Source: Streptomyces cadmiisoli (GTDB taxonomy: Bacteria > Actinomycetota > Actinomycetes > Streptomycetales > Streptomycetaceae). Taken from it: DNA of 64,000 nucleotides. Positions 1 through 64,000 of this stretch are shown here, piece by piece; within the stretch, counting starts at the first letter, position 1, and every line of letters begins with the position of its first letter. The position numbers and the translations under genes are program-made. The stretch lies in NCBI RefSeq assembly GCF_003261055.1, contig NZ_CP030073.1:6262001-6326000 (forward strand), given 5' to 3'. The notes under the pieces are model-generated. The model did no database searches. It was not told the DNA's origin and saw only the letters and a program-made list of their open reading frames with translations.

Positions 1-255
1 GGGCAGGCCACCGGCAACTGGGCGCTGCTCATCTTCTTCGTGCTGGGTGTCCTGACCGTCGGGACGATCGGCTTCACGCCGGGCAAGCGGATCTTCGGCC
101 TGCGGGTGGTCGTCCTCGCCACCGGCACCGTCCACCCCGGCCGCGCCCTGGCGCGCACGGTCCTGCTGTGCCTGGCCGTCCCGGCGCTGGTCTGGGACCG
201 CGACGGCCGCGGGCTGCACGACCGGCTGGCCGGCACCGTCGAGGTGCGGATCTAG
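1..255 (+). CDS. RDD-family membrane protein, C-terminal part (5' truncated by the window)
   Basis: The open frame runs from base 1 to the TAG at 253-255 and has no start inside the window that fits the family, so only the last 84 residues are present. It begins with a hydrophobic segment (LLIFFVLGVLTVGTIG), followed by the RDD signature TPGKRIFGLRVV, a second hydrophobic stretch (TVLLCLAVPALVWD) and a basic tail with the typical HDRLAGT ending. RDD proteins are small polytopic membrane proteins of mostly unknown function, some of them implicated in ion transport. The gene converges on the DUF4191 gene and shares its terminator. Confidence 0.8.
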   Translation, partial: GQATGNWALLIFFVLGVLTVGTIGFTPGKRIFGLRVVVLATGTVHPGRALARTVLLCLAVPALVWDRDGRGLHDRLAGTVEVRI

Positions 256-281
256 TGCCTGCCACGGCACTAGCGAGGTCC

Positions 282-344
282 GGCGCAGGACCGGAGCAGG
301 GAAGGCGCAGGACCGGAGCAGGAAAGGCGCAGGACCGGAGCAGG
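282..344. repeat. 22-bp tandem repeat, three copies
   Basis: The core GGCGCAGGACCGGAGCAGG occurs three times with a 22-bp period (ending at 300, 322 and 344) between the end of the RDD gene and its terminator. It is non-coding and looks like a local expansion. Confidence 0.75.
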
Positions 345-370
345 AAAGAGCGGCAGGCGCGACAGCATGA

Positions 371-400
371 AGGGGCGCCCGGAGTGATCCGGGCGCCCCT
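371..400. terminator. Hairpin terminator between convergent RDD and DUF4191 genes
   Basis: A perfect 12-bp GC-rich stem (AGGGGCGCCCGG / CCGGGCGCCCCT) with a 6-nt loop lies between two convergent genes. There is no clear U-tract, as is usual in Streptomyces, so it could act in both directions. Confidence 0.75.
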
Positions 401-417
401 TCTCGTCCAGCGGGTGG

Positions 418-1119
418 TCAGCGGGCCTTCGGCCCGCCCTTCGGCATCCGCATGCCCTTGGGCATCGGGCCCTTCGGCAGCGGCATGTTGCTCATCAGGT
501 CGCCCATCGCGCGCAGCCGGTCGTTGGTGGCGGTGACCTGCGGGCCGGTGAGCACGCGCGGCAGCTTCGTCATCGTCGTGCGCAGCTTCTTCAGCTCGAC
601 GGTGCCCTCGCCGTTGCCCACGATCAGGTCGTGCACCGGCACGTCCGCGACGATCCGGTTCATCTTCTTCTTCTCGGCGGCCAGCAGAGTCTTCACCCGG
701 TTCGGGTTGCCCTCGGCGACCAGCACGATGCCGGCCTTGCCGACGGCCCGGTGCACCACGTCCTGGCTGCGGTTCATCGCCACCGCGGGGGTCGTCGTCC
801 AGCCCCGGCCGATGTTGTCGAGCACGGCCGCGGCTGCGCCGGGCTGGCCCTCCATCTGACCGAAGGCGGCCCGCTCGGCCCGGCGTCCGAAGACGATCGC
901 CGTCGCGAGGAAGGCGAGCAGGAGACCCAGGATTCCGAGATAGATGGGGTGACCGATCAAGAAACCGATCGCGAGGAAGACACCGAAGGTGACGATTCCG
1001 ACTGCCGCGAGTACAAGACCGATCTTCTTGTCGGCCCTGCGGGTCATCTTGTAGGTCAGGGCGATCTGCTTCAGTCGCCCGGGGTTCGCAGCGTCCGCTG
1101 CGGTTTCCTTCCTCGCCAT
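418..1119 (-). CDS. DUF4191 domain membrane protein
   Basis: A 233-residue protein with a basic N-terminus (GRLKQIALTYKMTRRADKK), two adjacent membrane segments at about residues 33-53 and 59-77, and a long cytoplasmic domain with VHRAVGKAGIVLVAEGNPNR, the hallmark region of DUF4191. The tail is Lys/Pro/Gly-rich. The family is restricted to actinobacteria and has no known activity. It lies upstream of the lipoate genes on the same strand as in related genomes, but more than 500 bp from lipA, so co-transcription is uncertain. Confidence 0.85.
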   Translation of the reverse strand: MARKETAADAANPGRLKQIALTYKMTRRADKKIGLVLAAVGIVTFGVFLAIGFLIGHPIYLGILGLLLAFLATAIVFGRRAERAAFGQMEGQPGAAAAVLDNIGRGWTTTPAVAMNRSQDVVHRAVGKAGIVLVAEGNPNRVKTLLAAEKKKMNRIVADVPVHDLIVGNGEGTVELKKLRTTMTKLPRVLTGPQVTATNDRLRAMGDLMSNMPLPKGPMPKGMRMPKGGPKAR

Positions 1120-1168
1120 GCCACGAAGTCTACGTGCCTCCCGACGCGCCTTCGACGGCAGGACTGTT

Positions 1169-1369
1169 TCAGGAACGACCGGCCCGGACCTGGTCCAGAA
1201 CGCGCTGGGCCTCGACGCGGTCCTTGGCCCGGCGGCGGTCCTCCAGCACGGAGGTCCAGGCGTTGCGGCGGGCGGTGCGCTGGCCGCTGCTCATGAGCAG
1301 CGACTCGACGGCGCGCAGGGCGGTGGTGAAGGACGGAATGGCGGTGGCGCGAACTGGCGCGGCCTGCAT
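1169..1369 (-). CDS. Small conserved basic protein, 66 aa, function unknown
   Basis: The product begins MQAAPVRATAIPSFTTAL and ends in a charged helical stretch (LEDRRRAKDRVEAQRVLDQV). The ATG at 1369 is preceded by GAGGAGG at a workable distance, which favours it over the longer frame starting at 1432. There are no Cys residues, signal peptide or membrane segment. Small basic proteins of this kind near lipA recur in Streptomyces. I cannot assign a function. Confidence 0.6.
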   Translation of the reverse strand: MQAAPVRATAIPSFTTALRAVESLLMSSGQRTARRNAWTSVLEDRRRAKDRVEAQRVLDQVRAGRS

Positions 1370-1642
1370 GGTGGAGGTCCCTCCTCGGTACGGTTGCGCT
1401 GCCGGATGTACGTGGCGTGAGTCCAGGGTCACTGATTGGTGTTACCAGGGCGTGACTGACCGGTCAAACACCGATGAAGCCTTGACGGGCGGGCCCGGAA
1501 CCTTGACGCGGCCCTGACGAGTGCCCTCATCTGCGAGGACGGTCAGGACCGCGTCATATCGGCCGCTACTCGCGAGTAGCAACTTGTGCTTGAATTCACA
1601 CGCTTGTCGCAACGCCCTGGGCCCCGGCGGCCCGGCGCGGGC

Positions 1643-2608
1643 TCAGACCGCCTGGGCGGCGATGAACGCGCCGCGCTTCTCGACCGCCATCTGGTAGAGG
1701 CGGCCGGCACGGTACGAGGAGCGGACCAGCGGGCCGGACATGACACCGGAGAAGCCGATCTGCTCGGCCTCGTCCTTCAGCTCCACGAACTCGTGCGGCT
1801 TGACCCAGCGCTCGACCGGGTGGTGGCGCACGGACGGGCGCAGGTACTGGGTGATGGTGACCAGCTCGCACCCGGCCTCGTGCAGCTGCCGCAGCGCCTC
1901 GCTGACCTCCTCGCGGGTCTCGCCCATGCCGAGGATCAGGTTGGACTTGGTGACCAGGCCGTAGTCGCGGGCCGCCGTGATCACCTTCAGCGAGCGGTCG
2001 TAGCGGAAACCGGGGCGGATGCGGCGGAAGATCCGCGGCACGGTCTCGACGTTGTGCGCGAAGACCTCGGGGCGGGCGGAGAAGACCTCCTCGAGCTGCT
2101 CCGGGACGGCGTTGAAGTCCGGGGCCAGCAGCTCGACCTTGGTGCGGCCGGCCTCGCGGTCCGCGGTCTGCCGGTGGATCTGGCGCACGGTCTCGGCGTA
2201 CAGCCAGGCTCCGCCGTCCTCCAGGTCGTCGCGGGCGACGCCGGTGATGGTGGCGTAGTTGAGGTCCATGGTGACCACGGACTCGCCGACGCGGCGGGGT
2301 TCGTCGCGGTCGAGCGCCTCGGGCTTGCCGGTGTCGATCTGGCAGAAGTCGCAGCGCCGGGTGCACTGGTCGCCGCCGATGAGGAACGTGGCCTCCCGGT
2401 CCTCCCAGCACTCGTAGATGTTGGGACAGCCGGCTTCCTGGCAGACCGTGTGCAGGCCCTCGCTCTTCACGAGGTTCTGCATCTTCGTGTACTCGGGGCC
2501 CATTTTCGCCCGGGTCTTGATCCACTCGGGCTTGCGCTCGATGGGGGTCTGGCTGTTGCGGACCTCCAGGCGCAGCATCTTGCGTCCGTCGGGTGCGACT
2601 GCGGACAC
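1643..2608 (-). CDS. lipA: Lipoyl synthase LipA (radical SAM)
   Basis: This enzyme inserts two sulfurs into protein-bound octanoyl groups to form lipoyl groups on E2 and GcvH domains. From the GTG at 2608 (AGGGAG upstream) the protein has 321 residues. It shows the auxiliary-cluster motif CX4CX5C (C56, C61, C67), the radical-SAM motif CX3CX2C (C82, C86, C89; [10 protein letters not shown]) and the C-terminal RSSYRAG motif whose serine ligates the auxiliary cluster. The frame remains open upstream to 2716, but that extension is not family-like. lipB lies immediately upstream on the same strand. Together they supply the cofactor for the E2 encoded at 16.8-18.5 kb. Confidence 0.97.
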
Positions 2609-2691
2609 GACCGGCTCCCTAGCGATTGATTCTTCGGCGACTTTAAGGGTACGCCCGTGGATTTGAATGCCCGGCGCCGGTGCTGACCCCG

Positions 2692-2711
2692 CTGGGGGCT
2701 GCCGCCCCCAG
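2692..2711. terminator. Small hairpin between lipB and lipA
   Basis: An 8-bp stem CTGGGGGC/GCCCCCAG with a TGCC loop lies downstream of lipB and upstream of lipA. It could attenuate read-through; it is weak by the standards of this window. Confidence 0.4.
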
Positions 2712-2779
2712 GCCACCCCCTTCGAGCCGCCGCCTGCCGTCGTAACGCCGGACGGGCTGGTTTTATGCCGTCGGCCTTC

Positions 2780-3577
2780 TCAGGCCGGCGTGCGCTCGAT
2801 CTCCCGCGGCTTCAGGTCCGCGTTCTCCAGGACGTCCCTGAGGTGCCGCTCGACGACCGGCAGCACGTCCTCGATCGTGACCTCCCGGCCCAGTTCGGCC
2901 GTGAGCGAGGTGACACCGGCGTCGCGGATGCCGCACGGGATGATCCGGTCGAACCAGACGTTGTCGGGGTTCACGTTGAACGCGAAGCCGTGCATGGTGA
3001 CGCCCTTGGCCACCCGGATCCCGATCGCCGCGATCTTGCGGTCCTCGCGCCGCTGGCCGGCGTTGGAGGGCGCGTACTCCGGGCCGTTGAGCCGGGGGTC
3101 GAACTCCTCGTCGTTCAAGCGAGGGTCGAAGTCCAGGGAGAGGCCGCCGAACGCCGGGCGCTGCTCCACCGGGTCGCCCAGCACCCAGACGCCGCTGCGG
3201 CCCTCGACCCGGGTGGTCTCCAGACCGAATTCCGCGCAGGAGCGGATCAGCGCCTCCTCCAGGCGCCGCACGTGCGCCACCACGTCCACCGGGCGGGGCA
3301 GCTTCTGGATCGGGTAGCCGACCAGCTGGCCCGGACCGTGCCAGGTGATCTTGCCGCCGCGGTCCACGTCGATGACCGGCGTGCCGTCGAGGGGGCGCTC
3401 GCTGTCCTCCGTGCGCCGGCCCGCGGTGTAGACCGGCGGGTGCTCCAGCAGGAGTACGGTGTCGGGGATCTCGTCGGCGAACCGCTCCGCGTGCACCCGG
3501 CGCTGTTCGTCCCACGCCTCCTGGTACTCGACGGCGTCCGCGCCGAATCCCCTACGGATGAACCGCAACTCACTCAC
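2780..3577 (-). CDS. lipB: Octanoyl-[ACP]:protein octanoyltransferase LipB
   Basis: LipB moves octanoate from acyl carrier protein to the lipoyl-domain lysine, the step before LipA. The GTG at 3577 has GGGAGG upstream and gives 265 residues. Diagnostic segments are [16 protein letters not shown] (about 74-89), the lysine of KIAAIGIRV (K181) and the catalytic cysteine of IPCGI (C215), which together form the Cys/Lys dyad. An acidic insert between the core strands carries a tandem FDPRLN pair (about 150-164), an in-frame duplication that lengthens this LipB relative to typical ones of 210-230 residues. Confidence 0.95.
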
Positions 3578-3825
3578 GGCAAGCGCCTCCCTGGTGGTCG
3601 TAAGGCATGAAACGCGCCTACGCCACTGTACGACTGCCGTGCGCGCGTCAGCCCCGGGGGCAATCCTCACACGATCGGATGAATGAACGTGGAAGTGTGC
3701 GATCGGCTGCTCACTCTCCGCTACATTCACGCCGTTCACTAGGCCATAAGGGCTGCTCACCGGCAATCCGGGCATCGCGGTGGCTCAGGCCGCCACAGGC
3801 CCGAAGGCAGGAGATCGCACCGCAG

Positions 3826-5301
3826 ATGACGGAACGACCCGCGCAGCGCACTCCCAACCGCCAGCTCGCCGCGCTCATCGCAGAAGCGGGGTTCTCCAAC
3901 GCAGGTCTCGCCCGTCGCGTGGACCAGCTCGGCCTCGAACACGGGCTCGACCTGAGATACGACAAGACCTCCGTCACCCGCTGGCTGCGCGGCCAGCAGC
4001 CCAGAGGGGCGACACCGGCGCTCATCGCCGAGGTGTTCACCCGCAGGCTCGGCCGTAGGCTCACCGCCCAGGACCTCGGCCTCGACGCCTGCGCACCGGT
4101 CTACGCCGGTCTGGAGTTCGCGGCCGGCCCCGAGGAGGCCGTCGACATCGTCAGCGGCCTGTGGCGCAAGGACTCCGGCAGCCACGCCGAGCTGCGCAAG
4201 ATCGCCTTCACCGCGGCCGGGCTCGTCGTGCCCAGCCGGGACTGGCTCATCGGGCGCCCCGACGAGAAGGTGGCCCGCGGCGAGCCGCTCGCCCGGGTGC
4301 CCGCGCAGGGCCGTCCGACGCCGCCCCGGTTCCCGGTGCCGTCCGAACCGGGCGGACCCGCGGGCCGGCCGCGCGGCCAGGGCGAACGCGGCCCTGGCCA
4401 CCGCGTCACCGCCGGCGACATCGCCGCCCTCCGCTCGGTCGGCGAGCTGTTCCGGACCCTCGACAACGCCTACGGCGGCGGCCACGCCCGCCAGGCCCTC
4501 GTGCGCTACCTGGAGCACGAGTGCGAGCCGATGCTGCGTGGCACCTACGGCGAGCAGACCGGCCGCCGGCTGTTCGCCGCGGCCGCCGACCTCACCGGGC
4601 TGGCCGGCTGGACGTCGTACGACATCGCGGCGCACGGCCTCGCCCAGCGGTACTTCGTCCAGGCGCTGCGGCTCGCCCAGGCGGCCGGGGACCGGGCGTA
4701 CGGCAGCTACGTCCTGGCGACGATGAGCCGGCAGGCCGTGTACCTCGGCCACGGGCGCGAGGCCGTGCAGCTGGCGCGGGTGGCCCAGCAGGGGGTGGGC
4801 AGCGCCGTCCCGCCGGTCGTGCTGGCCCTGCTGCACGCCGCGGAGGCGCGCGGGCACGGTGTGCTCGGCGAGGTCCGGGCGTGCACCGCGGCGCTCGTGC
4901 GGGCCGAGCGCACCCTGGAGTCGGCCCGGCCGGGCGACGAGGTGCCGCACTGGGCGCGGTTCTTCGACGAGGCGCAGCTCGCCGACGAGTTCGGGCACTG
5001 CCACCGCGACCTCCAGCAGTTCCGGGCCGCCGCCCAGCACGCCGAGCGTTCCCTGCAACTGCGCGCGCCCGGCTTCGCCCGCAGCCGCCTGTTCTGCCGG
5101 GTCGTCCTGGCCACCGCCCGGCTCGGCCTCGGCGAACTCGACCAGGCCTGCCAGCTCGCCGCCGAGGCGGCCGGCGCGGCGGCGGAGATGCGGTCGGTGC
5201 GGGCGGTGGAGTACGTCAAGGACTTCGAACGCAGGCTGGAGCCGTACAAGGACGCGGCGCCGGTACGGACTTACCGCGACAAGGTCGCTGCGCTGAACTG
5301 A
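3826..5301 (+). CDS. NsdA-like HTH/TPR transcriptional regulator
   Basis: A 491-residue soluble protein. Its N-terminus (residues 1-85) is an HTH-like segment, with LRYDKTSVTRWLRGQQPRG marking a DNA-binding helix. A Pro/Gly/Arg linker follows at about 160-195, then an alpha-helical TPR-like half rich in Ala/Leu repeats to the end. This architecture is that of the Streptomyces NsdA/NsdB family, whose known members repress development or antibiotic production. The ATG at 3826 was chosen because it begins MTERPAQRTPNRQLAALI, just before the conserved helix; AGGAG lies about 13 nt upstream. It is divergent from lipB, with a 248-bp shared promoter region. Confidence 0.75.
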   Translation: MTERPAQRTPNRQLAALIAEAGFSNAGLARRVDQLGLEHGLDLRYDKTSVTRWLRGQQPRGATPALIAEVFTRRLGRRLTAQDLGLDACAPVYAGLEFAAGPEEAVDIVSGLWRKDSGSHAELRKIAFTAAGLVVPSRDWLIGRPDEKVARGEPLARVPAQGRPTPPRFPVPSEPGGPAGRPRGQGERGPGHRVTAGDIAALRSVGELFRTLDNAYGGGHARQALVRYLEHECEPMLRGTYGEQTGRRLFAAAADLTGLAGWTSYDIAAHGLAQRYFVQALRLAQAAGDRAYGSYVLATMSRQAVYLGHGREAVQLARVAQQGVGSAVPPVVLALLHAAEARGHGVLGEVRACTAALVRAERTLESARPGDEVPHWARFFDEAQLADEFGHCHRDLQQFRAAAQHAERSLQLRAPGFARSRLFCRVVLATARLGLGELDQACQLAAEAAGAAAEMRSVRAVEYVKDFERRLEPYKDAAPVRTYRDKVAALN

Positions 5302-5582
5302 GCCGGGGGCCGGGGGCGGGGGGCCGGTGGTTCGGGGCGGCGGTCCGGGGTTCCGGCGCGGCGGTCTGGAGGGGTGGTTCAGTCCGGCTGTCCGGGCTCC
5401 CGGGCGCGGCGGTCCGAAGTGGTGGCCTCGGGTACCGGGGGCAGCGGCCCGCGGCCGTCGTTCAGAGCGGTGGTCCGGGGTGCCGAGGCGTTGGCCGAGG
5501 CGGCTGTCCGGGGCGGTGGTCCGGGGCGGCCGCCCGGGGCCGTGCGGTCGGGTGCCGCCGGCTTTCTGGCGTACCGCTTTCT
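5302..5582. other. Non-coding, strand-asymmetric G-rich degenerate repeat region
   Basis: The + strand consists largely of imperfect copies of CGGTCCGGGG and GGTGGTCCGG, giving marked G over C asymmetry. No gene can be supported. It runs directly into the 24-bp minisatellite and separates two convergent genes. Confidence 0.6.
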
Positions 5583-5763
5583 GGTGCACCGCCCCCGACC
5601 GCTCCGGGTGCACCGCCCCCGACCGCTCCGGGTGCACCGCCCCCGACCGCTCCGGGTGCACCGCCCCCGACCGCTCCGGGTGCACCGCCCCCGACCGCTC
5701 CGGGTGCACCGCCCCCGACCGCTCCGGGTGCACCGCCCCCGACCGCTCCGGGTGCACCGCCCC
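5583..5763. repeat. 24-bp minisatellite, seven perfect copies plus a partial copy
   Basis: The unit GGTGCACCGCCCCCGACCGC (+TCCG) repeats without a mismatch from 5583 to 5750, followed by 13 bases of an eighth copy. Each unit contains the 8-bp palindrome GGTGCACC. The array ends 8 bp before the stop codon of the oxidase gene (5772-5774), in that gene's 3' flank. Confidence 0.95.
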
Positions 5764-5771
5764 GGACTCGT

Positions 5772-7172
5772 TCACGCCGCCCGTGCCGTCGTCACGGGCT
5801 CCGCCGCGTGCATCGAGCCCTCCGCCCCCAGGTCCGCCAGGATCGCCGCCGACGCCCGGCGTCCGGAGTGCAGCGCGCCCTGGACGGAGCTGGTGTCCCG
5901 GTGGTCGCCGCACACGTACAGGCCCGCCATCAGGCGTACCGGGCGGCGCAGATCGTGCGGCGGCCGCATCGCGGGGACCGCCTCGGGGGTGTGGTGCACT
6001 GCGAGGGTCTCCCAACGGGACGTCGATGTGCCGTAGATCCGTGCCAGGTGCATGCGGACCGCCGTGTCGACGTCGGCCGGCGGTGTGCCCAGGACCGTCG
6101 AGGACACCAGCGCCCGGCCCGCGGGCGCCCGCGTCGGGTCCACCGCGCTGACCACCGCGGTGTGCGCCACCGGCCCGCCCCGGTCGGCGTCCAGGAGCAG
6201 CGACGCCCCGGTCCCCGGCGGCTCGTCGGTCGTGTGGTGCACCACCGTCACCGGGTGGAAGTCGGGCACCCGCAGTCCGGGCAGCAGTTCGGCGGCGGTG
6301 CGCGCGTCGGTGGCCACCAGCACGGCGCGGCAGCGGAACTCGCCGTGCTCGGCCGTGGTCACCGACGTCGTGGCGACCGAGGTGACCCGCACTCCGGTGC
6401 GCACCGTGCCCGGCGGGAGCCCCTGCGCGAGCAGCTCCGGCAGTGCCTCGGCCCCGCCCTCCGGGATGCCCGTGCGGCCCGCGGCGAAGGCCCGCAGGGC
6501 CAGGTCCGCGCACCGGCTGGAGGTGGTCAGGTCCGGGTCGCACAGCAGGGCGGCGAGCAGCGGGCGCACAAAGCCGTCGAGCGTACGGGCGGGCAGCCCG
6601 CGTGCCGCGAGCGCCTGCCGGGCGGGTGAGTCCGGGCGGGCCAGCAGTCGGTCGACGGGCATGCTCCCGATCCGGGCCAGCGCGGCCCCGAGCCGCGCCT
6701 GGTCGACGGCCGTCCCCAGGGGGGCGCCCGCCCGGCCCCTCGGCACGGCGGACGGGCGCGGCGCCGCCGACGGCAGCGCGCGGACGCCCCGGGCCGGCGG
6801 CACACGGGGGGCGCTCGCGAGGGCGCGCACCGCATGGAGTGCGCCCCTTGCGCTCCGTCCGCCCGCCGTGGCGCCCGCGCGCTGCCGCCGGCCGTCGCTG
6901 TGCAGCAGGACGCCCGGGGCGAACAGCCGCAGCGCGAGCGCGTCGAGCCCGGGGGCCAGGCGCAGTTCGGGATACGACGTGAACAGGAGCCGGCCGATCC
7001 GGTCGAGCCGGAATCCGTCGACCTTCTCGGTCGCCATGCGGCCGCCCGCACACGGGGCGGCCTCCAGGACGGTGGTCGTGACTCCTGCGCTGGTCAGTCG
7101 ATGGGCCGCGGCGAGTCCGGCGACCCCGGCTCCCACGACGACGACGTCCGCCTGAAATGCGGGCTCAAGCAC
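5772..7172 (-). CDS. FAD-dependent amine oxidase/phytoene-desaturase-like oxidoreductase
   Basis: A 466-residue protein opening with a Rossmann FAD-binding motif (VVVVGAGVAGLAAAHRL, residues 9-25), followed by LEAAPCAGGRMATEKVDGFRLD, the second signature of amino-oxidase/phytoene-desaturase flavoproteins. The C-terminus has the FAD-contacting GLYVCGDHRDTSSVQGALHSG. A stretch around 90-150 is Arg/Ala/Pro-rich and poorly conserved-looking. The substrate cannot be read from sequence. The ORF ends 8 bp from the minisatellite. Confidence 0.85.
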   Translation of the reverse strand: MLEPAFQADVVVVGAGVAGLAAAHRLTSAGVTTTVLEAAPCAGGRMATEKVDGFRLDRIGRLLFTSYPELRLAPGLDALALRLFAPGVLLHSDGRRQRAGATAGGRSARGALHAVRALASAPRVPPARGVRALPSAAPRPSAVPRGRAGAPLGTAVDQARLGAALARIGSMPVDRLLARPDSPARQALAARGLPARTLDGFVRPLLAALLCDPDLTTSSRCADLALRAFAAGRTGIPEGGAEALPELLAQGLPPGTVRTGVRVTSVATTSVTTAEHGEFRCRAVLVATDARTAAELLPGLRVPDFHPVTVVHHTTDEPPGTGASLLLDADRGGPVAHTAVVSAVDPTRAPAGRALVSSTVLGTPPADVDTAVRMHLARIYGTSTSRWETLAVHHTPEAVPAMRPPHDLRRPVRLMAGLYVCGDHRDTSSVQGALHSGRRASAAILADLGAEGSMHAAEPVTTARAA

Positions 7173-7334
7173 GTGCCCCTCCTCGAGGTTGCGCGGCCGG
7201 TGGAGACCTCATGCCCTCAACCGGCGCCGGGAATACCCGAGTTCGGATCGAGGGTAGGGCGGTGATCGGTCAGCGGCAGTCGCGCATCGGCAGGGCACGG
7301 TCGCACAGCGGTCGCATGCGGTCGCGGTGGGCTG

Positions 7335-8237
7335 TCACGCGGCGGCCCGGATCGCCTCCTCCACTTCCGGGAAGGCGAACGAGAACCCGGACTCCAACAG
7401 CCGCTTCGGCAGCACCCGCTGACTGCCGAGCACGTCCCCGGCCATCTCACCGAGCGCCACCCGCAGCACCGGCGCCGGCACCGCGAAGAGCGTCGGCCGG
7501 TGCAGCACCCGGCCCATCGCCGCGGTGATCTCACGGTTCGTCCGCGGCTGCGGGGCGGTCAGATTGAACGGCCCGGACAGGTCGTCACGGTCCAGGAGAT
7601 GCCGGATCGCGGCGACCTCGTCGTGCAGCGCGATGAACGACCAGTACTGCCGCCCGTCCCCCAGCCGCCCGCCCAGCCCGGCCCGGAACAGCGGGAACAG
7701 CCGCCCCCAGGCACCGCCCCGGCCCGCCACCACCAGTCCCGTCCGGGTGAACACCGTGCGCACCCCTGCCGTGCGCGCGGGTTCCGCGGCCCCCTCCCAC
7801 GCCACGCACATCTCCGGCAGGAATCCGCGTCCCGCGGGCGCGCTCTCGTCGACCGCCCGCTCACCGGTCTCCCCGTAGAAGCCGATCGCGCTGCCGTTGA
7901 CGAACACCCGGGGCCGCTCCCGCTCCGGCAGCGCCGCCACGGCCTCGGCCAGCGCCGCCGTACCGCGCACCCGGCTGCGCCGGACCCGCTCCTTGTACTC
8001 CTGCGTCCACCGGCGGTCGCCCACCCCGGCGCCCGCCAGGTTCACCACGGCGTCGCATCCGCTCAGCCCGGCCGGATCGACGTCACCGCGTTCGGGGTCC
8101 CAGCGGACCTCGTACGCGTCCCGGGGCGCCCGGCGTACCAGCCGCACCACCTCGTGCCCGTCCGCGGCCAGGGACCGCACCAGGGCACCGCCGATCAGAC
8201 CGGACGCCCCGGCCACCGCGATTCGGGAAAGTTCCAT
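7335..8237 (-). CDS. TIGR01777-family NAD(P)-dependent epimerase-like protein
   Basis: An extended short-chain dehydrogenase fold. It starts MELSRIAVAGASGLIGGALVR with the GASGLIG nucleotide-binding motif, then has DAVVNLAGAGVGDRRW, FVNGSAIGFYGE (containing the YG dyad position) and the C-terminal DUF1731 region (LPKRLLESGFSFAFPEVEEAI). Homologues (YfcH/SulA type) are widespread and their function is not settled. Start choice is uncertain: an ATG at 8249 is in frame, and GGGAGG lies almost against the ATG at 8237. It is divergent from the GNAT gene. Confidence 0.85.
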   Translation of the reverse strand: MELSRIAVAGASGLIGGALVRSLAADGHEVVRLVRRAPRDAYEVRWDPERGDVDPAGLSGCDAVVNLAGAGVGDRRWTQEYKERVRRSRVRGTAALAEAVAALPERERPRVFVNGSAIGFYGETGERAVDESAPAGRGFLPEMCVAWEGAAEPARTAGVRTVFTRTGLVVAGRGGAWGRLFPLFRAGLGGRLGDGRQYWSFIALHDEVAAIRHLLDRDDLSGPFNLTAPQPRTNREITAAMGRVLHRPTLFAVPAPVLRVALGEMAGDVLGSQRVLPKRLLESGFSFAFPEVEEAIRAAA

Positions 8238-8335
8238 ACCTCCCAGCATGGCGGTGCCGCGGCCCCGACGGCCCGACGGGGTGCTCCGGAACGGGTGTCG
8301 CGGGAGCCCGCGCGGCGCGGCATAGGCTGGCCGCC

Positions 8336-8830
8336 ATGCCCGTTCCCGAGATGCACATACGTCACGCCCGGCCCGAGGACGAGGAGGCGCTGGCCCGTCT
8401 CGATCGCGCCACCTGGTCCGCGCTGCACGCCGTCGTGCCGCGCCCCGCGCCGCCGTACGCCCCCTTCTTCAACGACCGGTCCGGGCCGCTGGACCACCTC
8501 GTGGCGGAGATCGGGGGAGCGGTGGTCGGGTACGTCCGGCTGGCCCTGTCCACACCGCTGGAGTGCAACGCGCACGTCCGCCAGATCCAGGGCCTCGCCG
8601 TCGCCGAGGAGGCGCGCGGCGCCGGCGTCGCCCGTGCGCTGCTGCGGGCCGTGCAGGACGAGGCGCGGAGCAGGGGCGCACGCCGGATCACCCTGCGCGT
8701 CCTCGGGCACAACGCCCCCGCGCGCAAGCTGTACGAGTCCGAGGGGTTCGTCGTGGAGGGGATCCTGCCCGAGGAGTTCTTCCTCGACGGCGCCTACGTC
8801 GACGACGTCCTCATGGGCCGCTCGCTGTGA
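8336..8830 (+). CDS. GNAT-family N-acetyltransferase
   Basis: A 164-residue protein with the GNAT fold. MHIRHARPEDEEALARLD forms the first strand and helix; QIQGLAVAEEARGAGVARALL holds motif A (R/Q-x-x-G-x-A/G acetyl-CoA loop) at about residues 83-103; HNAPARKLYESEGFVVEGIL is the C-terminal motif B. The substrate is unknown. The stop lies 3 bp from the stop of the convergent MarP-like protease gene. Confidence 0.88.
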   Translation: MPVPEMHIRHARPEDEEALARLDRATWSALHAVVPRPAPPYAPFFNDRSGPLDHLVAEIGGAVVGYVRLALSTPLECNAHVRQIQGLAVAEEARGAGVARALLRAVQDEARSRGARRITLRVLGHNAPARKLYESEGFVVEGILPEEFFLDGAYVDDVLMGRSL

Positions 8831-8833
8831 CGG

Positions 8834-10018
8834 CTACGTGGTGACCATCTCGCCCGTGTCCACCGGCGCCGTCGCCCGCGCCGCGCGCTCGGCGTCGCCG
8901 GCCACCTCGTCGGCGGTCAGGACGTAGCCGGTCTCCGGGTCGGAGGTGGAGCGGGCGAAGACCACGCCGAACACCTTGCCGCCGGTGGTCAGCAGCGGGC
9001 CGCCGGAGTTGCCGGGGCGGACCGTGGAGCGGATCGAGTAGATCTCGCGGGTGACGCCGCCGTCGTTGTAGATGTTCTGGCCGGCCGCCCGCAGCCGGTT
9101 CGCCACGGTCGCGGCCTGCAGATCCAGACCGCCGTCCTGCGGATACCCGGCCACCACGGCCGCCTCGCCGCGGTCGGCGTCGTCGACGAACTCCAGCACC
9201 GGCGCCCGCAGACCGGGCACGTACAGCACCGCCACGTCCCGGTCGGAGTCGAACAGCACCACCCGCGCCGGGTACGCCCGGCCCACCCCGCCGACCCGCA
9301 CGGTGGGCTCGTCGATGCCCGCCACCACGTGGGCGTTGGTCATCACGCGCTCCGCCGTGTACACGAACCCGCTGCCCTCGCGGCCCTGGTTGCCGGCGAC
9401 GCCCTCCACCTTCACCGTGCTCCGCTCTGCGGCGTTCGTGGCGCGCGCCGTGACGTTGTCACCGGACGGCCGGGCCACCTCGGCGGTCGACTCGTTCTCG
9501 AACGGGTTGAAGACCTGCGGGAACCCGGCCTCGGTCAGCGCCGACGTGGCCCGGGAGAACCAGGCGGGCGTGGTCTCCGGCATCACCGCCTGCACCGAGC
9601 CGAGCAGCCGCGAGTCCCGGATCGCCGCGGTCAGCAGCGGCGACGAGGACGCCGCCAGGACGCTCGCGGCCACCCACGCCACGATCAGCACGGCGACCGA
9701 GTTGGCCGTGGCCCCGCCCACCCCGTCGGCCACCCTCAGCGGCCCGCGGTCCAGCTCCCGCCGCAGCCGGAGCGCCGGCCGCCCGGCCAGCTCGTGCCCC
9801 ACGGCCGCCGGCACCAGCACCGTGAACACCGCGGTGACCGTCGCCGTCGTCGTCCCCGGGGTGACCAGATCCATCACCCACGGCAGGATCCACACACCGA
9901 CGACCGCGCCGCCGACGAACCCGGCGAGCGAGACGCAGCCGGCCACCAGCCCGCGCCGGTAACCGGAACCGGCGTAGACGAGGATCACCAGCACCAGCAT
10001 GATGTCGAGCAGGTCCAC
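8834..10018 (-). CDS. MarP-like membrane-anchored periplasmic serine protease (CvpA domain + trypsin domain)
   Basis: 394 residues from the GTG at 10018 (GGAGAAAGG upstream), matching the length of mycobacterial MarP. Residues 1-125 hold four membrane segments of the CvpA/colicin-V-production type. Residues about 195-390 are a chymotrypsin-fold protease with His230 (TNAHVV), Asp261 (SDRDVAVL) and Ser338 (RPGNSGGP). In Mycobacterium MarP is required for acid and oxidative stress resistance and activates a peptidoglycan hydrolase. Here the gene is divergent from a peptidoglycan amidase, which supports a similar cell-wall role. Confidence 0.9.
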   Translation of the reverse strand: MDLLDIMLVLVILVYAGSGYRRGLVAGCVSLAGFVGGAVVGVWILPWVMDLVTPGTTTATVTAVFTVLVPAAVGHELAGRPALRLRRELDRGPLRVADGVGGATANSVAVLIVAWVAASVLAASSSPLLTAAIRDSRLLGSVQAVMPETTPAWFSRATSALTEAGFPQVFNPFENESTAEVARPSGDNVTARATNAAERSTVKVEGVAGNQGREGSGFVYTAERVMTNAHVVAGIDEPTVRVGGVGRAYPARVVLFDSDRDVAVLYVPGLRAPVLEFVDDADRGEAAVVAGYPQDGGLDLQAATVANRLRAAGQNIYNDGGVTREIYSIRSTVRPGNSGGPLLTTGGKVFGVVFARSTSDPETGYVLTADEVAGDAERAARATAPVDTGEMVTT

Positions 10019-10220
10019 CTGGCCGCCTTTCTCCAGGACCCGCCGGTACGCGCCGCTGCGCGCCCGGCACGTATGGGTACGCGCCGGACGGGCCCAGTGA
10101 TCAGCCACGCGCCCACGGACCGGGAGGACCGCCGCGGGTGCGTGCACCTCCGAGAACGTCGCGGAGCGGGACGACGGTTCCGCCAGGTGGCACAGCGCAC
10201 ATCGCGGGCGGACCGTATCG

Positions 10221-10235
10221 GACCCACAGTGGGTC
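10221..10235. promoter_or_regulatory. 15-bp perfect palindrome just upstream of the amidase start
   Basis: GACCCAC-A-GTGGGTC lies 1 bp before the ATG at 10237, in the marP-like/amidase divergent region. It may be an operator, or an RNA hairpin occupying the ribosome-binding region, since no ordinary Shine-Dalgarno is visible. Confidence 0.55.
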
Positions 10236-10236
10236 C

Positions 10237-11064
10237 ATGCGTGTCCTCCCCCGTCGACTCCCCAAGTGGCGAGGCCTACGACGCCGCGCCGCGCCCATAC
10301 CCGAGGCTGTCGGGCCCGTGCTGGGCTGTATGCCCGGTCTCGCCGCGATCGTCGTCCTGGCGCTGTGCGCGCAGGGCGTGGAGCGCTCCGTCACGGCCTC
10401 CCGGTCGGCGGACCGTCCGCTCGCGGGCCGTGCCGCCGCCCTGCACACAGCACCCAGACCGCACGTCGTGCCGAGGCCGGTGTGGCTGATGAAGGGCACC
10501 CCGCCCCGCCGCCAGCCGCCGCCCCGCTACGACGACAAGGTCGTCGCCGTGTTCGTGCACCACACGGACTCGCCCAACGGCTACGACTGCGCGGACACGC
10601 CGGAGATCATCCGTCATCTCTACACGGGCCAGACCGGAGCCCGCGCCTGGGACGACATCGGCTACAACTTCCTCGTCGACCGCTGCGGAAAGATCTACGA
10701 GGGCCGCGCGGGCGGTGTGGACCGGGCGGTCACCGGCGCCCACACGCAGGGCTTCAACCACCGCACCGCCGGCATCGCGGCCATCGGAACCTTCACCGCC
10801 GGCGCCCGGGTGCCGCGCGCGATGACGGACTCGATCGCCGCCGTGGCCGCCTGGAAGCTGGGCCTGTCCAACACCGATCCGCGCAGCCGGGTCCGGCTGG
10901 TCTCCAGCCACAGCGGCAGCCGCTGGGCCGCCGGCACCGCCGCCGTCCTGCCCACGCTGGCCGGCCACACCGACGGCTTCATGACCAACTGCCCGGGCGC
11001 CGCGCTGAAGGCGCGCCTGCCGCAGATCAGGGAACTGGCCGCCCGGCTCCAGGGCCGGAGCTGA
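10237..11064 (+). CDS. Secreted peptidoglycan N-acetylmuramoyl-L-alanine amidase (PGRP/Amidase_2 type)
   Basis: A 275-residue protein with a basic N-terminus (MRVLPRRLPKWRGLRRR) and a hydrophobic segment at about 32-47, acting as signal peptide or anchor. The amidase domain has zinc ligands in VFVHHTDSP (first H108/H109), GHTDGFMTNCPG (H244, C252) and the catalytic-site tyrosine in DDIGYNFLVD (Y143). It is expected to cleave the amide between MurNAc and the stem peptide outside the cell. It is divergent from the MarP-like protease. Upstream in-frame starts exist (10138), but they would overlap the protease promoter. Confidence 0.88.
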   Translation: MRVLPRRLPKWRGLRRRAAPIPEAVGPVLGCMPGLAAIVVLALCAQGVERSVTASRSADRPLAGRAAALHTAPRPHVVPRPVWLMKGTPPRRQPPPRYDDKVVAVFVHHTDSPNGYDCADTPEIIRHLYTGQTGARAWDDIGYNFLVDRCGKIYEGRAGGVDRAVTGAHTQGFNHRTAGIAAIGTFTAGARVPRAMTDSIAAVAAWKLGLSNTDPRSRVRLVSSHSGSRWAAGTAAVLPTLAGHTDGFMTNCPGAALKARLPQIRELAARLQGRS

Positions 11065-11093
11065 CGCACCCGGCGGGGCCGCCGCCGTACCGC

Positions 11094-11130
11094 GACCGCT
11101 CCGGGGGCCGCGGCGGCCCCCGGAGCGGTC
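11094..11130. terminator. Strong hairpin between amidase and DUF4240 genes
   Basis: A perfect 17-bp stem (GACCGCTCCGGGGGCCG and its complement) with a 3-nt CGG loop between convergent genes; a likely bidirectional terminator. Confidence 0.85.
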
Positions 11131-11192
11131 CAGGGCGGCCCCCGGGCCGTGCCGGGGAGCCGGATCCCGGACGGGGCCCCGGGGCGGGTCCG

Positions 11193-11711
11193 TCAGTCCT
11201 TGAAACGCTCCCACAGGCGCGGATACCGCTCGGCGAGCACCTGGTCGTTCTCGAAGTCGATCGGCGGGCCCTCCGGCTCCGCCGGGGCGGGCGCGATACC
11301 CAGGTCGGGGGCGACGGTGCCGGTGAGCTGCTCGTAGGCCTCGTCGGCCGCGTAGCCCAGCTCCTCGCCGTCGCCGTCGATCTCCTCGTCGAAGTCGCCG
11401 AGCAGGTCGGCGAGCGAGTCCGGATCGTGCAGGGCGCCCTCGAACACCTCCCGGCCCTGGCCGATCAGCCAGCACCGGAAGAAGTCGAACGCGTCGTCGC
11501 TGGCCCCGTCGAGCAGCACCCAGGCGGCGCCCCACAGGTCCCAGTGGTACGCACGGTTGTAGCGGGCCTCGAAATGACGGGCGAAGTCGAGCACCAGCTC
11601 CGGGTCCATCAGGACGAGCCGGTCCACCAGGAGGTCGGCCTGCTCCTCGGGGTCGCCGCCGGCGGCCTCGCGGGTGGCGTCCACGAGCTCCCAGAACTCC
11701 GTCTCGTCCAT
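11193..11711 (-). CDS. DUF4240 protein
   Basis: A 172-residue acidic soluble protein. MDETEFWELVDATREAAGG, the central HFEARYNRAYHWDLWGAAWVL and the segment FDFFRCWLIGQGREVFEGAL are hallmarks of DUF4240, a widespread family of unknown function sometimes found near toxin-immunity genes. A GTG one codon upstream (11714) is an alternative start. I see no Shine-Dalgarno, so translation may be from a leaderless mRNA. Confidence 0.85.
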   Translation of the reverse strand: MDETEFWELVDATREAAGGDPEEQADLLVDRLVLMDPELVLDFARHFEARYNRAYHWDLWGAAWVLLDGASDDAFDFFRCWLIGQGREVFEGALHDPDSLADLLGDFDEEIDGDGEELGYAADEAYEQLTGTVAPDLGIAPAPAEPEGPPIDFENDQVLAERYPRLWERFKD

Positions 11712-11767
11712 CACGGGTCAAGCATCGGGCCTCGGCGGACCGGGCGCACGCGGAGTGCGGCGGATCG

Positions 11768-12742
11768 TTACCCGGCGTAGAGCCGCGCCGACCGTGCGGC
11801 GTCGGCCGCGAACCGCTCCCGCAGCCCGTCCGGGGACAGCACCTCCACCTCCGCGCCCAGCGCCGTGAGCTGGGTGTGGGCGACCTCCTCGGACTCGACG
11901 GGGAGCGTCAGCGTCACCCAGCCCTCCGCGTCCGGCGTGCCCGCCTCCTGGAGCGCCTCACGGGCGGAGAGCGGGTCCACGGTGTGCGGCAGCCTGCGGA
12001 CGCCCGTCGGGGACAGCCGCACCACGACCTCGGCCCGCAGGATCGACCGCGCGAACTGCTCGGCACGCTCCTCCCAGAAGGAGGGCAGATCGAAGTCCTC
12101 GTCACGGGTGAAGCGCTCCGCCGCGGCCTCGACAGCCGTGAACCGGTCGATCCGGTACACCCGGTGCGTCCCGTGCGGCGCCGCCCGCGCGCACAGGTAC
12201 CAGACCCCCGCCTTGAGCACCAGGCCGTACGGCTCCAGCTCCCGCTCCACCTCGCCCTCGCCCCGGCGGTAGCGGGCGGTGATCCGCCGGTCGTCCCACA
12301 CGGCGTCCGCCACCACCGGCAGCAGCCCTGGGGTCTCCGGCTCCTTGAACCAGTTCGGCGCGTCCAGATGGAACCGCTGCGCGGCCGTCCGGGAGGCGTC
12401 GCGCAGCGACGGCAGCAGCGCCGCCGACACCTTCAGCCGGGCCGCCGACGCGGCGTCCTCCAGCCCCATCTCGCGCAGCGCGCCCGGCACACCGGACAGG
12501 AACAGCGCCTCGGCCTCGCCGCGGTGCAGCCCCGTCAGCCGGGTGCGGTACCCGCCGATCAGCCGGTACCCGCCGGCCCGCCCCCGGTCGGCGTAGACCG
12601 GGACGCCCGCCTCCGACAACGCCTGCGCGTCCCGGGTGACGGTCCGCTCCGACACCTCCAGCTCGCGGGCGAGCTCGGCGGCGGTCATGGTGGGCCTGGA
12701 CTGGAGCAGCAGCACCATTTTGATCAGACGGGCAGCACGCAT
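11768..12742 (-). CDS. YafY-type transcriptional regulator (DeoR-like HTH + WYL domain)
   Basis: 324 residues. An N-terminal winged HTH (MTAAELARELEVSERTVTRD) is followed by a WYL domain at about 140-215 (ITARYRRG...LKAGVWYLCARA...RVYRIDRF) and a C-terminal WCX-type extension. WYL proteins sense small ligands or nucleic acids and usually regulate nearby genes. It is separated from the DUF4240 gene by 56 bp on the same strand, so the two may be co-transcribed. Confidence 0.9.
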   Translation of the reverse strand: MRAARLIKMVLLLQSRPTMTAAELARELEVSERTVTRDAQALSEAGVPVYADRGRAGGYRLIGGYRTRLTGLHRGEAEALFLSGVPGALREMGLEDAASAARLKVSAALLPSLRDASRTAAQRFHLDAPNWFKEPETPGLLPVVADAVWDDRRITARYRRGEGEVERELEPYGLVLKAGVWYLCARAAPHGTHRVYRIDRFTAVEAAAERFTRDEDFDLPSFWEERAEQFARSILRAEVVVRLSPTGVRRLPHTVDPLSAREALQEAGTPDAEGWVTLTLPVESEEVAHTQLTALGAEVEVLSPDGLRERFAADAARSARLYAG

Positions 12743-12812
12743 GGGTTCATGATGCAGCGCGGCGGGGGACCGGCACCCGTCCGGTGCCGGTCCCCCGCCG
12801 CGTGCGGCCGTG

Positions 12813-15515
12813 CTACAGGCCGTAGCGCTCGCGCGCCTCCTTCACGGCCGTCGCCTTGACCTCGCCGCGGCGGGCCAGCTGGGCCAGCGCCGCGACCACG
12901 ATCGACTGCGCGTCGACGCCGAAGTGGCGGCGGGCGGCGTCACGGGTGTCCGACAGACCGAAGCCGTCGGCGCCCAGCGAGGAGTAGTCCTGCTCGACCC
13001 ACTGCGCGATCTGGTCCGGCACCTGGCGCATGTAGTCGGACACCGCGAGCACCGGCCCCTCGGCACCCTGGAGCGCCTGGCGGACGTACGGCACGCGCTC
13101 GTCGCCCCGCAGCAGCGCCGCGTCGGCCTCCAGCGCGTCCCGGCGCAGCTCGCTCCACGACGTCGCCGACCACACGTCGGCGGCGACGCCCCACTCGTCG
13201 GCCAGCAGCCGCTGCGCCTGAAGCGCCCAGTGGATCGCCGTACCGGAGCCCAGCAGCTGCATGCGCGGGGCGTTCGCGACCGGGGTCAGGCCCGCCGACT
13301 CGGCGGTGTTGAAGCGGTACAGACCCTTGACGATGCCCTCGTCGATACCGAGGCCGGCCGGCTTGGCGGGCTGCAGCAGCGGCTCGTTGTAGACCGTCAG
13401 GTAGTAGAAGACGTCCTGGTCCTCGCCCGGCTTGGCCTCGCCGTACATCCGGCGCAGACCCTCGCGCACGATGACCGAGATCTCGTAGGCGAAGGCGGGG
13501 TCGTAGGTCAGCGCGGCCGGGTTGGTCGCGGCGATGACCGGGGAGTGGCCGTCGGCGTGCTGGAGGCCCTCACCGGTCAGCGTGGTGCGGCCGGCCGTCG
13601 CGCCGACGAGGAAGCCGCGGCCGAGCTGGTCGCCGAGCTGCCACATCTGGTCGGCCGTGCGCTGCCAGCCGAACATCGAGTAGAAGATGTAGAAAGGGAT
13701 CATCGGCTCGCCGTGCGTCGCGTACGCGGTGGACGCGGCGATGAAGTCGGCCATCGAACCGGCCTCGGTGATCCCCTCGTTGAGGATCTGGCCGTTCTTG
13801 GCTTCCTTGTAGTACATCAGCTGGTCGCGGTCGACCGGCTCGTACGTCTGGCCCTTGGGCGAGTAGATGCCGAGCGACGGGAACAGCGACTCCATGCCGA
13901 AGGTGCGCGCCTCGTCGGGGACGATCGGCACCCAGCGCCGGCCGGTCTCCTTGTCGCGGACCAGGTCCTTGACCAGGCGGACGAAGGCCATCGTGGTCGC
14001 CAGGTTCTGCGAGCCGGAGCCCTTGTCGAAGGCGGCGAAGGCCTTCTCGGCGGGCGCGGGCAGCGCGGCCACCGGGTGCACGCGGCGGGCCGGTGCCGGA
14101 CCGCCGAGGGCGGCGCGGCGCTCCTGGAGGTAGCGCACCTCGGGGGAGTCGGCGCCCGGGTGGACGTAGGGGACCACGCCGTCGGCGAACAGGCTGTCGG
14201 GGACGGGCAGACCGAGCAGGTCGCGCATCGCCTTGAACTCGTCCACCGACAGCTTCTTCATCTGGTGGTTGGCGTTCTTCGACGCGAAGCCCGTACCGAG
14301 GGTGTGGCCCTTGACCGTCTGGGCCAGGATCACCGTCGGCGCGCCCTTGTGCTCCAGGGCGGCGCGGTAGGCGGCGTACACCTTGCGCGGCTCGTGACCG
14401 CCACGGGAGAAGTGGAAGCAGTCGAGGATCTTGTCGTCGCTCAGCAGCTTCGCCATCTCGGCCAGCGCCGGGTCGGCGCCGAAGAAGTCCTGGCGGATGT
14501 AGGCGGCGTCGCGGGTCTGGTACGTCTGGACCTGCGCGTCCGGTACCTGGCGCAGCCGGCGTACCAGCGCGCCGGTGGCGTCCAGCTGGAACAGCTCGTC
14601 CCAGGCGGAGCCCCACAGCGTCTTGACGACGTTCCAGCCGGCACCGCGGAACTGGGCCTCCAGCTCCTGCACGATCTTGAAGTTGGCGCGGACCGGGCCG
14701 TCGAGGCGCTGGAGGTTGCAGTTGATGACGAAGGTGAGGTTGTCCAGTTCCTCACGGGCGGCCAGCGCGAGCGCGGCCGTCGACTCCGGCTCGTCCATCT
14801 CGCCGTCGCCGAGGAAGGCCCAGACGTGCGAGGCGGAGACGTCCTTGACACCGCGGTTGGTCAGGTAGCGGTTGAAGCGCGCCTGGTAGATCGCGGAGAG
14901 CGGGCCGAGGCCCATCGACACCGTGGGGAACTCCCACAGCCAGGGCAGCCGGCGCGGGTGCGGGTACGACGGCAGGCCGTTGCCCGCGGCCTCGCGGCGG
15001 AAGTTGTCGAGGTGGTGCTCGTTCAGCCGGCCGTCGAGGAAGGCGCGGGCGTAGATGCCGGGGGCGGCGTGGCCCTGGATGTAGAGCTGGTCGCCCGAGC
15101 CGTCGCCCTCCTTGCCCTTGAAGAAGTGGTTGAAGCCGGTCTCGTAGAGCCAGGCGGCGGAGGCGAAGGTGGCGATGTGGCCGCCGACGCCGTACTTGCT
15201 GCCGCGGGTCACCATGGCGGCCGCGTTCCAGCGGTTCCAGGCGGTGATCCGCGCTTCCATCTCCTCGTCACCGGGCACGGACGGCTCGGCGGGGGTGGGG
15301 ATGGAGTTGACGTAGTCGGTCTCCAGGAGCTTCGGCAGCGCGATGCCGTTGCCCTCGGCCCGTTCCAGCGTGCGGCGCATCAGGTAGGCCGCGCGGTGCG
15401 GCCCGGCCGCCTCGGCGACGGCGTCCAGCGAGGCCCGCCATTCGGCGGTCTCCTCCGGATCGCGGTCGGGGAGCTGGTCGAGCTCGCTCGGCTGGATGGC
15501 CTTGGGGTCGGTCAT
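12813..15515 (-). CDS. aceE: Pyruvate dehydrogenase E1 component, homodimeric type
   Basis: E1 decarboxylates pyruvate with thiamine diphosphate and acetylates the E2 lipoyl group. The single 900-residue chain, starting MTDPKAIQPSELDQL with GGAAGGCGG upstream, is the AceE-type E1. The ThDP motif runs from GDGEMDEPES (about residue 230) to the Asn-containing NCNLQ. The C-terminal half carries LTGEGLQHADGHSP and the transketolase-like pyrimidine and C-terminal domains. The upstream region holds a 19-bp palindrome and a GntR gene. E2 and E3 lie just beyond, so PDH is encoded as a cluster. Confidence 0.97.
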   Translation of the reverse strand: MTDPKAIQPSELDQLPDRDPEETAEWRASLDAVAEAAGPHRAAYLMRRTLERAEGNGIALPKLLETDYVNSIPTPAEPSVPGDEEMEARITAWNRWNAAAMVTRGSKYGVGGHIATFASAAWLYETGFNHFFKGKEGDGSGDQLYIQGHAAPGIYARAFLDGRLNEHHLDNFRREAAGNGLPSYPHPRRLPWLWEFPTVSMGLGPLSAIYQARFNRYLTNRGVKDVSASHVWAFLGDGEMDEPESTAALALAAREELDNLTFVINCNLQRLDGPVRANFKIVQELEAQFRGAGWNVVKTLWGSAWDELFQLDATGALVRRLRQVPDAQVQTYQTRDAAYIRQDFFGADPALAEMAKLLSDDKILDCFHFSRGGHEPRKVYAAYRAALEHKGAPTVILAQTVKGHTLGTGFASKNANHQMKKLSVDEFKAMRDLLGLPVPDSLFADGVVPYVHPGADSPEVRYLQERRAALGGPAPARRVHPVAALPAPAEKAFAAFDKGSGSQNLATTMAFVRLVKDLVRDKETGRRWVPIVPDEARTFGMESLFPSLGIYSPKGQTYEPVDRDQLMYYKEAKNGQILNEGITEAGSMADFIAASTAYATHGEPMIPFYIFYSMFGWQRTADQMWQLGDQLGRGFLVGATAGRTTLTGEGLQHADGHSPVIAATNPAALTYDPAFAYEISVIVREGLRRMYGEAKPGEDQDVFYYLTVYNEPLLQPAKPAGLGIDEGIVKGLYRFNTAESAGLTPVANAPRMQLLGSGTAIHWALQAQRLLADEWGVAADVWSATSWSELRRDALEADAALLRGDERVPYVRQALQGAEGPVLAVSDYMRQVPDQIAQWVEQDYSSLGADGFGLSDTRDAARRHFGVDAQSIVVAALAQLARRGEVKATAVKEARERYGL

Positions 15516-15851
15516 GTCGCCGCCTTCCTCAGTCGAAGGGGGTGCCCTCATCGGTAAGGGATCGGGGGTGCCCTTGGTCTTTGGCAGGACAGGGCGTGAG
15601 GCTCTGGTGGAAGCCCGTGGGGGACTCTAACTCCTTGATCGATGATCGATCAAAGGGTTGAGAAGCAAAACCTCTTGATCACGAGAAAGTCGGCACGCGG
15701 TGCCTTGCCCGCAGGCACGCGGTGCCGCGTGATCTCGGGGTTTGCGCAGGTGGGGTCGCATGTGAGTGTGGTGTCGCTCTCATGTTCCGGCCTGCCTCGC
15801 GGCGTCGTCTCCGGCCCTCTCCGGCCGTCCCGGCCCGCTGTGCGCCATGCC
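15516..15851. other. aceE promoter region
   Basis: 336 bp without a gene between aceE and the GntR-type regulator. It contains the 19-bp palindrome at 15635-15653 and a related half-site TTGATCA near 15676. I see no other conserved feature. Confidence 0.5.
15635..15653. promoter_or_regulatory. Candidate operator upstream of aceE, TTGATCGAT-G-ATCGATCAA
   Basis: A perfect 19-bp palindrome 120 bp upstream of the aceE start and 199 bp from the end of the gntR gene. Its size and symmetry fit a dimeric FCD/GntR regulator, and the adjacent gene encodes one. The pairing is inferred. Confidence 0.6.
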
Positions 15852-16475
15852 TCACGGCCGGGGCGCGCAGCCCAGCACGTGCGCCTTCACGATCTCCGCG
15901 ATACGGGGGTCGCGGCGCCGGAACGCGGCCACCAGCTCCTCGTGCTCCTCGGCGTACGACTGCTGCACCGTCCCCAGCCAGCGGATCGACAGCGCCGTGA
16001 ACACCTCGATGCCGAGCCCCTCCCAGGTGTGCAGCAGCACCGAGTTGTCGGCCGCCCGCACCAGCTCCCGGTGGAAGGCCACGGTGTGCCGCACCTGGCC
16101 CGTGCCGTCCGCCTTCCGGTCGGCCTCGTACAGCGCGGTGACGTGCGGCTCCAGCGCCGAGCAGTCCTCGGCGAGCTTCGTCGCGGCCAGCTCCGCGGCG
16201 ATGGCCTCCAGGCCGGCCCGGACCGGGTAGCTCTCCTCCAGGTCGGCGGCCGTCAGGTTGCGCACCCGCACGCCCTTGTTCGGCGCCGACTCGATCAGCC
16301 GCAGCGACTCCAGTTCGCGCAGGGCCTCGCGCACCGGGGTCTGGCTGACCTCCAGTTCGGTGGCGATACGCCGCTCCACGATCCGCTCGCCCGGCTGCCA
16401 GCGTCCACTGATGATCCCCTCGAGGATGTGCTCGCGGATCTGTTCGCGCAGCGAGTGGACGACGGGCGCGGTCAT
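15852..16475 (-). CDS. GntR-family transcriptional regulator, FCD subfamily
   Basis: A 207-residue protein. The N-terminal winged HTH has IVERRIATELEVSQTPVREALRELESLRLIE (residues 32-62), the classic GntR signature. The C-terminal all-helical FCD ligand domain has metal-ligand histidines in VRHTVAFHRELVRAADN and EEHEELVAAF. FCD regulators typically respond to organic acids. Its position directly upstream of aceE suggests control of pyruvate dehydrogenase, by analogy with PdhR. Confidence 0.9.
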   Translation of the reverse strand: MTAPVVHSLREQIREHILEGIISGRWQPGERIVERRIATELEVSQTPVREALRELESLRLIESAPNKGVRVRNLTAADLEESYPVRAGLEAIAAELAATKLAEDCSALEPHVTALYEADRKADGTGQVRHTVAFHRELVRAADNSVLLHTWEGLGIEVFTALSIRWLGTVQQSYAEEHEELVAAFRRRDPRIAEIVKAHVLGCAPRP

Positions 16476-16668
16476 GAGAGCTCCTTAGGAAGGGCCCGGC
16501 GGCCCCGGGGGCGTTCGACGTTTAGACAATACGGCCGCCGGCGCGTCCGGGAAGGGCGCTCGGGGGCGCTTTCGCGCAGGTGAGACGAGACTTACACGCC
16601 GTGGGCGGACGGGGGTGCCCAGCAGCTCGGTCCGGCCCGATCGTGCCCGGCCGCGGGTCCGTCGTGGC

Positions 16669-16717
16669 TGGTCGCGCGGTTCCCCGTGCCCCTGGAGTTG
16701 GTGGTCGCGCGGTTCCC
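16669..16717. repeat. Two direct copies of TGGTCGCGCGGTTCCC
   Basis: Identical 16-mers at 16669-16684 and 16702-16717, 33 bp apart, the first followed by CGTGCCCCTGG. The string resembles a family of unannotated short repeats (GTCGCGCAGTTCCCCGCGCCCC-like) that I recall as common between Streptomyces genes. Confidence 0.6.
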
Positions 16718-16742
16718 GGCGCCGTCGGGGGCGCAACGGCGA

Positions 16743-16774
16743 CGCCCCGCCCGGAGAGGATTCCGGGCGGGGCG
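16743..16774. terminator. Terminator of the E2 gene
   Basis: A 13-bp perfect stem CGCCCCGCCCGGA/TCCGGGCGGGGCG with a 6-nt loop, 20 bp beyond the stop of the minus-strand E2 gene. Confidence 0.75.
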
Positions 16775-16794
16775 CCGTACCGCGACAGGGGAGA

Positions 16795-18549
16795 TCAGAG
16801 GCCGAGTTCGACCTCGAACTCGCCGGCCTCCAGGATCGCCTTGACCGCCGTCAGATAGCGGGCGGCGTCGGCGCCGTCCACGAGGCGGTGGTCGTAGGAG
16901 AGGGTCAGGTACGTCATGTCGCGGACGCCGATGACCGTGCCCTCCTCCGTCTCGATGACGGCCGGACGCTTGACCGTCGCACCGATGCCGAGGATCGCGA
17001 CCTGGCCCGGCGGCACGATGATCGTGTCGAACAGCGCGCCGCGTGAACCGGTGTTGCTGATGGTGAAGGTCGCGCCCGCCAGCTCGTCCGGCGTGATCTT
17101 GTTGCCGCGGACCTTGGCCGCGAGGTCCGCCGTGGCCTTGGAGATACCGGCGATGTTGAGGTCACCGGCGTTCTTGATGACCGGGGTCATCAGGCCCTTC
17201 TCGGAGTCCACCGCGATACCGACGTTCTCGGTGTCGAAGTAGGTGATGGTCCCCTCGGCCTCGTTGATCCGGGCGTTGATGACCGGGTGGGCCTTCAGCG
17301 CCTGGGCGGCCGCCTTCACGAAGAACGGCATCGGGGAGAGCTTGACGCCCTCGCGCGCGGCGAACGAGTCCTTGGCCTGGGCGCGCAGGCGCATCAGACG
17401 GGTCACGTCGACCTCGACCACCGAGGACAGCTGGGCCTGCTCGTGCAGCGCCTTGACCATGTTGTCGCCGATGACCTTGCGGATCCGCGGCATCTTCACG
17501 GTCTGGCCGCGCAGCGGGGAGACCTCGAGGACCGGGGTCTTCCGCGCGGCGGCGGCGGCCGGGGCGGCCGGAGCCGGAGCGGCGGCCTTGGCGGCCTCGG
17601 CGGCGGCCAGGACGTCCTGCTTGCGGATACGGCCGCCGACGCCGGTGCCCTTGACGGTGGCCAGGTCGACGCCGTTCTCGGCGGCGAGCTTGCGCACCAG
17701 CGGGGTGACGTAGGCGCCCTCGTCGGTCGCCTGGGCGGCGGGCGCCGGAGCGGCCGGAGCCGCCGGGGCGACCGGAGCCGGAGCGGCCGGCGCGGGAGCC
17801 GGAGCCGGAGCCGCGGGCCGGGCCGGGGCGGCGGGAGCCGGAGCAGCGGCGGCCGGAGCCGGCGGGGCCACGGGGGCGGCCGGAGCCGGAGCCGGGGCGG
17901 CCGGGGCGGGCGCGGCGGCCGGAGCGGCACCCGGGGCGCCGATGACGGCCAGCTTGGCGCCGACCTCGGCGGTCTCGTCCTCGCCGACCGTGATCTCCAG
18001 CAGCACACCCGAGGTGGGCGCCGGGATCTCGGTGTCGACCTTGTCGGTGGAGACCTCGAGCAGCGGCTCGTCGGCCTCGACGCTGTCACCGACCGACTTC
18101 AGCCAGCGGGTGACGGTGCCCTCGGTGACGGACTCGCCGAGCGCGGGCAGGACCACGTCCGTGCCCGCGGCACCGCCGGCGGGGGCGGCGGCCGGAGCGG
18201 CGGCGGGGGCCGGGGCCGCGGGGGCCTCGGCGACGGGCGCCGGCGCGGGCTCGGCGGCCGGGGCGGGGGCCTCGGCGGCGGCCGGGGCCGGGGCGGCGGC
18301 CGGGGCGCCGGTGCCGTCGTCGATGATCGCCAGCTCGGCGCCGACCTCGACGGTCTCGTCCTCGGCGACCTTGATGGAGGACAGCACACCAGCGGCCGGA
18401 GCCGGGATCTCGGTGTCGACCTTGTCGGTGGAGACCTCGAGCAGCGGCTCGTCGGCCTCGACGCGCTCACCCTCGGCCTTCAGCCAGCGGGTGACAGTGC
18501 CCTCGGTGACGCTCTCGCCGAGCGCCGGAAGGGTTACGGAAACCGCCAT
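16795..18549 (-). CDS. sucB: Dihydrolipoamide acyltransferase E2 with two lipoyl domains
   Basis: 584 residues. Lipoyl domain 1 (2-76) has Lys43 in STDKVDTE and lipoyl domain 2 (130-204) has Lys170. They are separated and followed by Ala/Pro-rich flexible linkers (80-130, 205-275). The peripheral-subunit-binding domain is at about 278-318 ([17 protein letters not shown]). The catalytic domain is at 345-584, with active-site His554 and Asp558 in DHRLVDG. It is often annotated SucB, but in actinobacteria such E2 proteins serve pyruvate dehydrogenase and associate with OdhA/KGD. Its location beside aceE and lpd supports the acetyltransferase role. Confidence 0.95.
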
Positions 18550-18610
18550 GGTTTCGGTTGCTCCTTACGAATTGCGGAAGTCTGTGTCGTCGCGTTCGTC
18601 GACCGAGGGG

Positions 18611-19999
18611 TCAGTCGTGCGAGTGAAGCGGCTTGCCGGCCAGGGCCAGGTGGGCCTCGCCGAGCGCCTCGTTCTGGGTCGGGTGGGCGTGGATGAGCTG
18701 GGCGACCTCGGCCGGCAGCGCTTCCCAGTTGTAGATCAGCTGGGCTTCGCCGACCTGCTCACCCATGCGGTCGCCGACCATGTGGACGCCGACCACCGCA
18801 CCGTCCTTGACCTGGACGAGCTTGATCTCGCCCGCGGTCTTCAGGATCTTGCTCTTGCCGTTGCCCGCCAGGTTGTACTTCAGAGCGACGACCTTGTCCG
18901 CACCGTAGATCTCCTTGGCCTTGGCCTCGGTGATGCCCACGGAGGCGACCTCGGGGTGGCAGTACGTCACCCGCGGCACGCCGTCGTAGTCGATCGGGAC
19001 GGTCTTCAGACCGGCAAGCCGCTCCGCCACCAGGATGCCCTCGGCGAAGCCGACGTGCGCGAGCTGGAGCGTGGGGACCAGGTCGCCGACCGCGGAGACG
19101 GTCGGGACGTTGGTCCGCATGTACTCGTCGACGAGGACGTAGCCGCGGTCCATGGCGACCCCGGCCTCCTCGTAGCCCAGGCCCTGGGAGACCGGGCCGC
19201 GGCCGACGGCGACGAGGAGGACCTCGGCCTCGAACTCCTTGCCGTCGGCCAGGGTGACCTTCACGCCGTCGGCCGTGTACTCGGCCTTCTGGAAGAAGGT
19301 GCCCAGGTTGAACTTGATGCCGCGCTTGCGGAAGGCGCGCTCCAGGAGCTTCGAGGAGTTCTCGTCCTCGACCGGGACCAGGTGCTTGAGGCCCTCGATC
19401 ACCGTGACGTCGGTGCCGAAGGACTTCCACGCGGACGCGAACTCGACGCCGATGACGCCGCCGCCCAGCACGATCGCCGACTTCGGCACGCGGTCCAGGA
19501 CGAGGGCGTGGTCGGAGGAGATGATCCGGTTGCCGTCGATCTCCAGGCCCGGCAGGGACTTCGGCACGGAGCCGGTCGCCAGCAGCACGTGCCGGCCCTG
19601 GATGCGCTGTCCGTTGACGTCCACCGAGGTCGGGGAGGACAGCCGGCCCTCACCCTCGATGTAGGTCACGTTGCGGGAGGCGACGAGGCCCTGGAGCCCC
19701 TTGTACAGGCCCGAGATCACCTCGTCCTTGTACTTGTGGATCCCGGCCACGTCGATGCCCTCGAAGGTGGCCTTGACGCCGAACTGCTCGCTCTCGCGAG
19801 CCTGGTCGGCGATCTCGCCCGCGTGCAGCAGGGCCTTGGTGGGGATGCAACCCCGGTGCAGGCAGGTACCGCCGACCTTGTCCTTCTCGATCAGGGCGAC
19901 GTCCAGGCCCAGCTGAGCCCCGCGCAGGGCCGCGGCGTAACCACCGCTGCCACCGCCGAGGATCACTAGGTCGAAAACGGTGCTGGCGTCGTTCGCCAC
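18611..19999 (-). CDS. lpdA: Dihydrolipoamide dehydrogenase E3
   Basis: E3 reoxidises dihydrolipoamide and reduces NAD+. The GTG at 19999 with GGAGGACGTGAC upstream gives 462 residues. It has an FAD-binding motif LVILGGGSGGYAAAL, redox disulfide GGTCLHRGCIPTK, NAD-binding IVLGGGVIGVEFAS and the C-terminal active-site histidine in HAHPTQNEAL. It sits 61 bp upstream of the E2 gene on the same strand, so it is probably co-transcribed with it. Confidence 0.97.
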   Translation of the reverse strand: MANDASTVFDLVILGGGSGGYAAALRGAQLGLDVALIEKDKVGGTCLHRGCIPTKALLHAGEIADQARESEQFGVKATFEGIDVAGIHKYKDEVISGLYKGLQGLVASRNVTYIEGEGRLSSPTSVDVNGQRIQGRHVLLATGSVPKSLPGLEIDGNRIISSDHALVLDRVPKSAIVLGGGVIGVEFASAWKSFGTDVTVIEGLKHLVPVEDENSSKLLERAFRKRGIKFNLGTFFQKAEYTADGVKVTLADGKEFEAEVLLVAVGRGPVSQGLGYEEAGVAMDRGYVLVDEYMRTNVPTVSAVGDLVPTLQLAHVGFAEGILVAERLAGLKTVPIDYDGVPRVTYCHPEVASVGITEAKAKEIYGADKVVALKYNLAGNGKSKILKTAGEIKLVQVKDGAVVGVHMVGDRMGEQVGEAQLIYNWEALPAEVAQLIHAHPTQNEALGEAHLALAGKPLHSHD

Positions 20000-20186
20000 G
20001 TCACGTCCTCCATGCATGTGCGCCACGCCGGTCTCCAGTGACCGGTCGGCGGCTGGTGTCCGGCCGCTTTTTGCCTTCGGCCCTTCGGTGGGGGCCCTGT
20101 CCTGCCGTGCCCCATCTTCGCACCTGTCACGCCCGGACGAGACGCGGGGCCGGGGTGTGATACGTCCCACCCCGGCCGGGACGGCC

Positions 20187-20238
20187 CGGGGGCGGGGAGT
20201 GCGCGCGACCGTGCGATCGCGCGTACTCCCCGCCCCCG
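20187..20238. terminator. Long hairpin downstream of pepA
   Basis: A 21-bp stem, starting CGGGGGCGGGGAGT on the left arm with a single G-U pair and a 10-nt loop, located between the pepA stop and the lpd promoter. Confidence 0.8.
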
Positions 20239-20273
20239 TGACCCGACGGCGCGTTCGGAACCGGCGGGCGGAC

Positions 20274-21818
20274 TCAGCCCAGGTCGCCCGTGGCCGTCAA
20301 CTCGGCGAGCCGCACCAGCGTCCGCACGGCCGACCCCGTGCCGCCCTTCGGCGTGTAGCCGAACGGCCCCTGCTCGTTGAAGGCGGGCCCCGCGATGTCG
20401 AGGTGCGCCCAGGTGATCCCCTCGCCGACGAACTCGCGCAGGAACAGGCCGGCGACCAGGCCGCCGCCCATCCGCTCGCCCATGTTCGCGATGTCGGCGG
20501 TGGCGGAGTCCATGCCCTTGCGCAGGTGCTCCGGCAGCGGCATCGGCCACGCGGCCTCGCCGACCTCCGCCGCCGCCTCGTACACCGCGGTGCGGAAGAC
20601 GTCGTCGTTGGCCATGACCCCGAAGGTGCGGCTGCCCAGCGCCATCATCATGGCGCCGGTCAGCGTCGCGACGTCCACGATCGCGTCCGGCTTCTCCTGG
20701 GACGCCGCCCACAGGGCGTCGGCCAGCACCAGCCGGCCCTCCGCGTCGGTGTTGAGCACCTCCACGGTCTTGCCGCTGTACATGCGCAGCACGTCGCCGG
20801 GCCGGGTCGCGGAGCCGGAGGGCATGTTCTCGGCCAGCGCCAGCCAGCCGGTGACGTTGACCTCCAGGCCGAGCCGGGCGGCGGCGACCACCGCGGCGAA
20901 GACCGCCGCGGCACCGCTCATGTCGCACTTCATCGTCTCGTTGTGGCCGGCCGGCTTCAGCGAGATGCCGCCGGAGTCGTAGGTGATGCCCTTGCCGACG
21001 AAGGCGAGGTTCTTCTTCGCCTTGGAGTGCGTGTACGACAGCTTCACCAGGCGGGGCGCGGCCGTGGAGCCGGAGCCGACGCCGAGGATGCCTCCGTAGC
21101 CGCCCTTGGCGAGCGCCTTCTCATCGAGCACCTGGACCTTGATGCCGTTCTCCTTGGCCGCGGCCTGGGCGATCGCGGCGAAGGACTCCGGGTTGAGGTC
21201 GTTGGGCGGCATGTTGATCAGGTCGCGGGCCCGGTTCAGCTCCTCGGACACCGCGGTGGCGCGCTCCGCGGCGGCCTTGTGCGCCTTGTCGCGGGGCTTG
21301 GCGCCGAGCAGGGCGGCCTCGGCGAGGGGGGCCTTGCTGTTCTTCCGGTCCTTGGCGGGGCCGTTGTCGGCCGTCCCCTTGTAGGTGGTGAAGGAGTACG
21401 CGCCGAGCAGCACGCCCTCGGCGATCGCGCCGACGGCGGCGGCGTCGGCCACCGGCAGGGCGAAGGCCGCCTTCTTCGAACCGGCCAGCGCGCGCGCCGC
21501 CGCGCCGGCCGCGCGGCGCAGGGCGTCCGCGTCGTACGCGTCCGCGTCGGCGTCCTTGTCGGGCCGCGCGCCCAGGCCCACCGCCACCACGAGCGGTGTC
21601 TTGAAGCCGGCCGGGGCGGGCAGCTTCGTCAGCTCTCCCTCGGCCCCGGAGGCACCGAGGGTTTCGAGGACGTCGGCCAGCCTGCCGTCGTAGGCCTTGT
21701 CCACGGCCTCCGCGCCCGGTGCGACGACCGGGCCCTTGTCGCCCTTGGAGACACCGATCACGATCGCGTCGGCCCGCAGGCCGGGCGCCGCGGCGGTGCT
21801 GAGAGTCAGAGCAGTCAC
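20274..21818 (-). CDS. pepA: Leucyl aminopeptidase (M17)
   Basis: A cytosolic di-metal exopeptidase of 514 residues. The C-terminal catalytic domain shows VGKGITYDSGGISLKP (metal-binding Lys/Asp), MKCDMSGAAAV and the NTDAEGRLVLADAL signature. The N-terminal macro-like domain opens MTALTLSTAAAPGLRADAIVIG. It is upstream of lpd on the same strand but separated by a strong terminator, and divergent from the polysaccharide deacetylase-like gene. Confidence 0.96.
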   Translation of the reverse strand: MTALTLSTAAAPGLRADAIVIGVSKGDKGPVVAPGAEAVDKAYDGRLADVLETLGASGAEGELTKLPAPAGFKTPLVVAVGLGARPDKDADADAYDADALRRAAGAAARALAGSKKAAFALPVADAAAVGAIAEGVLLGAYSFTTYKGTADNGPAKDRKNSKAPLAEAALLGAKPRDKAHKAAAERATAVSEELNRARDLINMPPNDLNPESFAAIAQAAAKENGIKVQVLDEKALAKGGYGGILGVGSGSTAAPRLVKLSYTHSKAKKNLAFVGKGITYDSGGISLKPAGHNETMKCDMSGAAAVFAAVVAAARLGLEVNVTGWLALAENMPSGSATRPGDVLRMYSGKTVEVLNTDAEGRLVLADALWAASQEKPDAIVDVATLTGAMMMALGSRTFGVMANDDVFRTAVYEAAAEVGEAAWPMPLPEHLRKGMDSATADIANMGERMGGGLVAGLFLREFVGEGITWAHLDIAGPAFNEQGPFGYTPKGGTGSAVRTLVRLAELTATGDLG

Positions 21819-22144
21819 GGTGGTGAAATCTCGCTTCCGATGTGAAGTTGCTGTGGTCGGACTGTGGGTCGTCCGGGCACGACAGCCGACCCCGGACGTC
21901 CCCGCGCACGGTGGTGGCCGGGGCGGCGGACGTCGACACGAGACTACGCCCGGCCGTCATTCGCGCATGCCTGCGGGCGTTCACCTGTCGGTGGCGTCGT
22001 CGCCACATCCCGATCCTCGCACTCCATGACCTGAGTCACACTCGTCGGGTTCCGGTGAGCCAGCCGCTCGCCGCTTTGCATGATTTCCACTGATCCTCCT
22101 CGGAATGACCACAAGGGGGATCTTCTGGGGGAGGGACCACACTC
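21819..22144. other. Divergent promoter region pepA / polysaccharide locus
   Basis: 326 bp without a supported gene. It ends with GGGGGAGGGACC, a good ribosome-binding site for the + strand gene. I found no palindrome or recognisable operator. Confidence 0.45.
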
Positions 22145-24178
22145 ATGGCACCACGCGTGCGCAGATGGAGAGAGACGGCCGCCGTTCTGGCGGCCGCGGG
22201 ACTGATCACGCTGGGAGTCTCCGCACCCGGCGCGTCCGCGGCACCGCAGCCGCGGATCGACCTGAGGGTGCTGGTGGTGGACGACGGCGACGGCCCCGTC
22301 GGCGCCATCGCCGCCCAACTGCGGAGCACCGGCATCCCGTACACCACCGTCCGGCTCGACGACCCGAACCGCCCGACCGTCAACGCCGCCTTCCTGAGCG
22401 ACACGGTGGGCGGCACGCCCCGGGCCAGGTTCCAGGGCGTCGTGCTGCCCGACGAGGCCCCGTTCGGCGCGGGCTCGGCCGAGCAGACGGCGCTGGAGAA
22501 CTACGAGCGGACGTACGGCATTCCGCAGGTCGACGCCTACACCTGGGCCCACCCGGGAGTCGGCCTGGACTACACCAGCGAGGGCGGCTGGGCCGGCACC
22601 CTGGACGGCAGCCCGGCGGCGGTGACCGACGCCGGACGGGCGGGCCCCTTCGGATACCTCGACGGGGCGTTCGCCTTCGAGGACAACTCGCCCTCCGTAC
22701 AGGAGAGCTACGGCTACGCGGCCCGCCCGCGCGCCGGTTTCACCAGCTACGTGGACGTCGCCGTGCCCGGCGGGACCGGGCGCGGCAGCCTGGTCGGGGA
22801 GTACGCGCACGACGGCCGCCGCGAGCTCGTCGTGACCTTCGCCTACAACCAGCACCAGCAGCAGTTCCGGGTCCTCGCCCGCGGCATCGTGGAGTGGCTG
22901 ACCCAGGGCGTCCACCTGGGCTTCGACCGCAACTACTTCGCCGTGCACGTCGACGACGTCTTCGCGCCCGACAGCCGCTGGGACACCGAACGCGACTGCA
23001 CCCCGGGCGACTTCGACTGCGCGGACGGCGACGGCGCCGGCACCACGCCGATCCGGATGACCGCCGCCGACGCCCAGTACGCCGCCGGGTGGCAGCGGCA
23101 GCACGGCTTCACGCTCGACATGGTCTACAACGCCGGCTCGGGCGAGGAGTGGAAGGCGGAGCACGGCGGCACGGACGCGCTCACCACGCGGCTGCTCGCC
23201 GACCGGGCCCAGTACCGCTGGATCAACCACACCTACACGCACCCGTACCTGGGCTGCGTGCAGGACACCTCCACCGTGCCGTGGGCCTGTGCCCGCAACG
23301 CGGACGGCACGATCCGCTGGACGAGCCGCGCCGAGATCTCCGAGCAGATCCGCGACAACCACAACTGGGGTGTCGCCCGCGGCCTCCCGGTGGACCGCAC
23401 CGAACTCGTCACCGGCGAGCACTCCGGCCTGCGGACCCTGCCCCAGCAGCCCGAGGACAACCCGAACCTCGCGCGCGCCCTCGCCGACAACGGCGTCGCC
23501 TGGGTCGCATCCGACAACTCCCGCGAGCCGCAGCAGCGCCCCGTCGGCTCCGCGTCGACCGTGCCCCGGCACCCGATGAACGTGTACTACAACGTCGGGA
23601 CGGCCGAGGAGATGGCCGACGAGTACAACCACATCTACACCTCGCGGGCCGACGGCGGCAGCGGCGTCTGCGAGACCAACCCGGCCTCCACCTGCCTGGA
23701 CGAACCGCTGGACCCGGCCACGGGCTACGCCTCCCACATCGTCCCGCAGGAGGCCCGCACCGCGCTCGGTCACGCCCTGAACAACGACCCGCGCCCGCAC
23801 TACGCCCACCAGTCCAACCTCGCCGAGGACCGGCTGCTCTACCCGGTCATGGAGAAGGTGCTCGCCGACTACCGGGCCCTGTTCGCCGACAACACCCCGG
23901 TGGAGAACCTGAGCCAGAAGGCCATCGGCACCGAGCTCCAGCGCCGCGCCGCCTGGCAGACCGCCCTGGACCAGGGCCGGGTCACCGCCTACCGGACGGG
24001 CAGCACCGTCACCGTCACCGCCCCGAGCGGCGTACAGGTGCCGGTGAGCGTGCCGGAGGGCACCCGCAAGCAACTCCTGCTGGGCACCGCGGCGTTCGGA
24101 ACGGCGTACGCGGGGGAGCGGTCGGCCTGGACCAAGCCCGAGCTGCTCCAGAGCGCCGTCACGCTGAGACTGCCGTGA
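22145..24178 (+). CDS. Secreted polysaccharide deacetylase-like protein (Agd3/CE18-like; PelA-deacetylase counterpart)
   Basis: 677 residues with a Sec signal peptide (basic MAPRVRRWRE, hydrophobic core 11-28, ASAAP cleavage region near 31-33) and no anchor. An N-terminal domain (35-250) precedes a NodB-like deacetylase core with the metal site split as HVDD (268-271) and HTYTH (362-366), the DD and HxxxH motifs of carbohydrate esterase deacetylases. Four to six cysteines nearby (C285, C292, C371, C382) suggest disulfides. The arrangement resembles the fungal galactosaminogalactan deacetylase Agd3, and the downstream genes match that pathway. Function is inferred. It is separated from the next gene by 121 bp that contain a hairpin. 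Confidence 0.72.
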   Translation: MAPRVRRWRETAAVLAAAGLITLGVSAPGASAAPQPRIDLRVLVVDDGDGPVGAIAAQLRSTGIPYTTVRLDDPNRPTVNAAFLSDTVGGTPRARFQGVVLPDEAPFGAGSAEQTALENYERTYGIPQVDAYTWAHPGVGLDYTSEGGWAGTLDGSPAAVTDAGRAGPFGYLDGAFAFEDNSPSVQESYGYAARPRAGFTSYVDVAVPGGTGRGSLVGEYAHDGRRELVVTFAYNQHQQQFRVLARGIVEWLTQGVHLGFDRNYFAVHVDDVFAPDSRWDTERDCTPGDFDCADGDGAGTTPIRMTAADAQYAAGWQRQHGFTLDMVYNAGSGEEWKAEHGGTDALTTRLLADRAQYRWINHTYTHPYLGCVQDTSTVPWACARNADGTIRWTSRAEISEQIRDNHNWGVARGLPVDRTELVTGEHSGLRTLPQQPEDNPNLARALADNGVAWVASDNSREPQQRPVGSASTVPRHPMNVYYNVGTAEEMADEYNHIYTSRADGGSGVCETNPASTCLDEPLDPATGYASHIVPQEARTALGHALNNDPRPHYAHQSNLAEDRLLYPVMEKVLADYRALFADNTPVENLSQKAIGTELQRRAAWQTALDQGRVTAYRTGSTVTVTAPSGVQVPVSVPEGTRKQLLLGTAAFGTAYAGERSAWTKPELLQSAVTLRLP

Positions 24179-24209
24179 CGACGCCCGCGTAGCGCGGCGC
24201 ACCGCGACA

Positions 24210-24250
24210 CCGGACGCACCCCGGACTTCGACCGGCCGGGGTGCGTCCGG
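24210..24250. terminator. Hairpin between deacetylase-like gene and pelF-like gene
   Basis: A perfect 15-bp stem (CCGGACGCACCCCGG / CCGGGGTGCGTCCGG) with an 11-nt loop, 50 bp ahead of the next start codon. It may end the first transcript or attenuate expression of the four-gene block that follows. Confidence 0.7.
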
Positions 24251-24299
24251 TCCGGGCCGCAGGGCCGACGAAGGACGTTCCGCAGGGGGGAAACCACGC

Positions 24300-25847
24300 A
24301 TGAGGCGTACCGGCCGTCATGTCACCATGCTCACCGAAGGCACCTATCCGCATGTCCACGGCGGGGTCAGCACCTGGTGCGACCAACTCGTCCAGGGCAT
24401 GCCGGAGGTCGGCTTCCAGGTCGTCTCGCTCACCGGCAGCGGCCGCGAGCCGGTCACCTGGGAGCTGCCGCCCAACGTCTACCGGCACACCCCGGTGCCC
24501 ACCTGGGGCCCGCGGCCCGGCCACGCGCGGGCACCGTACGGCAGGGCACGGCGCCGGTTCACCGACTCCTACGAGCGGCTGCTGCTGTCCTTCCTGGACC
24601 CCGAGTCGCGCTGCGACTTCGGTACGGCCCTCTACGAACTGGCCGAACTGGCCCGCGCCGGGCGGCTGTCGGCGGCCCTGCGCACCGAGTCCGCGCTGCG
24701 GTCGCTGATGTGGATCTGGACGATGCCGCATCTGCCGACCGCCGCCGCCGGACCCACCGTCCACGACGCGCTGACCGCGACCGACCTGCTGGAGCACGCC
24801 CTGCGGCCGCTCGGCGTCCGGATCCCCGAGGACAGCGTGGCGCACGCCGTCAGCAGCGGCCTGGCGACGCTGCCCGCCCTCGCCGCGCGCCGCCTGGACG
24901 GGGTGCCGTTCCTCCTCACCGAGCACGGCATCTACCTGCGCGAGCGCTATCTCGGCTACCGGCGCGACGCCCAGCGCTGGCCGGTGAAGGCGTTCATGCT
25001 CGGCTTCTACCGCGAACTGAACTCGCTCGGCTACCGCGCCGCCGACCTGATCACCCCGTGCAACGAGTACAACCGGCGCTGGGAGGAGCGCGGCGGCGCC
25101 GACGCGCACCGGATCCGCACCGTGTACAACGGCGTCGACCCCGCCGCCTTCCCGCACGCCGGCCCCGAACCCGACACCCCCACCCTGACCTGGTGCGGCC
25201 GCGTCGACCCGATCAAGGACCTGGAGACCCTGATCCACGCCTACGCCGCCGTCCGCGCCGAGCTGCCGGAGACCAGGCTGCGCCTGTTCGGCCCGGTGCC
25301 GCCCGGCGGTGAGGCGTACCGGACCCGGCTGGAGAAGCTCGCCGCGGAGCTGGGCGTCACCGACGGCCTCAGCTTCGAGGGCCGGATCAGCGAGGTGTGG
25401 CGGGCCTACGCCGCCGGGCACGTGGTGATGCTGTCGTCCATCTCCGAGGGCTTCCCGTTCTCCATCATCGAGGCCATGTCCTGCGGCCGTACGACGGTGT
25501 CGACCGACGTCGGGGGAGTGCGCGAGGCGGTCGGCGACACGGGACTCGTGGTGCCCCCGCGCGAGCCGGAGATGATGGCCGCCGCGGCGCTGACCCTGCT
25601 CAAGGACGACACGCGGCGGCTGAGGCTGGGCGAGATGAGCCGCCAGCGGGTCATCGACCGCTTCACCCTGCGCCGCTCGGTGGACGCCTTCCGCACGATC
25701 TACCAGGAACTCGCGGGCCTGCCCGAGGTGTACGAGCCCACGGTCGAGACGGTCGCCGACTGGACCCTCGAACTGCGCGACCCCTGGTACGGGGCCGCCG
25801 CCTGGGGCTCCGCCCGCACCGGGCCCGAGAACGGCGCCGGCCGGTGA
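24300..25847 (+). CDS. pelF: PelF-type GT4 glycosyltransferase
   Basis: 515 residues. The N-terminus HVTMLTEGTYPHVHGGVSTW is the PelF/DUF3492 signature (sugar acceptor side). The C-terminal half is a GT-B donor domain with LTWCGRVDPIKDLETLIHA and the retaining-GT4 EX7E motif at E383-E391 (EGFPFSIIE). PelF of Pseudomonas uses UDP-GalNAc to build the Pel polymer, and fungal Gtb3 has an equivalent domain. It starts the four-gene overlapping block, and its stop overlaps the next GTG in GTGA. GGGGGGA lies upstream of the ATG. Confidence 0.88.
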   Translation: MRRTGRHVTMLTEGTYPHVHGGVSTWCDQLVQGMPEVGFQVVSLTGSGREPVTWELPPNVYRHTPVPTWGPRPGHARAPYGRARRRFTDSYERLLLSFLDPESRCDFGTALYELAELARAGRLSAALRTESALRSLMWIWTMPHLPTAAAGPTVHDALTATDLLEHALRPLGVRIPEDSVAHAVSSGLATLPALAARRLDGVPFLLTEHGIYLRERYLGYRRDAQRWPVKAFMLGFYRELNSLGYRAADLITPCNEYNRRWEERGGADAHRIRTVYNGVDPAAFPHAGPEPDTPTLTWCGRVDPIKDLETLIHAYAAVRAELPETRLRLFGPVPPGGEAYRTRLEKLAAELGVTDGLSFEGRISEVWRAYAAGHVVMLSSISEGFPFSIIEAMSCGRTTVSTDVGGVREAVGDTGLVVPPREPEMMAAAALTLLKDDTRRLRLGEMSRQRVIDRFTLRRSVDAFRTIYQELAGLPEVYEPTVETVADWTLELRDPWYGAAAWGSARTGPENGAGR

Positions 25848-27358
25848 GCGGCAGCGTCTGGCTGCCTCCCGGCGCCCGCCCCGACTCCCTGCCCGCGATC
25901 CCCCGGCAGCGCACCCCGAGCTGGGCGCAGCCCGACCCGATCGACGAACTCGCCGTACGCCTCGACGACTTCATAGCCGCCGCCGTCCACCCCGACGAGA
26001 TCGCCGCGCTGCTGGAGTCGGACGGCCTGTCGGACGACCGGATACGCGAGCGCTACGGAGTGAAGAACTCCTTCGCTCTCGCCGAGGAGCTGTACGAACG
26101 CGTCGACCGCCGCTATCCCGAACCCGAGGACCTCCCGCACGACCCCTGGCGGATCGGTCTGCTGGCCTGTCTGCTGCGCGGTGTCGTCTTCGTGCTGCCC
26201 GGCTTCGCCCACCTCCTCGGCGCGCCCCTCCTCGCCGGTCCGCGGGGCGACCTCGGCCTCCCGGCCGGCACCGTCCCCCTGCTGGCCGGCGCCCTCACCG
26301 GGTGGGCCTGGAACCAAGGGCTCGCGCACCGCGCGTACGCGTGGCTGGGCCTCGGCGACCGCTCGTCCGCCCGCCGCTGCCTGCTGCTGGGCGCCCCGGT
26401 CGGCGCGCTCCTCGGCGCCCTGGCCGCGCTCGCCGTCGCGGGCACCGCTCAGCCGGCCGCCGTCGCCTTCGCCGCCGGCCAGTCCTGCTACCTCGGCGCG
26501 TCCACCACGCTGCTCGTGCTGGGCCGCGAACGGGCGCTGCTCGCCGCCCTGCTGCCGATGGCGGCGGGCACGCTGCCGACCCTGGTCCGGGACGTGCCCG
26601 AGTCCGCCCGGGTGCTGCTGCTGCTCGGTTCGCTGGCGGCGGTGGTGGTCCTCGCCCTGGTCGAAGTGGCCCCCGCGGTACGCGATCTGGGCCGGGGCTG
26701 CTGGACGGCGGGGCTGACGGCGCTGCTGCCGTTCGGCGCGCCCGGCGGCCGGCCGCCGGCGCCGGTGGGCGGACCACGGCTCGCCGCGTCCCTGCCGTAC
26801 GCGCTGTTCGGCCTGGCGAGCGGTGTCCTCGTGCTGTACGCGGCCCTCGGCGAGGTACTGGCCGGAGGAGAACTCAGCGCGATCGCCGCGCCCGCCGCCG
26901 TCGCCCTCACCCTGAGCATGGGCCCCGCCGAGTGGCTGCTGCACCGCTTCCGCAGCGACAGCCTCGCCGGACTGCGCTCCACCGGCAGCCCGCGCGCCTT
27001 CCGGCGGGCCACGGTCCGCACGCTCGCGGTGTGCCTCATCGGCTACCTGGCGGTCCTGCTCGCCCTCGCCCTGACCACGGCGGCCCTGTGGCCGCACACC
27101 CCGTCCCCGGACGGCTTCCGGCTGGCCGGGCTGCTGATGCTCGGCGTGGTCCTGTGGACGGGCCTGCTCCTCCAGTCGGTCGGCGCGGTCCTCGGCGGCG
27201 CGGCCATCTGCTGCGCCGCCGCGCTGGTCCAGACCCTGGCCCTCGTCACGCACACCGGTACCCCGCACATCGTGGGTCTCGTGGTGTACGGCGCGGCCGC
27301 CGCCGCCCAGGCCGTGCTGGTCTGCGGCCTGCTCGGAAGGGCCACGGCACACCGATGA
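25844..27358 (+). CDS. Polytopic membrane protein of the polysaccharide locus (PelG-like role?)
   Basis: 504 residues from the GTG at 25844, overlapping the preceding gene by 4 bp. A cytoplasmic N-terminal region (1-105; acidic and helical) is followed by about ten to twelve membrane segments rich in Leu/Ala/Val to the C-terminus. PelG, the Pel transporter-like partner of PelF, is also a multi-spanning protein, and fungal Gtb3 carries a multi-spanning region next to its GT4 domain. I therefore infer export of the polymer, but I see no signature motif that proves it. Confidence 0.7.
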   Translation: MSGSVWLPPGARPDSLPAIPRQRTPSWAQPDPIDELAVRLDDFIAAAVHPDEIAALLESDGLSDDRIRERYGVKNSFALAEELYERVDRRYPEPEDLPHDPWRIGLLACLLRGVVFVLPGFAHLLGAPLLAGPRGDLGLPAGTVPLLAGALTGWAWNQGLAHRAYAWLGLGDRSSARRCLLLGAPVGALLGALAALAVAGTAQPAAVAFAAGQSCYLGASTTLLVLGRERALLAALLPMAAGTLPTLVRDVPESARVLLLLGSLAAVVVLALVEVAPAVRDLGRGCWTAGLTALLPFGAPGGRPPAPVGGPRLAASLPYALFGLASGVLVLYAALGEVLAGGELSAIAAPAAVALTLSMGPAEWLLHRFRSDSLAGLRSTGSPRAFRRATVRTLAVCLIGYLAVLLALALTTAALWPHTPSPDGFRLAGLLMLGVVLWTGLLLQSVGAVLGGAAICCAAALVQTLALVTHTGTPHIVGLVVYGAAAAAQAVLVCGLLGRATAHR

Positions 27359-28002
27359 GCTCCCTGCTGGTCCCCTACTACGAGCACCCCGCGCACCGGC
27401 CCGCCGAATGGGACGCGATCGTGGCCGCCGCGCCCCGGCTGTACGGCGTCGTCCTCAATCCGGCCAGCGGCCCCGGCGACCGGCCCGACCCGGCCTTCGC
27501 CTCGCTCGCCGCCCGGCTGCGGGCGGCGGACGTCCGGGTGCTCGGCTACACCGACACCGGCTACGGCCGCCGCGCCCACGCCGAGGTCGTCCGCGATCTG
27601 ACCCGGCACAAAGAGTGGTACGGCGCGGACGGCGCCTTCCTCGACCAAGTCGCCTCCGGTCCGGCCGAGTTCGGCCACTACCAGCGGCTGGCGACGGCCG
27701 CCTGGGGCGCCGGCTGCGGCACGCTCGTCCTCAACCACGGCACGCACCCGCACCCCTGGTACGCCCGACTCGCCGATGTGCTGGTGACCTTCGAGGGCGA
27801 CTGGGAGACGTACCGCGCGCTGCCTTCGCATCCGCCGCCCGGCGCCGGGGCCCGGCTGTGCCACCTGGTGTACGGCGTACCGGCCGGCGCGGACGCGGCG
27901 GCGCTGGCCCGGACGCGGGGTGCGGCCGTCCATTGCGCGGTCCCGGGGGTGGGGGATCATCCCTGGGGCACGTTGCCGCACACCCTGGAGCCGCCCCGAT
28001 GA
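27355..28002 (+). CDS. Spherulin-4 family protein (GH135-like), without signal peptide
   Basis: 215 residues, translationally coupled by ATGA at both ends. LLVPYYEHPAHRPAEWDAI, LYGVVLNPASGPGDRPD, VLGYTDTGYGRR and GADGAFLDQV follow the spherulin-4/GH135 barrel pattern. Characterised fungal Sph3 (GH135) is an alpha-galactosaminogalactan hydrolase essential for polymer synthesis. Sites that I align with its acidic residues are D97, Q98 (normally Glu) and E147. Unlike Sph3 there is no signal peptide, so the protein appears cytoplasmic. The start is fixed by the 4-bp overlap. Confidence 0.75.
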   Translation: MSSLLVPYYEHPAHRPAEWDAIVAAAPRLYGVVLNPASGPGDRPDPAFASLAARLRAADVRVLGYTDTGYGRRAHAEVVRDLTRHKEWYGADGAFLDQVASGPAEFGHYQRLATAAWGAGCGTLVLNHGTHPHPWYARLADVLVTFEGDWETYRALPSHPPPGAGARLCHLVYGVPAGADAAALARTRGAAVHCAVPGVGDHPWGTLPHTLEPPR

Positions 28003-28808
28003 GACGTCCGGCGAAGTGGGCCGCCTCGCTCGCCGTCCCGCTGGCCCTGCTCGCGGGCTGCACGTCCGCCGCCCCCGAACGCGACCCCGCCGACGCGCGG
28101 GCGACCGGCAGGATCTGGCAGCCGCGCCCCGGCGCCGACTGGCAGTGGCAGCTCAGCGGCCGGGTCGACACCTCCGTCGACGTGCCCGTCTACGACATCG
28201 ACGGCTTCGACCAGAGCGAGCGGACCGTCGCGGAACTGCACGACCGGGGCCGCAAGGTCATCTGCTACCTGTCCACCGGCGCGTGGGAGGACTGGCGCCC
28301 GGACGCCGGCGAGTTCCCGGAGCGGGTCCTCGGCAAGGGCAACGGCTGGGACGGCGAACGCTGGCTCGACATCCGGCGGACCGACGTCCTCGAACCCCTC
28401 ATGGCGGCCCGGATCGACATGTGCGCCGACAAGGGCTTCGACGCCGTCGAACCCGACAACATGGACGGGTACCGCAACGACACCGGCTTCCCCCTCACGG
28501 CGGACGACCAGCTCCGCTACAACCGCCTGATCGCCGGACTCGCCCACGAACGGGGCATGTCGGTGGGCCTGAAGAACGACCTCGACCAGATTCCCCAACT
28601 GGTGGACGACTTCGACTTCGCCGTCAACGAGCAGTGCGCCCAGTACGACGAGTGCGGGTCGCTGACCCCGTTCATCGAGGCGGGCAAGGCGGTCTTCCAC
28701 GTCGAGTACGAACTGCCGACCGGCGACTTCTGCCCCGAGTCCCGCCGTCTGCGGCTGAGTTCGCTGCTGAAGAAGTACGAGCTGGGGGTGTGGCGCAGGG
28801 CGTGCTGA
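27999..28808 (+). CDS. GH114 family lipoprotein, putative endo-alpha-1,4-polygalactosaminidase
   Basis: 269 residues with a lipobox (LALLAGC, Cys21), so it is anchored outside the membrane. The TIM-barrel GH114 motifs are VPVYDIDGFD (about 62-71), KVICYLSTGAWEDWRPD and GFDAVEPDNMDGY (147-158), with E151 as the likely catalytic acid. Conserved VGLKNDLDQIP and FAVNEQCAQYDEC follow. Ega3 of Aspergillus and the hydrolase domain of PelA belong to this family and cut galactosamine-rich polymers. It is the last gene of the overlapping block and ends 7 bp from the convergent cobS stop. Confidence 0.88.
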   Translation: MRRPAKWAASLAVPLALLAGCTSAAPERDPADARATGRIWQPRPGADWQWQLSGRVDTSVDVPVYDIDGFDQSERTVAELHDRGRKVICYLSTGAWEDWRPDAGEFPERVLGKGNGWDGERWLDIRRTDVLEPLMAARIDMCADKGFDAVEPDNMDGYRNDTGFPLTADDQLRYNRLIAGLAHERGMSVGLKNDLDQIPQLVDDFDFAVNEQCAQYDECGSLTPFIEAGKAVFHVEYELPTGDFCPESRRLRLSSLLKKYELGVWRRAC

Positions 28809-28815
28809 GCCGGGC

Positions 28816-29598
28816 TCAGCCCAGTGCCGACACCACGAGCGCGGTCGTCGCCGCCGCCTCGGCGAGGCCGCCGAACACATCGCCGGTCACCCCGCCGAAC
28901 CGGCGCACGCAGTGGCGCAGCAGCAGTTCGGCGACCACGGCCGACGCGGCCACCGCGAGGGCGGCGCGGGCGACGTCGTACGGCCCGAGGAGCGCCCCGC
29001 ACAGTGCCGCGGCCGCGGTGACCGCGAGGGCGACCCCCAGCGCGCCGCGCACCGGGACCACCCCGGCGACGGCCGCCCCGAGGCCGTCCGGCCGGGCCGC
29101 CGGCACACCGCCGCGGGCGGCCAGTGTCAGCGCCAGCCGGGCGGCGGCCGCCGCGACGACGGCGGCCAGCGCGCCGCGCGCCCAGGAGGTGTCGTAGAGC
29201 TGCGCCAGGGCCGCGACTTGCGCGGCCAGGACGAGGACCAGGGTGATCACCCCGAACGGCCCGATGTCCGACTGCTTCATGATCCGCAGCGCGTCCTCGG
29301 CGGGTTTGCCGCTGCCCAGTCCGTCCGCGGTGTCGGCCAGTCCGTCCAGGTGCAGACCGCGGGTGAGGACGGCGGGCACCGCCACGCTCGCGACCGCGGC
29401 GAGCAGCGGGCCGGCGCCCAGCAGGAGCAGCAGCAGACCGGACCCCGCGGCGCAGACCCCGACGACCAGCCCGACGAGCGGCGCGCACAGCATCCCGCCC
29501 CGTGCCGCGCCCCGGTCCCAGCGGCTCACGGTGACGGGCAGGACGGTGAGCGTGCCGACGGCGAAGCGCAGGCCGTGCAGCGGAGGGATCTCGGACAT
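28816..29598 (-). CDS. cobS: Adenosylcobinamide-GDP ribazoletransferase (cobalamin synthase)
   Basis: CobS joins adenosylcobinamide-GDP to alpha-ribazole in the membrane, the last assembly step of the nucleotide loop. 260 residues with about six membrane segments; family motifs are LHGLRFAVGTLTVLPV, RGLHLDGLADTADGL and SDIGPFGVITL. Its partners cobT and cobU lie 1-4 kb downstream on the same strand, though separated by other genes. Confidence 0.95.
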   Translation of the reverse strand: MSEIPPLHGLRFAVGTLTVLPVTVSRWDRGAARGGMLCAPLVGLVVGVCAAGSGLLLLLLGAGPLLAAVASVAVPAVLTRGLHLDGLADTADGLGSGKPAEDALRIMKQSDIGPFGVITLVLVLAAQVAALAQLYDTSWARGALAAVVAAAAARLALTLAARGGVPAARPDGLGAAVAGVVPVRGALGVALAVTAAAALCGALLGPYDVARAALAVAASAVVAELLLRHCVRRFGGVTGDVFGGLAEAAATTALVVSALG

Positions 29599-29659
29599 CA
29601 GGGCAGCGTACGCGACCAGGTGTACGGCACCTCAGGGAGAATCTGGGCAAACTGGACGC

Positions 29660-30424
29660 ATGGGATCCTGGCTGGAGCGCAACATCATCGAACCCGGCAA
29701 GCTCCCGCTGCTCCTCGCCCTCGCCGCGTTCGTCCTCACCTTCCTGATCACCCGGCTCATCACCCGGCTCATCCGGGCCGGCAAGGGCCCCTTCGGGAAC
29801 GTCAGCGCGGGCGGGACGCACATCCACCACGTCGTCCCCGGCGTCGTCCTCACGGTCGTCGGCGGCTTCTGCGCGGTCGCCGGCGGGCAGCGCGGATTCG
29901 GATCGGCCCTCGCCGCGGTGGTCTTCGGGATCGGAGCGGGTCTGGTGCTGGACGAGTTCGCGCTGATCCTGCACCTGAGCGACGTCTACTGGACGGAGGA
30001 GGGCCGCAAGAGCGTCGAGGCGGTGGTGCTGACCGCGTCCCTGGTCGGCCTGTTCCTCCTCGGGTTCTCGCCCTTCGGCGTCGACGGCCTCGACGAGGAC
30101 GACCTCCAGAGCCGCGGCACGGCGATCGCCACGATCGTCGGGAACTTCGCCGTCGCCCTCGTCGCCCTCGTCAAGGGCAAGATCCGGATCGCGATCTTCG
30201 GCGTGATCATCCCCTTCGTCGCCCTGTTCGGCGCGATCCGGCTGGCCCGCCCCGGCTCCCTCTGGGCCAGACGCCTCTACCGCCGCCGCCCGCGCGCCCG
30301 CGCCAGGGCCCGGCTGCGCGCCTACCGGCACGACCGCCGCTGGGCGGGTCCCACCCGGAAGTTCCAGAACTGGATCGGCGGCACGCCGGGCCCGGAACCG
30401 ACCCGGGCCCTGGAACGCCACTGA
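29660..30424 (+). CDS. Integral membrane protein, function unknown
   Basis: 254 residues from the ATG at 29660, about six membrane segments (16-36, 62-78, 82-103, 125-142, 157-175, 182-198) and a very basic C-terminus (RRRPRARARARLRAYRHDRR). Histidines in GTHIHHVVPG and the acidic GLVLDEFALILHLSDVYW may form a buried polar site. The family is found across actinobacteria without assigned function. GGGAG lies about 20 nt upstream, so the start is only moderately certain. Confidence 0.75.
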   Translation: MGSWLERNIIEPGKLPLLLALAAFVLTFLITRLITRLIRAGKGPFGNVSAGGTHIHHVVPGVVLTVVGGFCAVAGGQRGFGSALAAVVFGIGAGLVLDEFALILHLSDVYWTEEGRKSVEAVVLTASLVGLFLLGFSPFGVDGLDEDDLQSRGTAIATIVGNFAVALVALVKGKIRIAIFGVIIPFVALFGAIRLARPGSLWARRLYRRRPRARARARLRAYRHDRRWAGPTRKFQNWIGGTPGPEPTRALERH

Positions 30425-30441
30425 CCGCGGCGCCCCGCGGT
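30424..30441. terminator. Short hairpin between convergent membrane-protein gene and cobT
   Basis: A 7-bp stem ACCGCGG/CCGCGGT with a CGCC loop sits in the 20-bp gap between the two stops. Confidence 0.45.
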
Positions 30442-30444
30442 GGA

Positions 30445-31560
30445 TCATTCCGCCGGCGTCGGCTCGCTCCGGGGCTCCTCTGCCGTCTCGCCGTCCGGCT
30501 CCGCCGGTGCCGGCTCCGGGCGTTCGGGCAGTTCCGCCGCCAGCGCCGCGGCGGCCTGCACCAGCGGCAGCGCCAGCAGCGCCCCGGCGCCCTCGCCCAC
30601 CGACACGCCGTGCTCCAGCAGCGGTTCCAGCGCCATCCGGTCGAGCGCCTTGGCCTGGCCCGGCTCGCCGCTGCGGTGTCCGGCCAGCCACCAGTCCGGC
30701 GCCCGGAACGCGATCCGCTGGCCCACCAGCGCGCACGCGGCGGCCACCACACCGTCCAGGATCACCGGCGTCTTGCGTACGGCGCACTGGAGCAGAAAGC
30801 CCGTCATCGCCGCGAGGTCGGCACCGCCCACCGTCGCCATCAGCCGCAACTGGTCCCCGAGCACCGGCCGGGCCCGCCGCAACGCGTCCCTGATCGCGGC
30901 GCACTTGCGCATCCACGCCAGGTCGTCGATGGCCAGTCCGCCCCGCCCGGTCACCACGGACGCGTCGGTTCCGCACAGCGCGGCGACCAGCACCCCGGCC
31001 GCCGTCGTGCCGCCCACGCTCACATCGCCGAGCACGATCAGATCCGTGCCGGAGTCGGCCTCCTCGTCGGCCACCGCGATGCCGGCCAGGAAGGCGGCCT
31101 CCGCCTCCTCCAGGGTGAGCGCGTCCTCGATGTCGATGCGTCCGCTGCCGCGCCGCACCCGGTGCCGTACGACGTCCTCCGGCAGCGTCGCCGGGTCGCA
31201 GTCCAGCGCCATGTCGACGACCCGCACCGGCACGCCGGACCGCCGGGCGAGCACCGACACCGGGCGGCCGCCCTCCAGCACCTCCCGCACCAGATCCGCG
31301 GCGCTGCCCGCGGGCCGTGCCGACACGCCCGCCTCCGCGACGCCGTGGTCGCCGGCGAACAGCACCACGCGCGGCCGTTCCACCGGCCGCACCGGTACCG
31401 CGCCCTGCGCCGCGGCCAGCCACTCACCCAGGTCGTCGAGGCGCCCGAGGGAACCGGGCGGCACGATCTGACGCTCCCGGCGCGCCTCGGCGTCGCGGCG
31501 CATCCCGCCGTCCGGACGCTCGATCAGATCGGTGAAGTCGTCGAGATTAAGCGAGCTCAT
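30445..31560 (-). CDS. cobT: Nicotinate-nucleotide--dimethylbenzimidazole phosphoribosyltransferase
   Basis: CobT makes alpha-ribazole phosphate for the lower cobalamin ligand. 371 residues from the ATG at 31560 (MSSLNLDDFTDLIERPDG). Family motifs are VPPGSLGRLDDLGEWLA, VLFAGDHGVAEAGVSARP and GDVSVGGTTAAGVLVAAL; the catalytic glutamate region lies near the C-terminus (LLEHGVSVGEGAGALLALPL). The C-terminal 25 residues are a Pro/Glu tail. I see no cobalamin riboswitch in the 170 bp upstream. Confidence 0.95.
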   Translation of the reverse strand: MSSLNLDDFTDLIERPDGGMRRDAEARRERQIVPPGSLGRLDDLGEWLAAAQGAVPVRPVERPRVVLFAGDHGVAEAGVSARPAGSAADLVREVLEGGRPVSVLARRSGVPVRVVDMALDCDPATLPEDVVRHRVRRGSGRIDIEDALTLEEAEAAFLAGIAVADEEADSGTDLIVLGDVSVGGTTAAGVLVAALCGTDASVVTGRGGLAIDDLAWMRKCAAIRDALRRARPVLGDQLRLMATVGGADLAAMTGFLLQCAVRKTPVILDGVVAAACALVGQRIAFRAPDWWLAGHRSGEPGQAKALDRMALEPLLEHGVSVGEGAGALLALPLVQAAAALAAELPERPEPAPAEPDGETAEEPRSEPTPAE

Positions 31561-31729
31561 TGGCCGAACAGTACCGGCCTCGACCGAACCCGACCGCGCC
31601 ACATCGCCACCTCGATCACGCGACGTCGTTGCACCCGGGATGCCGATCCCATACGTTCCGGTTTGCAGCAGATTGCGTACGTCCCCGGCGGTGATCCCGC
31701 CGTACGCCCCACGCGCCCGGGAGCCGCCC

Positions 31730-32794
31730 ATGTCCGCATCCCCCGTGCCCTCCGACCTGCCGTCGGCCGACCGGCGCCGGGCCGCCCGGCACGCCGAACA
31801 GGCCCTGGGCACCGACCGCTTCCACGAGCCCCGCCGCACGGACTGCCCCTGGTGCGGATCCGCACGCCTGCGTACCCGCCTGACCGCCCGCGACCTCCTC
31901 CAGCACAAGCCGGGCACCTTCACGCTCGACGTCTGCCGGGACTGCGGCCACACCTTCCAGAACCCCCGGCTGACCCGGGAGGGCCTGGCGTTCTACCTGC
32001 GTGACCTGGACGGGCACCGCCCGGACGGCGCCCGACAGCACCGCTCGGCGGCCCGCGCGATGCTGCCCCACCCGGAGCCGGAGAGCTGGCTGGACATCGG
32101 CACCGGCCGCGGCGAGTTCCCCGCGACGGCCGGCGAACTCTTCCCCTACACCTCCTTCGACGGCCTCGACCCCACCCCGCTCGTCCTGGGTGCCCAGGCC
32201 GACGGCCATGTCGAGGAGGCGTACCGCGGCCGGCTCACCGACCCGGAGCTGCGCACCGCACTGCGCGGCCGCTACGACGTGGTGAGCATGCTCCACCACC
32301 TGGAACACACCCCGGACCCGCGCGAGGAACTGCGTGCCGCCCTCGCCGCGCTCCGTCCGGGCGGCCGCCTCCTGGTCGAGACGGCCGACCCGACGTGCGC
32401 GTTCGCCGCCCTGCTCGGCGGATGGTGGGCCCGGCACGGCCAGCCCCGCCACCTCCATCTGCTGCCCCTGAGCAACGTCCGGGCGGAACTGGAGTCCCAG
32501 GGCTGCGCCGTCGACACCGCCGACCGCCACGGGGCGCACGTCCCGCACGACCTGTCGGCGGCCACCTCGCTGGCCCTGGGCCGGATCCTGCCGGACCCCG
32601 ACGCGCCGGGGCGGAGGACGGCACCGGGCGCGCTGCGGCGGGGCGCCCGGACGGTGCTGACCGGGGCCGCCGCACCCGTGCGGCTCACGGCGACCGCCCT
32701 GGACCACGCCCTGGCCCCGCTGCTGTGCCGCGCCGGCTTCTCCAACACCTACCGGATCATCGCCCGCAAGGGCGCCGCACCGCCCGAGGAGTGA
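31730..32794 (+). CDS. Class I SAM methyltransferase with N-terminal zinc-ribbon-like motif
   Basis: 354 residues (ATG at 31730, GGGAG upstream). The N-terminus carries two CxxC pairs (DCPWCGS and VCRDCGHTFQNP), typical of Methyltransf_13-like NDP-sugar/cell-wall methyltransferases. The SAM site is SWLDIGTGRGEFP (about 110-122), with VSMLHHLEHTPDPREEL as motif III. It is divergent from cobT. The substrate is unknown. Confidence 0.82.
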   Translation: MSASPVPSDLPSADRRRAARHAEQALGTDRFHEPRRTDCPWCGSARLRTRLTARDLLQHKPGTFTLDVCRDCGHTFQNPRLTREGLAFYLRDLDGHRPDGARQHRSAARAMLPHPEPESWLDIGTGRGEFPATAGELFPYTSFDGLDPTPLVLGAQADGHVEEAYRGRLTDPELRTALRGRYDVVSMLHHLEHTPDPREELRAALAALRPGGRLLVETADPTCAFAALLGGWWARHGQPRHLHLLPLSNVRAELESQGCAVDTADRHGAHVPHDLSAATSLALGRILPDPDAPGRRTAPGALRRGARTVLTGAAAPVRLTATALDHALAPLLCRAGFSNTYRIIARKGAAPPEE

Positions 32795-32801
32795 TCCCCC
32801 G

Positions 32802-34010
32802 TCACCCGCGCAGGACCAGCGCCTGTCCCGCCACCAGCAGCAGCACATGCTCGCACTGCTCGGCGAAGGCCGCGTTGAGCCGCCCGAGTTCGTCCCGGTA
32901 GCGCCGCCCCGACGCCGTGGCCGGCACGATCCCCGACCCCACCTCGTTGGAGACGGCGACCACGACACGCCGGGTCCGCCGTACGGCGTCCGTCAGTTCG
33001 CGCACCCGCTCCCGCAGCGCCCGTTCACCGCCGCCGCCCCACTCCGCGTCGTCCCACGCGCCGACCGAGTCCATCGCGTCGGTCAGCCACAGCGACAGAC
33101 AGTCGATCAGCAGCGGCGGTCCGTCCTCGGCCAGCAGCGGTACCACGTCGCAGGTCTCCAGCGTGCGCCAGGACCCCGGCCGGCGCTCCCGGTGCGCGGC
33201 CACCCGCTCGGCCCACTCGGTGTCACCGCCCCGGACGCCGCCGGTCGCGACGTACAGCACGTCGGGGAAGGACTCCAGCCGCCGTTCCGCCTCCACGGAC
33301 TTCCCGGACCGCGCCCCGCCCAGCACCAGTGTCCGCCGCGGCACGTCCGGCACGTTCTCGTACGCCCCGACCGCCAGCGTCGCCCCGTCCGGCACCGCCC
33401 GCGCCCCGGCCGCCGCCAGCCGGCGCCGCAACTCGGCGCCGGGCGGCACGTCGTGGTCCAGGTGAACGGCCACCACGTCGGTCGTCGGTCCCACCGAGCC
33501 CACCGCCCGCAGCCGGGCCAGCCCGTCCGGGCGCCCCACCACGTCCACGAGCACCAGGTCGTACGGTTCCGCGGCGGCGGTCCCCTCCTCCAGCCCGGCG
33601 GGCGCGCATCCCGGCGGGAGGTACAGCAGCCGCTGGCCGTCCGGCCCCGTCACCGCGTAGCCCGTCCCCGGCGCGTCCATGGCCAGCGCCCACACCCGAT
33701 GTCCCGTCAGCAGCGCCAACTCCCTTCCGTCCGGGACCCGGCCCGGCTGCGGCAGACCGGCCGGCACCTCGACCGCGGGCCCGTCGTGCGGGTGCGAGAG
33801 CAGCACCTGCCGTACACCGCTCAGCGAACGCCCCGCCCGTGCCGCCGCGAACGCGGCACCGGGCGTCAGGTCGAGCAGCAGCGCCCCGTCCACCAGGACG
33901 GAGGTGGCCGCCCGCGCCCGAGTGCCGAGGGCGGTCGCGCAGGCCGCGCAGGGACAGTCGGGGCGGGGGAGTCCCGCGGGGGCGCCGGTGCCGAGCAGAG
34001 TCACTTCCAC
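32802..34010 (-). CDS. cobU: Fusion of a PhnP-like metallo-hydrolase domain with CobU (adenosylcobinamide kinase/guanylyltransferase)
   Basis: 402 residues. C-terminal part (227-402): CobU, which phosphorylates and guanylylates adenosylcobinamide, with P-loop GGARSGKS (231-238), LLIDCLSLWLTD and VAVSNEVGSGIVPATASGRRYRDELG. N-terminal part (1-220): a metallo-beta-lactamase-like domain opening LLGTGAPAGLPRPDCPCAACA, with the PhnP-like Cys trio C19, C21, C24. The usual HxHxDH site reads HPHDGP, so the last histidine is missing and catalysis is doubtful. It converges on the methyltransferase gene with a 7-bp gap. Confidence 0.9.
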   Translation of the reverse strand: MEVTLLGTGAPAGLPRPDCPCAACATALGTRARAATSVLVDGALLLDLTPGAAFAAARAGRSLSGVRQVLLSHPHDGPAVEVPAGLPQPGRVPDGRELALLTGHRVWALAMDAPGTGYAVTGPDGQRLLYLPPGCAPAGLEEGTAAAEPYDLVLVDVVGRPDGLARLRAVGSVGPTTDVVAVHLDHDVPPGAELRRRLAAAGARAVPDGATLAVGAYENVPDVPRRTLVLGGARSGKSVEAERRLESFPDVLYVATGGVRGGDTEWAERVAAHRERRPGSWRTLETCDVVPLLAEDGPPLLIDCLSLWLTDAMDSVGAWDDAEWGGGGERALRERVRELTDAVRRTRRVVVAVSNEVGSGIVPATASGRRYRDELGRLNAAFAEQCEHVLLLVAGQALVLRG

Positions 34011-34122
34011 GGACCTGATTTTCGCCTGTCCCCGCAGCTCTTGCGCGTCCGACTAGGCTCGGTGCGGGAGCCGGACCAAGATCCGGCCCGGCTCCGGACG
34101 TGCTGACACCCGGGAGGCGCAC

Positions 34123-34335
34123 ATGGTGGCGTGGACGTGGCGGTTCGAGAAGACCGACGGGACGGAGGTCCAGCCCGCCGTGCAGCCCGAGGAGTTCACC
34201 ACGCAGGGCGACGCCGAGTCCTGGCTCGGGGAGCACTGGAAGGAGCTGCTGGCCGGCGGCGCGGACCAGGTGCGGCTGTTCGAGGACGCCACCGAGATCT
34301 ACGGGCCGATGAGCCTGCACGCCGACGAGGCGTAA
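34123..34335 (+). CDS. Small conserved acidic protein, 70 aa
   Basis: GGGAGG is well placed before the ATG at 34123. The sequence (MVAWTWRFEKTDGTEVQPAV... SWLGEHWKELLAGGADQVRLFED) looks like a compact alpha/beta domain and is, as far as I recall, widely conserved in Streptomyces. There is no signal peptide, cysteine or membrane segment. Function unknown. It is divergent from the cobU fusion. Confidence 0.8.
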   Translation: MVAWTWRFEKTDGTEVQPAVQPEEFTTQGDAESWLGEHWKELLAGGADQVRLFEDATEIYGPMSLHADEA

Positions 34336-34356
34336 GGCACGCCGCGCACCGGCGAG

Positions 34357-34382
34357 GGGGCGGCCCGCGATGGGGCCGCCCC
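34357..34382. terminator. Hairpin between convergent small gene and htrA-like gene
   Basis: A 10-bp stem GGGGCGGCCC/GGGCCGCCCC with a 6-nt loop in the 51-bp gap. Confidence 0.65.
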
Positions 34383-34386
34383 TCGC

Positions 34387-35454
34387 TCACTGCTCGCCCA
34401 GGGTGACGTTCACGGTCCGTTCGTCACCGTTCCGGGTGAACGTCACCGTGGTCCGGTCCCCCGGCCGGTCCCCAGCCAGCGCCTCCGACAGCGAGGTGAT
34501 CGTGGTGATCTCCTCGTCGCCCAGCCCGGTGATGACGTCCCCGGGTTCGATGCCCGCCCGGTCGGCCGCGCCGCCGCTCGTCACCTCGACGACGGCGACC
34601 CCGACGGGCCGGTACTGCGCGTCCACCACGGTGCGCCCGGTGATGCCGAGCGCCGCCCGGCCCGAGTCGGTGACCCTGCCGTCCCGGATGATCTGATCGG
34701 CGACCGTCCGCACCATGGACGCCGGGATCGCGAACCCGATGCCCGGCGCGGCGCTGCCGCCCAGCTGCGGGTCGAGGGCGGCCAGCGTCGGAATACCGAT
34801 GACCTGTCCGTCGAGGTTCGCCAGGGCCCCGCCGCTGTTGCCCGGGTTGATCGCGGCCGAGGTCTGCACCATGTTGGCGATCGTCGCGCCCGTACCGCCG
34901 TTGCCGCCGCTCTCGGTGACGGTCCGTCCGGTCGCCGACACGATCCCCTGCGTCACGCTCGACGACAGCCCGAGCGGCGAACCCATCGCCAGCACGATCT
35001 GCCCCACCGCGACCCTGGACGAGTCGGCGAAGGCCGCCGCTCTGAGCCCCTTCGGGACCCGGTCCAGCCGGATGACGGCCAGGTCCTGCTGCGGGTAGGA
35101 GAAGACGAGTTCGGCGGTCAGCACGTCCTCGCTGTTCGCGGTCGTCACGGAGAACGTCCTGTCCTGCGCGACCACGTGCGCGTTGGTGATGATGTGGCCC
35201 CGGCCGTCGTACACCACGCCCGAGCCGAGGTCGTTGCGGCCCTGGATCTGCACGACCGACGGCAGGACGTCCGCGATCACCTTCATGTAGTCGCGCTGCA
35301 GATCCTCGGCCGCCGGCACGGCGGCCTGCCGGGTCGTCCGCTCCGCGTCGGCGGACGAGGGGGAGCCGGTGCACCCGGCGACGAGCGCGAGGGCCCAGAC
35401 GAGGGTGCCGACGATGCCCACCCGGCGTGCCGCACGGAAGAAGGGAGCGTCCAT
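34387..35454 (-). CDS. HtrA/DegP-like serine protease lipoprotein with PDZ domain
   Basis: 355 residues. The signal peptide ends in the lipobox ALVAGC (Cys28), so the protein is tethered outside the membrane. The S1C protease domain has His93 (TNAHVV), Asp124 (QQDLAVI) and Ser207 (NPGNSGG). A C-terminal PDZ domain (about 265-350: GVAVVEVTSGGAADRAGIEPGDVITGL) follows. It is expected to degrade or chaperone misfolded secreted proteins. It lies near the psp and LiaRS-like envelope stress genes, but I see no shared promoter. Confidence 0.92.
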   Translation of the reverse strand: MDAPFFRAARRVGIVGTLVWALALVAGCTGSPSSADAERTTRQAAVPAAEDLQRDYMKVIADVLPSVVQIQGRNDLGSGVVYDGRGHIITNAHVVAQDRTFSVTTANSEDVLTAELVFSYPQQDLAVIRLDRVPKGLRAAAFADSSRVAVGQIVLAMGSPLGLSSSVTQGIVSATGRTVTESGGNGGTGATIANMVQTSAAINPGNSGGALANLDGQVIGIPTLAALDPQLGGSAAPGIGFAIPASMVRTVADQIIRDGRVTDSGRAALGITGRTVVDAQYRPVGVAVVEVTSGGAADRAGIEPGDVITGLGDEEITTITSLSEALAGDRPGDRTTVTFTRNGDERTVNVTLGEQ

Positions 35455-35515
35455 GCCCCGAGTCTCCCCGCGGGCGGTGCGTCCGGCCCGCGGTGCTGGC
35501 CCGAACGGGCAGCGG

Positions 35516-36289
35516 TCAGCCGCGCACTCCGCACAGGTGCAGCAGCGCCGCGACCGCCCGGTAGGGCTCCGTCCGTCCGGCCCGCTCCTCGGCCGCCAGC
35601 AGCGCCGTCGGGTCGTCCGGCGGCGGTTCCTCGTCCGCCGCGGTGTCCGTGAACACCTGCACGCCGTACCACGCGTGCAGCGGTGCCGCGATCCCCGCGA
35701 GGGTGGCGGTCAGCGCCTCGAGCCGGTCCGCCCGCCCGTCGAGCCCCAGCCGGTTCCGGTACGTCGTCGAGTCGAACGCGGCGAGCGTCGTCTGCCAGTC
35801 CCCGGACAGCCCCGGCCGCATGGCCAGCGCGTCCGCGTTGCGCACCAGCAGCGACAGCAGCCCGCCGGGGGCGAGCATCCGCGCCAGTCCCGCCAGCAGC
35901 GGATCGGGATCGTCGACGTACATGAGCACGCCATGACACAGGACGACGTCGAAGCTGCCGGGCAGGAAGTGCACTCCCGTGTCGCGCCCGTCCCCCTCGA
36001 TCAGCCGGACCCGCTCCCGTATGCCCTCCGGTTCCGCGCACAGCGCCGCGCGCGCCGCGGACAGCATCGCGGTGTCCTTCTCTATGCCGGTCACCTGGTG
36101 CCCGGCACGGGCCAGCCGCAGCGCCTGCGTGCCCCGGCCCATGCCCACGTCCAGCACCCGCAGCCGCCGGCCCACCGGGAACCGCCCGGCTATCTGCTCA
36201 TCGAGCTGCCGGGCCACCAGTTCCTGCCGTACGAGATCGCGTATCCCGTCGAACCCGGTCGGCCGGGCAGTCGCCCCGGCCCCGGTCAA
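35516..36289 (-). CDS. Class I SAM-dependent methyltransferase
   Basis: About 257 residues from a TTG at 36289, 12 bp after the stop of the DUF3043 gene. The start is uncertain: a CTG at 36304 overlapping that stop has a better-spaced GGAGAG. SAM motif I is LRVLDVGMGRGTQALRLA; IEKDTAML, FDVVLCHGVLMYVDDPDPLL and LAPGGLLSLLVRN are the later motifs. This is a SmtA/CmoM-like methyltransferase. Translation is probably coupled to the DUF3043 gene. Confidence 0.82.
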   Translation of the reverse strand: MTGAGATARPTGFDGIRDLVRQELVARQLDEQIAGRFPVGRRLRVLDVGMGRGTQALRLARAGHQVTGIEKDTAMLSAARAALCAEPEGIRERVRLIEGDGRDTGVHFLPGSFDVVLCHGVLMYVDDPDPLLAGLARMLAPGGLLSLLVRNADALAMRPGLSGDWQTTLAAFDSTTYRNRLGLDGRADRLEALTATLAGIAAPLHAWYGVQVFTDTAADEEPPPDDPTALLAAEERAGRTEPYRAVAALLHLCGVRG

Positions 36290-36300
36290 GGAATCCGCGC

Positions 36301-36900
36301 TCAGGGCCGCTCTCCGCGCTTGACCTGCGGCTTCGGCAGCCGGAGTCGGCGCATCTGGAGGGAGCGCATCAGCGCGTAGGCGATCGCGCCGCGCTTGTTG
36401 TCGTCGGGGAAGCGCTCGTTCAGGCGCTTCTTCAGGCGGTAGCCGGTGACGAACGAGTCCAGGACGATCAGCACGATCACGACGAGCCACAGCAGCAGCG
36501 CGATGCTCTGGAGCGCGGGCACCCGGACCATGCTCAGCACCAGGATGACCACGGCCATCGGCAGGAAGAACTCCGCGATGTTGAACCGCGAGTCGACGAA
36601 GTCGCGGGCGAAGCGGCGGATCGGACCCTTGTCGCGGGCCGGGAGGTACCGCTCGTCGCCGCCGGCCAGCGCCTTGCGCTGCCGGTCCAGCGCGGCGCGC
36701 CGCTCCTCGCGCTGCCGCTTGGCGGCGTCCTTGCGCGTCATCGACGTGTTGGCGACGCTGCGGCGCTGGCTCTGGGCCTCGTTGCGCTTTGGTGTCGGCC
36801 GGCCCTTCGGGGCCTGCGGGTCACGGGTCTGCTTGGAGTCGGTCAGCTGCGCCTGGTCGGCGACGGCGGCCTTCTCGTCTTTGGCACGGCTACGGAACAC
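36301..36900 (-). CDS. DUF3043 membrane protein
   Basis: 199 residues from the GTG at 36900 (VFRSRAKDEKAAVADQAQL). The Lys/Arg/Gln-rich N-terminal half includes KGRPTPKRNEAQSQRR and RKDAAKRQREERRAALDRQRKAL; two membrane segments lie at about 115-135 and 137-155; the C-terminus is basic. This is the actinobacterial DUF3043 pattern. It is divergent from pspA, with a 292-bp shared region. No good Shine-Dalgarno is visible at this start. Confidence 0.85.
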   Translation of the reverse strand: MFRSRAKDEKAAVADQAQLTDSKQTRDPQAPKGRPTPKRNEAQSQRRSVANTSMTRKDAAKRQREERRAALDRQRKALAGGDERYLPARDKGPIRRFARDFVDSRFNIAEFFLPMAVVILVLSMVRVPALQSIALLLWLVVIVLIVLDSFVTGYRLKKRLNERFPDDNKRGAIAYALMRSLQMRRLRLPKPQVKRGERP

Positions 36901-36947
36901 AAAACCCAAGGGTACGGGGTGCGGCGGCATGGACCCCAGTCCCGCGG

Positions 36948-36974
36948 GGAACGATCCGGCAACACCGGTCGTCT
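36948..36974 (+). promoter_or_regulatory. Candidate ECF-sigma promoter upstream of pspA (GGAAC-N17-CGTCT)
   Basis: -35 GGAAC at 36948-36952, a 17-bp spacer and -10 CGTCT at 36970-36974. This matches the consensus used by SigE-like envelope-stress ECF sigma factors. It lies about 220 bp upstream of the pspA start in the + orientation, in the gap divergent to DUF3043. Confidence 0.55.
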
Positions 36975-37192
36975 GTACAGGGACAGAGGGGGACGAGGTG
37001 TACCTCTCCGGGACGGCCTCGGGCATCCCCGGGGACCACCTACTCCCTACGCCGGAGCACGAGCGCACGCAGTCGTCCTTGGGGATGAGCGCATCCGTCC
37101 CCGAACAGTGCGGTAATGGAGGCAGGGCCCGTACTGTGGGTTCTGTCGCAGAGCTGGAGCCGGAGTCCGTCAGAAGGGGGCGCGCGAAGCCC

Positions 37193-37999
37193 ATGAGCGG
37201 TGTCATGAAGCGTATGGGGATGATCTTCCGCGCGAAGGCGAACAAGGCCCTTGACCGGGCCGAGGACCCGCGCGAGACCCTCGATTACTCGTACCAGAAG
37301 CAGCTGGAGCTGCTCCAGAAGGTCCGCCGTGGCGTCGCGGACGTGGCGACCTCGCGCAAGCGTCTGGAACTCCAGCTCAACCAGTTGCAGCAGCAGTCGT
37401 CCAAGCTGGAGGACCAGGGCCGCAAGGCGCTGGCGCTCGGCCGCGAGGACCTCGCCCGCGAGGCGCTGTCCCGCCGCGCCGCACTCCAGCAGCAGGTGAC
37501 GGACCTCGAGACGCAGCACGCGACGCTCCAGGGCGAGGAGGAGAAGCTCACCCTCGCGGCTCAGCGACTTCAGGCCAAGGTCGACGCCTTCCGTACGAAG
37601 AAGGAGACGATCAAGGCGACGTACACCGCCGCGCAGGCGCAGACGCGCATCGGGGAGGCGTTCACCGGCATCTCCGAGGAGATGGGTGACGTCGGCCTGG
37701 CCATTCAGCGGGCGGAGGACAAGACGGCACAGCTCCAGGCGCGGGCCGGCGCCATCGACGAGCTGCTCGCCTCCGGCGCCCTGGACGACCCCACCGGCAT
37801 GGCCAAGGACGACATCCAGGCCGAGCTGGACCGGCTCTCCGGTGGTACGGATGTAGAGCTGGAGCTGCAGCGCATGAAGGCGGAGCTGGCGGGCGGCAGC
37901 TCGTCCGGCCAGCAGGCGATCGAGGGCGGCACGGGCCAGTCCCAGACCCCCTCGCAGTCCCAGCAGCCGCAGGACACCCCGCGCTTCGACAAGCAGTAG
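37193..37999 (+). CDS. pspA: Phage shock protein A (PspA/IM30/Vipp1 family)
   Basis: 268 residues, almost wholly coiled coil. MKRMGMIFRAKANKALDRAEDP is the amphipathic membrane-binding helix, followed by long Gln/Glu/Arg-rich helices and a low-complexity Gln/Ser tail (220-268). PspA assembles on the inner face of damaged membranes and limits proton leakage. GGGGG lies about 14 nt upstream of the ATG at 37193; M5 is an alternative start. pspAA follows 21 bp downstream in the same transcript. Confidence 0.95.
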   Translation: MSGVMKRMGMIFRAKANKALDRAEDPRETLDYSYQKQLELLQKVRRGVADVATSRKRLELQLNQLQQQSSKLEDQGRKALALGREDLAREALSRRAALQQQVTDLETQHATLQGEEEKLTLAAQRLQAKVDAFRTKKETIKATYTAAQAQTRIGEAFTGISEEMGDVGLAIQRAEDKTAQLQARAGAIDELLASGALDDPTGMAKDDIQAELDRLSGGTDVELELQRMKAELAGGSSSGQQAIEGGTGQSQTPSQSQQPQDTPRFDKQ

Positions 38000-38020
38000 G
38001 CCCACGCCGAGGAGGGCGAC

Positions 38021-38299
38021 ATGATCGTTCGGATCATGGGGGAGGGGCAGGTGAGGCTGGCCGACAGCCACCTCACCGAGCTGAACAAGCTGGACGACGA
38101 GCTCCTGGCCGAGATGGAGAACGGCGACGGCCCGGGCTTCCGCCGCACTCTCCAGGCCCTCCTGACCGAGGTCCGCGAACTGGGCGATCCGCTGCCGGAC
38201 GATTCGCTGGAACCGTCGGACCTGATCCTTCCGTCCCCCGACGCCACGCTCGAAGAGGTACGCGAGCTGCTCAGCGACGACGGCCTGATCCCCGGCTGA
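38021..38299 (+). CDS. PspA-associated protein PspAA
   Basis: 92 residues; MIVRIMGEGQVRLADSHL and LNKLDDELLAEMENGD are diagnostic of the PspAA domain. It is always found beside actinobacterial PspA, probably modulating its assembly. GAGGAGGG precedes the ATG. A terminator overlaps the stop codon, so psp forms a two-gene unit separate from the downstream two-component system. Confidence 0.92.
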   Translation: MIVRIMGEGQVRLADSHLTELNKLDDELLAEMENGDGPGFRRTLQALLTEVRELGDPLPDDSLEPSDLILPSPDATLEEVRELLSDDGLIPG

Positions 38300-38318
38300 C
38301 ACCGGGACGGGGATCAGG
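38284..38318. terminator. Hairpin ending the pspA-pspAA transcript
   Basis: An 11-bp stem CCTGATCCCCG/CGGGGATCAGG with a 13-nt loop; the left arm contains the end of the pspAA coding sequence. Confidence 0.65.
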
Positions 38319-38417
38319 GGGCGGCAGCCCCGGACGAAGGCCGTGCACGCGCCGGTCCCGGACGAACCGTGCACTGCGTGCGTTCTCACCCGTCCGGCAG
38401 GGATACCGTTGGCCAGC

Positions 38418-39638
38418 GTGACCACCCTCGAACGTGCCCGCCGCCGGCTCACGGCGCACCCCATGGCGCTCGACGCCGCGCTGGCGGCCGGCGTGCTGAT
38501 CTGCATGGTGGCCGGCTCGTTCGTGGATCCGCACCGCGACAAGGACATCAGCTGGGCCCTGCGCACCCCCGACACCTTCAGCCTCGTGCTGATCGTCCTC
38601 GGTGCCGCCGCGCTGGTCTTCCGCCGCCGCGCCCCGATGCGGGTGCTCGCCCTCACCGGCGGCCTGTCCGTCGTCGAGTGCGTCACGGGCGACCCCAGGG
38701 CCCCCGTCGCGATGGCGGCGGTGGTCGCCCTCTACACCGTCGCCGCCACCACCGACCGCCCCACCACCTGGCGGGTCGGCCTGCTCACCATGACCGTGCT
38801 GACCGGGACCGCCATGCTCGCCGGGCCCCTGCCCTGGTACGCCCAGGAGAACCTCGCCATCTTCGCCTGGACCGGTATGGCGGCGGCCGGCGGCGACGCC
38901 GTCCGCAGCCGCCGGGCCTTCGTCCAGGCCATCCGGGAGCGCGCCGAGAAGGCGGAACGCACCCGCGAGGAGGAGGCCCGCCGCCGGGTGGCCGAGGAGC
39001 GGCTGCGGATCGCCCGCGACCTGCACGACGTCGTCGCCCACCACATCGCCCTGGTCAATGTGCAGGCCGGGGTCGCGTCGCACGTCATGGACCGGCGCCC
39101 CGACCAGGCCAAGGAGGCCCTGGCCCACGTCCGGGAGGCCAGCCGCTCCGCGCTGAACGAACTGCGCGCCACCGTCGGACTGCTGCGCCAGTCCGACGAC
39201 CCCGAGGCCCCCACCGAACCCGCGCCGGGGCTCGACCGCCTCGACGACCTCGTCGGCACCTTCCGCAGCGCCGGACTGCATGTCGAGCTCGCCCGCGCCG
39301 ACCACGGCACCACCGTGCCCGCCGCCGTCGACCTGGCCGCCTACCGCGTCATCCAGGAAGCCCTGACCAATGTGCAGAAGCACGCCGGTGAGCGGGCCAG
39401 GGCCGAGGTCAGCGTGGTCCGCGTGGGCCCCAGCATCGAGATCACCGTGCTGGACGACGGCAGCGGCGATGAGGACGCGCCCGGCGCCGGCGGCGGCCAT
39501 GGACTGCTCGGCATGCGCGAGCGCGTCAGCGCCCTGCGCGGCACCCTCACCACCGGCCCCCGCTTCGGCGGCGGCTTCCGGGTCCATGCGATCCTGCCGG
39601 TCAAGACCGGCACCGGCCCGGCGAAGGACCCCGTATGA
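38418..39638 (+). CDS. Sensor histidine kinase (HisKA_3 type)
   Basis: 406 residues from the GTG at 38418 (an in-frame GTG at 38343 is the longer alternative). Four to five N-terminal membrane segments occupy residues 17-157, then a linker and the HisKA_3 box ARDLHDVVAHHIA with His203. The HATPase domain has the N-box IQEALTNVQKH and G-boxes LDDGSG and GGGHGLLGMRERV. A membrane-embedded sensor without a large external loop suggests intramembrane sensing, as in LiaS/DesK-type kinases. Its partner regulator starts 19 bp downstream. Confidence 0.92.
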   Translation: MTTLERARRRLTAHPMALDAALAAGVLICMVAGSFVDPHRDKDISWALRTPDTFSLVLIVLGAAALVFRRRAPMRVLALTGGLSVVECVTGDPRAPVAMAAVVALYTVAATTDRPTTWRVGLLTMTVLTGTAMLAGPLPWYAQENLAIFAWTGMAAAGGDAVRSRRAFVQAIRERAEKAERTREEEARRRVAEERLRIARDLHDVVAHHIALVNVQAGVASHVMDRRPDQAKEALAHVREASRSALNELRATVGLLRQSDDPEAPTEPAPGLDRLDDLVGTFRSAGLHVELARADHGTTVPAAVDLAAYRVIQEALTNVQKHAGERARAEVSVVRVGPSIEITVLDDGSGDEDAPGAGGGHGLLGMRERVSALRGTLTTGPRFGGGFRVHAILPVKTGTGPAKDPV

Positions 39639-39663
39639 CGAGCGCGAAGGACCCCGTATGACG
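39621..39663. repeat. 20-bp tandem duplication at the kinase/regulator junction
   Basis: GCGAAGGACCCCGTATGACG occurs at 39621-39640 and again at 39644-39663, 3 bp apart. Each copy contains a Shine-Dalgarno-like GAAGGA and an ATG. The first ATG opens an eight-residue ORF that stops at the second copy. Confidence 0.9.
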
Positions 39664-40344
39664 ATCCGTGTCCTGCTCGCCGACGACCAGGCCCTGCTGC
39701 GCAGCGCGTTCCGCGTGCTCGTCGACTCCGAGCCCGACATGGAGGTGGTCGGCGAGGCGTCCGACGGCGCCGAGGCGGTCCGGCTGGCCCGGGAGCGGCA
39801 GGCGGACGTCGTCCTGATGGACATCCGGATGCCGGGCACGGACGGCCTCGCCGCAACCCGCATGATCAGCGCCGACCCCGCCCTCGCCCATGTCCGGATC
39901 GTCATCCTGACCACCTTCGAGGTCGACGACTACGTGGTGCAGTCGCTGCGCGCCGGCGCCTCCGGATTCCTCGGCAAGGGCTCCGAGCCCGACGAACTGC
40001 TCACCGCGATCCGGGTCGCCGCGGACGGTGAGGCGCTGCTCTCGCCGGTCGCCACCAAGGGCCTCATCGCCCGATTCCTCGCCCAGGGCGGCGACGGCGC
40101 CGACTCCGACGGCGACCCCGGCCGGGCCGGCCGGCTCGACGCGTTGACCGGACGGGAGCGCGAGGTCCTCGTCCAGGTCGCCGGCGGCCACTCCAACGAC
40201 GAGATCGCCGAGCGGCTGGAGGTCAGCCCGCTCACCGTGAAGACGCACGTCAACCGGGCCATGGCCAAGCTCGGCGCGCGGGACCGGGCGCAGCTCGTGG
40301 TGATCGCGTACGAGTCGGGGCTGGTACGCCCGAGGGTGGACTGA
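39658..40344 (+). CDS. NarL/LuxR-type response regulator
   Basis: 228 residues. The receiver has the acidic pair D9/D10, phospho-acceptor D55 (VVLMDIRMPG), Thr in ILTTFE and Lys in FLGKGS. The C-terminal LuxR HTH is LTGREREVLVQVAGGHSNDEIAERL (about 162-188). Start at the second ATG of the duplicated junction. It is cognate to the upstream kinase. The nearby psp genes and RND exporter are candidate targets. Confidence 0.94.
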   Translation: MTIRVLLADDQALLRSAFRVLVDSEPDMEVVGEASDGAEAVRLARERQADVVLMDIRMPGTDGLAATRMISADPALAHVRIVILTTFEVDDYVVQSLRAGASGFLGKGSEPDELLTAIRVAADGEALLSPVATKGLIARFLAQGGDGADSDGDPGRAGRLDALTGREREVLVQVAGGHSNDEIAERLEVSPLTVKTHVNRAMAKLGARDRAQLVVIAYESGLVRPRVD

Positions 40345-40499
40345 CCTCGTACCGCCCCTACTCCACCCGCAGTACGCGCCGGGTGAGGAACTGGACCTGG
40401 GGGCGACGGATCGGCCCTTCGCGATGGCTCAGGGTGGTGGAGTGGGCGCCCGCATGCGCCCGAACCTTCGCCCAGGCCACAGAAGAGAGACGCTGACCC

Positions 40500-43400
40500 A
40501 TGTCCTGGCTGTCCAGATTCAGCCTCGCGCAACGGGCCCTGATAGGGCTGATGTCGATCGTCGCGCTCGCTTTCGGAGCGATCGCGATCCCACAGCTCAA
40601 GCAGCAACTGCTGCCCACCATCGAACTGCCCGTGGTGTCGGTGCTCGCGCCGTACCAGGGCGCGTCCCCCGACGTGGTCGAGAAGCAGGTCGTCGAGCCC
40701 ATCGAGGCCAACCTCGAAGCGGTCGACGGCATCACCGGTGTCACCTCCACCGCGAGTGAGGGCAACGCCGTGATCATGGCGTCCTTCGACTACGGCAGCG
40801 GCACCGACCGGCTCGTCGCCGACGTCCAGCAGGCCGTCAACCGGGCCCGCGCCCAGCTCCCCGACGATGTGGACCCGCAGGTCATCGCGGGTTCGACGGA
40901 CGACATCCCGACCGTCGTCCTCGCCGTCACCTCGGACACCGACCAGCAGGCCCTGGCGGACCGGATCGAGCGGACCCTCGTGCCCGACCTAGAGGCCGTC
41001 GACGGCGTCGCCCAGGTCAGCGTGGACGGCGTGCGCGACGTCCAGGTCGCCGTCACCCCCGACGACAAGGAACTCTCGCGGGCCGGGCTGACCACCGCCG
41101 CGCTCGCGCAGGCGCTCCAGGCTGGCGGCGTCACCGTGCCGGCCGGCTCGTTCGACGAGGACGGCGCCAACCGCACCGTCCAGGTCGGCGGTGGCTTCAC
41201 CTCGCTCGAGCAGATCGAGGATCTGATGGTCGTCGGCGAGCCCGGCGGCAAGCCGGTGCGCCTCGGCGACGTCGCCACGGTGAAGGAGGAGGAGGCCAAG
41301 GCCGACTCCATCACCCGCACCGACGGCAGGCCGAGCCTCGCCGTGAGCGTGACCATGGACCGGGACGGCAGCGCGGTCGCCATCTCCGAGGCCGTCGAGG
41401 AGCAGCTCCCCGACCTGCGTGCGGACCTCGGCTCCGGCGCCACCCTCACCGTGGTCAGCGACCAGGGCCCGGCGGTCGCCAAGTCCATCGAGGGTCTGAC
41501 GACCGAGGGCGCGCTGGGCCTGGTCTTCGCCGTCCTCGTCATCCTCGTCTTCCTGGCGTCGATCCGCTCCACCCTCGTCACCGCGGTGTCGATCCCGCTG
41601 TCGGTGGTCCTCGCGCTGATCGTGCTGTGGACCCGCGACCTGTCGCTGAACATGCTGACGCTGGGCGCGCTGACCATCGCCATCGGCCGGGTCGTCGACG
41701 ACTCGATCGTGGTCCTGGAGAACATCAAGCGCCATCTCGGCTACGGCGAGGAGCGCCAGGAGGCGATCCACAAGGCGGTCCGCGAGGTCGCGGGCGCGGT
41801 CACCTCCTCGACGCTGACGACGGTCGCGGTCTTCCTGCCGATCGGTCTGGCCGGCGGCATGGTGGGCGAGCTGTTCGGCTCGTTCTCCCTGACGGTCACC
41901 GCGGCCCTGCTGGCCTCGCTGCTCGTCTCGCTGACGGTCGTGCCGGTGCTGTCGTACTGGTTCCTGCGCGCCCCGAAGGGCACGCCGGACGACGCCGACG
42001 AGGCGCGCCGCAGGGCGGAGGAGAAGGAGGCCCGGAGCCGGCTCCAGCGTCTGTACGTCCCGGTCCTGCGGTTCGCGACACGGCGCCGTCTGACCAGTGT
42101 GGCGATCGCCGTCGTCGTGCTCCTGGGCACGTTCGGCATGGCGCCCCTGCTGAAGACGAACTTCTTCGATCCGGGCGATCAGGAAGTGCTCTCCGTCAAG
42201 CAGGAGTTGAAGCCCGGTACGAGCCTGGCGGCCACCGACGAGCAGGCCCGCAAGGTCGAGAAGCTGCTCGGCGGGGTCGAGGGCGTCAAGGACTACCAGG
42301 TCACCATCGGCTCGTCCGGCTTCATGGCGGCGTTCGGCGGCGGCACGGACACCAACCAGGCCTCGTACACGGTCATGCTGGAGGACTCGGCGTCCGCCGC
42401 CGACGTCCAGGACCGAATAGAGAAGGGGCTGGCCGGGCTCTCCGGGATCGGTACGACCACGATCGCGGCCGGTGACGGCTTCGGCAGCCAGGACCTGAGC
42501 GTGGTCGTGAAGGCCGCGGACGCCGATGTGCTGCGCGAGGCCGCGGAGGAGGTCCGTGAGGCGGTCGCGTCCCTGGACGACGTCTCGGACGTCACCAGCG
42601 ACCTGGCGCAGAGCGTGCCGCGCGTCTCGGTCAGGGCGAACGACGAGGCGGCCGCCGCCGGCTTCGACCAGCAGACCCTCGGCGCGGCCGTCGCCCAGGC
42701 CGTGCGCGGCACCCGGAGCGGCACGGCGGTCCTCGACGACACCGAGCGCGACATCGTCATCAAGTCCGCCCGGCCGGCCGAGACCCTGAGCGAGCTGAAG
42801 AAGCTCCGCCTCGGCCCGGTGCGGCTCGGGGACATCGCGGACGTCGAACTGGTCGACGGCCCGGTGTCGATGACCCGGATCGACGGCCAGCGGGCCGCCA
42901 CCGTCACCGCCCGGCCGACCGGCGACAACACCGGCGCGGTGAGCGCGGACCTGACGGCCGAGCTGGACGCGCTGGACCTGCCCGAGGGCGCGACCGCCGA
43001 GATCGGCGGTGTCTCCTCGGACCAGGACGAGGCGTTCGCCTCGCTCGGCCTGGCCATGCTCGCGGCCATCGCGATCGTGTTCATGCTGCTGGTGGCGACC
43101 TTCCGCTCGCTGGTCCAGCCGCTGATCCTGCTGGTCTCCGTCCCCTTCGCGGCGACGGGCGCGATCGGCCTGCTGATCGTCACGGGCACCCCGATGGGCG
43201 TCCCCGCGCTGATCGGCATGCTGATGCTGATCGGCATCGTGGTGACCAACGCGATCGTGCTGATCGACCTGGTCAACCAGTACCGCAAGCAGGGGTACGG
43301 CGTCATCGAGGCCGTGATCGAGGGCGGTCGCCACCGATTGCGCCCGATCCTCATGACGGCCCTGGCGACGATCTTCGCCCTGCTCCCGATGGCGCTCGGC

Positions 43401-43634
43401 ATCACCGGCGAGGGCGGCTTCATCGCGCAGCCGCTGGCGGTGGTCGTGATCGGCGGTCTGATCAGCTCGACCCTGCTGACCCTGCTGCTGGTCCCGACGC
43501 TGTACGCGATGCTGGAGCTGCGCAAGGAGCGCCGGGCGCGGAAGCGGGCGGCCAAGCGGGCGAAGAAGGCCGGTCCGCCGGCCCCGTCGGACACGCCGTC
43601 CGCCTCCGACGAACCGGAGCCCGCGGGCGTGTGA
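40500..43634 (+). CDS. RND-superfamily efflux transporter (AcrB/MMPL-type permease)
   Basis: 1044 residues with the AcrB-type plan. TM1 at about 12-30; a first periplasmic loop (PTIELPVVSVLAPYQGASP...); TM2-6 at about 335-490 including the proton-relay segment IAIGRVVDDSIVVLENIKRH; a second loop; TM8-12 at about 850-1005 with VTNAIVLIDLVNQYRKQGYG; and a charged tail rich in Lys/Arg. It is proton-driven; the substrate is unknown. No membrane-fusion partner is adjacent, as is usual in monoderms. It follows the LiaRS-like pair by 155 bp in the same direction. Confidence 0.93.
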   Translation: MSWLSRFSLAQRALIGLMSIVALAFGAIAIPQLKQQLLPTIELPVVSVLAPYQGASPDVVEKQVVEPIEANLEAVDGITGVTSTASEGNAVIMASFDYGSGTDRLVADVQQAVNRARAQLPDDVDPQVIAGSTDDIPTVVLAVTSDTDQQALADRIERTLVPDLEAVDGVAQVSVDGVRDVQVAVTPDDKELSRAGLTTAALAQALQAGGVTVPAGSFDEDGANRTVQVGGGFTSLEQIEDLMVVGEPGGKPVRLGDVATVKEEEAKADSITRTDGRPSLAVSVTMDRDGSAVAISEAVEEQLPDLRADLGSGATLTVVSDQGPAVAKSIEGLTTEGALGLVFAVLVILVFLASIRSTLVTAVSIPLSVVLALIVLWTRDLSLNMLTLGALTIAIGRVVDDSIVVLENIKRHLGYGEERQEAIHKAVREVAGAVTSSTLTTVAVFLPIGLAGGMVGELFGSFSLTVTAALLASLLVSLTVVPVLSYWFLRAPKGTPDDADEARRRAEEKEARSRLQRLYVPVLRFATRRRLTSVAIAVVVLLGTFGMAPLLKTNFFDPGDQEVLSVKQELKPGTSLAATDEQARKVEKLLGGVEGVKDYQVTIGSSGFMAAFGGGTDTNQASYTVMLEDSASAADVQDRIEKGLAGLSGIGTTTIAAGDGFGSQDLSVVVKAADADVLREAAEEVREAVASLDDVSDVTSDLAQSVPRVSVRANDEAAAAGFDQQTLGAAVAQAVRGTRSGTAVLDDTERDIVIKSARPAETLSELKKLRLGPVRLGDIADVELVDGPVSMTRIDGQRAATVTARPTGDNTGAVSADLTAELDALDLPEGATAEIGGVSSDQDEAFASLGLAMLAAIAIVFMLLVATFRSLVQPLILLVSVPFAATGAIGLLIVTGTPMGVPALIGMLMLIGIVVTNAIVLIDLVNQYRKQGYGVIEAVIEGGRHRLRPILMTALATIFALLPMALGITGEGGFIAQPLAVVVIGGLISSTLLTLLLVPTLYAMLELRKERRARKRAAKRAKKAGPPAPSDTPSASDEPEPAGV

Positions 43635-43644
43635 CCCCATGACG

Positions 43645-43691
43645 GCGAAGGCCGGGTTCCGGACACAGTGCGTCCGGAACCCGGCCTTCGC
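43645..43691. terminator. Very strong terminator of the RND gene
   Basis: A perfect 20-bp stem (GCGAAGGCCGGGTTCCGGAC and complement) with the 7-nt loop ACAGTGC, 10 bp after the stop. Confidence 0.88.
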
Positions 43692-43780
43692 CGTGTCCCC
43701 GCTGCGCCGACCGTCCCGCGGCCTGCGGGCTTTCGTATTCTGTGGCGGCGAACTGCACGACGGGGGAAGGGAATCGGGCG

Positions 43781-46051
43781 GTGGCACTGCACAGGGACGA
43801 TCCGCGGTCGGTCGGCGGGTACAGACTGGTCGACCGGTTGGGCTCGGGAGGGATGGGGGTCGTCTACCGGGGGCGGTCGAGATCGGGGCGGGAGGTCGCG
43901 GTCAAGATCGTGCACGCCCAGTACGCCGAGGACGGCGTCTTCCGGGCCCGCTTCCGGCAGGAGATCGACGCCGTCCGCAAGGTGAGCGGCGCCTTCACCG
44001 CGCCGGTCGTGGACGCGGACCCCGAGGCGGCCCGGCCGTGGATGGCCACCCAGTACGTGCCCGGTCCCTCGCTTGCCGACCGGATGCGCGCCGTCGGCCC
44101 GCTGAAGGGCGCCGAACTGCGGCGGCTCGCGTTGGGACTGGTGGAGGCGCTGCGGGACATCCACGGGGTCGGTGTGGTGCACCGGGACCTGAAACCGGCC
44201 AACGTCCTGATCGCCGAGGACGGGCCCCGTGTCATCGACTTCGGCATCTCCCGCGCCGCGGACGGCCAGACGCTGACCGAGACCGGGCACATGATCGGCA
44301 CCCCGCCGTTCATGTCCCCGGAGCAGCTCACCGACCCCCGGTCCGTCGGCCCCGCCTCGGACGTCTTCTCGCTCGCCGCGCTGCTGGTGTTCGCGCTGAC
44401 CGGGCGCGGGCCGTTCGACGCCGAGAGCCCGTACCTGACGGCGTATCAAGTGATCAACGACGAGCCGGTGCTGGACGGGGTGGGCCCGCCGCCGCTGCGC
44501 TCGCTGCTCCTCGGCTGCCTGGCCAAGGAGCCCGACGCGCGGCCGGAACTGGACGAGCTGGCCCAGGAGTTGGCCGCCGTCCTGCCCGAGCCCGGCTCCG
44601 ACGACTCGGCCACCGTCACCCTGCGCCGGGACGCCGTCCCCACCGAACCCGCCGCCCGGCCCCCGATCGTCCCGGACGTCGTGGACCTGCCGAGCGGCGA
44701 CACCCCGCCCCGGCGCCCGAGGTGGCCCCGCGCGCTGCTGGTGGCGAGCTGCACGGCGGGCGCGGTCGCCCTGAGCCTGACCGCCTATCTCCTGCTCGGC
44801 CCGGGCGACCGGCGCGACGCGGGCGGCGGGGACACCCGGCGCTCCGCCGGCTCCTCGGCCGCGGCCCGCTGGCAGGAGCCGCCCGAGGACTGGCGGCCCT
44901 GGCGGACGACGCTGTTCGAGCCCGCGCCGCTGGGTGCCGCGGAGCCGCTTCCCCGCGACGGCTCCGAATCCGGCGACATGCACGTGTGCCGGCCGGCCGC
45001 CGGCGCGGTCTACTGCGCAGGCGACGGGGTGCTGCCGGTGCGCATCGACGGCCGGACGGGCAGGACCGTGTGGCGGATGCAGCCCCGCGCGGACGCGCGA
45101 AGCGCCGACAGCTACACGCCCATGGTCCTCGCCGTGCGCGAGAACGCCGTACTGGTCCGGGAGTCCCTCTACGACGACAGGGACGCCGGGGAGCGGTACC
45201 GGCTCCTCGCGCTCGACCCGGCGACCGGCGAGGAGTTGTGGGACCGGCCGACGACGACCGACCCGATGGGGTACAGCGTCTCCGGCGATCTGCTGATCAC
45301 CTCGGACGCGGGCAACCGCACGCTGACCGCCCGGTCCCTGGCCACCGGCGACGACCGCTGGACGGTCCGGCTGCCCGCGAACCACTACTGCGGGTTCGAA
45401 CCGCCCGACGACGGCATTCACGTCCGGTGCGCGCCGGCCAAGGACGGGGCCGACGTACGCTACCTCGCCATCGACCCGGCCGACGGCACGGTGCGCGGCG
45501 CCGAGGTCTCCGGGTCGACCCTGCTGCTCGGTGCCCTCGACGGGCGGCTGGTGTTCGCCGAATGGGACAGCACGGAGCTCGGATCGGGGGTCGAGGACGA
45601 CAGGTACACCGGCATCGTGCTGATCGACCCGGCGACGGGCGCCCGGGAGCGCAAGAAGCCGGCCCGGGACTGGCGCGGCGATGTGTCCCTGGTCGACGGC
45701 ACCCTGTTCTTCGCGACGTCGAGCGGCGAGGTGACCGCGGTGTCGCCGCGTACCGGCAAGGCGCTGTGGCGGACCCAGACCACCCTGGAGCATCCCGGCG
45801 GACCGGCCGTGGACCACAGGTCGAACACGCTGTACCTGGTGGGCGCGAGCGGCCGGGTGACAGCCCTGGACCGGGACCGGGGCACCCCGCTGTGGGAGTC
45901 GATGCCCCGGGCCGGGAGCGTGGCCGGCCTGGGCGGGGGCGACGCCGAGGTGCATGTGACCGGGGGTGTCCTGATCGTGGCAACCCCCGACGGCACGGTG
46001 TTCACCCTCGACCCCGGCAGCCCCGGCCGGAAGCCGGTCGAGGCGGGGTGA
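43781..46051 (+). CDS. Transmembrane Ser/Thr protein kinase with extracellular PQQ-type beta-propeller
   Basis: 756 residues from the GTG at 43781 (GGGGGAAGGGA upstream). The kinase domain spans about residues 14-270: glycine loop RLGSGGMGVVY, Lys42, HRDLKPANVL (Asp136), DFGIS (Asp153). A Pro-rich juxtamembrane stretch leads to one membrane helix at about 320-340. The exterior (380-756) has repeated blades such as LLALDPATGEELWDRP, VSPRTGKALWRTQT and TALDRDRGTPLWES, a PQQ/YncE-type propeller. PknD-like sensing of an external ligand is likely. It is followed by a terminator and the convergent nadA. Confidence 0.93.
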   Translation: MALHRDDPRSVGGYRLVDRLGSGGMGVVYRGRSRSGREVAVKIVHAQYAEDGVFRARFRQEIDAVRKVSGAFTAPVVDADPEAARPWMATQYVPGPSLADRMRAVGPLKGAELRRLALGLVEALRDIHGVGVVHRDLKPANVLIAEDGPRVIDFGISRAADGQTLTETGHMIGTPPFMSPEQLTDPRSVGPASDVFSLAALLVFALTGRGPFDAESPYLTAYQVINDEPVLDGVGPPPLRSLLLGCLAKEPDARPELDELAQELAAVLPEPGSDDSATVTLRRDAVPTEPAARPPIVPDVVDLPSGDTPPRRPRWPRALLVASCTAGAVALSLTAYLLLGPGDRRDAGGGDTRRSAGSSAAARWQEPPEDWRPWRTTLFEPAPLGAAEPLPRDGSESGDMHVCRPAAGAVYCAGDGVLPVRIDGRTGRTVWRMQPRADARSADSYTPMVLAVRENAVLVRESLYDDRDAGERYRLLALDPATGEELWDRPTTTDPMGYSVSGDLLITSDAGNRTLTARSLATGDDRWTVRLPANHYCGFEPPDDGIHVRCAPAKDGADVRYLAIDPADGTVRGAEVSGSTLLLGALDGRLVFAEWDSTELGSGVEDDRYTGIVLIDPATGARERKKPARDWRGDVSLVDGTLFFATSSGEVTAVSPRTGKALWRTQTTLEHPGGPAVDHRSNTLYLVGASGRVTALDRDRGTPLWESMPRAGSVAGLGGGDAEVHVTGGVLIVATPDGTVFTLDPGSPGRKPVEAG

Positions 46052-46057
46052 GCGGCG

Positions 46058-46082
46058 GGCGCCCTCCGGGCCGGAGGGCGCC
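46058..46082. terminator. Hairpin between kinase gene and nadA
   Basis: A 12-bp self-complementary arm GGCGCCCTCCGG/CCGGAGGGCGCC with a single-base nominal loop, placed between convergent genes. Confidence 0.75.
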
Positions 46083-46090
46083 GCGGTCCG

Positions 46091-47275
46091 CTACGGCAGC
46101 GCGAGCATCCGCTCCAGCGCCAGCTTCGCGAACGCCTCGGTCTCCTTGTCGACCTCGATGCGGTTGACGAGGTTGCCCTCGGCGAGCGACTCCAGGGCCC
46201 ACACCAGGTGGGGCAGGTCGATGCGGTTCATGGTCGAGCAGAAGCACACCGTCCGGTCCAGGAAGACGACCTCCTTGCCCTCGGGCGCGAAACGGTTCGC
46301 CAGCCGGCGGACCAGGTTCAGCTCCGTGCCGATGGCCCACTTGGAGCCGGCCGGGGCGGCCTCCAGGGCCTTGATGATGTACTCCGTGGAGCCCACGTGG
46401 TCCGCGGCGGCCACGACCTCGTGCCGGCACTCGGGGTGCACCAGGACGTTGACGCCCGGGATGCGCTCCCGCACGTCGTTCACCGAGTCCAGGCTGAACC
46501 GCCCGTGCACCGAGCAGTGGCCCCGCCACAGGATCATCCGCGCGTCCCGCAGCTGCTGCGCGGTCAGCCCGCCGCCCGGCTTGTGCGGGTTGTAGACGAC
46601 GCAGTCCTCCAGGCTCATGCCCATGTCGCGGACGGCGGTGTTGCGTCCGAGGTGCTGGTCGGGGAGGAACAGCACCTTCTCGCCCTGCTGGAAGGCCCAC
46701 TCCAGGGCGCGCTCGGCGTTGGAGGAGGTGCAGATCGTGCCGCCGTGCTTGCCCGTGAAGGCCTTGATGTCGGCGGACGAGTTCATGTACGACACCGGCA
46801 CGACCCGGTCGGCTATCCCGGCCTCGGTCAGCACGTCCCAGCACTCGGCGACCTGCTCGGCGGTGGCCATGTCGGCCATCGAGCAGCCGGCGGCCAGATC
46901 GGGCAGTACGACCTTCTGGTCGTCGCCGGTGAGGATGTCCGCGGACTCCGCCATGAAGTGCACACCGCAGAAGACGATGTACTCGGCCTCGGGGCGCGCG
47001 GCGGCGTCCCTGGCCAGCTTGAAGGAGTCACCCGTGACATCGGCGAACTGGATGACCTCGTCGCGCTGGTAGTGGTGGCCGAGCACGAAGACCTTGTCGC
47101 CCAGCTTCTCCTTGGCCGCGCGGGCGCGTTCGACCAGGTCCGGGTCGGACGGCGACGGCAGGTCGCCGGGACACTCGACGCCTCGCTCGCTCTTCGGGTC
47201 GGCCTCGCGGCCGAGCAGCAAAAGGGCGAGGGGCGTCGGCTGTACGTCGAGCTCCTGGGTCTGGGCGGTGGTCAC
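46091..47275 (-). CDS. nadA: Quinolinate synthase NadA
   Basis: NadA condenses iminoaspartate with dihydroxyacetone phosphate to quinolinate, using a 4Fe-4S cluster. 394 residues from the GTG at 47275, which has GAAAGG at 9 nt. Motifs are VFVLGHHYQRDEVIQFAD, IVFCGVHFMAE, DLAAGCSMADMA, VHPECRHEV and VCFCSTMNRI, which supply the cluster cysteines. nadB and nadC are not in the window. It faces away from an A-type Fe-S carrier that could deliver its cluster. Confidence 0.95.
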   Translation of the reverse strand: MTTAQTQELDVQPTPLALLLLGREADPKSERGVECPGDLPSPSDPDLVERARAAKEKLGDKVFVLGHHYQRDEVIQFADVTGDSFKLARDAAARPEAEYIVFCGVHFMAESADILTGDDQKVVLPDLAAGCSMADMATAEQVAECWDVLTEAGIADRVVPVSYMNSSADIKAFTGKHGGTICTSSNAERALEWAFQQGEKVLFLPDQHLGRNTAVRDMGMSLEDCVVYNPHKPGGGLTAQQLRDARMILWRGHCSVHGRFSLDSVNDVRERIPGVNVLVHPECRHEVVAAADHVGSTEYIIKALEAAPAGSKWAIGTELNLVRRLANRFAPEGKEVVFLDRTVCFCSTMNRIDLPHLVWALESLAEGNLVNRIEVDKETEAFAKLALERMLALP

Positions 47276-47610
47276 GACACGCACCCTTTCTGTTCTGCGG
47301 CTCGCCGGCCCGGGGGACGGGTCGGCGGGACATACGGGACACCTTTTCGACTTCTCGTCGAAATGACGCTATCTATCATAACTGCTTCACGTCATATTGA
47401 CGATGTCCATTGCGTCGATGTGACATGAATCCCGGCACCAGGACGTCGCTCGGCGTTGTCGCGTTGTCCACAGGGCGCTGTGCGCCTTGCCGGGCGTGTG
47501 CGAGCATGAGGACGAAGACACAAGGCAAGTGCTCGGCCCGGAATGAATCCGCGGCCTTGCCGGTTGCACTCGTCGGCAAGCAGTCTCCGTACAACCCGGG
47601 AGAGATGTAG
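47276..47610. other. AT-richer divergent promoter region nadA / erpA-like
   Basis: 335 bp without a gene, notably AT-rich around 47355-47425 (ATCTATCATAACTG, TCATATTGACG). This is the least GC-rich segment in the window and should contain both promoters. I could not identify a clean operator. Confidence 0.5.
47375..47403 (-). promoter_or_regulatory. Candidate nadA promoter (-10 TATGAT)
   Basis: On the minus strand TATGAT (47380-47375) is preceded by a 17-bp spacer and a weak -35 TCGTCA (47403-47398). It is about 100 bp upstream of the nadA start. The -10 is close to consensus, the -35 poor. Confidence 0.35.
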
Positions 47611-47967
47611 ATGTCCGTATCGGACGAGACCACCACCGTCACCGACGGCATCATCCTGACCGACGCCGCCGCGTCCAAGGTCAAGGCGCTGCTCGACCAG
47701 GAAGGCCGCGACGACCTGGCGCTGCGCGTCGCCGTCCAGCCCGGCGGCTGCTCCGGCCTGCGGTACCAGCTGTTCTTCGACGAGCGTGAGCTCGACGGCG
47801 ACGTCAAGAAGGACTTCGGCGGGGTCAAGGTCGTCACCGACCGCATGAGCGCCCCGTACCTCGGCGGTGCCACCATCGACTTCGTGGACACGATCGAGAA
47901 GCAGGGCTTCACCATCGACAACCCGAACGCGACGGGTTCCTGCGCCTGCGGCGACTCCTTCAACTGA
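47611..47967 (+). CDS. erpA: A-type iron-sulfur carrier (ErpA/IscA family)
   Basis: 118 residues. The three conserved cysteines are in QPGGCSGLRYQL and the C-terminal GSCACGDSF. It accepts Fe-S clusters and delivers them to target proteins. GGGAGA precedes the ATG. The order Fe-S carrier, membrane protein, adenosine-kinase-like gene, ctaC recalls Mycobacterium Rv2204c-Rv2200c. Confidence 0.94.
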   Translation: MSVSDETTTVTDGIILTDAAASKVKALLDQEGRDDLALRVAVQPGGCSGLRYQLFFDERELDGDVKKDFGGVKVVTDRMSAPYLGGATIDFVDTIEKQGFTIDNPNATGSCACGDSFN

Positions 47968-47981
47968 GCCGTGCGCTGAAT

Positions 47982-48039
47982 CGGACATGTGTGAAGGCGG
48001 CCACCCCGGGCCCGGGGTGGCCGCCTTCACACATGTCCG
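47982..48039. terminator. 58-bp perfect palindrome, bidirectional terminator
   Basis: Two perfectly complementary 29-base arms meet at 48010/48011 with no spacer. The left arm begins CGGACATGTGTGAAGGCGGC. It fills the gap between two convergent genes (stops at 47967 and 48044). Confidence 0.9.
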
Positions 48040-48043
48040 GTAC

Positions 48044-50044
48044 CTACTCCGGCAGCCGTGCCCCCGGCCCCTCCAGCGGCACGCCCCGGTTGTCGGCCCC
48101 GACCACCTTGCGGTCGCCGAGCGGCCGGTCGAGCTGCACGGTGCGGTGGTAGACCTTGGCGATCAAGATGCAGACCTTGTCCTTCCAGGCGGTCACGGTC
48201 ACGGTCACCGTCACCCGGTCCGCGCTCTCCTCGGCCTTCGCCTCGTAGTCCGCGCACACCCCGCCGGTGAAGCTCACGGTCAGCTCCCGGCCCTGCGCGG
48301 TGTAGCCCTCCACCCGGACGTCCCGTGTGTCCGGCGCCGAGGTCGGACGGTCGCCCGGTCCGGTCGGGCGGGGGCTGGGCTGCCCGCTCGGCGCCGGGGA
48401 GGCGAGGTACTCGGGCTCGATCGCCGGGTACGTGACCGTGAATCCGTCCTTCGCGCCGGGCGCCCGCACCTCGAACAGCCAGGACGGCACCAGCATCTGC
48501 CGCGCCTGGACATAGTGCGAGGCCAGCCCGAACACCGCGTCCTCGACCTCGATCGGCTCGGTCGCGGGAACCGCGCGCGATGCGAGCGGCGCCCGCTCGC
48601 ACGACACCGTCGGCTCGTCCTCCAGCGGGACGGGATCGGCGCAGCCGCCGATGCCGGGCCGCGGACCCGGCGCCTGCGCCGCGTTCATCAGCTTCAGCGC
48701 CTCGGCCGCGCTCACCACCGGATACGTGTCGCCCTTCTCCGGCGCCTTCAGCTGACCGCTGCCGGCCACCACTTCGCCGCCCGCGCCGACGGTGACCGCC
48801 GTCGACCAGCCGTACGTCGGCAGTCCGCCGACCTCCGGCGCGGCGTTCACCACCCGCTGGGCGCCCATGACCTGCCCGGCGTCCACCTTCGCGTCGTCCT
48901 GGCCGACCGCCTTCAGGACCGGGGCCGCCGCCTTCTTCGCCTCGCCCTCGCTCACCGGGTGGGCCTCGGTCCTCCCGGAGGCGGGCTTCTCGGCGCACAC
49001 CGTGGTGCTTCGGCAGTTGTCGGTGCCGGGCACGTACCGGTTGAACGTCCACGTCCCCGGCGCCCGCTGGTTCACCTGGAGGCCGGGCCCCTGACCGTCC
49101 CCGCCCCCGAGCCGCCAGGCCTGCCCCTCGGCGACCGGCGTTCCCTCCAGCCCGAGCGCCCGCGCGAGCCGGACCACGTCCGCCTCGGTGACCTTCCCGG
49201 CGGGCCGGTGGACGGCCGCCGAGTCGGGGCCGTCCGGAAGCGTGCGGGTGGCCCGGTAGACGACGCCGTTCGGGTCGGGCTCACCGGGGGCGATGCCCTT
49301 CCCGCCGTCCTCGGAGTAGCCGTCCAGGGCCAGCGGCGGGGGAGTGCCGCCGGCCGCCGGCGCGCCGGACCCGGTTCCCGCGCCACCGCCGGCCGACGCC
49401 GCGAGATACGCCCCACCGCCCCCGACGAGCAGCACGGCGGCGGCGACGGAGGCGACCACCACGGGGGTGCGCCGCCGCCCGGACCCCGGAGCACCGTCGT
49501 GCGCCCCGTCCGCCGCGGGGGCACCCGCCGCTTCCCCGACGGACGCGGGGGTGCCGGCGGCCCGGACCGCGCCCGGCGTGCTCGCGGGTTCCGGCGTGAG
49601 TGCGGCCTCCGGCGCGTCCGGTGTGCTCGCGGGTTCCGGAGTGCCCGACGTGCCGGCGGTTTCCGGCGTGCGTCCGGCATCCGGCGCGTCCGGCGTTTCC
49701 GCTGTCTCAGCCGTTTCAGCCGCACCCGGCGTCTCCCCGGCCCCCGCCGTACCCGCAGCCTCCACCGCACCCGGCGTTTCCGCCGGCTCAGCAGCGCCGC
49801 GCGTTTCCCCGGCCCCAGCGGCCTCGGCCGCGTCCGGCGTCCCCGCCGCACCCGGCGTCTCCCCAGCCCCCGCGGCCCCAGCCGCCTCGCCGGTCCCCGC
49901 CGCTTCACCCGTGCGCGGTGTCTGCGTGGGCTGCGGCGTGCTCGTCGCACCCCCCGCCTCCGTGGCGTCCCGTCCGGCCCCGGTCGTCCCGGCGGCGCCG
50001 GTACCGCCCGCGACGTCGTCGTTCTCGGGTCGCTCGGTGTTCAC
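48044..50044 (-). CDS. Single-pass membrane protein with repeat-rich N-terminus and secreted C-terminal domain
   Basis: 666 residues from the GTG at 50044 (AAGGAG at 8 nt). Residues 1-190 are low complexity, with Ala/Gly/Thr/Pro/Glu repeats such as GAGETPGAAET and PEPASTPDAPEA, and are predicted disordered and cytoplasmic. One membrane helix follows at about 203-222 (VVVASVAAAVLLVGGGGAYL). The external part (225-666) has four scattered Cys and no domain I recognise. Its genomic slot corresponds to mycobacterial Rv2203, also a membrane protein. Function unknown. Confidence 0.75.
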   Translation of the reverse strand: MNTERPENDDVAGGTGAAGTTGAGRDATEAGGATSTPQPTQTPRTGEAAGTGEAAGAAGAGETPGAAGTPDAAEAAGAGETRGAAEPAETPGAVEAAGTAGAGETPGAAETAETAETPDAPDAGRTPETAGTSGTPEPASTPDAPEAALTPEPASTPGAVRAAGTPASVGEAAGAPAADGAHDGAPGSGRRRTPVVVASVAAAVLLVGGGGAYLAASAGGGAGTGSGAPAAGGTPPPLALDGYSEDGGKGIAPGEPDPNGVVYRATRTLPDGPDSAAVHRPAGKVTEADVVRLARALGLEGTPVAEGQAWRLGGGDGQGPGLQVNQRAPGTWTFNRYVPGTDNCRSTTVCAEKPASGRTEAHPVSEGEAKKAAAPVLKAVGQDDAKVDAGQVMGAQRVVNAAPEVGGLPTYGWSTAVTVGAGGEVVAGSGQLKAPEKGDTYPVVSAAEALKLMNAAQAPGPRPGIGGCADPVPLEDEPTVSCERAPLASRAVPATEPIEVEDAVFGLASHYVQARQMLVPSWLFEVRAPGAKDGFTVTYPAIEPEYLASPAPSGQPSPRPTGPGDRPTSAPDTRDVRVEGYTAQGRELTVSFTGGVCADYEAKAEESADRVTVTVTVTAWKDKVCILIAKVYHRTVQLDRPLGDRKVVGADNRGVPLEGPGARLPE

Positions 50045-50190
50045 CGCATCGCTCCTTCGCCCGCACAGCTGTCCCTGGTGACCCGGCCCTGTCAAGAACG
50101 GGCCACTGGTGGGTCGTATCCCATATCCCCTTTGCGGGGGACAGCGATGGGACGCGGCGGGGGAGCACACGGTTCCCCGGAGGGGTTCGC

Positions 50191-50400
50191 TCAGTCGCCG
50201 TAGTCCGACATCGCGTCCAGCAGCCGGGCCGACCTCGGCGGTACGGTCACACCGTGGATGAGCGACGGCGGGACCGGACGCGCGGCGACCCGGTCGGGGG
50301 CCGCCCAGTGCGGAGCCATCCGGGCGCAGTCGCCGCGCAGCGACGCCAGGTCGCCTTCCAGGTCGACCGGGGCGGGAGCAGGGACGTCGAGGTTCGTCAT
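50191..50400 (-). CDS. Small hypothetical protein, 69 aa
   Basis: The product starts MTNLDVPAPAPVDLEGDLAS and contains LIHGVTVPPRSARLLDAMSDYGD. Codon use fits a real gene and the frame ends cleanly. The Shine-Dalgarno is weak and I recognise no domain. It is divergent from the kinase gene at 50585. Confidence 0.6.
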   Translation of the reverse strand: MTNLDVPAPAPVDLEGDLASLRGDCARMAPHWAAPDRVAARPVPPSLIHGVTVPPRSARLLDAMSDYGD

Positions 50401-50446
50401 AGCGGCACCGTAGACACGCCTGGGCTTGCGAAGAAAGATCTACTAT

Positions 50447-50462
50447 CGGGTAGTTTTACCCG
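50447..50462. promoter_or_regulatory. Small inverted repeat CGGGTA-GTTT-TACCCG
   Basis: A 6-bp perfect inverted repeat with a 4-nt spacer in an AT-richer patch between the small ORF and the PfkB kinase. It may be an operator or part of the promoter. Confidence 0.35.
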
Positions 50463-50584
50463 CTTCCCCGCCGCCGACACCCAACCCGGGCACAACCGGC
50501 CACCCTGGGCCGTCAGGTTCAGCGGTACCCCGGGGATTGGGTAGCGTGAAACGTCAACCCCCTCCACTCGGGAGAATCCACGCC

Positions 50585-51559
50585 GTGCGCATCGCAGTCA
50601 CCGGCTCCATCGCCACCGACCACCTCATGACGTTCCCCGGCCGTTTCGCCGATCAGCTCGTCGCGGACCAGCTGCACACGGTCTCGCTGTCGTTCCTGGT
50701 CGACCAGCTCGATGTGCGCCGGGGCGGAGTGGGCGCCAACATCGCCTTCGGCATGGGCCAGCTCGGCACCGGGCCGGTCCTGGTCGGTGCCGCGGGCGCC
50801 GACTTCGACGAGTACCGCGCCTGGCTCGACCGGCACGGCGTCGACACCGACTCCGTCCGCATCTCGGAGACGCTGCACACGGCCCGTTTCGTGTGCACCA
50901 CCGACGCCGACCACAACCAGATCGGCTCCTTCTACACCGGCGCCATGAGCGAGGCCCGGCTCATCGAGCTGAAGACCGTCGCCGACCGGGTCGGCGGGCT
51001 CGACCTGGTGCTGATCGGCGCCGACGACCCCGAGGCGATGCTCCGGCACACCGAGGAGTGCCGCACCCGGTCCATCCCGTTCGCCGCCGACTTCTCCCAG
51101 CAGATCGCCCGGATGGACGGCGAGGAGATCCGGATCCTGCTGGACGGGGCGACGTACCTCTTCTCCAACGAGTACGAGAAGGGCCTCATCGAGTCCAAGA
51201 CGGGCTGGAGCGACGAGGAGATCCTCGGCAGGGTCGGCCACCGCGTCACCACCCTCGGCGCGCGCGGTGTGCGCATCGAGCGGGACGGCCGGGACCCGAT
51301 CGAGGTCGGCTGCCCCGAGGAGGAGCGCAAGGCCGACCCGACCGGCGTCGGCGACGCATTCCGCGCCGGCTTCCTCTCCGGTCTCGCCTGGGGCGTCACC
51401 CTGGAGCGCGCCGCGCAGGTCGGCTGCATGCTGGCCACGCTCGTGATCGAGACCGTCGGCACCCAGGAGTACGCCCTGCGCCGCGCCCACTTCATGGACC
51501 GCTTCACCAAGGCGTACGGCCACGACGCCGCCGCCGAGGTCAAGGCGCACCTGAGCTGA
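50585..51559 (+). CDS. adoK: PfkB-family carbohydrate/adenosine kinase (AdoK-like)
   Basis: 324 residues from the GTG at 50585 (GGGAG upstream). RIAVTGSIATDHLMTFPGRF opens the fold; VRRGGVGANIAFGMGQLG is the PfkB signature 1 region; DPTGVGDAFRAGFLSGL carries the catalytic Asp of signature 2. Length, motif style and synteny (near ctaC) match mycobacterial AdoK, which phosphorylates adenosine. The substrate is inferred from synteny. Confidence 0.85.
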   Translation: MRIAVTGSIATDHLMTFPGRFADQLVADQLHTVSLSFLVDQLDVRRGGVGANIAFGMGQLGTGPVLVGAAGADFDEYRAWLDRHGVDTDSVRISETLHTARFVCTTDADHNQIGSFYTGAMSEARLIELKTVADRVGGLDLVLIGADDPEAMLRHTEECRTRSIPFAADFSQQIARMDGEEIRILLDGATYLFSNEYEKGLIESKTGWSDEEILGRVGHRVTTLGARGVRIERDGRDPIEVGCPEEERKADPTGVGDAFRAGFLSGLAWGVTLERAAQVGCMLATLVIETVGTQEYALRRAHFMDRFTKAYGHDAAAEVKAHLS

Positions 51560-51578
51560 CCGGTGCCGCCGCGGCTCC

Positions 51579-51646
51579 AGGGCCTGTCGTCACATCGCCG
51601 TCGTTGCCCGAAGGGCGGGGCAGGCGGGAATGTGACGGCAGGCCCT
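51579..51646. repeat. Imperfect 17-bp terminal inverted repeats around a 34-bp core; terminator or MITE-like element
   Basis: AGGGCCTGTCGTCACAT (51579-51595) pairs with ATGTGACGGCAGGCCCT (51630-51646) with one mismatch. The core contains a second inverted pair around TTGCCCGAAGGGCGG. It lies between the convergent adoK-like and cysteine desulfurase genes and overlaps the latter's stop codon. Confidence 0.65.
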
Positions 51647-53021
51647 AGGCCGACCGGCGGACCAGATAGGCGACGCCCTGGTCCGCCGGTTCCTCACCCA
51701 CGTACTCCTGCCCCCGCATCTCGCACCACGCCGGGATGTCCAGCCGGGCGGCCTCGTCGTCCGCGAGGACACGCACCGTGCCGCCCACCGGTACGTCCCC
51801 GATGACCTTCGCCAGTTCGATCACCGGGATGGGGCAGAGCTTGCCCCGGGCGTCCACGACGAGCTCGTCCTCCCGCACGACCGTGCTGGGCGTCGGCGCC
51901 CCGAGCTTGTCCCGGACCGCCGCGACCGCCCCGGGCAGCACCCGCAGGAACCGGTCGACGTCCTCCTCCACCGTCCCGAGCGGCAGCGACACCCGCACGT
52001 TGCCCTCGCTCAGCACCCCCATCGCCTTGAGCACATGGCTCGGCGTCAGCGTGCTGCTCGTACAGGACGATCCGGACGAGACGGAGAAACCGGCCCGGTC
52101 CAGCTCGTGCAGCAGCGTCTCTCCGTCGACATAGAGACAGGAGAAGGTGACGATTCCCGGCAGCCGTCGTTCCGGATCGCCGACCACCTCGACATCACCG
52201 ACCCCTTCCGCGACCCGGGCCCGGATCCGGTCCGTCAGCTCCCGCAGCCGTACCGCCTCCTGCGCCGCCTCGGTCCGTACGGCCCGCAGCGAGGCCGCCG
52301 CCGCGACGATCGCGGGGATGTTCTCGAACCCGGCGGCCCGCCCCGACTCCCGCTCGTCCGCGGGCCCTTGCGGCGCGAACCGCACTCCCTTGCGCACCAC
52401 CAGCAGCCCCACCCCCGACGGGCCGCCCCACTTGTGCGCGCTCGCCGTCAGCAGCGACCAGCCGCCCTCCACCGGCCCCCAGCCCAGCGACTGCGCCGCG
52501 TCCACCAGCAGCGGCACCCCGGCCTCCCGGCACACCGACGCCACCTCGGCCACCGGCTGCACGGTCCCGACCTCGTGGTTGGCCGACTGGAGGCACGCCA
52601 GCGCCGTACCGGGCCGCAGCGCCTCGGCGTACGCCCGCGCGCGCACCGCGCCCCGCCGGTCCACCGCCACCCGAGTGGCCGTACCGCCCTCCGCTTCGTG
52701 CACCTGAGCCGCATGGAGCACCGAGGAGTGTTCGACGGCTGACACGATCAGGTGACGCCCGGCGCGTCGCCGGCCGGCCAGCGCGCCCGCGATTCCCGTG
52801 TGCACGGCGCGTGTTCCGGACGAGGTGAACACCAGCTCGTCCGGCCGGCACCCCACCGCCTCGGCCGCCGCCTCCCGCGCGGCGTCCAGCAGCATCCGGG
52901 CCCGGCGCCCCTCCCGGTAGAGGCGCGCGGGATCGGCCCACCCCTCGTCGAGAGAGGCCTGCAAGGCCTGTCGGGCGACGGGGTGGAGGGGAGCGGAGGA
53001 AGCAGCGTCGAAGTAGGCCAC
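51645..53021 (-). CDS. Cysteine desulfurase fused to a TusA-like sulfur carrier
   Basis: 458 residues. Residues 1-375 are a class V aminotransferase-fold desulfurase: PLP lysine K197 (TASAHKWGGPSG), aldimine-contacting VDAAQSLG, catalytic loop cysteine C320 (SGSSCTSS). Residues 385-458 are a TusA/SirA domain with VVDARGKLCPIPVIELAK, sulfur-accepting C396. The desulfurase takes sulfur from cysteine; the built-in carrier would pass the persulfide on, for tRNA or cofactor thiolation. It is divergent from ctaC. Confidence 0.93.
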   Translation of the reverse strand: MAYFDAASSAPLHPVARQALQASLDEGWADPARLYREGRRARMLLDAAREAAAEAVGCRPDELVFTSSGTRAVHTGIAGALAGRRRAGRHLIVSAVEHSSVLHAAQVHEAEGGTATRVAVDRRGAVRARAYAEALRPGTALACLQSANHEVGTVQPVAEVASVCREAGVPLLVDAAQSLGWGPVEGGWSLLTASAHKWGGPSGVGLLVVRKGVRFAPQGPADERESGRAAGFENIPAIVAAAASLRAVRTEAAQEAVRLRELTDRIRARVAEGVGDVEVVGDPERRLPGIVTFSCLYVDGETLLHELDRAGFSVSSGSSCTSSTLTPSHVLKAMGVLSEGNVRVSLPLGTVEEDVDRFLRVLPGAVAAVRDKLGAPTPSTVVREDELVVDARGKLCPIPVIELAKVIGDVPVGGTVRVLADDEAARLDIPAWCEMRGQEYVGEEPADQGVAYLVRRSA

Positions 53022-53338
53022 AGGGCCACGCTAACTCTCACGGGGGAGTGAGGAACCGCGGTGACCGGCCAGGACGTCGCCGCACCCGCCGTACAAGACG
53101 CATCAAATGACGCATCAGAGGGCCGGAACTCCCCCCGGACGGCGGCCGACCGCCGGGTGACCGACCCCTTCGGCTGACCCGGCGGCGCGTTCGGGCACCC
53201 TCCCCGCGAACCCCCCGAGAGCGTCGGCTAGGGTTTGGTCCGCATAAACATCCAAACCCCTGCCCGACGCAGGGCCGCGACCGACCAGCGAGAAGGCCGC
53301 AGCCGACCGCGCGGGCGAGACTCTCGGGAAGGCGCTAC
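53022..53338. other. ctaC upstream region
   Basis: 317 bp between divergent genes. It holds a direct repeat of GACGCATCA (53097-53105 and 53109-53117) and the inverted repeat GGGTTTGG (53231-53238) / CCAAACCC (53252-53259), separated by 13 bp. I see no gene. Both sites are candidate control elements for oxidase expression. Confidence 0.5.
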
Positions 53339-54298
53339 GTGAGTCCCAACGGCTCCGACCGCTCGCCGCGGCGCCCGATGCGGCGGAAGCTGCTGCAGGC
53401 AATGACCGCGGGCCTGGTCCTGGCGACCGCCACCGGTTGCACATGGGAGGACTTCCCCCGCCTTGGTATGCCCACCCCCACCACGGAAGAGGCGCCGATC
53501 GTCCTCTCCCTCTGGCAGGGATCCTGGGCAGCCGCGCTCGCCGTCGGCGTGCTGGTGTGGGGCCTCATCCTGTGGAGCGCCATCTTCCACCGGCGCAGCC
53601 GCACCAAGGTGGAGGTTCCTCCGCAGACCCGGTACAACGTGCCCATCGAGGCGCTGTACACGGTGGTCCCGATCATCATCGTCTCGGTGCTGTTCTACTT
53701 CACGGCCCGCGACGAGACGAAGCTCCTCGACATGTCGAAGAAGCCGGACGTCACGGTCAACGTGGTGGGCTTCCAGTGGAGCTGGTGCTTCAACTACATC
53801 GAGAACGTCGAAGGTTCCACGGGCAACGCCAAGACCTCCAAGGAACTGACGGCCATTCCGGACCGGTACCGGAAGGACTTCCCCGCCGACGCGGGCGGTG
53901 TCTACGCCTGCGGTACGCCGGGTGAGCGCAACCCGCAGACGGGGAACCCCGGTCCGACCCTGTGGCTGCCCGAGGGCAAGACGGTCCGCTTCGTCCTCAC
54001 CTCGCGTGACGTCATCCACTCCTTCTGGGTGGTGCCGTTCCTGTTCAAGCAGGACGTCATCCCGGGCCACACCAACGCCTTCCAGGTGACCCCGAACAAG
54101 CAGGGCACCTTCCTGGGCAAGTGCGCCGAACTGTGCGGCGTCGACCACTCCCGCATGCTGTTCAACGTGAAGGTCGTCTCGCCGGAGCGCTACGAGCAGC
54201 ATCTGAAGGACCTCGCCAAGAAGGGGCAGACCGGTTACGTTCCCGCCGGCATCGCGCAGACGAGCCACGAGAAGAACCGGGAGACGAACCAACTGTGA
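53339..54298 (+). CDS. ctaC: Cytochrome c oxidase (aa3) subunit II
   Basis: 319 residues. The lipoprotein-type signal ends ATATGC (Cys34), two membrane helices lie at about 60-80 and 104-122, and then comes the external cupredoxin domain. The CuA site is [12 protein letters not shown], with the first ligand His in VIHSFWV. It accepts electrons from cytochrome c and passes them to heme a. GGGAAGG precedes the GTG. ctaD overlaps the stop by 4 bp. Confidence 0.97.
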
Positions 54299-56028
54299 GC
54301 ATCCTCAACGAACCCCAGGGTGCCGCCGCCGTCGACTCGTACCAGAACGAGTTGCCGGTCCGGCGCAAGCAGCCCGGGAACGTCGTGGTGAAGTGGCTGA
54401 CGACCACCGACCACAAGACGATCGGCACGCTGTATCTGGTCACCTCGTTCGCGTTCTTCTGCATCGGCGGTGTGATGGCGCTCTTCATGCGCGCCGAGCT
54501 CGCCCGGCCGGGTACGCAGATCCTGTCGAACGAGCAGTTCAACCAGGCGTTCACGATGCACGGCACGATCATGCTGCTGATGTTCGCGACGCCGCTGTTC
54601 GCGGGCTTCGCGAACTGGATCATGCCGCTCCAGATCGGCGCCCCCGACGTGGCGTTCCCGCGGCTGAACATGTTCGCCTACTGGCTCTACCTCTTCGGCT
54701 CGATGATCGCCGTGGGCGGCTTCCTCACCCCGAACGGTGCGGCGAGCTTCGGCTGGTTCGCGTACTCGCCGCTGTCCGACGCGGTGCGCTCGCCGGGTAT
54801 CGGCTCCGACATGTGGATCATGGGTCTGGCCCTCTCCGGCTTCGGCACGATCCTCGGCTCGGTCAACTTCATCACCACGATCATCTGCATGCGCGCGCCC
54901 GGCATGACCATGTTCCGCATGCCGATCTTCACCTGGAACGTGCTGCTGACCGGTGTCCTGGTCCTGCTGGCCTTCCCGGTGCTGGCCGCGGCCCTGTTCG
55001 CGCTGGAGGCGGACCGCAAGTTCGGTGCGCACGTGTTCGACGCGGCCAACGGCGGAGCATTGCTCTGGCAACACCTCTTCTGGTTCTTCGGCCATCCAGA
55101 GGTGTACATCATCGCGCTGCCGTTCTTCGGCATCATCAGTGAGGTCATCCCGGTCTTCTCCCGCAAGCCGATGTTCGGCTACTCGGGTCTGATCGCGGCG
55201 ACCATCGCCATCGCCGGCCTGTCGGTGACGGTGTGGGCGCACCACATGTACGTGACCGGCGGCGTGCTCCTGCCGTTCTTCTCCTTCATGACGTTCCTCA
55301 TCGCCGTTCCGACCGGTGTGAAGTTCTTCAACTGGATCGGCACGATGTGGAAGGGCTCGCTGTCCTTCGAGACACCGATGCTCTGGGCGACCGGCTTCCT
55401 GATCACCTTCACCTTCGGTGGTCTGACCGGTGTCATCCTGGCCTCGCCGCCGATGGACTTCCACGTCTCCGACTCGTACTTCGTGGTGGCGCACTTCCAC
55501 TACGTCGTCTTCGGCACCGTGGTCTTCGCAATGTTCTCCGGCTTCCACTTCTGGTGGCCGAAGTGGACCGGCAAGATGCTCGACGAGCGCCTGGGCAAGA
55601 TGACCTTCTGGACGCTGTTCATCGGCTTCCACGGCACGTTCCTGGTCCAGCACTGGCTGGGCGCCGAGGGCATGCCGCGCCGTTACGCCGACTACCTGGC
55701 GGCCGACGGCTTCACCGCCCTGAACACGATCTCGACCATCAGCTCGTTCGTGCTCGGCCTGTCGGTCCTGCCGTTCTTCTACAACGTCTGGAAGACGGCC
55801 AAGTACGGCAAGCCGGTCGGCGTCGACGACCCGTGGGGCTACGGCCGCTCCCTGGAGTGGGCGACCTCCTGCCCGCCGCCGCGGCACAACTTCCTCACCC
55901 TGCCGCGGATCCGCAGCGAATCCCCGGCGTTCGACCTGCACCACCCCGACATCGCGGCCCTGGAACAGCTCGGTCACGGCGGTCAGGGTGCCAGCGCCCT
56001 CACGGGTAGCAAGGAGACCGGCAAGTGA
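54295..56028 (+). CDS. ctaD: Cytochrome c oxidase (aa3) subunit I
   Basis: 577 residues from the GTG at 54295 (GTGA overlap with ctaC). Twelve membrane helices. Heme and copper ligands are in [25 protein letters not shown] (CuB His and cross-linked Tyr), [10 protein letters not shown] and [11 protein letters not shown]. It is the proton-pumping oxygen-reducing core of the terminal oxidase. Confidence 0.98.
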
Positions 56029-56423
56029 AGATCCAGGGCAGGATGTTCATGTGGCTGAGCGTCTTCGTCCTCGTCATGGCGATCGTCTATGGCGTGTGGT
56101 CGAAGGAGCCGGCCGGTACCACGGCCCTCTTCCTGGCCTTCGGCCTGTGCATCATGATCGGCTTCTACCTGGGCTTCACCGCCCGGCGGGTCGACGCCGG
56201 TGCCCAGGACGACCTGGAGGCCGATGTCGCGGACGACGCCGGTGAGCTGGGCTTCTTCAGCCCGCACAGCTGGCAGCCGCTGGCCCTCGGTGTCGGTGGC
56301 GCGCTCGCCTTCCTCGGCATCGCGGTCGGCTGGTGGCTGGTGTACTTCTCCGCTCCGCTGCTGCTGCTCGGCCTGTGGGGCTGGGTCTTCGAGTACTACC
56401 GCGGTGAGAACCGCACCCAGTGA
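56025..56423 (+). CDS. ctaF: Cytochrome c oxidase subunit IV, actinobacterial type
   Basis: 132 residues from the GTG at 56025, overlapping ctaD by 4 bp. Four membrane segments, with the N-terminal [20 protein letters not shown] and the C-terminal [11 protein letters not shown] of CtaF. It is a small accessory subunit of the actinobacterial bc1-aa3 supercomplex. Confidence 0.93.
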
Positions 56424-56470
56424 GCGGTGACGACCGCCGCGGGTGACCGACCCGCGCCGAGCACACCGGG

Positions 56471-56504
56471 AAGCCCGGACACTCCGTCAGGAGGGTCCGG
56501 GCTT
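56471..56504. terminator. Terminator of ctaC-ctaD-ctaF
   Basis: A 10-bp perfect stem AAGCCCGGAC/GTCCGGGCTT with a 14-nt loop, 47 bp after ctaF. Confidence 0.75.
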
Positions 56505-56581
56505 CCGTCTGTCGGCCGACCGATTAGCTCGTTCGGTCTACTCACCGTGCCGACGTTGACGAACGTCCCTAGCGTGAGGCC

Positions 56582-57844
56582 ATGAGCCCCACTCCGCGCA
56601 CCCGTACAGTCGCCGGCTGCACGCTGGTCGTGCTCGCCCTCGGGGCGGGCGTCACCGCCTGCGGCAGCGACGGCAACCCGTTGTCCGCCGAGCCCTACGA
56701 CGCGGCGGAGCAGATCGCCTTCAGCGGCCCCACCGACGTCGGGAAGAAGGCCGACCCGGACAAGCCCCTGGAGGTCACCGTCGACGCCTCCGAGGGCCGG
56801 ATCACGGACGTGACGGCCGTCGACGGCTCAGGACGCCATGTCTCGGGCGAACTCTCCGCGGACGGCGGACGCTGGCACAGCACCTCGCCGCTGGCCTCCA
56901 ACGCCCGTTACACGGTCCGCGTGAGCACCGAGGACGAGGACGGGGCACCCGGCCGAAAGGTCCTGTCCTTCGACACCAGCAAGCCGCTCACCAAGAAGCG
57001 GCTGAACGTCACCTTCGGGCCCGCGGCGGGCACGTACGGCGTCGGCCAGCCCGTCACCGCCGATCTGAGCGCTCCCATCAAGGACAAGGCGCAGCGCGCC
57101 GTCGTCGAACGGGCCCTGAAGGTGGAGAGCACGCCCGCGGTGGAGGGCGTCTGGCACTGGGTCGACGACAAGAAGCTCCACTACCGGCCCAAGGAGTTCT
57201 GGCCCGCGCACGCGACCATCCGGGTCCGCAGCAACCTCGAAGGCCTGAAGGTCGGCGACCGCCTGTGGGGCGGCACGGCGAAACCGCTGAGGATCACCAC
57301 GGGAGACCGGGTCATCGCCATCGCGGACGCCGCCACCCACCACATGACGGTGTACAAGAACGACAAGGAGATCAACTCCATCCCGATCACCACGGGCAAG
57401 CCCGGATTCGAGACCCGCAACGGCGTCAAGGTCATCCTGGGCAAGGAGTACTTCGTACGCATGCGCGGAACGTCGGTCGGCATCGCCGAAGGCACGTCGG
57501 AGTCGTACGACCTGCCGGTCTACTACGCGACCCGGATCACCTGGAGCGGCGAGTACGTCCATGCCGCCCCGTGGTCCGTCGGCGACCAGGGCTCGGCCAA
57601 CGTCAGCCACGGCTGCATCGGCATGAACACCAGCAACGCGGGCTGGTTCTACGAGCACGTCCGTGAGGGCGACGTCGTCAAGGTCGTCAACACGAACGGG
57701 CACACCATGGAGCCGTTCGGCAACGGCTACGGCGACTGGAACGTCGACTGGAAGAAGTGGCGGGCCGGCAGCGCCCTGATGGTGGGCAAGCCCGAGGCCC
57801 CGCGCCCGGAGGAGGCCTCACGGCTGCGCCCGACGGCCACCTGA
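56582..57844 (+). CDS. L,D-transpeptidase lipoprotein (YkuD)
   Basis: 420 residues. Lipobox GVTACG (Cys27) anchors it outside the membrane. Two Ig-like domains precede the catalytic YkuD domain, as in mycobacterial Ldt enzymes. The catalytic motif SHGCIGM has Cys345 with the distal His in YVHAAPWS. It makes 3-3 peptide cross-links in peptidoglycan or anchors proteins. It sits between ctaF and ctaE but has its own start, and terminators on both sides, so it is not part of the oxidase transcript. Confidence 0.94.
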   Translation: MSPTPRTRTVAGCTLVVLALGAGVTACGSDGNPLSAEPYDAAEQIAFSGPTDVGKKADPDKPLEVTVDASEGRITDVTAVDGSGRHVSGELSADGGRWHSTSPLASNARYTVRVSTEDEDGAPGRKVLSFDTSKPLTKKRLNVTFGPAAGTYGVGQPVTADLSAPIKDKAQRAVVERALKVESTPAVEGVWHWVDDKKLHYRPKEFWPAHATIRVRSNLEGLKVGDRLWGGTAKPLRITTGDRVIAIADAATHHMTVYKNDKEINSIPITTGKPGFETRNGVKVILGKEYFVRMRGTSVGIAEGTSESYDLPVYYATRITWSGEYVHAAPWSVGDQGSANVSHGCIGMNTSNAGWFYEHVREGDVVKVVNTNGHTMEPFGNGYGDWNVDWKKWRAGSALMVGKPEAPRPEEASRLRPTAT

Positions 57845-57862
57845 GCGCCCCGCACGGGGCGC
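57845..57862. terminator. Short hairpin after the L,D-transpeptidase gene
   Basis: A 7-bp stem GCGCCCC/GGGGCGC with a GCAC loop immediately after the stop codon. Confidence 0.5.
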
Positions 57863-57909
57863 CGGGTCCCTTGTTCCTGTTCCGGGTGCGGCGCGCCGCG
57901 AGAGCGGTC

Positions 57910-57947
57910 GCCCTCACCCGGGACGGGCCGTCGTCGCGGGTGAGGGC
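57910..57947. terminator. Hairpin abutting the stop of the receiver-like gene
   Basis: An 11-bp stem GCCCTCACCCG/CGGGTGAGGGC with a 16-nt loop, directly 3' of the minus-strand receiver gene and 3' of the convergent transpeptidase gene. Confidence 0.7.
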
Positions 57948-58349
57948 CTAGGCGTTCAGCGACTTCCGCTCGCGCAGCAGGGAGGCCAGCGCCTCCGCGA
58001 ACTCCACGGGATCCACCGGCAGCGTCACCGCGGCGTCCGCCCGGCTCCAGGTGGCCAGCCAGGCGTCCTGGGGCCGCCCGATCAGCACCAGCACCGGGGG
58101 GCAGTCGAAGATCTCGTCCTTGATCTGGCGGCACACCCCCATGCCGCCCATGGGCACGGCCTCGCCGTCCAGCACGCAGACGTCGATGCCTCCCTTGTCC
58201 AGTTCCTTCACGACGGCTGCCGGCGTCGCGCACTCGATGAACTCCACCACAGGGGCGTCCGGAGCGGGCCGGCGCCCGGTCGCGAGCCGCACCTGTTCGC
58301 GGGTGTTGGAGTCGTCGCTGTAGACCAGCACCGTGGCGGTCGGCTGCAT
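57948..58349 (-). CDS. Stand-alone degenerate receiver (pseudo-response-regulator)
   Basis: 133 residues from the ATG at 58349 (GGAGGAAGC upstream). The CheY-like order is visible: acidic pair D12/D13 (VLVYSDDS), putative acceptor D61 (VCVLDGEAVPMGG). However, the conserved Thr/Ser is replaced in VLIGRP (I90-G91) and the conserved Lys is missing in AVTLPVDP. There is no output domain. It probably acts through protein contacts. It is divergent from ctaE and inserted between the oxidase operons. Confidence 0.82.
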   Translation of the reverse strand: MQPTATVLVYSDDSNTREQVRLATGRRPAPDAPVVEFIECATPAAVVKELDKGGIDVCVLDGEAVPMGGMGVCRQIKDEIFDCPPVLVLIGRPQDAWLATWSRADAAVTLPVDPVEFAEALASLLRERKSLNA

Positions 58350-58516
58350 GCTTCCTCCGAGACGTCTGCGTCGTACGGAAAGGCCCGATGAGGCGGATGC
58401 TACTCCCTTGAACACCTCGTCAACACCGCTTCGGGCACGGCGGCGATCGGCCATCCGGGCAGTACACACGGTGCGGACACTCCGAACGGCACCCCCCGGA
58501 GTGAGGGCGGGATAAG

Positions 58517-58537
58517 CGACCGACATAATGTCGGTCG
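58517..58537. promoter_or_regulatory. 21-bp palindrome overlapping the ctaE start
   Basis: CGACCGACAT-A-ATGTCGGTCG is perfect and its right arm contains the ATG at 58528. The GTG at 58537 begins at its last base. It could be an operator for ctaE and the divergent receiver gene, or an mRNA hairpin. Confidence 0.6.
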
Positions 58538-59148
58538 TGGCGACAGCAACGACAGTAGATACCGGGCACGCGCACCCGTCGGTCAACCGACCGAACCTCA
58601 CCAGCGTCGGAACCATCATCTGGCTGAGTTCCGAGCTGATGTTCTTCGCGGCCCTCTTCGCGATGTACTTCACCCTGCGGTCGGTGACCGGCCCCGAGTT
58701 CTGGAGTGAGCAGGCAAGCGCCTTGAACTTCCCGTTCTCGGCGACGAACACCACGATCCTGGTGCTCTCCTCCCTGACCTGCCAGCTGGGCGTGTTCGCC
58801 GCCGAGCGAGGTGACGTGAAGAAGCTCCGGATGTGGTTCATCGTCACCTTCGTGATGGGAGCCGTCTTCATCGGCGGTCAGGTCTACGAGTACACCGAGC
58901 TGGTCAAGCACGAGGGCCTCTCGCTCTCCTCCGACCCGTACGGTTCGGTCTTCTACCTGACCACCGGCTTCCACGGCCTCCACGTGACGGGTGGCCTCAT
59001 CGCCTTCCTGCTCGTCCTCGGCCGTACCTACGCGGCTCGCAGGTTCACCCATGAGCAGGCGACCGCCGCCATCGTCGTGTCCTACTACTGGCACTTCGTC
59101 GATGTCGTCTGGATCGGCCTCTTCGCCACGATCTACATGATCAAGTAG
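58528..59148 (+). CDS. ctaE: Cytochrome c oxidase (aa3) subunit III
   Basis: 206 residues with five membrane helices; [21 protein letters not shown], the conserved [14 protein letters not shown] and the C-terminal [14 protein letters not shown] identify COX3. No Shine-Dalgarno is visible before the ATG at 58528, and a GTG at 58537 is an alternative start; leaderless translation is possible. It precedes qcrCAB, giving the usual actinobacterial ctaE-qcrCAB operon. Confidence 0.96.
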
Positions 59149-59213
59149 CCGGGACCACTCCCGCGCACATTCCAGAAGCATCGACGCAGAAGATCCTGAC
59201 ACCGGGGTAATCC

Positions 59214-60026
59214 GTGAAAAAGCTCTCCGCACGACGACGCCATCCGCTGGCGGCGGTCGTCGTCCTACTCCTCGCGCTGGCGGCCACGGGGGGGCTGTAC
59301 ACCGCGTTCGCCCCCGCGGACAAGGCGCAGGCCGATGAGACGGCCCAGTCCCTCGCCATCGAAGAGGGCAAGAAGCTCTACGCCGTCGGCTGCGCCAGCT
59401 GCCACGGCACCGGAGGTCAGGGCACCACCGACGGTCCGAGCCTGGTCGGCGTGGGCGCGGCGGCGGTCGACTTCCAGGTCGGCACCGGCCGCATGCCGGC
59501 CGCGACCTCGCAGGGCGCCCAGGCCCCCAGCAAGAAGGTGATCTACAGCCAGGCGCAGATCGACCAGCTCGCGGCGTACATCGCCTCGCTCGGCGCCGGC
59601 CCGAACATCCCGACCGAGGAGCAGTACGGCACGGAGGGCGCGGACATCGGCAAGGGCGGTGAGCTCTTCCGTACCAACTGCGCGCAGTGCCACAACTTCA
59701 CCGGCAAGGGTGGTGCGCTCACCAAGGGCAAGTACGCCCCGTCGCTCGAGGGCGTCGACCCGAAGCATCTCTACGAGGCCATGCAGACCGGCCCGCAGAA
59801 CATGCCCTCCTTCCCCGACACGACGCTGTCCGAGCAGAACAAGAAGGACATCATCGCGTACCTGGAGGCCGTGAACGGCCCGAAGACGGAGAACCCGGGC
59901 GGCCTGGAGCTGGGCGGCCTCGGGCCGGTCACCGAGGGTCTGTTCGCGTGGGTCTTCGGTCTGGGTGCCGCCGTCGCGGTCGCCGTCTGGGTCGCCGCTC
60001 GGACCGCAAAGGCCAAGAAGTCATGA
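59214..60026 (+). CDS. qcrC: Diheme cytochrome c of the bc1 complex
   Basis: 270 residues. An N-terminal signal anchor (about 10-30), two cytochrome c domains with heme motifs CASCHG and CAQCHN, and a C-terminal membrane helix at about 243-262. The two hemes link the bc1 complex directly to the oxidase, replacing soluble cytochrome c. ATGA overlap with qcrA. Confidence 0.97.
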   Translation: MKKLSARRRHPLAAVVVLLLALAATGGLYTAFAPADKAQADETAQSLAIEEGKKLYAVGCASCHGTGGQGTTDGPSLVGVGAAAVDFQVGTGRMPAATSQGAQAPSKKVIYSQAQIDQLAAYIASLGAGPNIPTEEQYGTEGADIGKGGELFRTNCAQCHNFTGKGGALTKGKYAPSLEGVDPKHLYEAMQTGPQNMPSFPDTTLSEQNKKDIIAYLEAVNGPKTENPGGLELGGLGPVTEGLFAWVFGLGAAVAVAVWVAARTAKAKKS

Positions 60027-61081
60027 GTAGCCAAGACATTCCAGAAGAGAACCTGCCCGCTGCGCAGGACACGACGCACGGTGCGGTTCGCGTCGCGGAC
60101 GAGAAGGACCCGTTCGCCGACCCGGGCCTGCCGCCCCACGAGCACCGGATCCAGGACATCGACGAGCGGGCCGCCAAGCGGTCCGAGCGCACGGTGGCCC
60201 TGCTGTTCACGGTGTCGATGCTGGCCACCGTCGCCTTCATCGCCGCGTACGTGGCCATCCCGATCGACAAGTCGATCTTCGTCTTCCCGATCGGCCACAC
60301 CAGCGCGCTGAACCTCGCGCTGGGTCTGACGCTGGGCATCGCGCTGTTCTGCATCGGCGCGGGCGCGGTCCACTGGGCCCGCACCCTGATGTCCGACGTG
60401 GAGATCTCCGACGAGCGCCACCCGATCGAGGCCTCCCCGGAGCTGCGCGCGAAGGTCCACGCGGACTTCAAGCAGGGCGCCAAGGAGTCGGCGCTCGGCC
60501 GCCGCAAGCTGATCCGCAACACGATGTTCGGTGCGCTCACCCTGGTGCCGCTCTCCGGCGTCGTCCTGCTGCGCGACCTCGGTCCGCTGCCGGAGGACAA
60601 GCTCCGCCACACCCTGTGGGCCAAGGGCAAGCTGCTCGTCAACATGAACACCAACGAGCCGCTGCGTCCCTCGGACGTCGCCGTCGGTTCGCTGACCTTC
60701 GCCAAGCCCGAGGGCCTGGAGGAGCACGACCACGACTTCCAGACCGAGATCGCCAAGGCGGCGCTGATGATCGTGCGGCTCCAGCCCGCCGACATCAAGG
60801 ACAAGCGCGAGCTCGAGTGGTCGCACGAGGGCATCGTGGCGTACTCGAAGATCTGCACCCACGTCGGTTGCCCGATCTCGCTGTACGAGCAGCAGACGCA
60901 CCACGTGCTGTGCCCCTGCCACCAGTCCACCTTCGACCTCTCCGACGGTGCCCGGGTCATCTTCGGCCCCGCCGGCCACGCCCTGCCGCAGCTGCGCATC
61001 GGCGTGAACGACGAGGGTTACCTCGAGGCGCTCGGCGACTTCGAAGAGCCCGTCGGTCCTGCCTTCTGGGAGCGCGGATGA
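60023..61081 (+). CDS. qcrA: Rieske iron-sulfur subunit of the bc1 complex
   Basis: 352 residues with three membrane helices (actinobacterial type; about 58-80, 90-115, 165-182) and a C-terminal Rieske domain. The 2Fe-2S ligands are CTHVGC and CPCHQS. The start at 60023 is set by the ATGA overlap with qcrC; qcrB overlaps in the same way. Confidence 0.97.
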   Translation: MSSQDIPEENLPAAQDTTHGAVRVADEKDPFADPGLPPHEHRIQDIDERAAKRSERTVALLFTVSMLATVAFIAAYVAIPIDKSIFVFPIGHTSALNLALGLTLGIALFCIGAGAVHWARTLMSDVEISDERHPIEASPELRAKVHADFKQGAKESALGRRKLIRNTMFGALTLVPLSGVVLLRDLGPLPEDKLRHTLWAKGKLLVNMNTNEPLRPSDVAVGSLTFAKPEGLEEHDHDFQTEIAKAALMIVRLQPADIKDKRELEWSHEGIVAYSKICTHVGCPISLYEQQTHHVLCPCHQSTFDLSDGARVIFGPAGHALPQLRIGVNDEGYLEALGDFEEPVGPAFWERG

Positions 61082-62715
61082 GCACTACGACGACCACGGA
61101 CTCCCGCTCGCGGGGGAAGGCACCGGCCGGCGAGCGAGTCGCCGACTGGGCCGACGGCCGGCTGGGGATCTACACCCTGGCCAAGGCCAACATGCGCAAG
61201 ATCTTCCCGGACCACTGGTCCTTCATGCTGGGCGAGGTCGCGCTCTACAGCTTCATCGTCATCATCCTCACGGGTGTGTACCTGACGCTGTTCTTCCACC
61301 CGTCGATGAACGAGGTGGAGTACCACGGCAGTTACGTCCCGCTCCAGGGCCAGCTCATGTCGGAGGCGTTCGCCTCGACGCTGGACATCAGCTTCGACGT
61401 CCGCGGTGGTCTGCTCATCCGGCAGATCCACCACTGGGCCGCGCTGATCTTCCTGGCCGCGATGTTCGTGCACATGATGCGCGTGTTCTTCACCGGCGCG
61501 TTCCGCAAGCCGCGTGAGGTCAACTGGCTGTTCGGCTTCCTGCTGTTCGTCCTCGGCATGTTCACCGGTTTCACCGGTTACTCGCTTCCGGACGACCTGC
61601 TCTCCGGCACCGGTGTCCGCTTCACGCAGGGTGCGATCCTGTCCACGCCGATCATCGGCACGTACATCTCGTTCTTCCTGTTCGGCGGCGAGTTCCCGGG
61701 CACCGACTTCGTGGCCCGCTTCTACTCGATCCACATCCTGCTGCTGCCCGGCATCATGCTGGGTCTGGTGGTCGCCCACCTGATCCTCATCGTGTACCAC
61801 AAGCACACGCAGTACGCGGGCCCCGGCAAGTCCAACAAGAACGTCGTGGGCATGCCGTTCATGCCGGTCTACGTCGCCAAGGCCGGAGGCTTCTTCTTCC
61901 TGGTCTTCGGTGTCATCGCGACCATCGCGGCGATCGCGCAGATCAACCCGATCTGGGCCCTGGGCCCCTACCGTGCGGACCAGGTGTCCACCGGCGCCCA
62001 GCCGGACTGGTACATGGGCTTCGCCGAGGGTCTGGTCCGGTACTTCCCGGGCTGGGAGATCAACTTCTGGGGCCACACGCTGGTCCTGGGCGTGTTCATC
62101 CCGCTGGTGCTGTTCGGTCTCGTCCTGATGGTCTTCGCGGCCTATCCGTTCATCGAGGCCTGGATCACCGGCGACAAGCGCGAGCACCACATCCTGGACC
62201 GTCCGCGCAACGCCCCGACGCGTACCGCGTTCGGCGTCGCCTGGATCACGATGTACATGATCACGCTGGTGGGCGGCGGCAACGACCTCATCGCCACGCA
62301 CTTCCACCTGTCGATCAACGCGGTCACCTGGTTCGTCCGGATCGGGTTCTTCGCCGGACCGGTCATCGCGTTCATCCTCACCAAGCGGATCTGCCTCGGC
62401 CTTCAGCGCCGGGACAAGGAGAAGGTGCTGCACGGCCGGGAGACCGGCACCATCAAGCGCCTGCCGCACGGTGAGTTCATCGAGGTGCACGAGCCGCTCT
62501 CGCAGGAGCAGCTGCACACGATCACGGCGCACGAGCAGTACCAGCCCATCGAGATCGGCGCCACGGTCGACGAGAACGGTGTCGAGCGCAAGGTGAAGGG
62601 TTCCGAGAAGCTGCGCGCCAAGCTCAGCCAGGCGTACTTCAACGAGGACTCCCAGATCCCCAAGCCCACCGTCGAGGAGTACAAGGAGATCACGAGCGGC
62701 CACGGCCACCACTGA
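61078..62715 (+). CDS. qcrB: Cytochrome b subunit of the bc1 complex
   Basis: 545 residues from the ATG at 61078. Eight or nine membrane helices; heme histidines in IRQIHHWAALIF and the IHILLLPG/VAHLILI helix; the PEWY motif appears as PDWYMG. The long hydrophilic C-terminal extension (about 420-545, Glu/Lys/His-rich) is typical of actinobacteria. It oxidises menaquinol and is the known target of QcrB inhibitors in mycobacteria. Confidence 0.97.
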   Translation: MSTTTTTDSRSRGKAPAGERVADWADGRLGIYTLAKANMRKIFPDHWSFMLGEVALYSFIVIILTGVYLTLFFHPSMNEVEYHGSYVPLQGQLMSEAFASTLDISFDVRGGLLIRQIHHWAALIFLAAMFVHMMRVFFTGAFRKPREVNWLFGFLLFVLGMFTGFTGYSLPDDLLSGTGVRFTQGAILSTPIIGTYISFFLFGGEFPGTDFVARFYSIHILLLPGIMLGLVVAHLILIVYHKHTQYAGPGKSNKNVVGMPFMPVYVAKAGGFFFLVFGVIATIAAIAQINPIWALGPYRADQVSTGAQPDWYMGFAEGLVRYFPGWEINFWGHTLVLGVFIPLVLFGLVLMVFAAYPFIEAWITGDKREHHILDRPRNAPTRTAFGVAWITMYMITLVGGGNDLIATHFHLSINAVTWFVRIGFFAGPVIAFILTKRICLGLQRRDKEKVLHGRETGTIKRLPHGEFIEVHEPLSQEQLHTITAHEQYQPIEIGATVDENGVERKVKGSEKLRAKLSQAYFNEDSQIPKPTVEEYKEITSGHGHH

Positions 62716-62739
62716 TCGCTGCGTTCGCCACGCCACGAT

Positions 62740-62776
62740 CGAAGGGCCCCGTCCGGTGTTCGGACGGGGCCCTTCG
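62740..62776. terminator. Terminator of the ctaE-qcrCAB operon
   Basis: A perfect 16-bp stem CGAAGGGCCCCGTCCG/CGGACGGGGCCCTTCG with a 5-nt GTGTT loop. Confidence 0.88.
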
Positions 62777-62850
62777 CCGTGTCCGGCGGCTGGATAGGGT
62801 GGACCTGTCGGAGACCCGTGTCCCGGGAGGGACTGGACCAGGAGCGGCTT

Positions 62851-63915
62851 ATGAGCGCTGTGACCCCCGCTGGAGGCAACACCGCGGCGGCCCGTTCCTG
62901 GCCCGCCCTGCTGAACGGTCTGCTGGACGGCCGTGACCTCGGCGCGGACGACACCGCCTGGGCCATGGACCTGATCATGCGCGGCGAGGCGACGGACGCG
63001 CAGATCGCCGGTTTCGCGGTGGCGCTGCGCGCCAAGGGCGAGACGGTCGAGGAGATCTCCGGTCTGGTCCGCACGATGTACGAGCACGCCAATGTGATCG
63101 AGGTGCCGGGCGACACGGTCGACATCGTCGGCACCGGCGGTGACGGCGCGAAGACCGTCAACATCTCCACGATGTCCGCGATCGTCATCGCCGGCACGGG
63201 CGCGAAGGTCGTCAAGCACGGCAACCGGGCCGCGTCCTCGGCGTCGGGCGCGTCGGACGTGCTGGAGAAGCTCGGCGTGAACCTGAACCTGACGCCGCGG
63301 CGGGTGGCAGAGGTCGCCGAGGAGGCCGGGATCACCTTCTGCTTCGCGGTGAAGTTCCACCCGGCGCTGCGTCATGTGGCGGCCGCGCGCGGCCAGTTGG
63401 GCATCCGAACCACCTTCAACTTCCTCGGACCGCTGACCAACCCGGCGAAGGTGAAGGCGCAGGCGGTGGGTGTCGCCGATCTCAGGATGGCGCCGATCGT
63501 GGCCGGGGTCTTCGCCGAGCGGGGCAACTCCTCCCTCGTGTTCCGCGGTGACGACGGCCTCGACGAGCTGACCACCGCGGCGACCTCCCGGATCTGGGTG
63601 GTGCGGGACGGCAAGGTGACCGAGGAGGTCCTCGACCCGAGGGACCTGGGGATCGAACTGGTGCCGGTGGAGGCGCTGCGCGGCGCGGACGCCTCGTACA
63701 ACGCCGAGGTGGCCCGGCGGCTGCTGGACGGCGAGCGCGGGCCCGTGCGTGACGCGGTCGTACTGAACTCGGCGGCGGCGCTGGTGGCGCTGGAGCCGGG
63801 CGACGGGCCGCTGACGGAACGGATCCGGGCCGGGATGGAGCGGGCCGCCGAGTCCATCGACTCCGGCGCGGCCAAGCGCACCCTGGAGCGCTGGGTGGCG
63901 GTCAGCAACCTCTGA
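62851..63915 (+). CDS. trpD: Anthranilate phosphoribosyltransferase
   Basis: TrpD attaches phosphoribose to anthranilate in tryptophan synthesis. 354 residues from the ATG at 62851 (AGGAG upstream). Motifs are [18 protein letters not shown] (PRPP site), [22 protein letters not shown] and [11 protein letters not shown]. It stands alone here, downstream of the bc1 terminator; no other trp genes are in the window. Confidence 0.96.
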
Positions 63916-63933
63916 GACCCGCGGTGAGGCGAG

Positions 63934-63960
63934 GGCGCAGTCCGGATCGCGGACTGCGCC
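63934..63960. terminator. Terminator of trpD
   Basis: An 11-bp stem GGCGCAGTCCG/CGGACTGCGCC with a 5-nt loop, 19 bp after the stop. The remaining 40 bp to the window edge hold no recognisable feature. Confidence 0.75.
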
Positions 63961-64000
63961 TTGCGCTTCGATGATCGTGTGGCAGGATCTGTGACAGGTC

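Follow-up and report, generated by a model that had tools for sequence, protein, structure and literature searches.

A five-gene locus of Streptomyces cadmiisoli, found in the 64,000-nucleotide stretch of DNA analysed here (the window), probably makes and finishes a cationic surface exopolysaccharide resembling Pel and the fungal galactosaminogalactan (GAG), a polymer that we infer to be most likely based on alpha-1,4-linked GalNAc. The GAG/Pel-like reading as such is well supported by the enzyme families and by the conserved gene order, and this also upholds the preliminary description, which had pictured a locus that makes, trims and partly deacetylates a polymer.

Organization of the locus

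All five open reading frames (genes A to E) are present between positions 22145 and 28808 and, as had been described, run in a single direction on the + strand:

22145..24178, + strand: gene A, probable secreted polysaccharide N-deacetylase of the Agd3/CE18 type (677 aa)
22946..22957, + strand: HVDD motif in gene A (D270, D271), invariant in 13/13 members of alignment A1
23228..23242, + strand: HTYTH motif in gene A (H362, H366), invariant in 13/13 members of alignment A1
24209..24251, + strand: perfect 16-nt inverted repeat with an 11-nt loop in the A-B gap, a terminator-like hairpin without a T run
24300..25847, + strand: gene B, PelF-type GT4 glycosyltransferase, DUF3492 plus GT4 (515 aa)
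25844..27358, + strand: gene C, predicted 12-helix MOP-fold exporter (504 aa, GTG start)
27355..28002, + strand: gene D, GH135/spherulin-4 protein (215 aa)
27999..28808, + strand: gene E, GH114 endo-alpha-1,4-galactosaminidase-like lipoprotein (269 aa)

The flanking genes, whose names were read from the open reading frames, are pepA on the left (20274-21818) and cobS on the right (28816-29598), both on the minus strand. At the B/C, C/D and D/E junctions each start overlaps the preceding stop by 4 bases. Genes A and B are spaced by 121 bases that include the hairpin; the 71-nt stretch containing it folds at -47.4 kcal/mol (z -3.9), and an inverted repeat is present in two of the eight A-B gaps tested, that of the window included. 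Transcription of gene A may be separate from that of B-C-D-E. Since the gene order recurs across Streptomyces and in other actinobacterial families, the locus is more than a chance assembly.

Deacetylase and glycoside hydrolases

Gene A begins with a signal-peptide-like N-terminus, as read from the sequence. As regards its assignment to CE18, A taken alone stayed below the cut-off of the Pfam Agd3_CE profile (16.8 bits, E 0.0035; cut-off 27.6) and matched no PDB chain by sequence, yet all 13 members of alignment A1, the window protein included, matched that profile (best E 9.2e-7), six of them matched CBM87_Agd3, and the structure predicted for A was nearest to Agd3. Agd3 was the best PDB match of this model and its fold extends along the whole length of A (Foldseek E 4e-27, versus 1.5e-7 for PelA), the model kept having a mean pLDDT of 77 and four of the five models 58-64. 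Agd3 is reported to use D377 as catalytic base and D378, H510 and H514 as metal ligands (PMC7229062). By sequence, D270/D271 of A are the likely equivalents of D377/D378, and H362/H366 those of H510/H514. Together with R460, R465, H552 and H555, these residues are invariant throughout A1, so that DD, HxxxH, Arg and His motifs are all present; R460/R465 and H552/H555 are candidate counterparts of Agd3 R613 and H668, not matched one-to-one.

The assignment of E as a GH114 lipoprotein proved sound, with 304 bits against the GH114 profile (cut-off 27), a lipobox at C21 (read from the sequence), D153 and E211 invariant in 14/14 sequences, and a match to the Ega3 structure 6oj1 at E 3e-60. Gene D was likewise correctly placed as GH135-like (97 bits against Spherulin4, cut-off 30.2). 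Among 20 D relatives, D97 is kept in all and E147 in 19. The likely site of Sph3 E167, a residue reportedly needed for Sph3, is Q98 in the window protein and Gln in 18/20 relatives. Given a start at the ATG overlapping the stop of C, D has no signal peptide; its frame stays open upstream within C, and the starts of the D relatives do not test this start independently, because a script chose them to fit.

Elsewhere in the same genome there are a second GH114 gene and two further spherulin-4 genes, one of which has a signal peptide and retains FFDE. Besides, a second locus (L054, G000:C1:3446000-3464000) contains a PelF-like gene (44 percent), a C-like gene, an SDR gene and a spherulin-4 gene, and neither A nor E is matched inside it; the spherulin-4 carries Ser at a position where the D relatives keep Glu.

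These additional hydrolase genes, along with the secreted appearance of A and the lipoprotein nature of E, would suit a degradative locus in which A and E break down galactosamine polymers from soil fungi or other bacteria. Secretion of an endogalactosaminidase has been reported for Streptomyces griseus (cited in both PMC7229062 and PMC12054363); the latter mentions this enzyme as being without sequence. We nevertheless consider a degradative locus very improbable: the 4-base overlaps couple D and E to a polymerase and an exporter, A, B and C stand together in 20/20 loci (picked by their C match), D is devoid of a signal peptide, and none of the five genes is for uptake or sugar catabolism. 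A locus for synthesis remains our preferred reading.

The glycosyltransferase and its membrane partner

Gene B scored 192 bits against DUF3492 and 167.3 bits against the NCBIfam PelF equivalog (cut-off 100), which confirms it as the PelF-type GT4 it had been taken for. Gene C matched no Pfam family in the profile search. Its structural model shows a 12-helix fold of the MOP superfamily (residues 100-504) preceded by a helical N-terminal domain (about residues 30-95), and Foldseek on C alone gave modest matches (best E 4.5e-4, TM about 0.4). The predicted fold is that of MOP-superfamily exporters such as MATE, WzxE and MurJ, but C differs from these in having no sequence-family match, in its extra N-terminal domain and in its pairing with a GT4.

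An identity of C with PelG found no backing at the level of sequence, as the PelG Pfam model PF16933 matched none of 20 C proteins at E up to 10 and hhalign found nothing between C and an alignment of two PelG sequences. The only hints of PelG came from relatives, namely L059 (20.6 bits, cut-off 29) and one of 12 fused proteins (E 0.0062). A search of the S. cadmiisoli genome for PelG returned one partial match outside the locus, below the cut-off at 28.1 bits. An acyltransferase was also rejected, its single match among 20 members (E 0.009) being judged due to chance.

In sixteen database proteins (among 137; organism named for two of the 16) a PelF-type GT4 is followed by a C-like domain, with E from 5e-82 to 5e-9. 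Four of these fusions (P0018, P0026, P0028, P0031; 974-994 aa) cover nearly the whole C model, nine distant ones (P0123-P0131; 1043-1082 aa) cover 286-463 of 479 positions, and in P0005, P0030 and P0033 the C-like domain is partial. Fusion is not the rule, B and C sharing a frame in none of the 78 loci that have C among the best 80 of 580 relatives. The fused proteins recall the one-protein synthase Gtb3, described as a putative transmembrane glycosyltransferase (PMC4817252), a likeness drawn from that description only. No fungal-named protein was seen among the best 120 of 614 matches of one search or among the 23/23 of another; the organism is not given for most of these rows, and about 8000 candidates were scored per search. 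Two PelF-type GT4 proteins, P0121 and P0122, also bear an FHA domain.

Two locus types in Streptomyces

Gene C was found in 54 of 101 Streptomyces genomes (in four of them, G005, G026, G069 and G073, only by matches weaker than about 1e-12) and had no match in the other 47; A was found in 53 of 101. C lies within 6 kb of A at 57 of 64 A places, a count that takes pieces of one broken gene as separate places, and of the seven A places without nearby C, four belong to assemblies with 320 to 1300 contigs. At the 30 best C places, the one in the window among them, D is present in 29 cases and E in 22 (within the 1.5 kb fetched). Among the 20 larger loci picked by C match, D is present in 18 and E in 12 in addition to the invariable A-B-C; with this, the neighbourhood conservation expected from the preliminary description is borne out.

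Ten of these 20 loci have the order A-B-C-D-E of the window (type 1; pepA called upstream in eight), nine have A-B-C-Leg-NT-SDR-D, with or without E (type 2), and one (L053) is distant. L053 and another distant A-B-C locus, L056, contain nucleotide-sugar dehydrogenase, NT and SDR genes and are perhaps a uronic-acid variant. In one genome (L064, G016) gene A is all that separates pepA from cobS, which looks like a deletion of B-E.

A tree of 61 of the 96 A proteins, typed by the rule that a locus with an NT gene is type 2, united the 15 same-family type 1 rows with modest support (SH-aLRT 85) next to 27 type 2 rows (94). Four changes of the type label are required, in part due to contig-end-cut or distant rows, given that the rule calls the contig-end-cut L098 type 1 and L053/L056 type 2. 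The tree fits, without proving it, a loss of the Leg-NT-SDR module in the type 1 lineage.

Leg resembles the LegB dehydratase (453.7 bits, cut-off 475; TSE and YxxxK motifs present), and the presence of such a 4,6-dehydratase in the sister locus means that the monomer is perhaps not GalNAc throughout the family. The same machinery might then handle another amino sugar, e.g. a 6-deoxy N-acetylhexosamine such as FucNAc, with type 2 making its own nucleotide sugar and type 1 using another supply. We regard this as unlikely, even though Leg, NT and SDR lie near B and C in 70 of the best 80 of 580 relatives and two genomes (G080 and G067) harbour both locus types. The query used to rank the 80 loci was itself type 2-like, GalNAc/GalN polymers are what the characterised relatives of A, D and E act on, and the best matches to Leg and NT in the S. 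cadmiisoli genome are so weak (33 percent identical, 120 bits, and 37 percent, 146 bits, respectively) that the window locus does not appear to be supplied by this module. A GalNAc-based polymer remains our favoured product of type 1.

Occurrence beyond the genus

Of 396 Actinomycetota genomes, 13 had a match to A and 20 a match to C, counting weak ones. When named genomes were scanned with the type 2-like alignment of fused proteins, 580 relatives were obtained; in the region from -5 to +9 kb of B, shortened by contig ends, 77 of the best 80 have A, 78 have C, 71 have D and 58 have E. The commonest order is A-B-C-Leg-NT-SDR-D-E (49/80), A-B-C-D-E occurring in 5/80; these counts are not frequencies, because the ranking favours type 2. 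Hosts among the best 80 include Amycolatopsis, Lentzea, Kutzneria, Actinomadura, Kitasatospora and Actinoplanes.

More distant arrangements were seen as well. In L060, A, B and C are consecutive and a GH114 gene faces them; L213 keeps the order A, B, D, E, with no C detected in the gap between B and D; and in L058 (G388), next to B, C and E, the A gene is split into fragments in several frames, either a decayed gene or an assembly error. In G140 and G111 (L215, L216), a PelF-type glycosyltransferase, PelG and a CE18-type deacetylase occur together, and a GH135 gene lies on the opposite strand (in G140, PelG 475 bits and Agd3_CE 85.8 bits), so CE18 and GH135 also accompany a PelF-PelG pair. Two genes before PelF in G140 encode GAF-GGDEF and HEAT/TPR proteins, which we read as PelD and PelE.

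Phylogeny did not tie the fungal Ega3 enzymes to Streptomyces. In a midpoint-rooted GH114 tree whose bacterial rows are Actinomycetota only, 16 fungal rows (among 120 listed) form one clade (support 100/100), and the bacterial row closest to them, L162, belongs to another actinobacterial family (98/90). The E genes of Streptomyces do not occupy this position, so that such a tree does not support the window locus as a near relative of a donor to fungi; the window's own E is represented there by the identical L163, labelled 'other' like some further Streptomyces rows.

Proposed function and significance

Families, export signals, gene coupling and conserved order are what sequence or model provides, and from these we infer the monomer, the linkage, the order of steps and a role in hyphal adhesion. 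B would polymerise an alpha-linked N-acetylhexosamine in the cytosol, most likely from UDP-GalNAc with alpha-1,4 linkage, and C, as the MOP-type exporter paired with it, would move the chain across the single membrane. D, predicted to be cytosolic, might trim or edit the acetylated chain before or during export; outside, secreted A would strip acetyl groups to yield a cationic chain, whose deacetylated stretches the lipid-anchored E could cleave.

If so, a polycationic matrix of the galactosamine type, as in moulds and Pseudomonas, could be produced by about half of the sampled Streptomyces genomes' owners and by further filamentous actinobacteria. This would bear on pellet formation in fermentation and hyphal adhesion, on the as yet unsequenced galactosaminidase of S. 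griseus, and on the idea that the fungal GAG cluster came from bacteria. Comparing the two locus types could also show what determines the monomer. A wider and rather doubtful extension is that Actinobacteria possess a family of PelF plus MOP-exporter loci differing in monomer, in which type 2 would make a 6-deoxy GAG/Pel analogue (e.g. poly-fucosamine), type 1, having lost the module, a GalNAc polymer, and strains with both types two related polycations.

Comparison with known systems

The general finding that bacteria have loci of this kind is already in print. Bamford et al. (2020, PMC7229062) reported agd3 homologues in 45 bacterial species, in or near carbohydrate-active-enzyme operons in 30 of the 35 species of their tree, and the paper supports transfer to fungi. 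The operons described there all have a glycosyltransferase (cytoplasmic, as here) and a polytopic membrane protein beside the CE18-type deacetylase, GH114 being highly consistent and spherulin-4 found in some Actinobacteria; S. cadmiisoli or a near species may already be in their species lists. The earlier remark that no experimental description was known for Streptomyces holds insofar as we found none in the open-licence literature (some result lists seen in part), while the idea itself had thus appeared in outline. The exporter fold, the Leg-NT-SDR type and a D without signal peptide are absent from the parts of PMC7229062 compared; what we add, from sequence and structural models, is the putative exporter assignment, the B-C fusions, the type 2 module and the apparent PelF-PelG-CE18 loci.

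The Gram-positive operon pelDEADAFG (PMC7112168) shares with the window locus a PelF-type glycosyltransferase, a membrane exporter and a separate deacetylase. The window locus differs in its CE18-type deacetylase, in having GH114 and GH135, and in a C that does not match the PelG model; neither pelD nor pelE is among its five genes. PelA had been described as GH114 plus deacetylase, which needs correction, as it carries GH166 (PMC12054363). With the fungal uge3-sph3-ega3-agd3-gtb3 cluster (PMC4817252, PMC11356417, PMC8647848), the shared set comprises a deacetylase, GH135, GH114 and a glycosyltransferase with a membrane region, whereas no uge3-like UDP-sugar 4-epimerase is among the five genes and D lacks the transmembrane segment described near the N terminus of Sph3. 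With A nearer to Agd3 than to PelA, GH135 and GH114 both present and pelD/pelE missing from the five genes, the locus is, as first suggested, closer to the fungal set than to pelDEADAFG.
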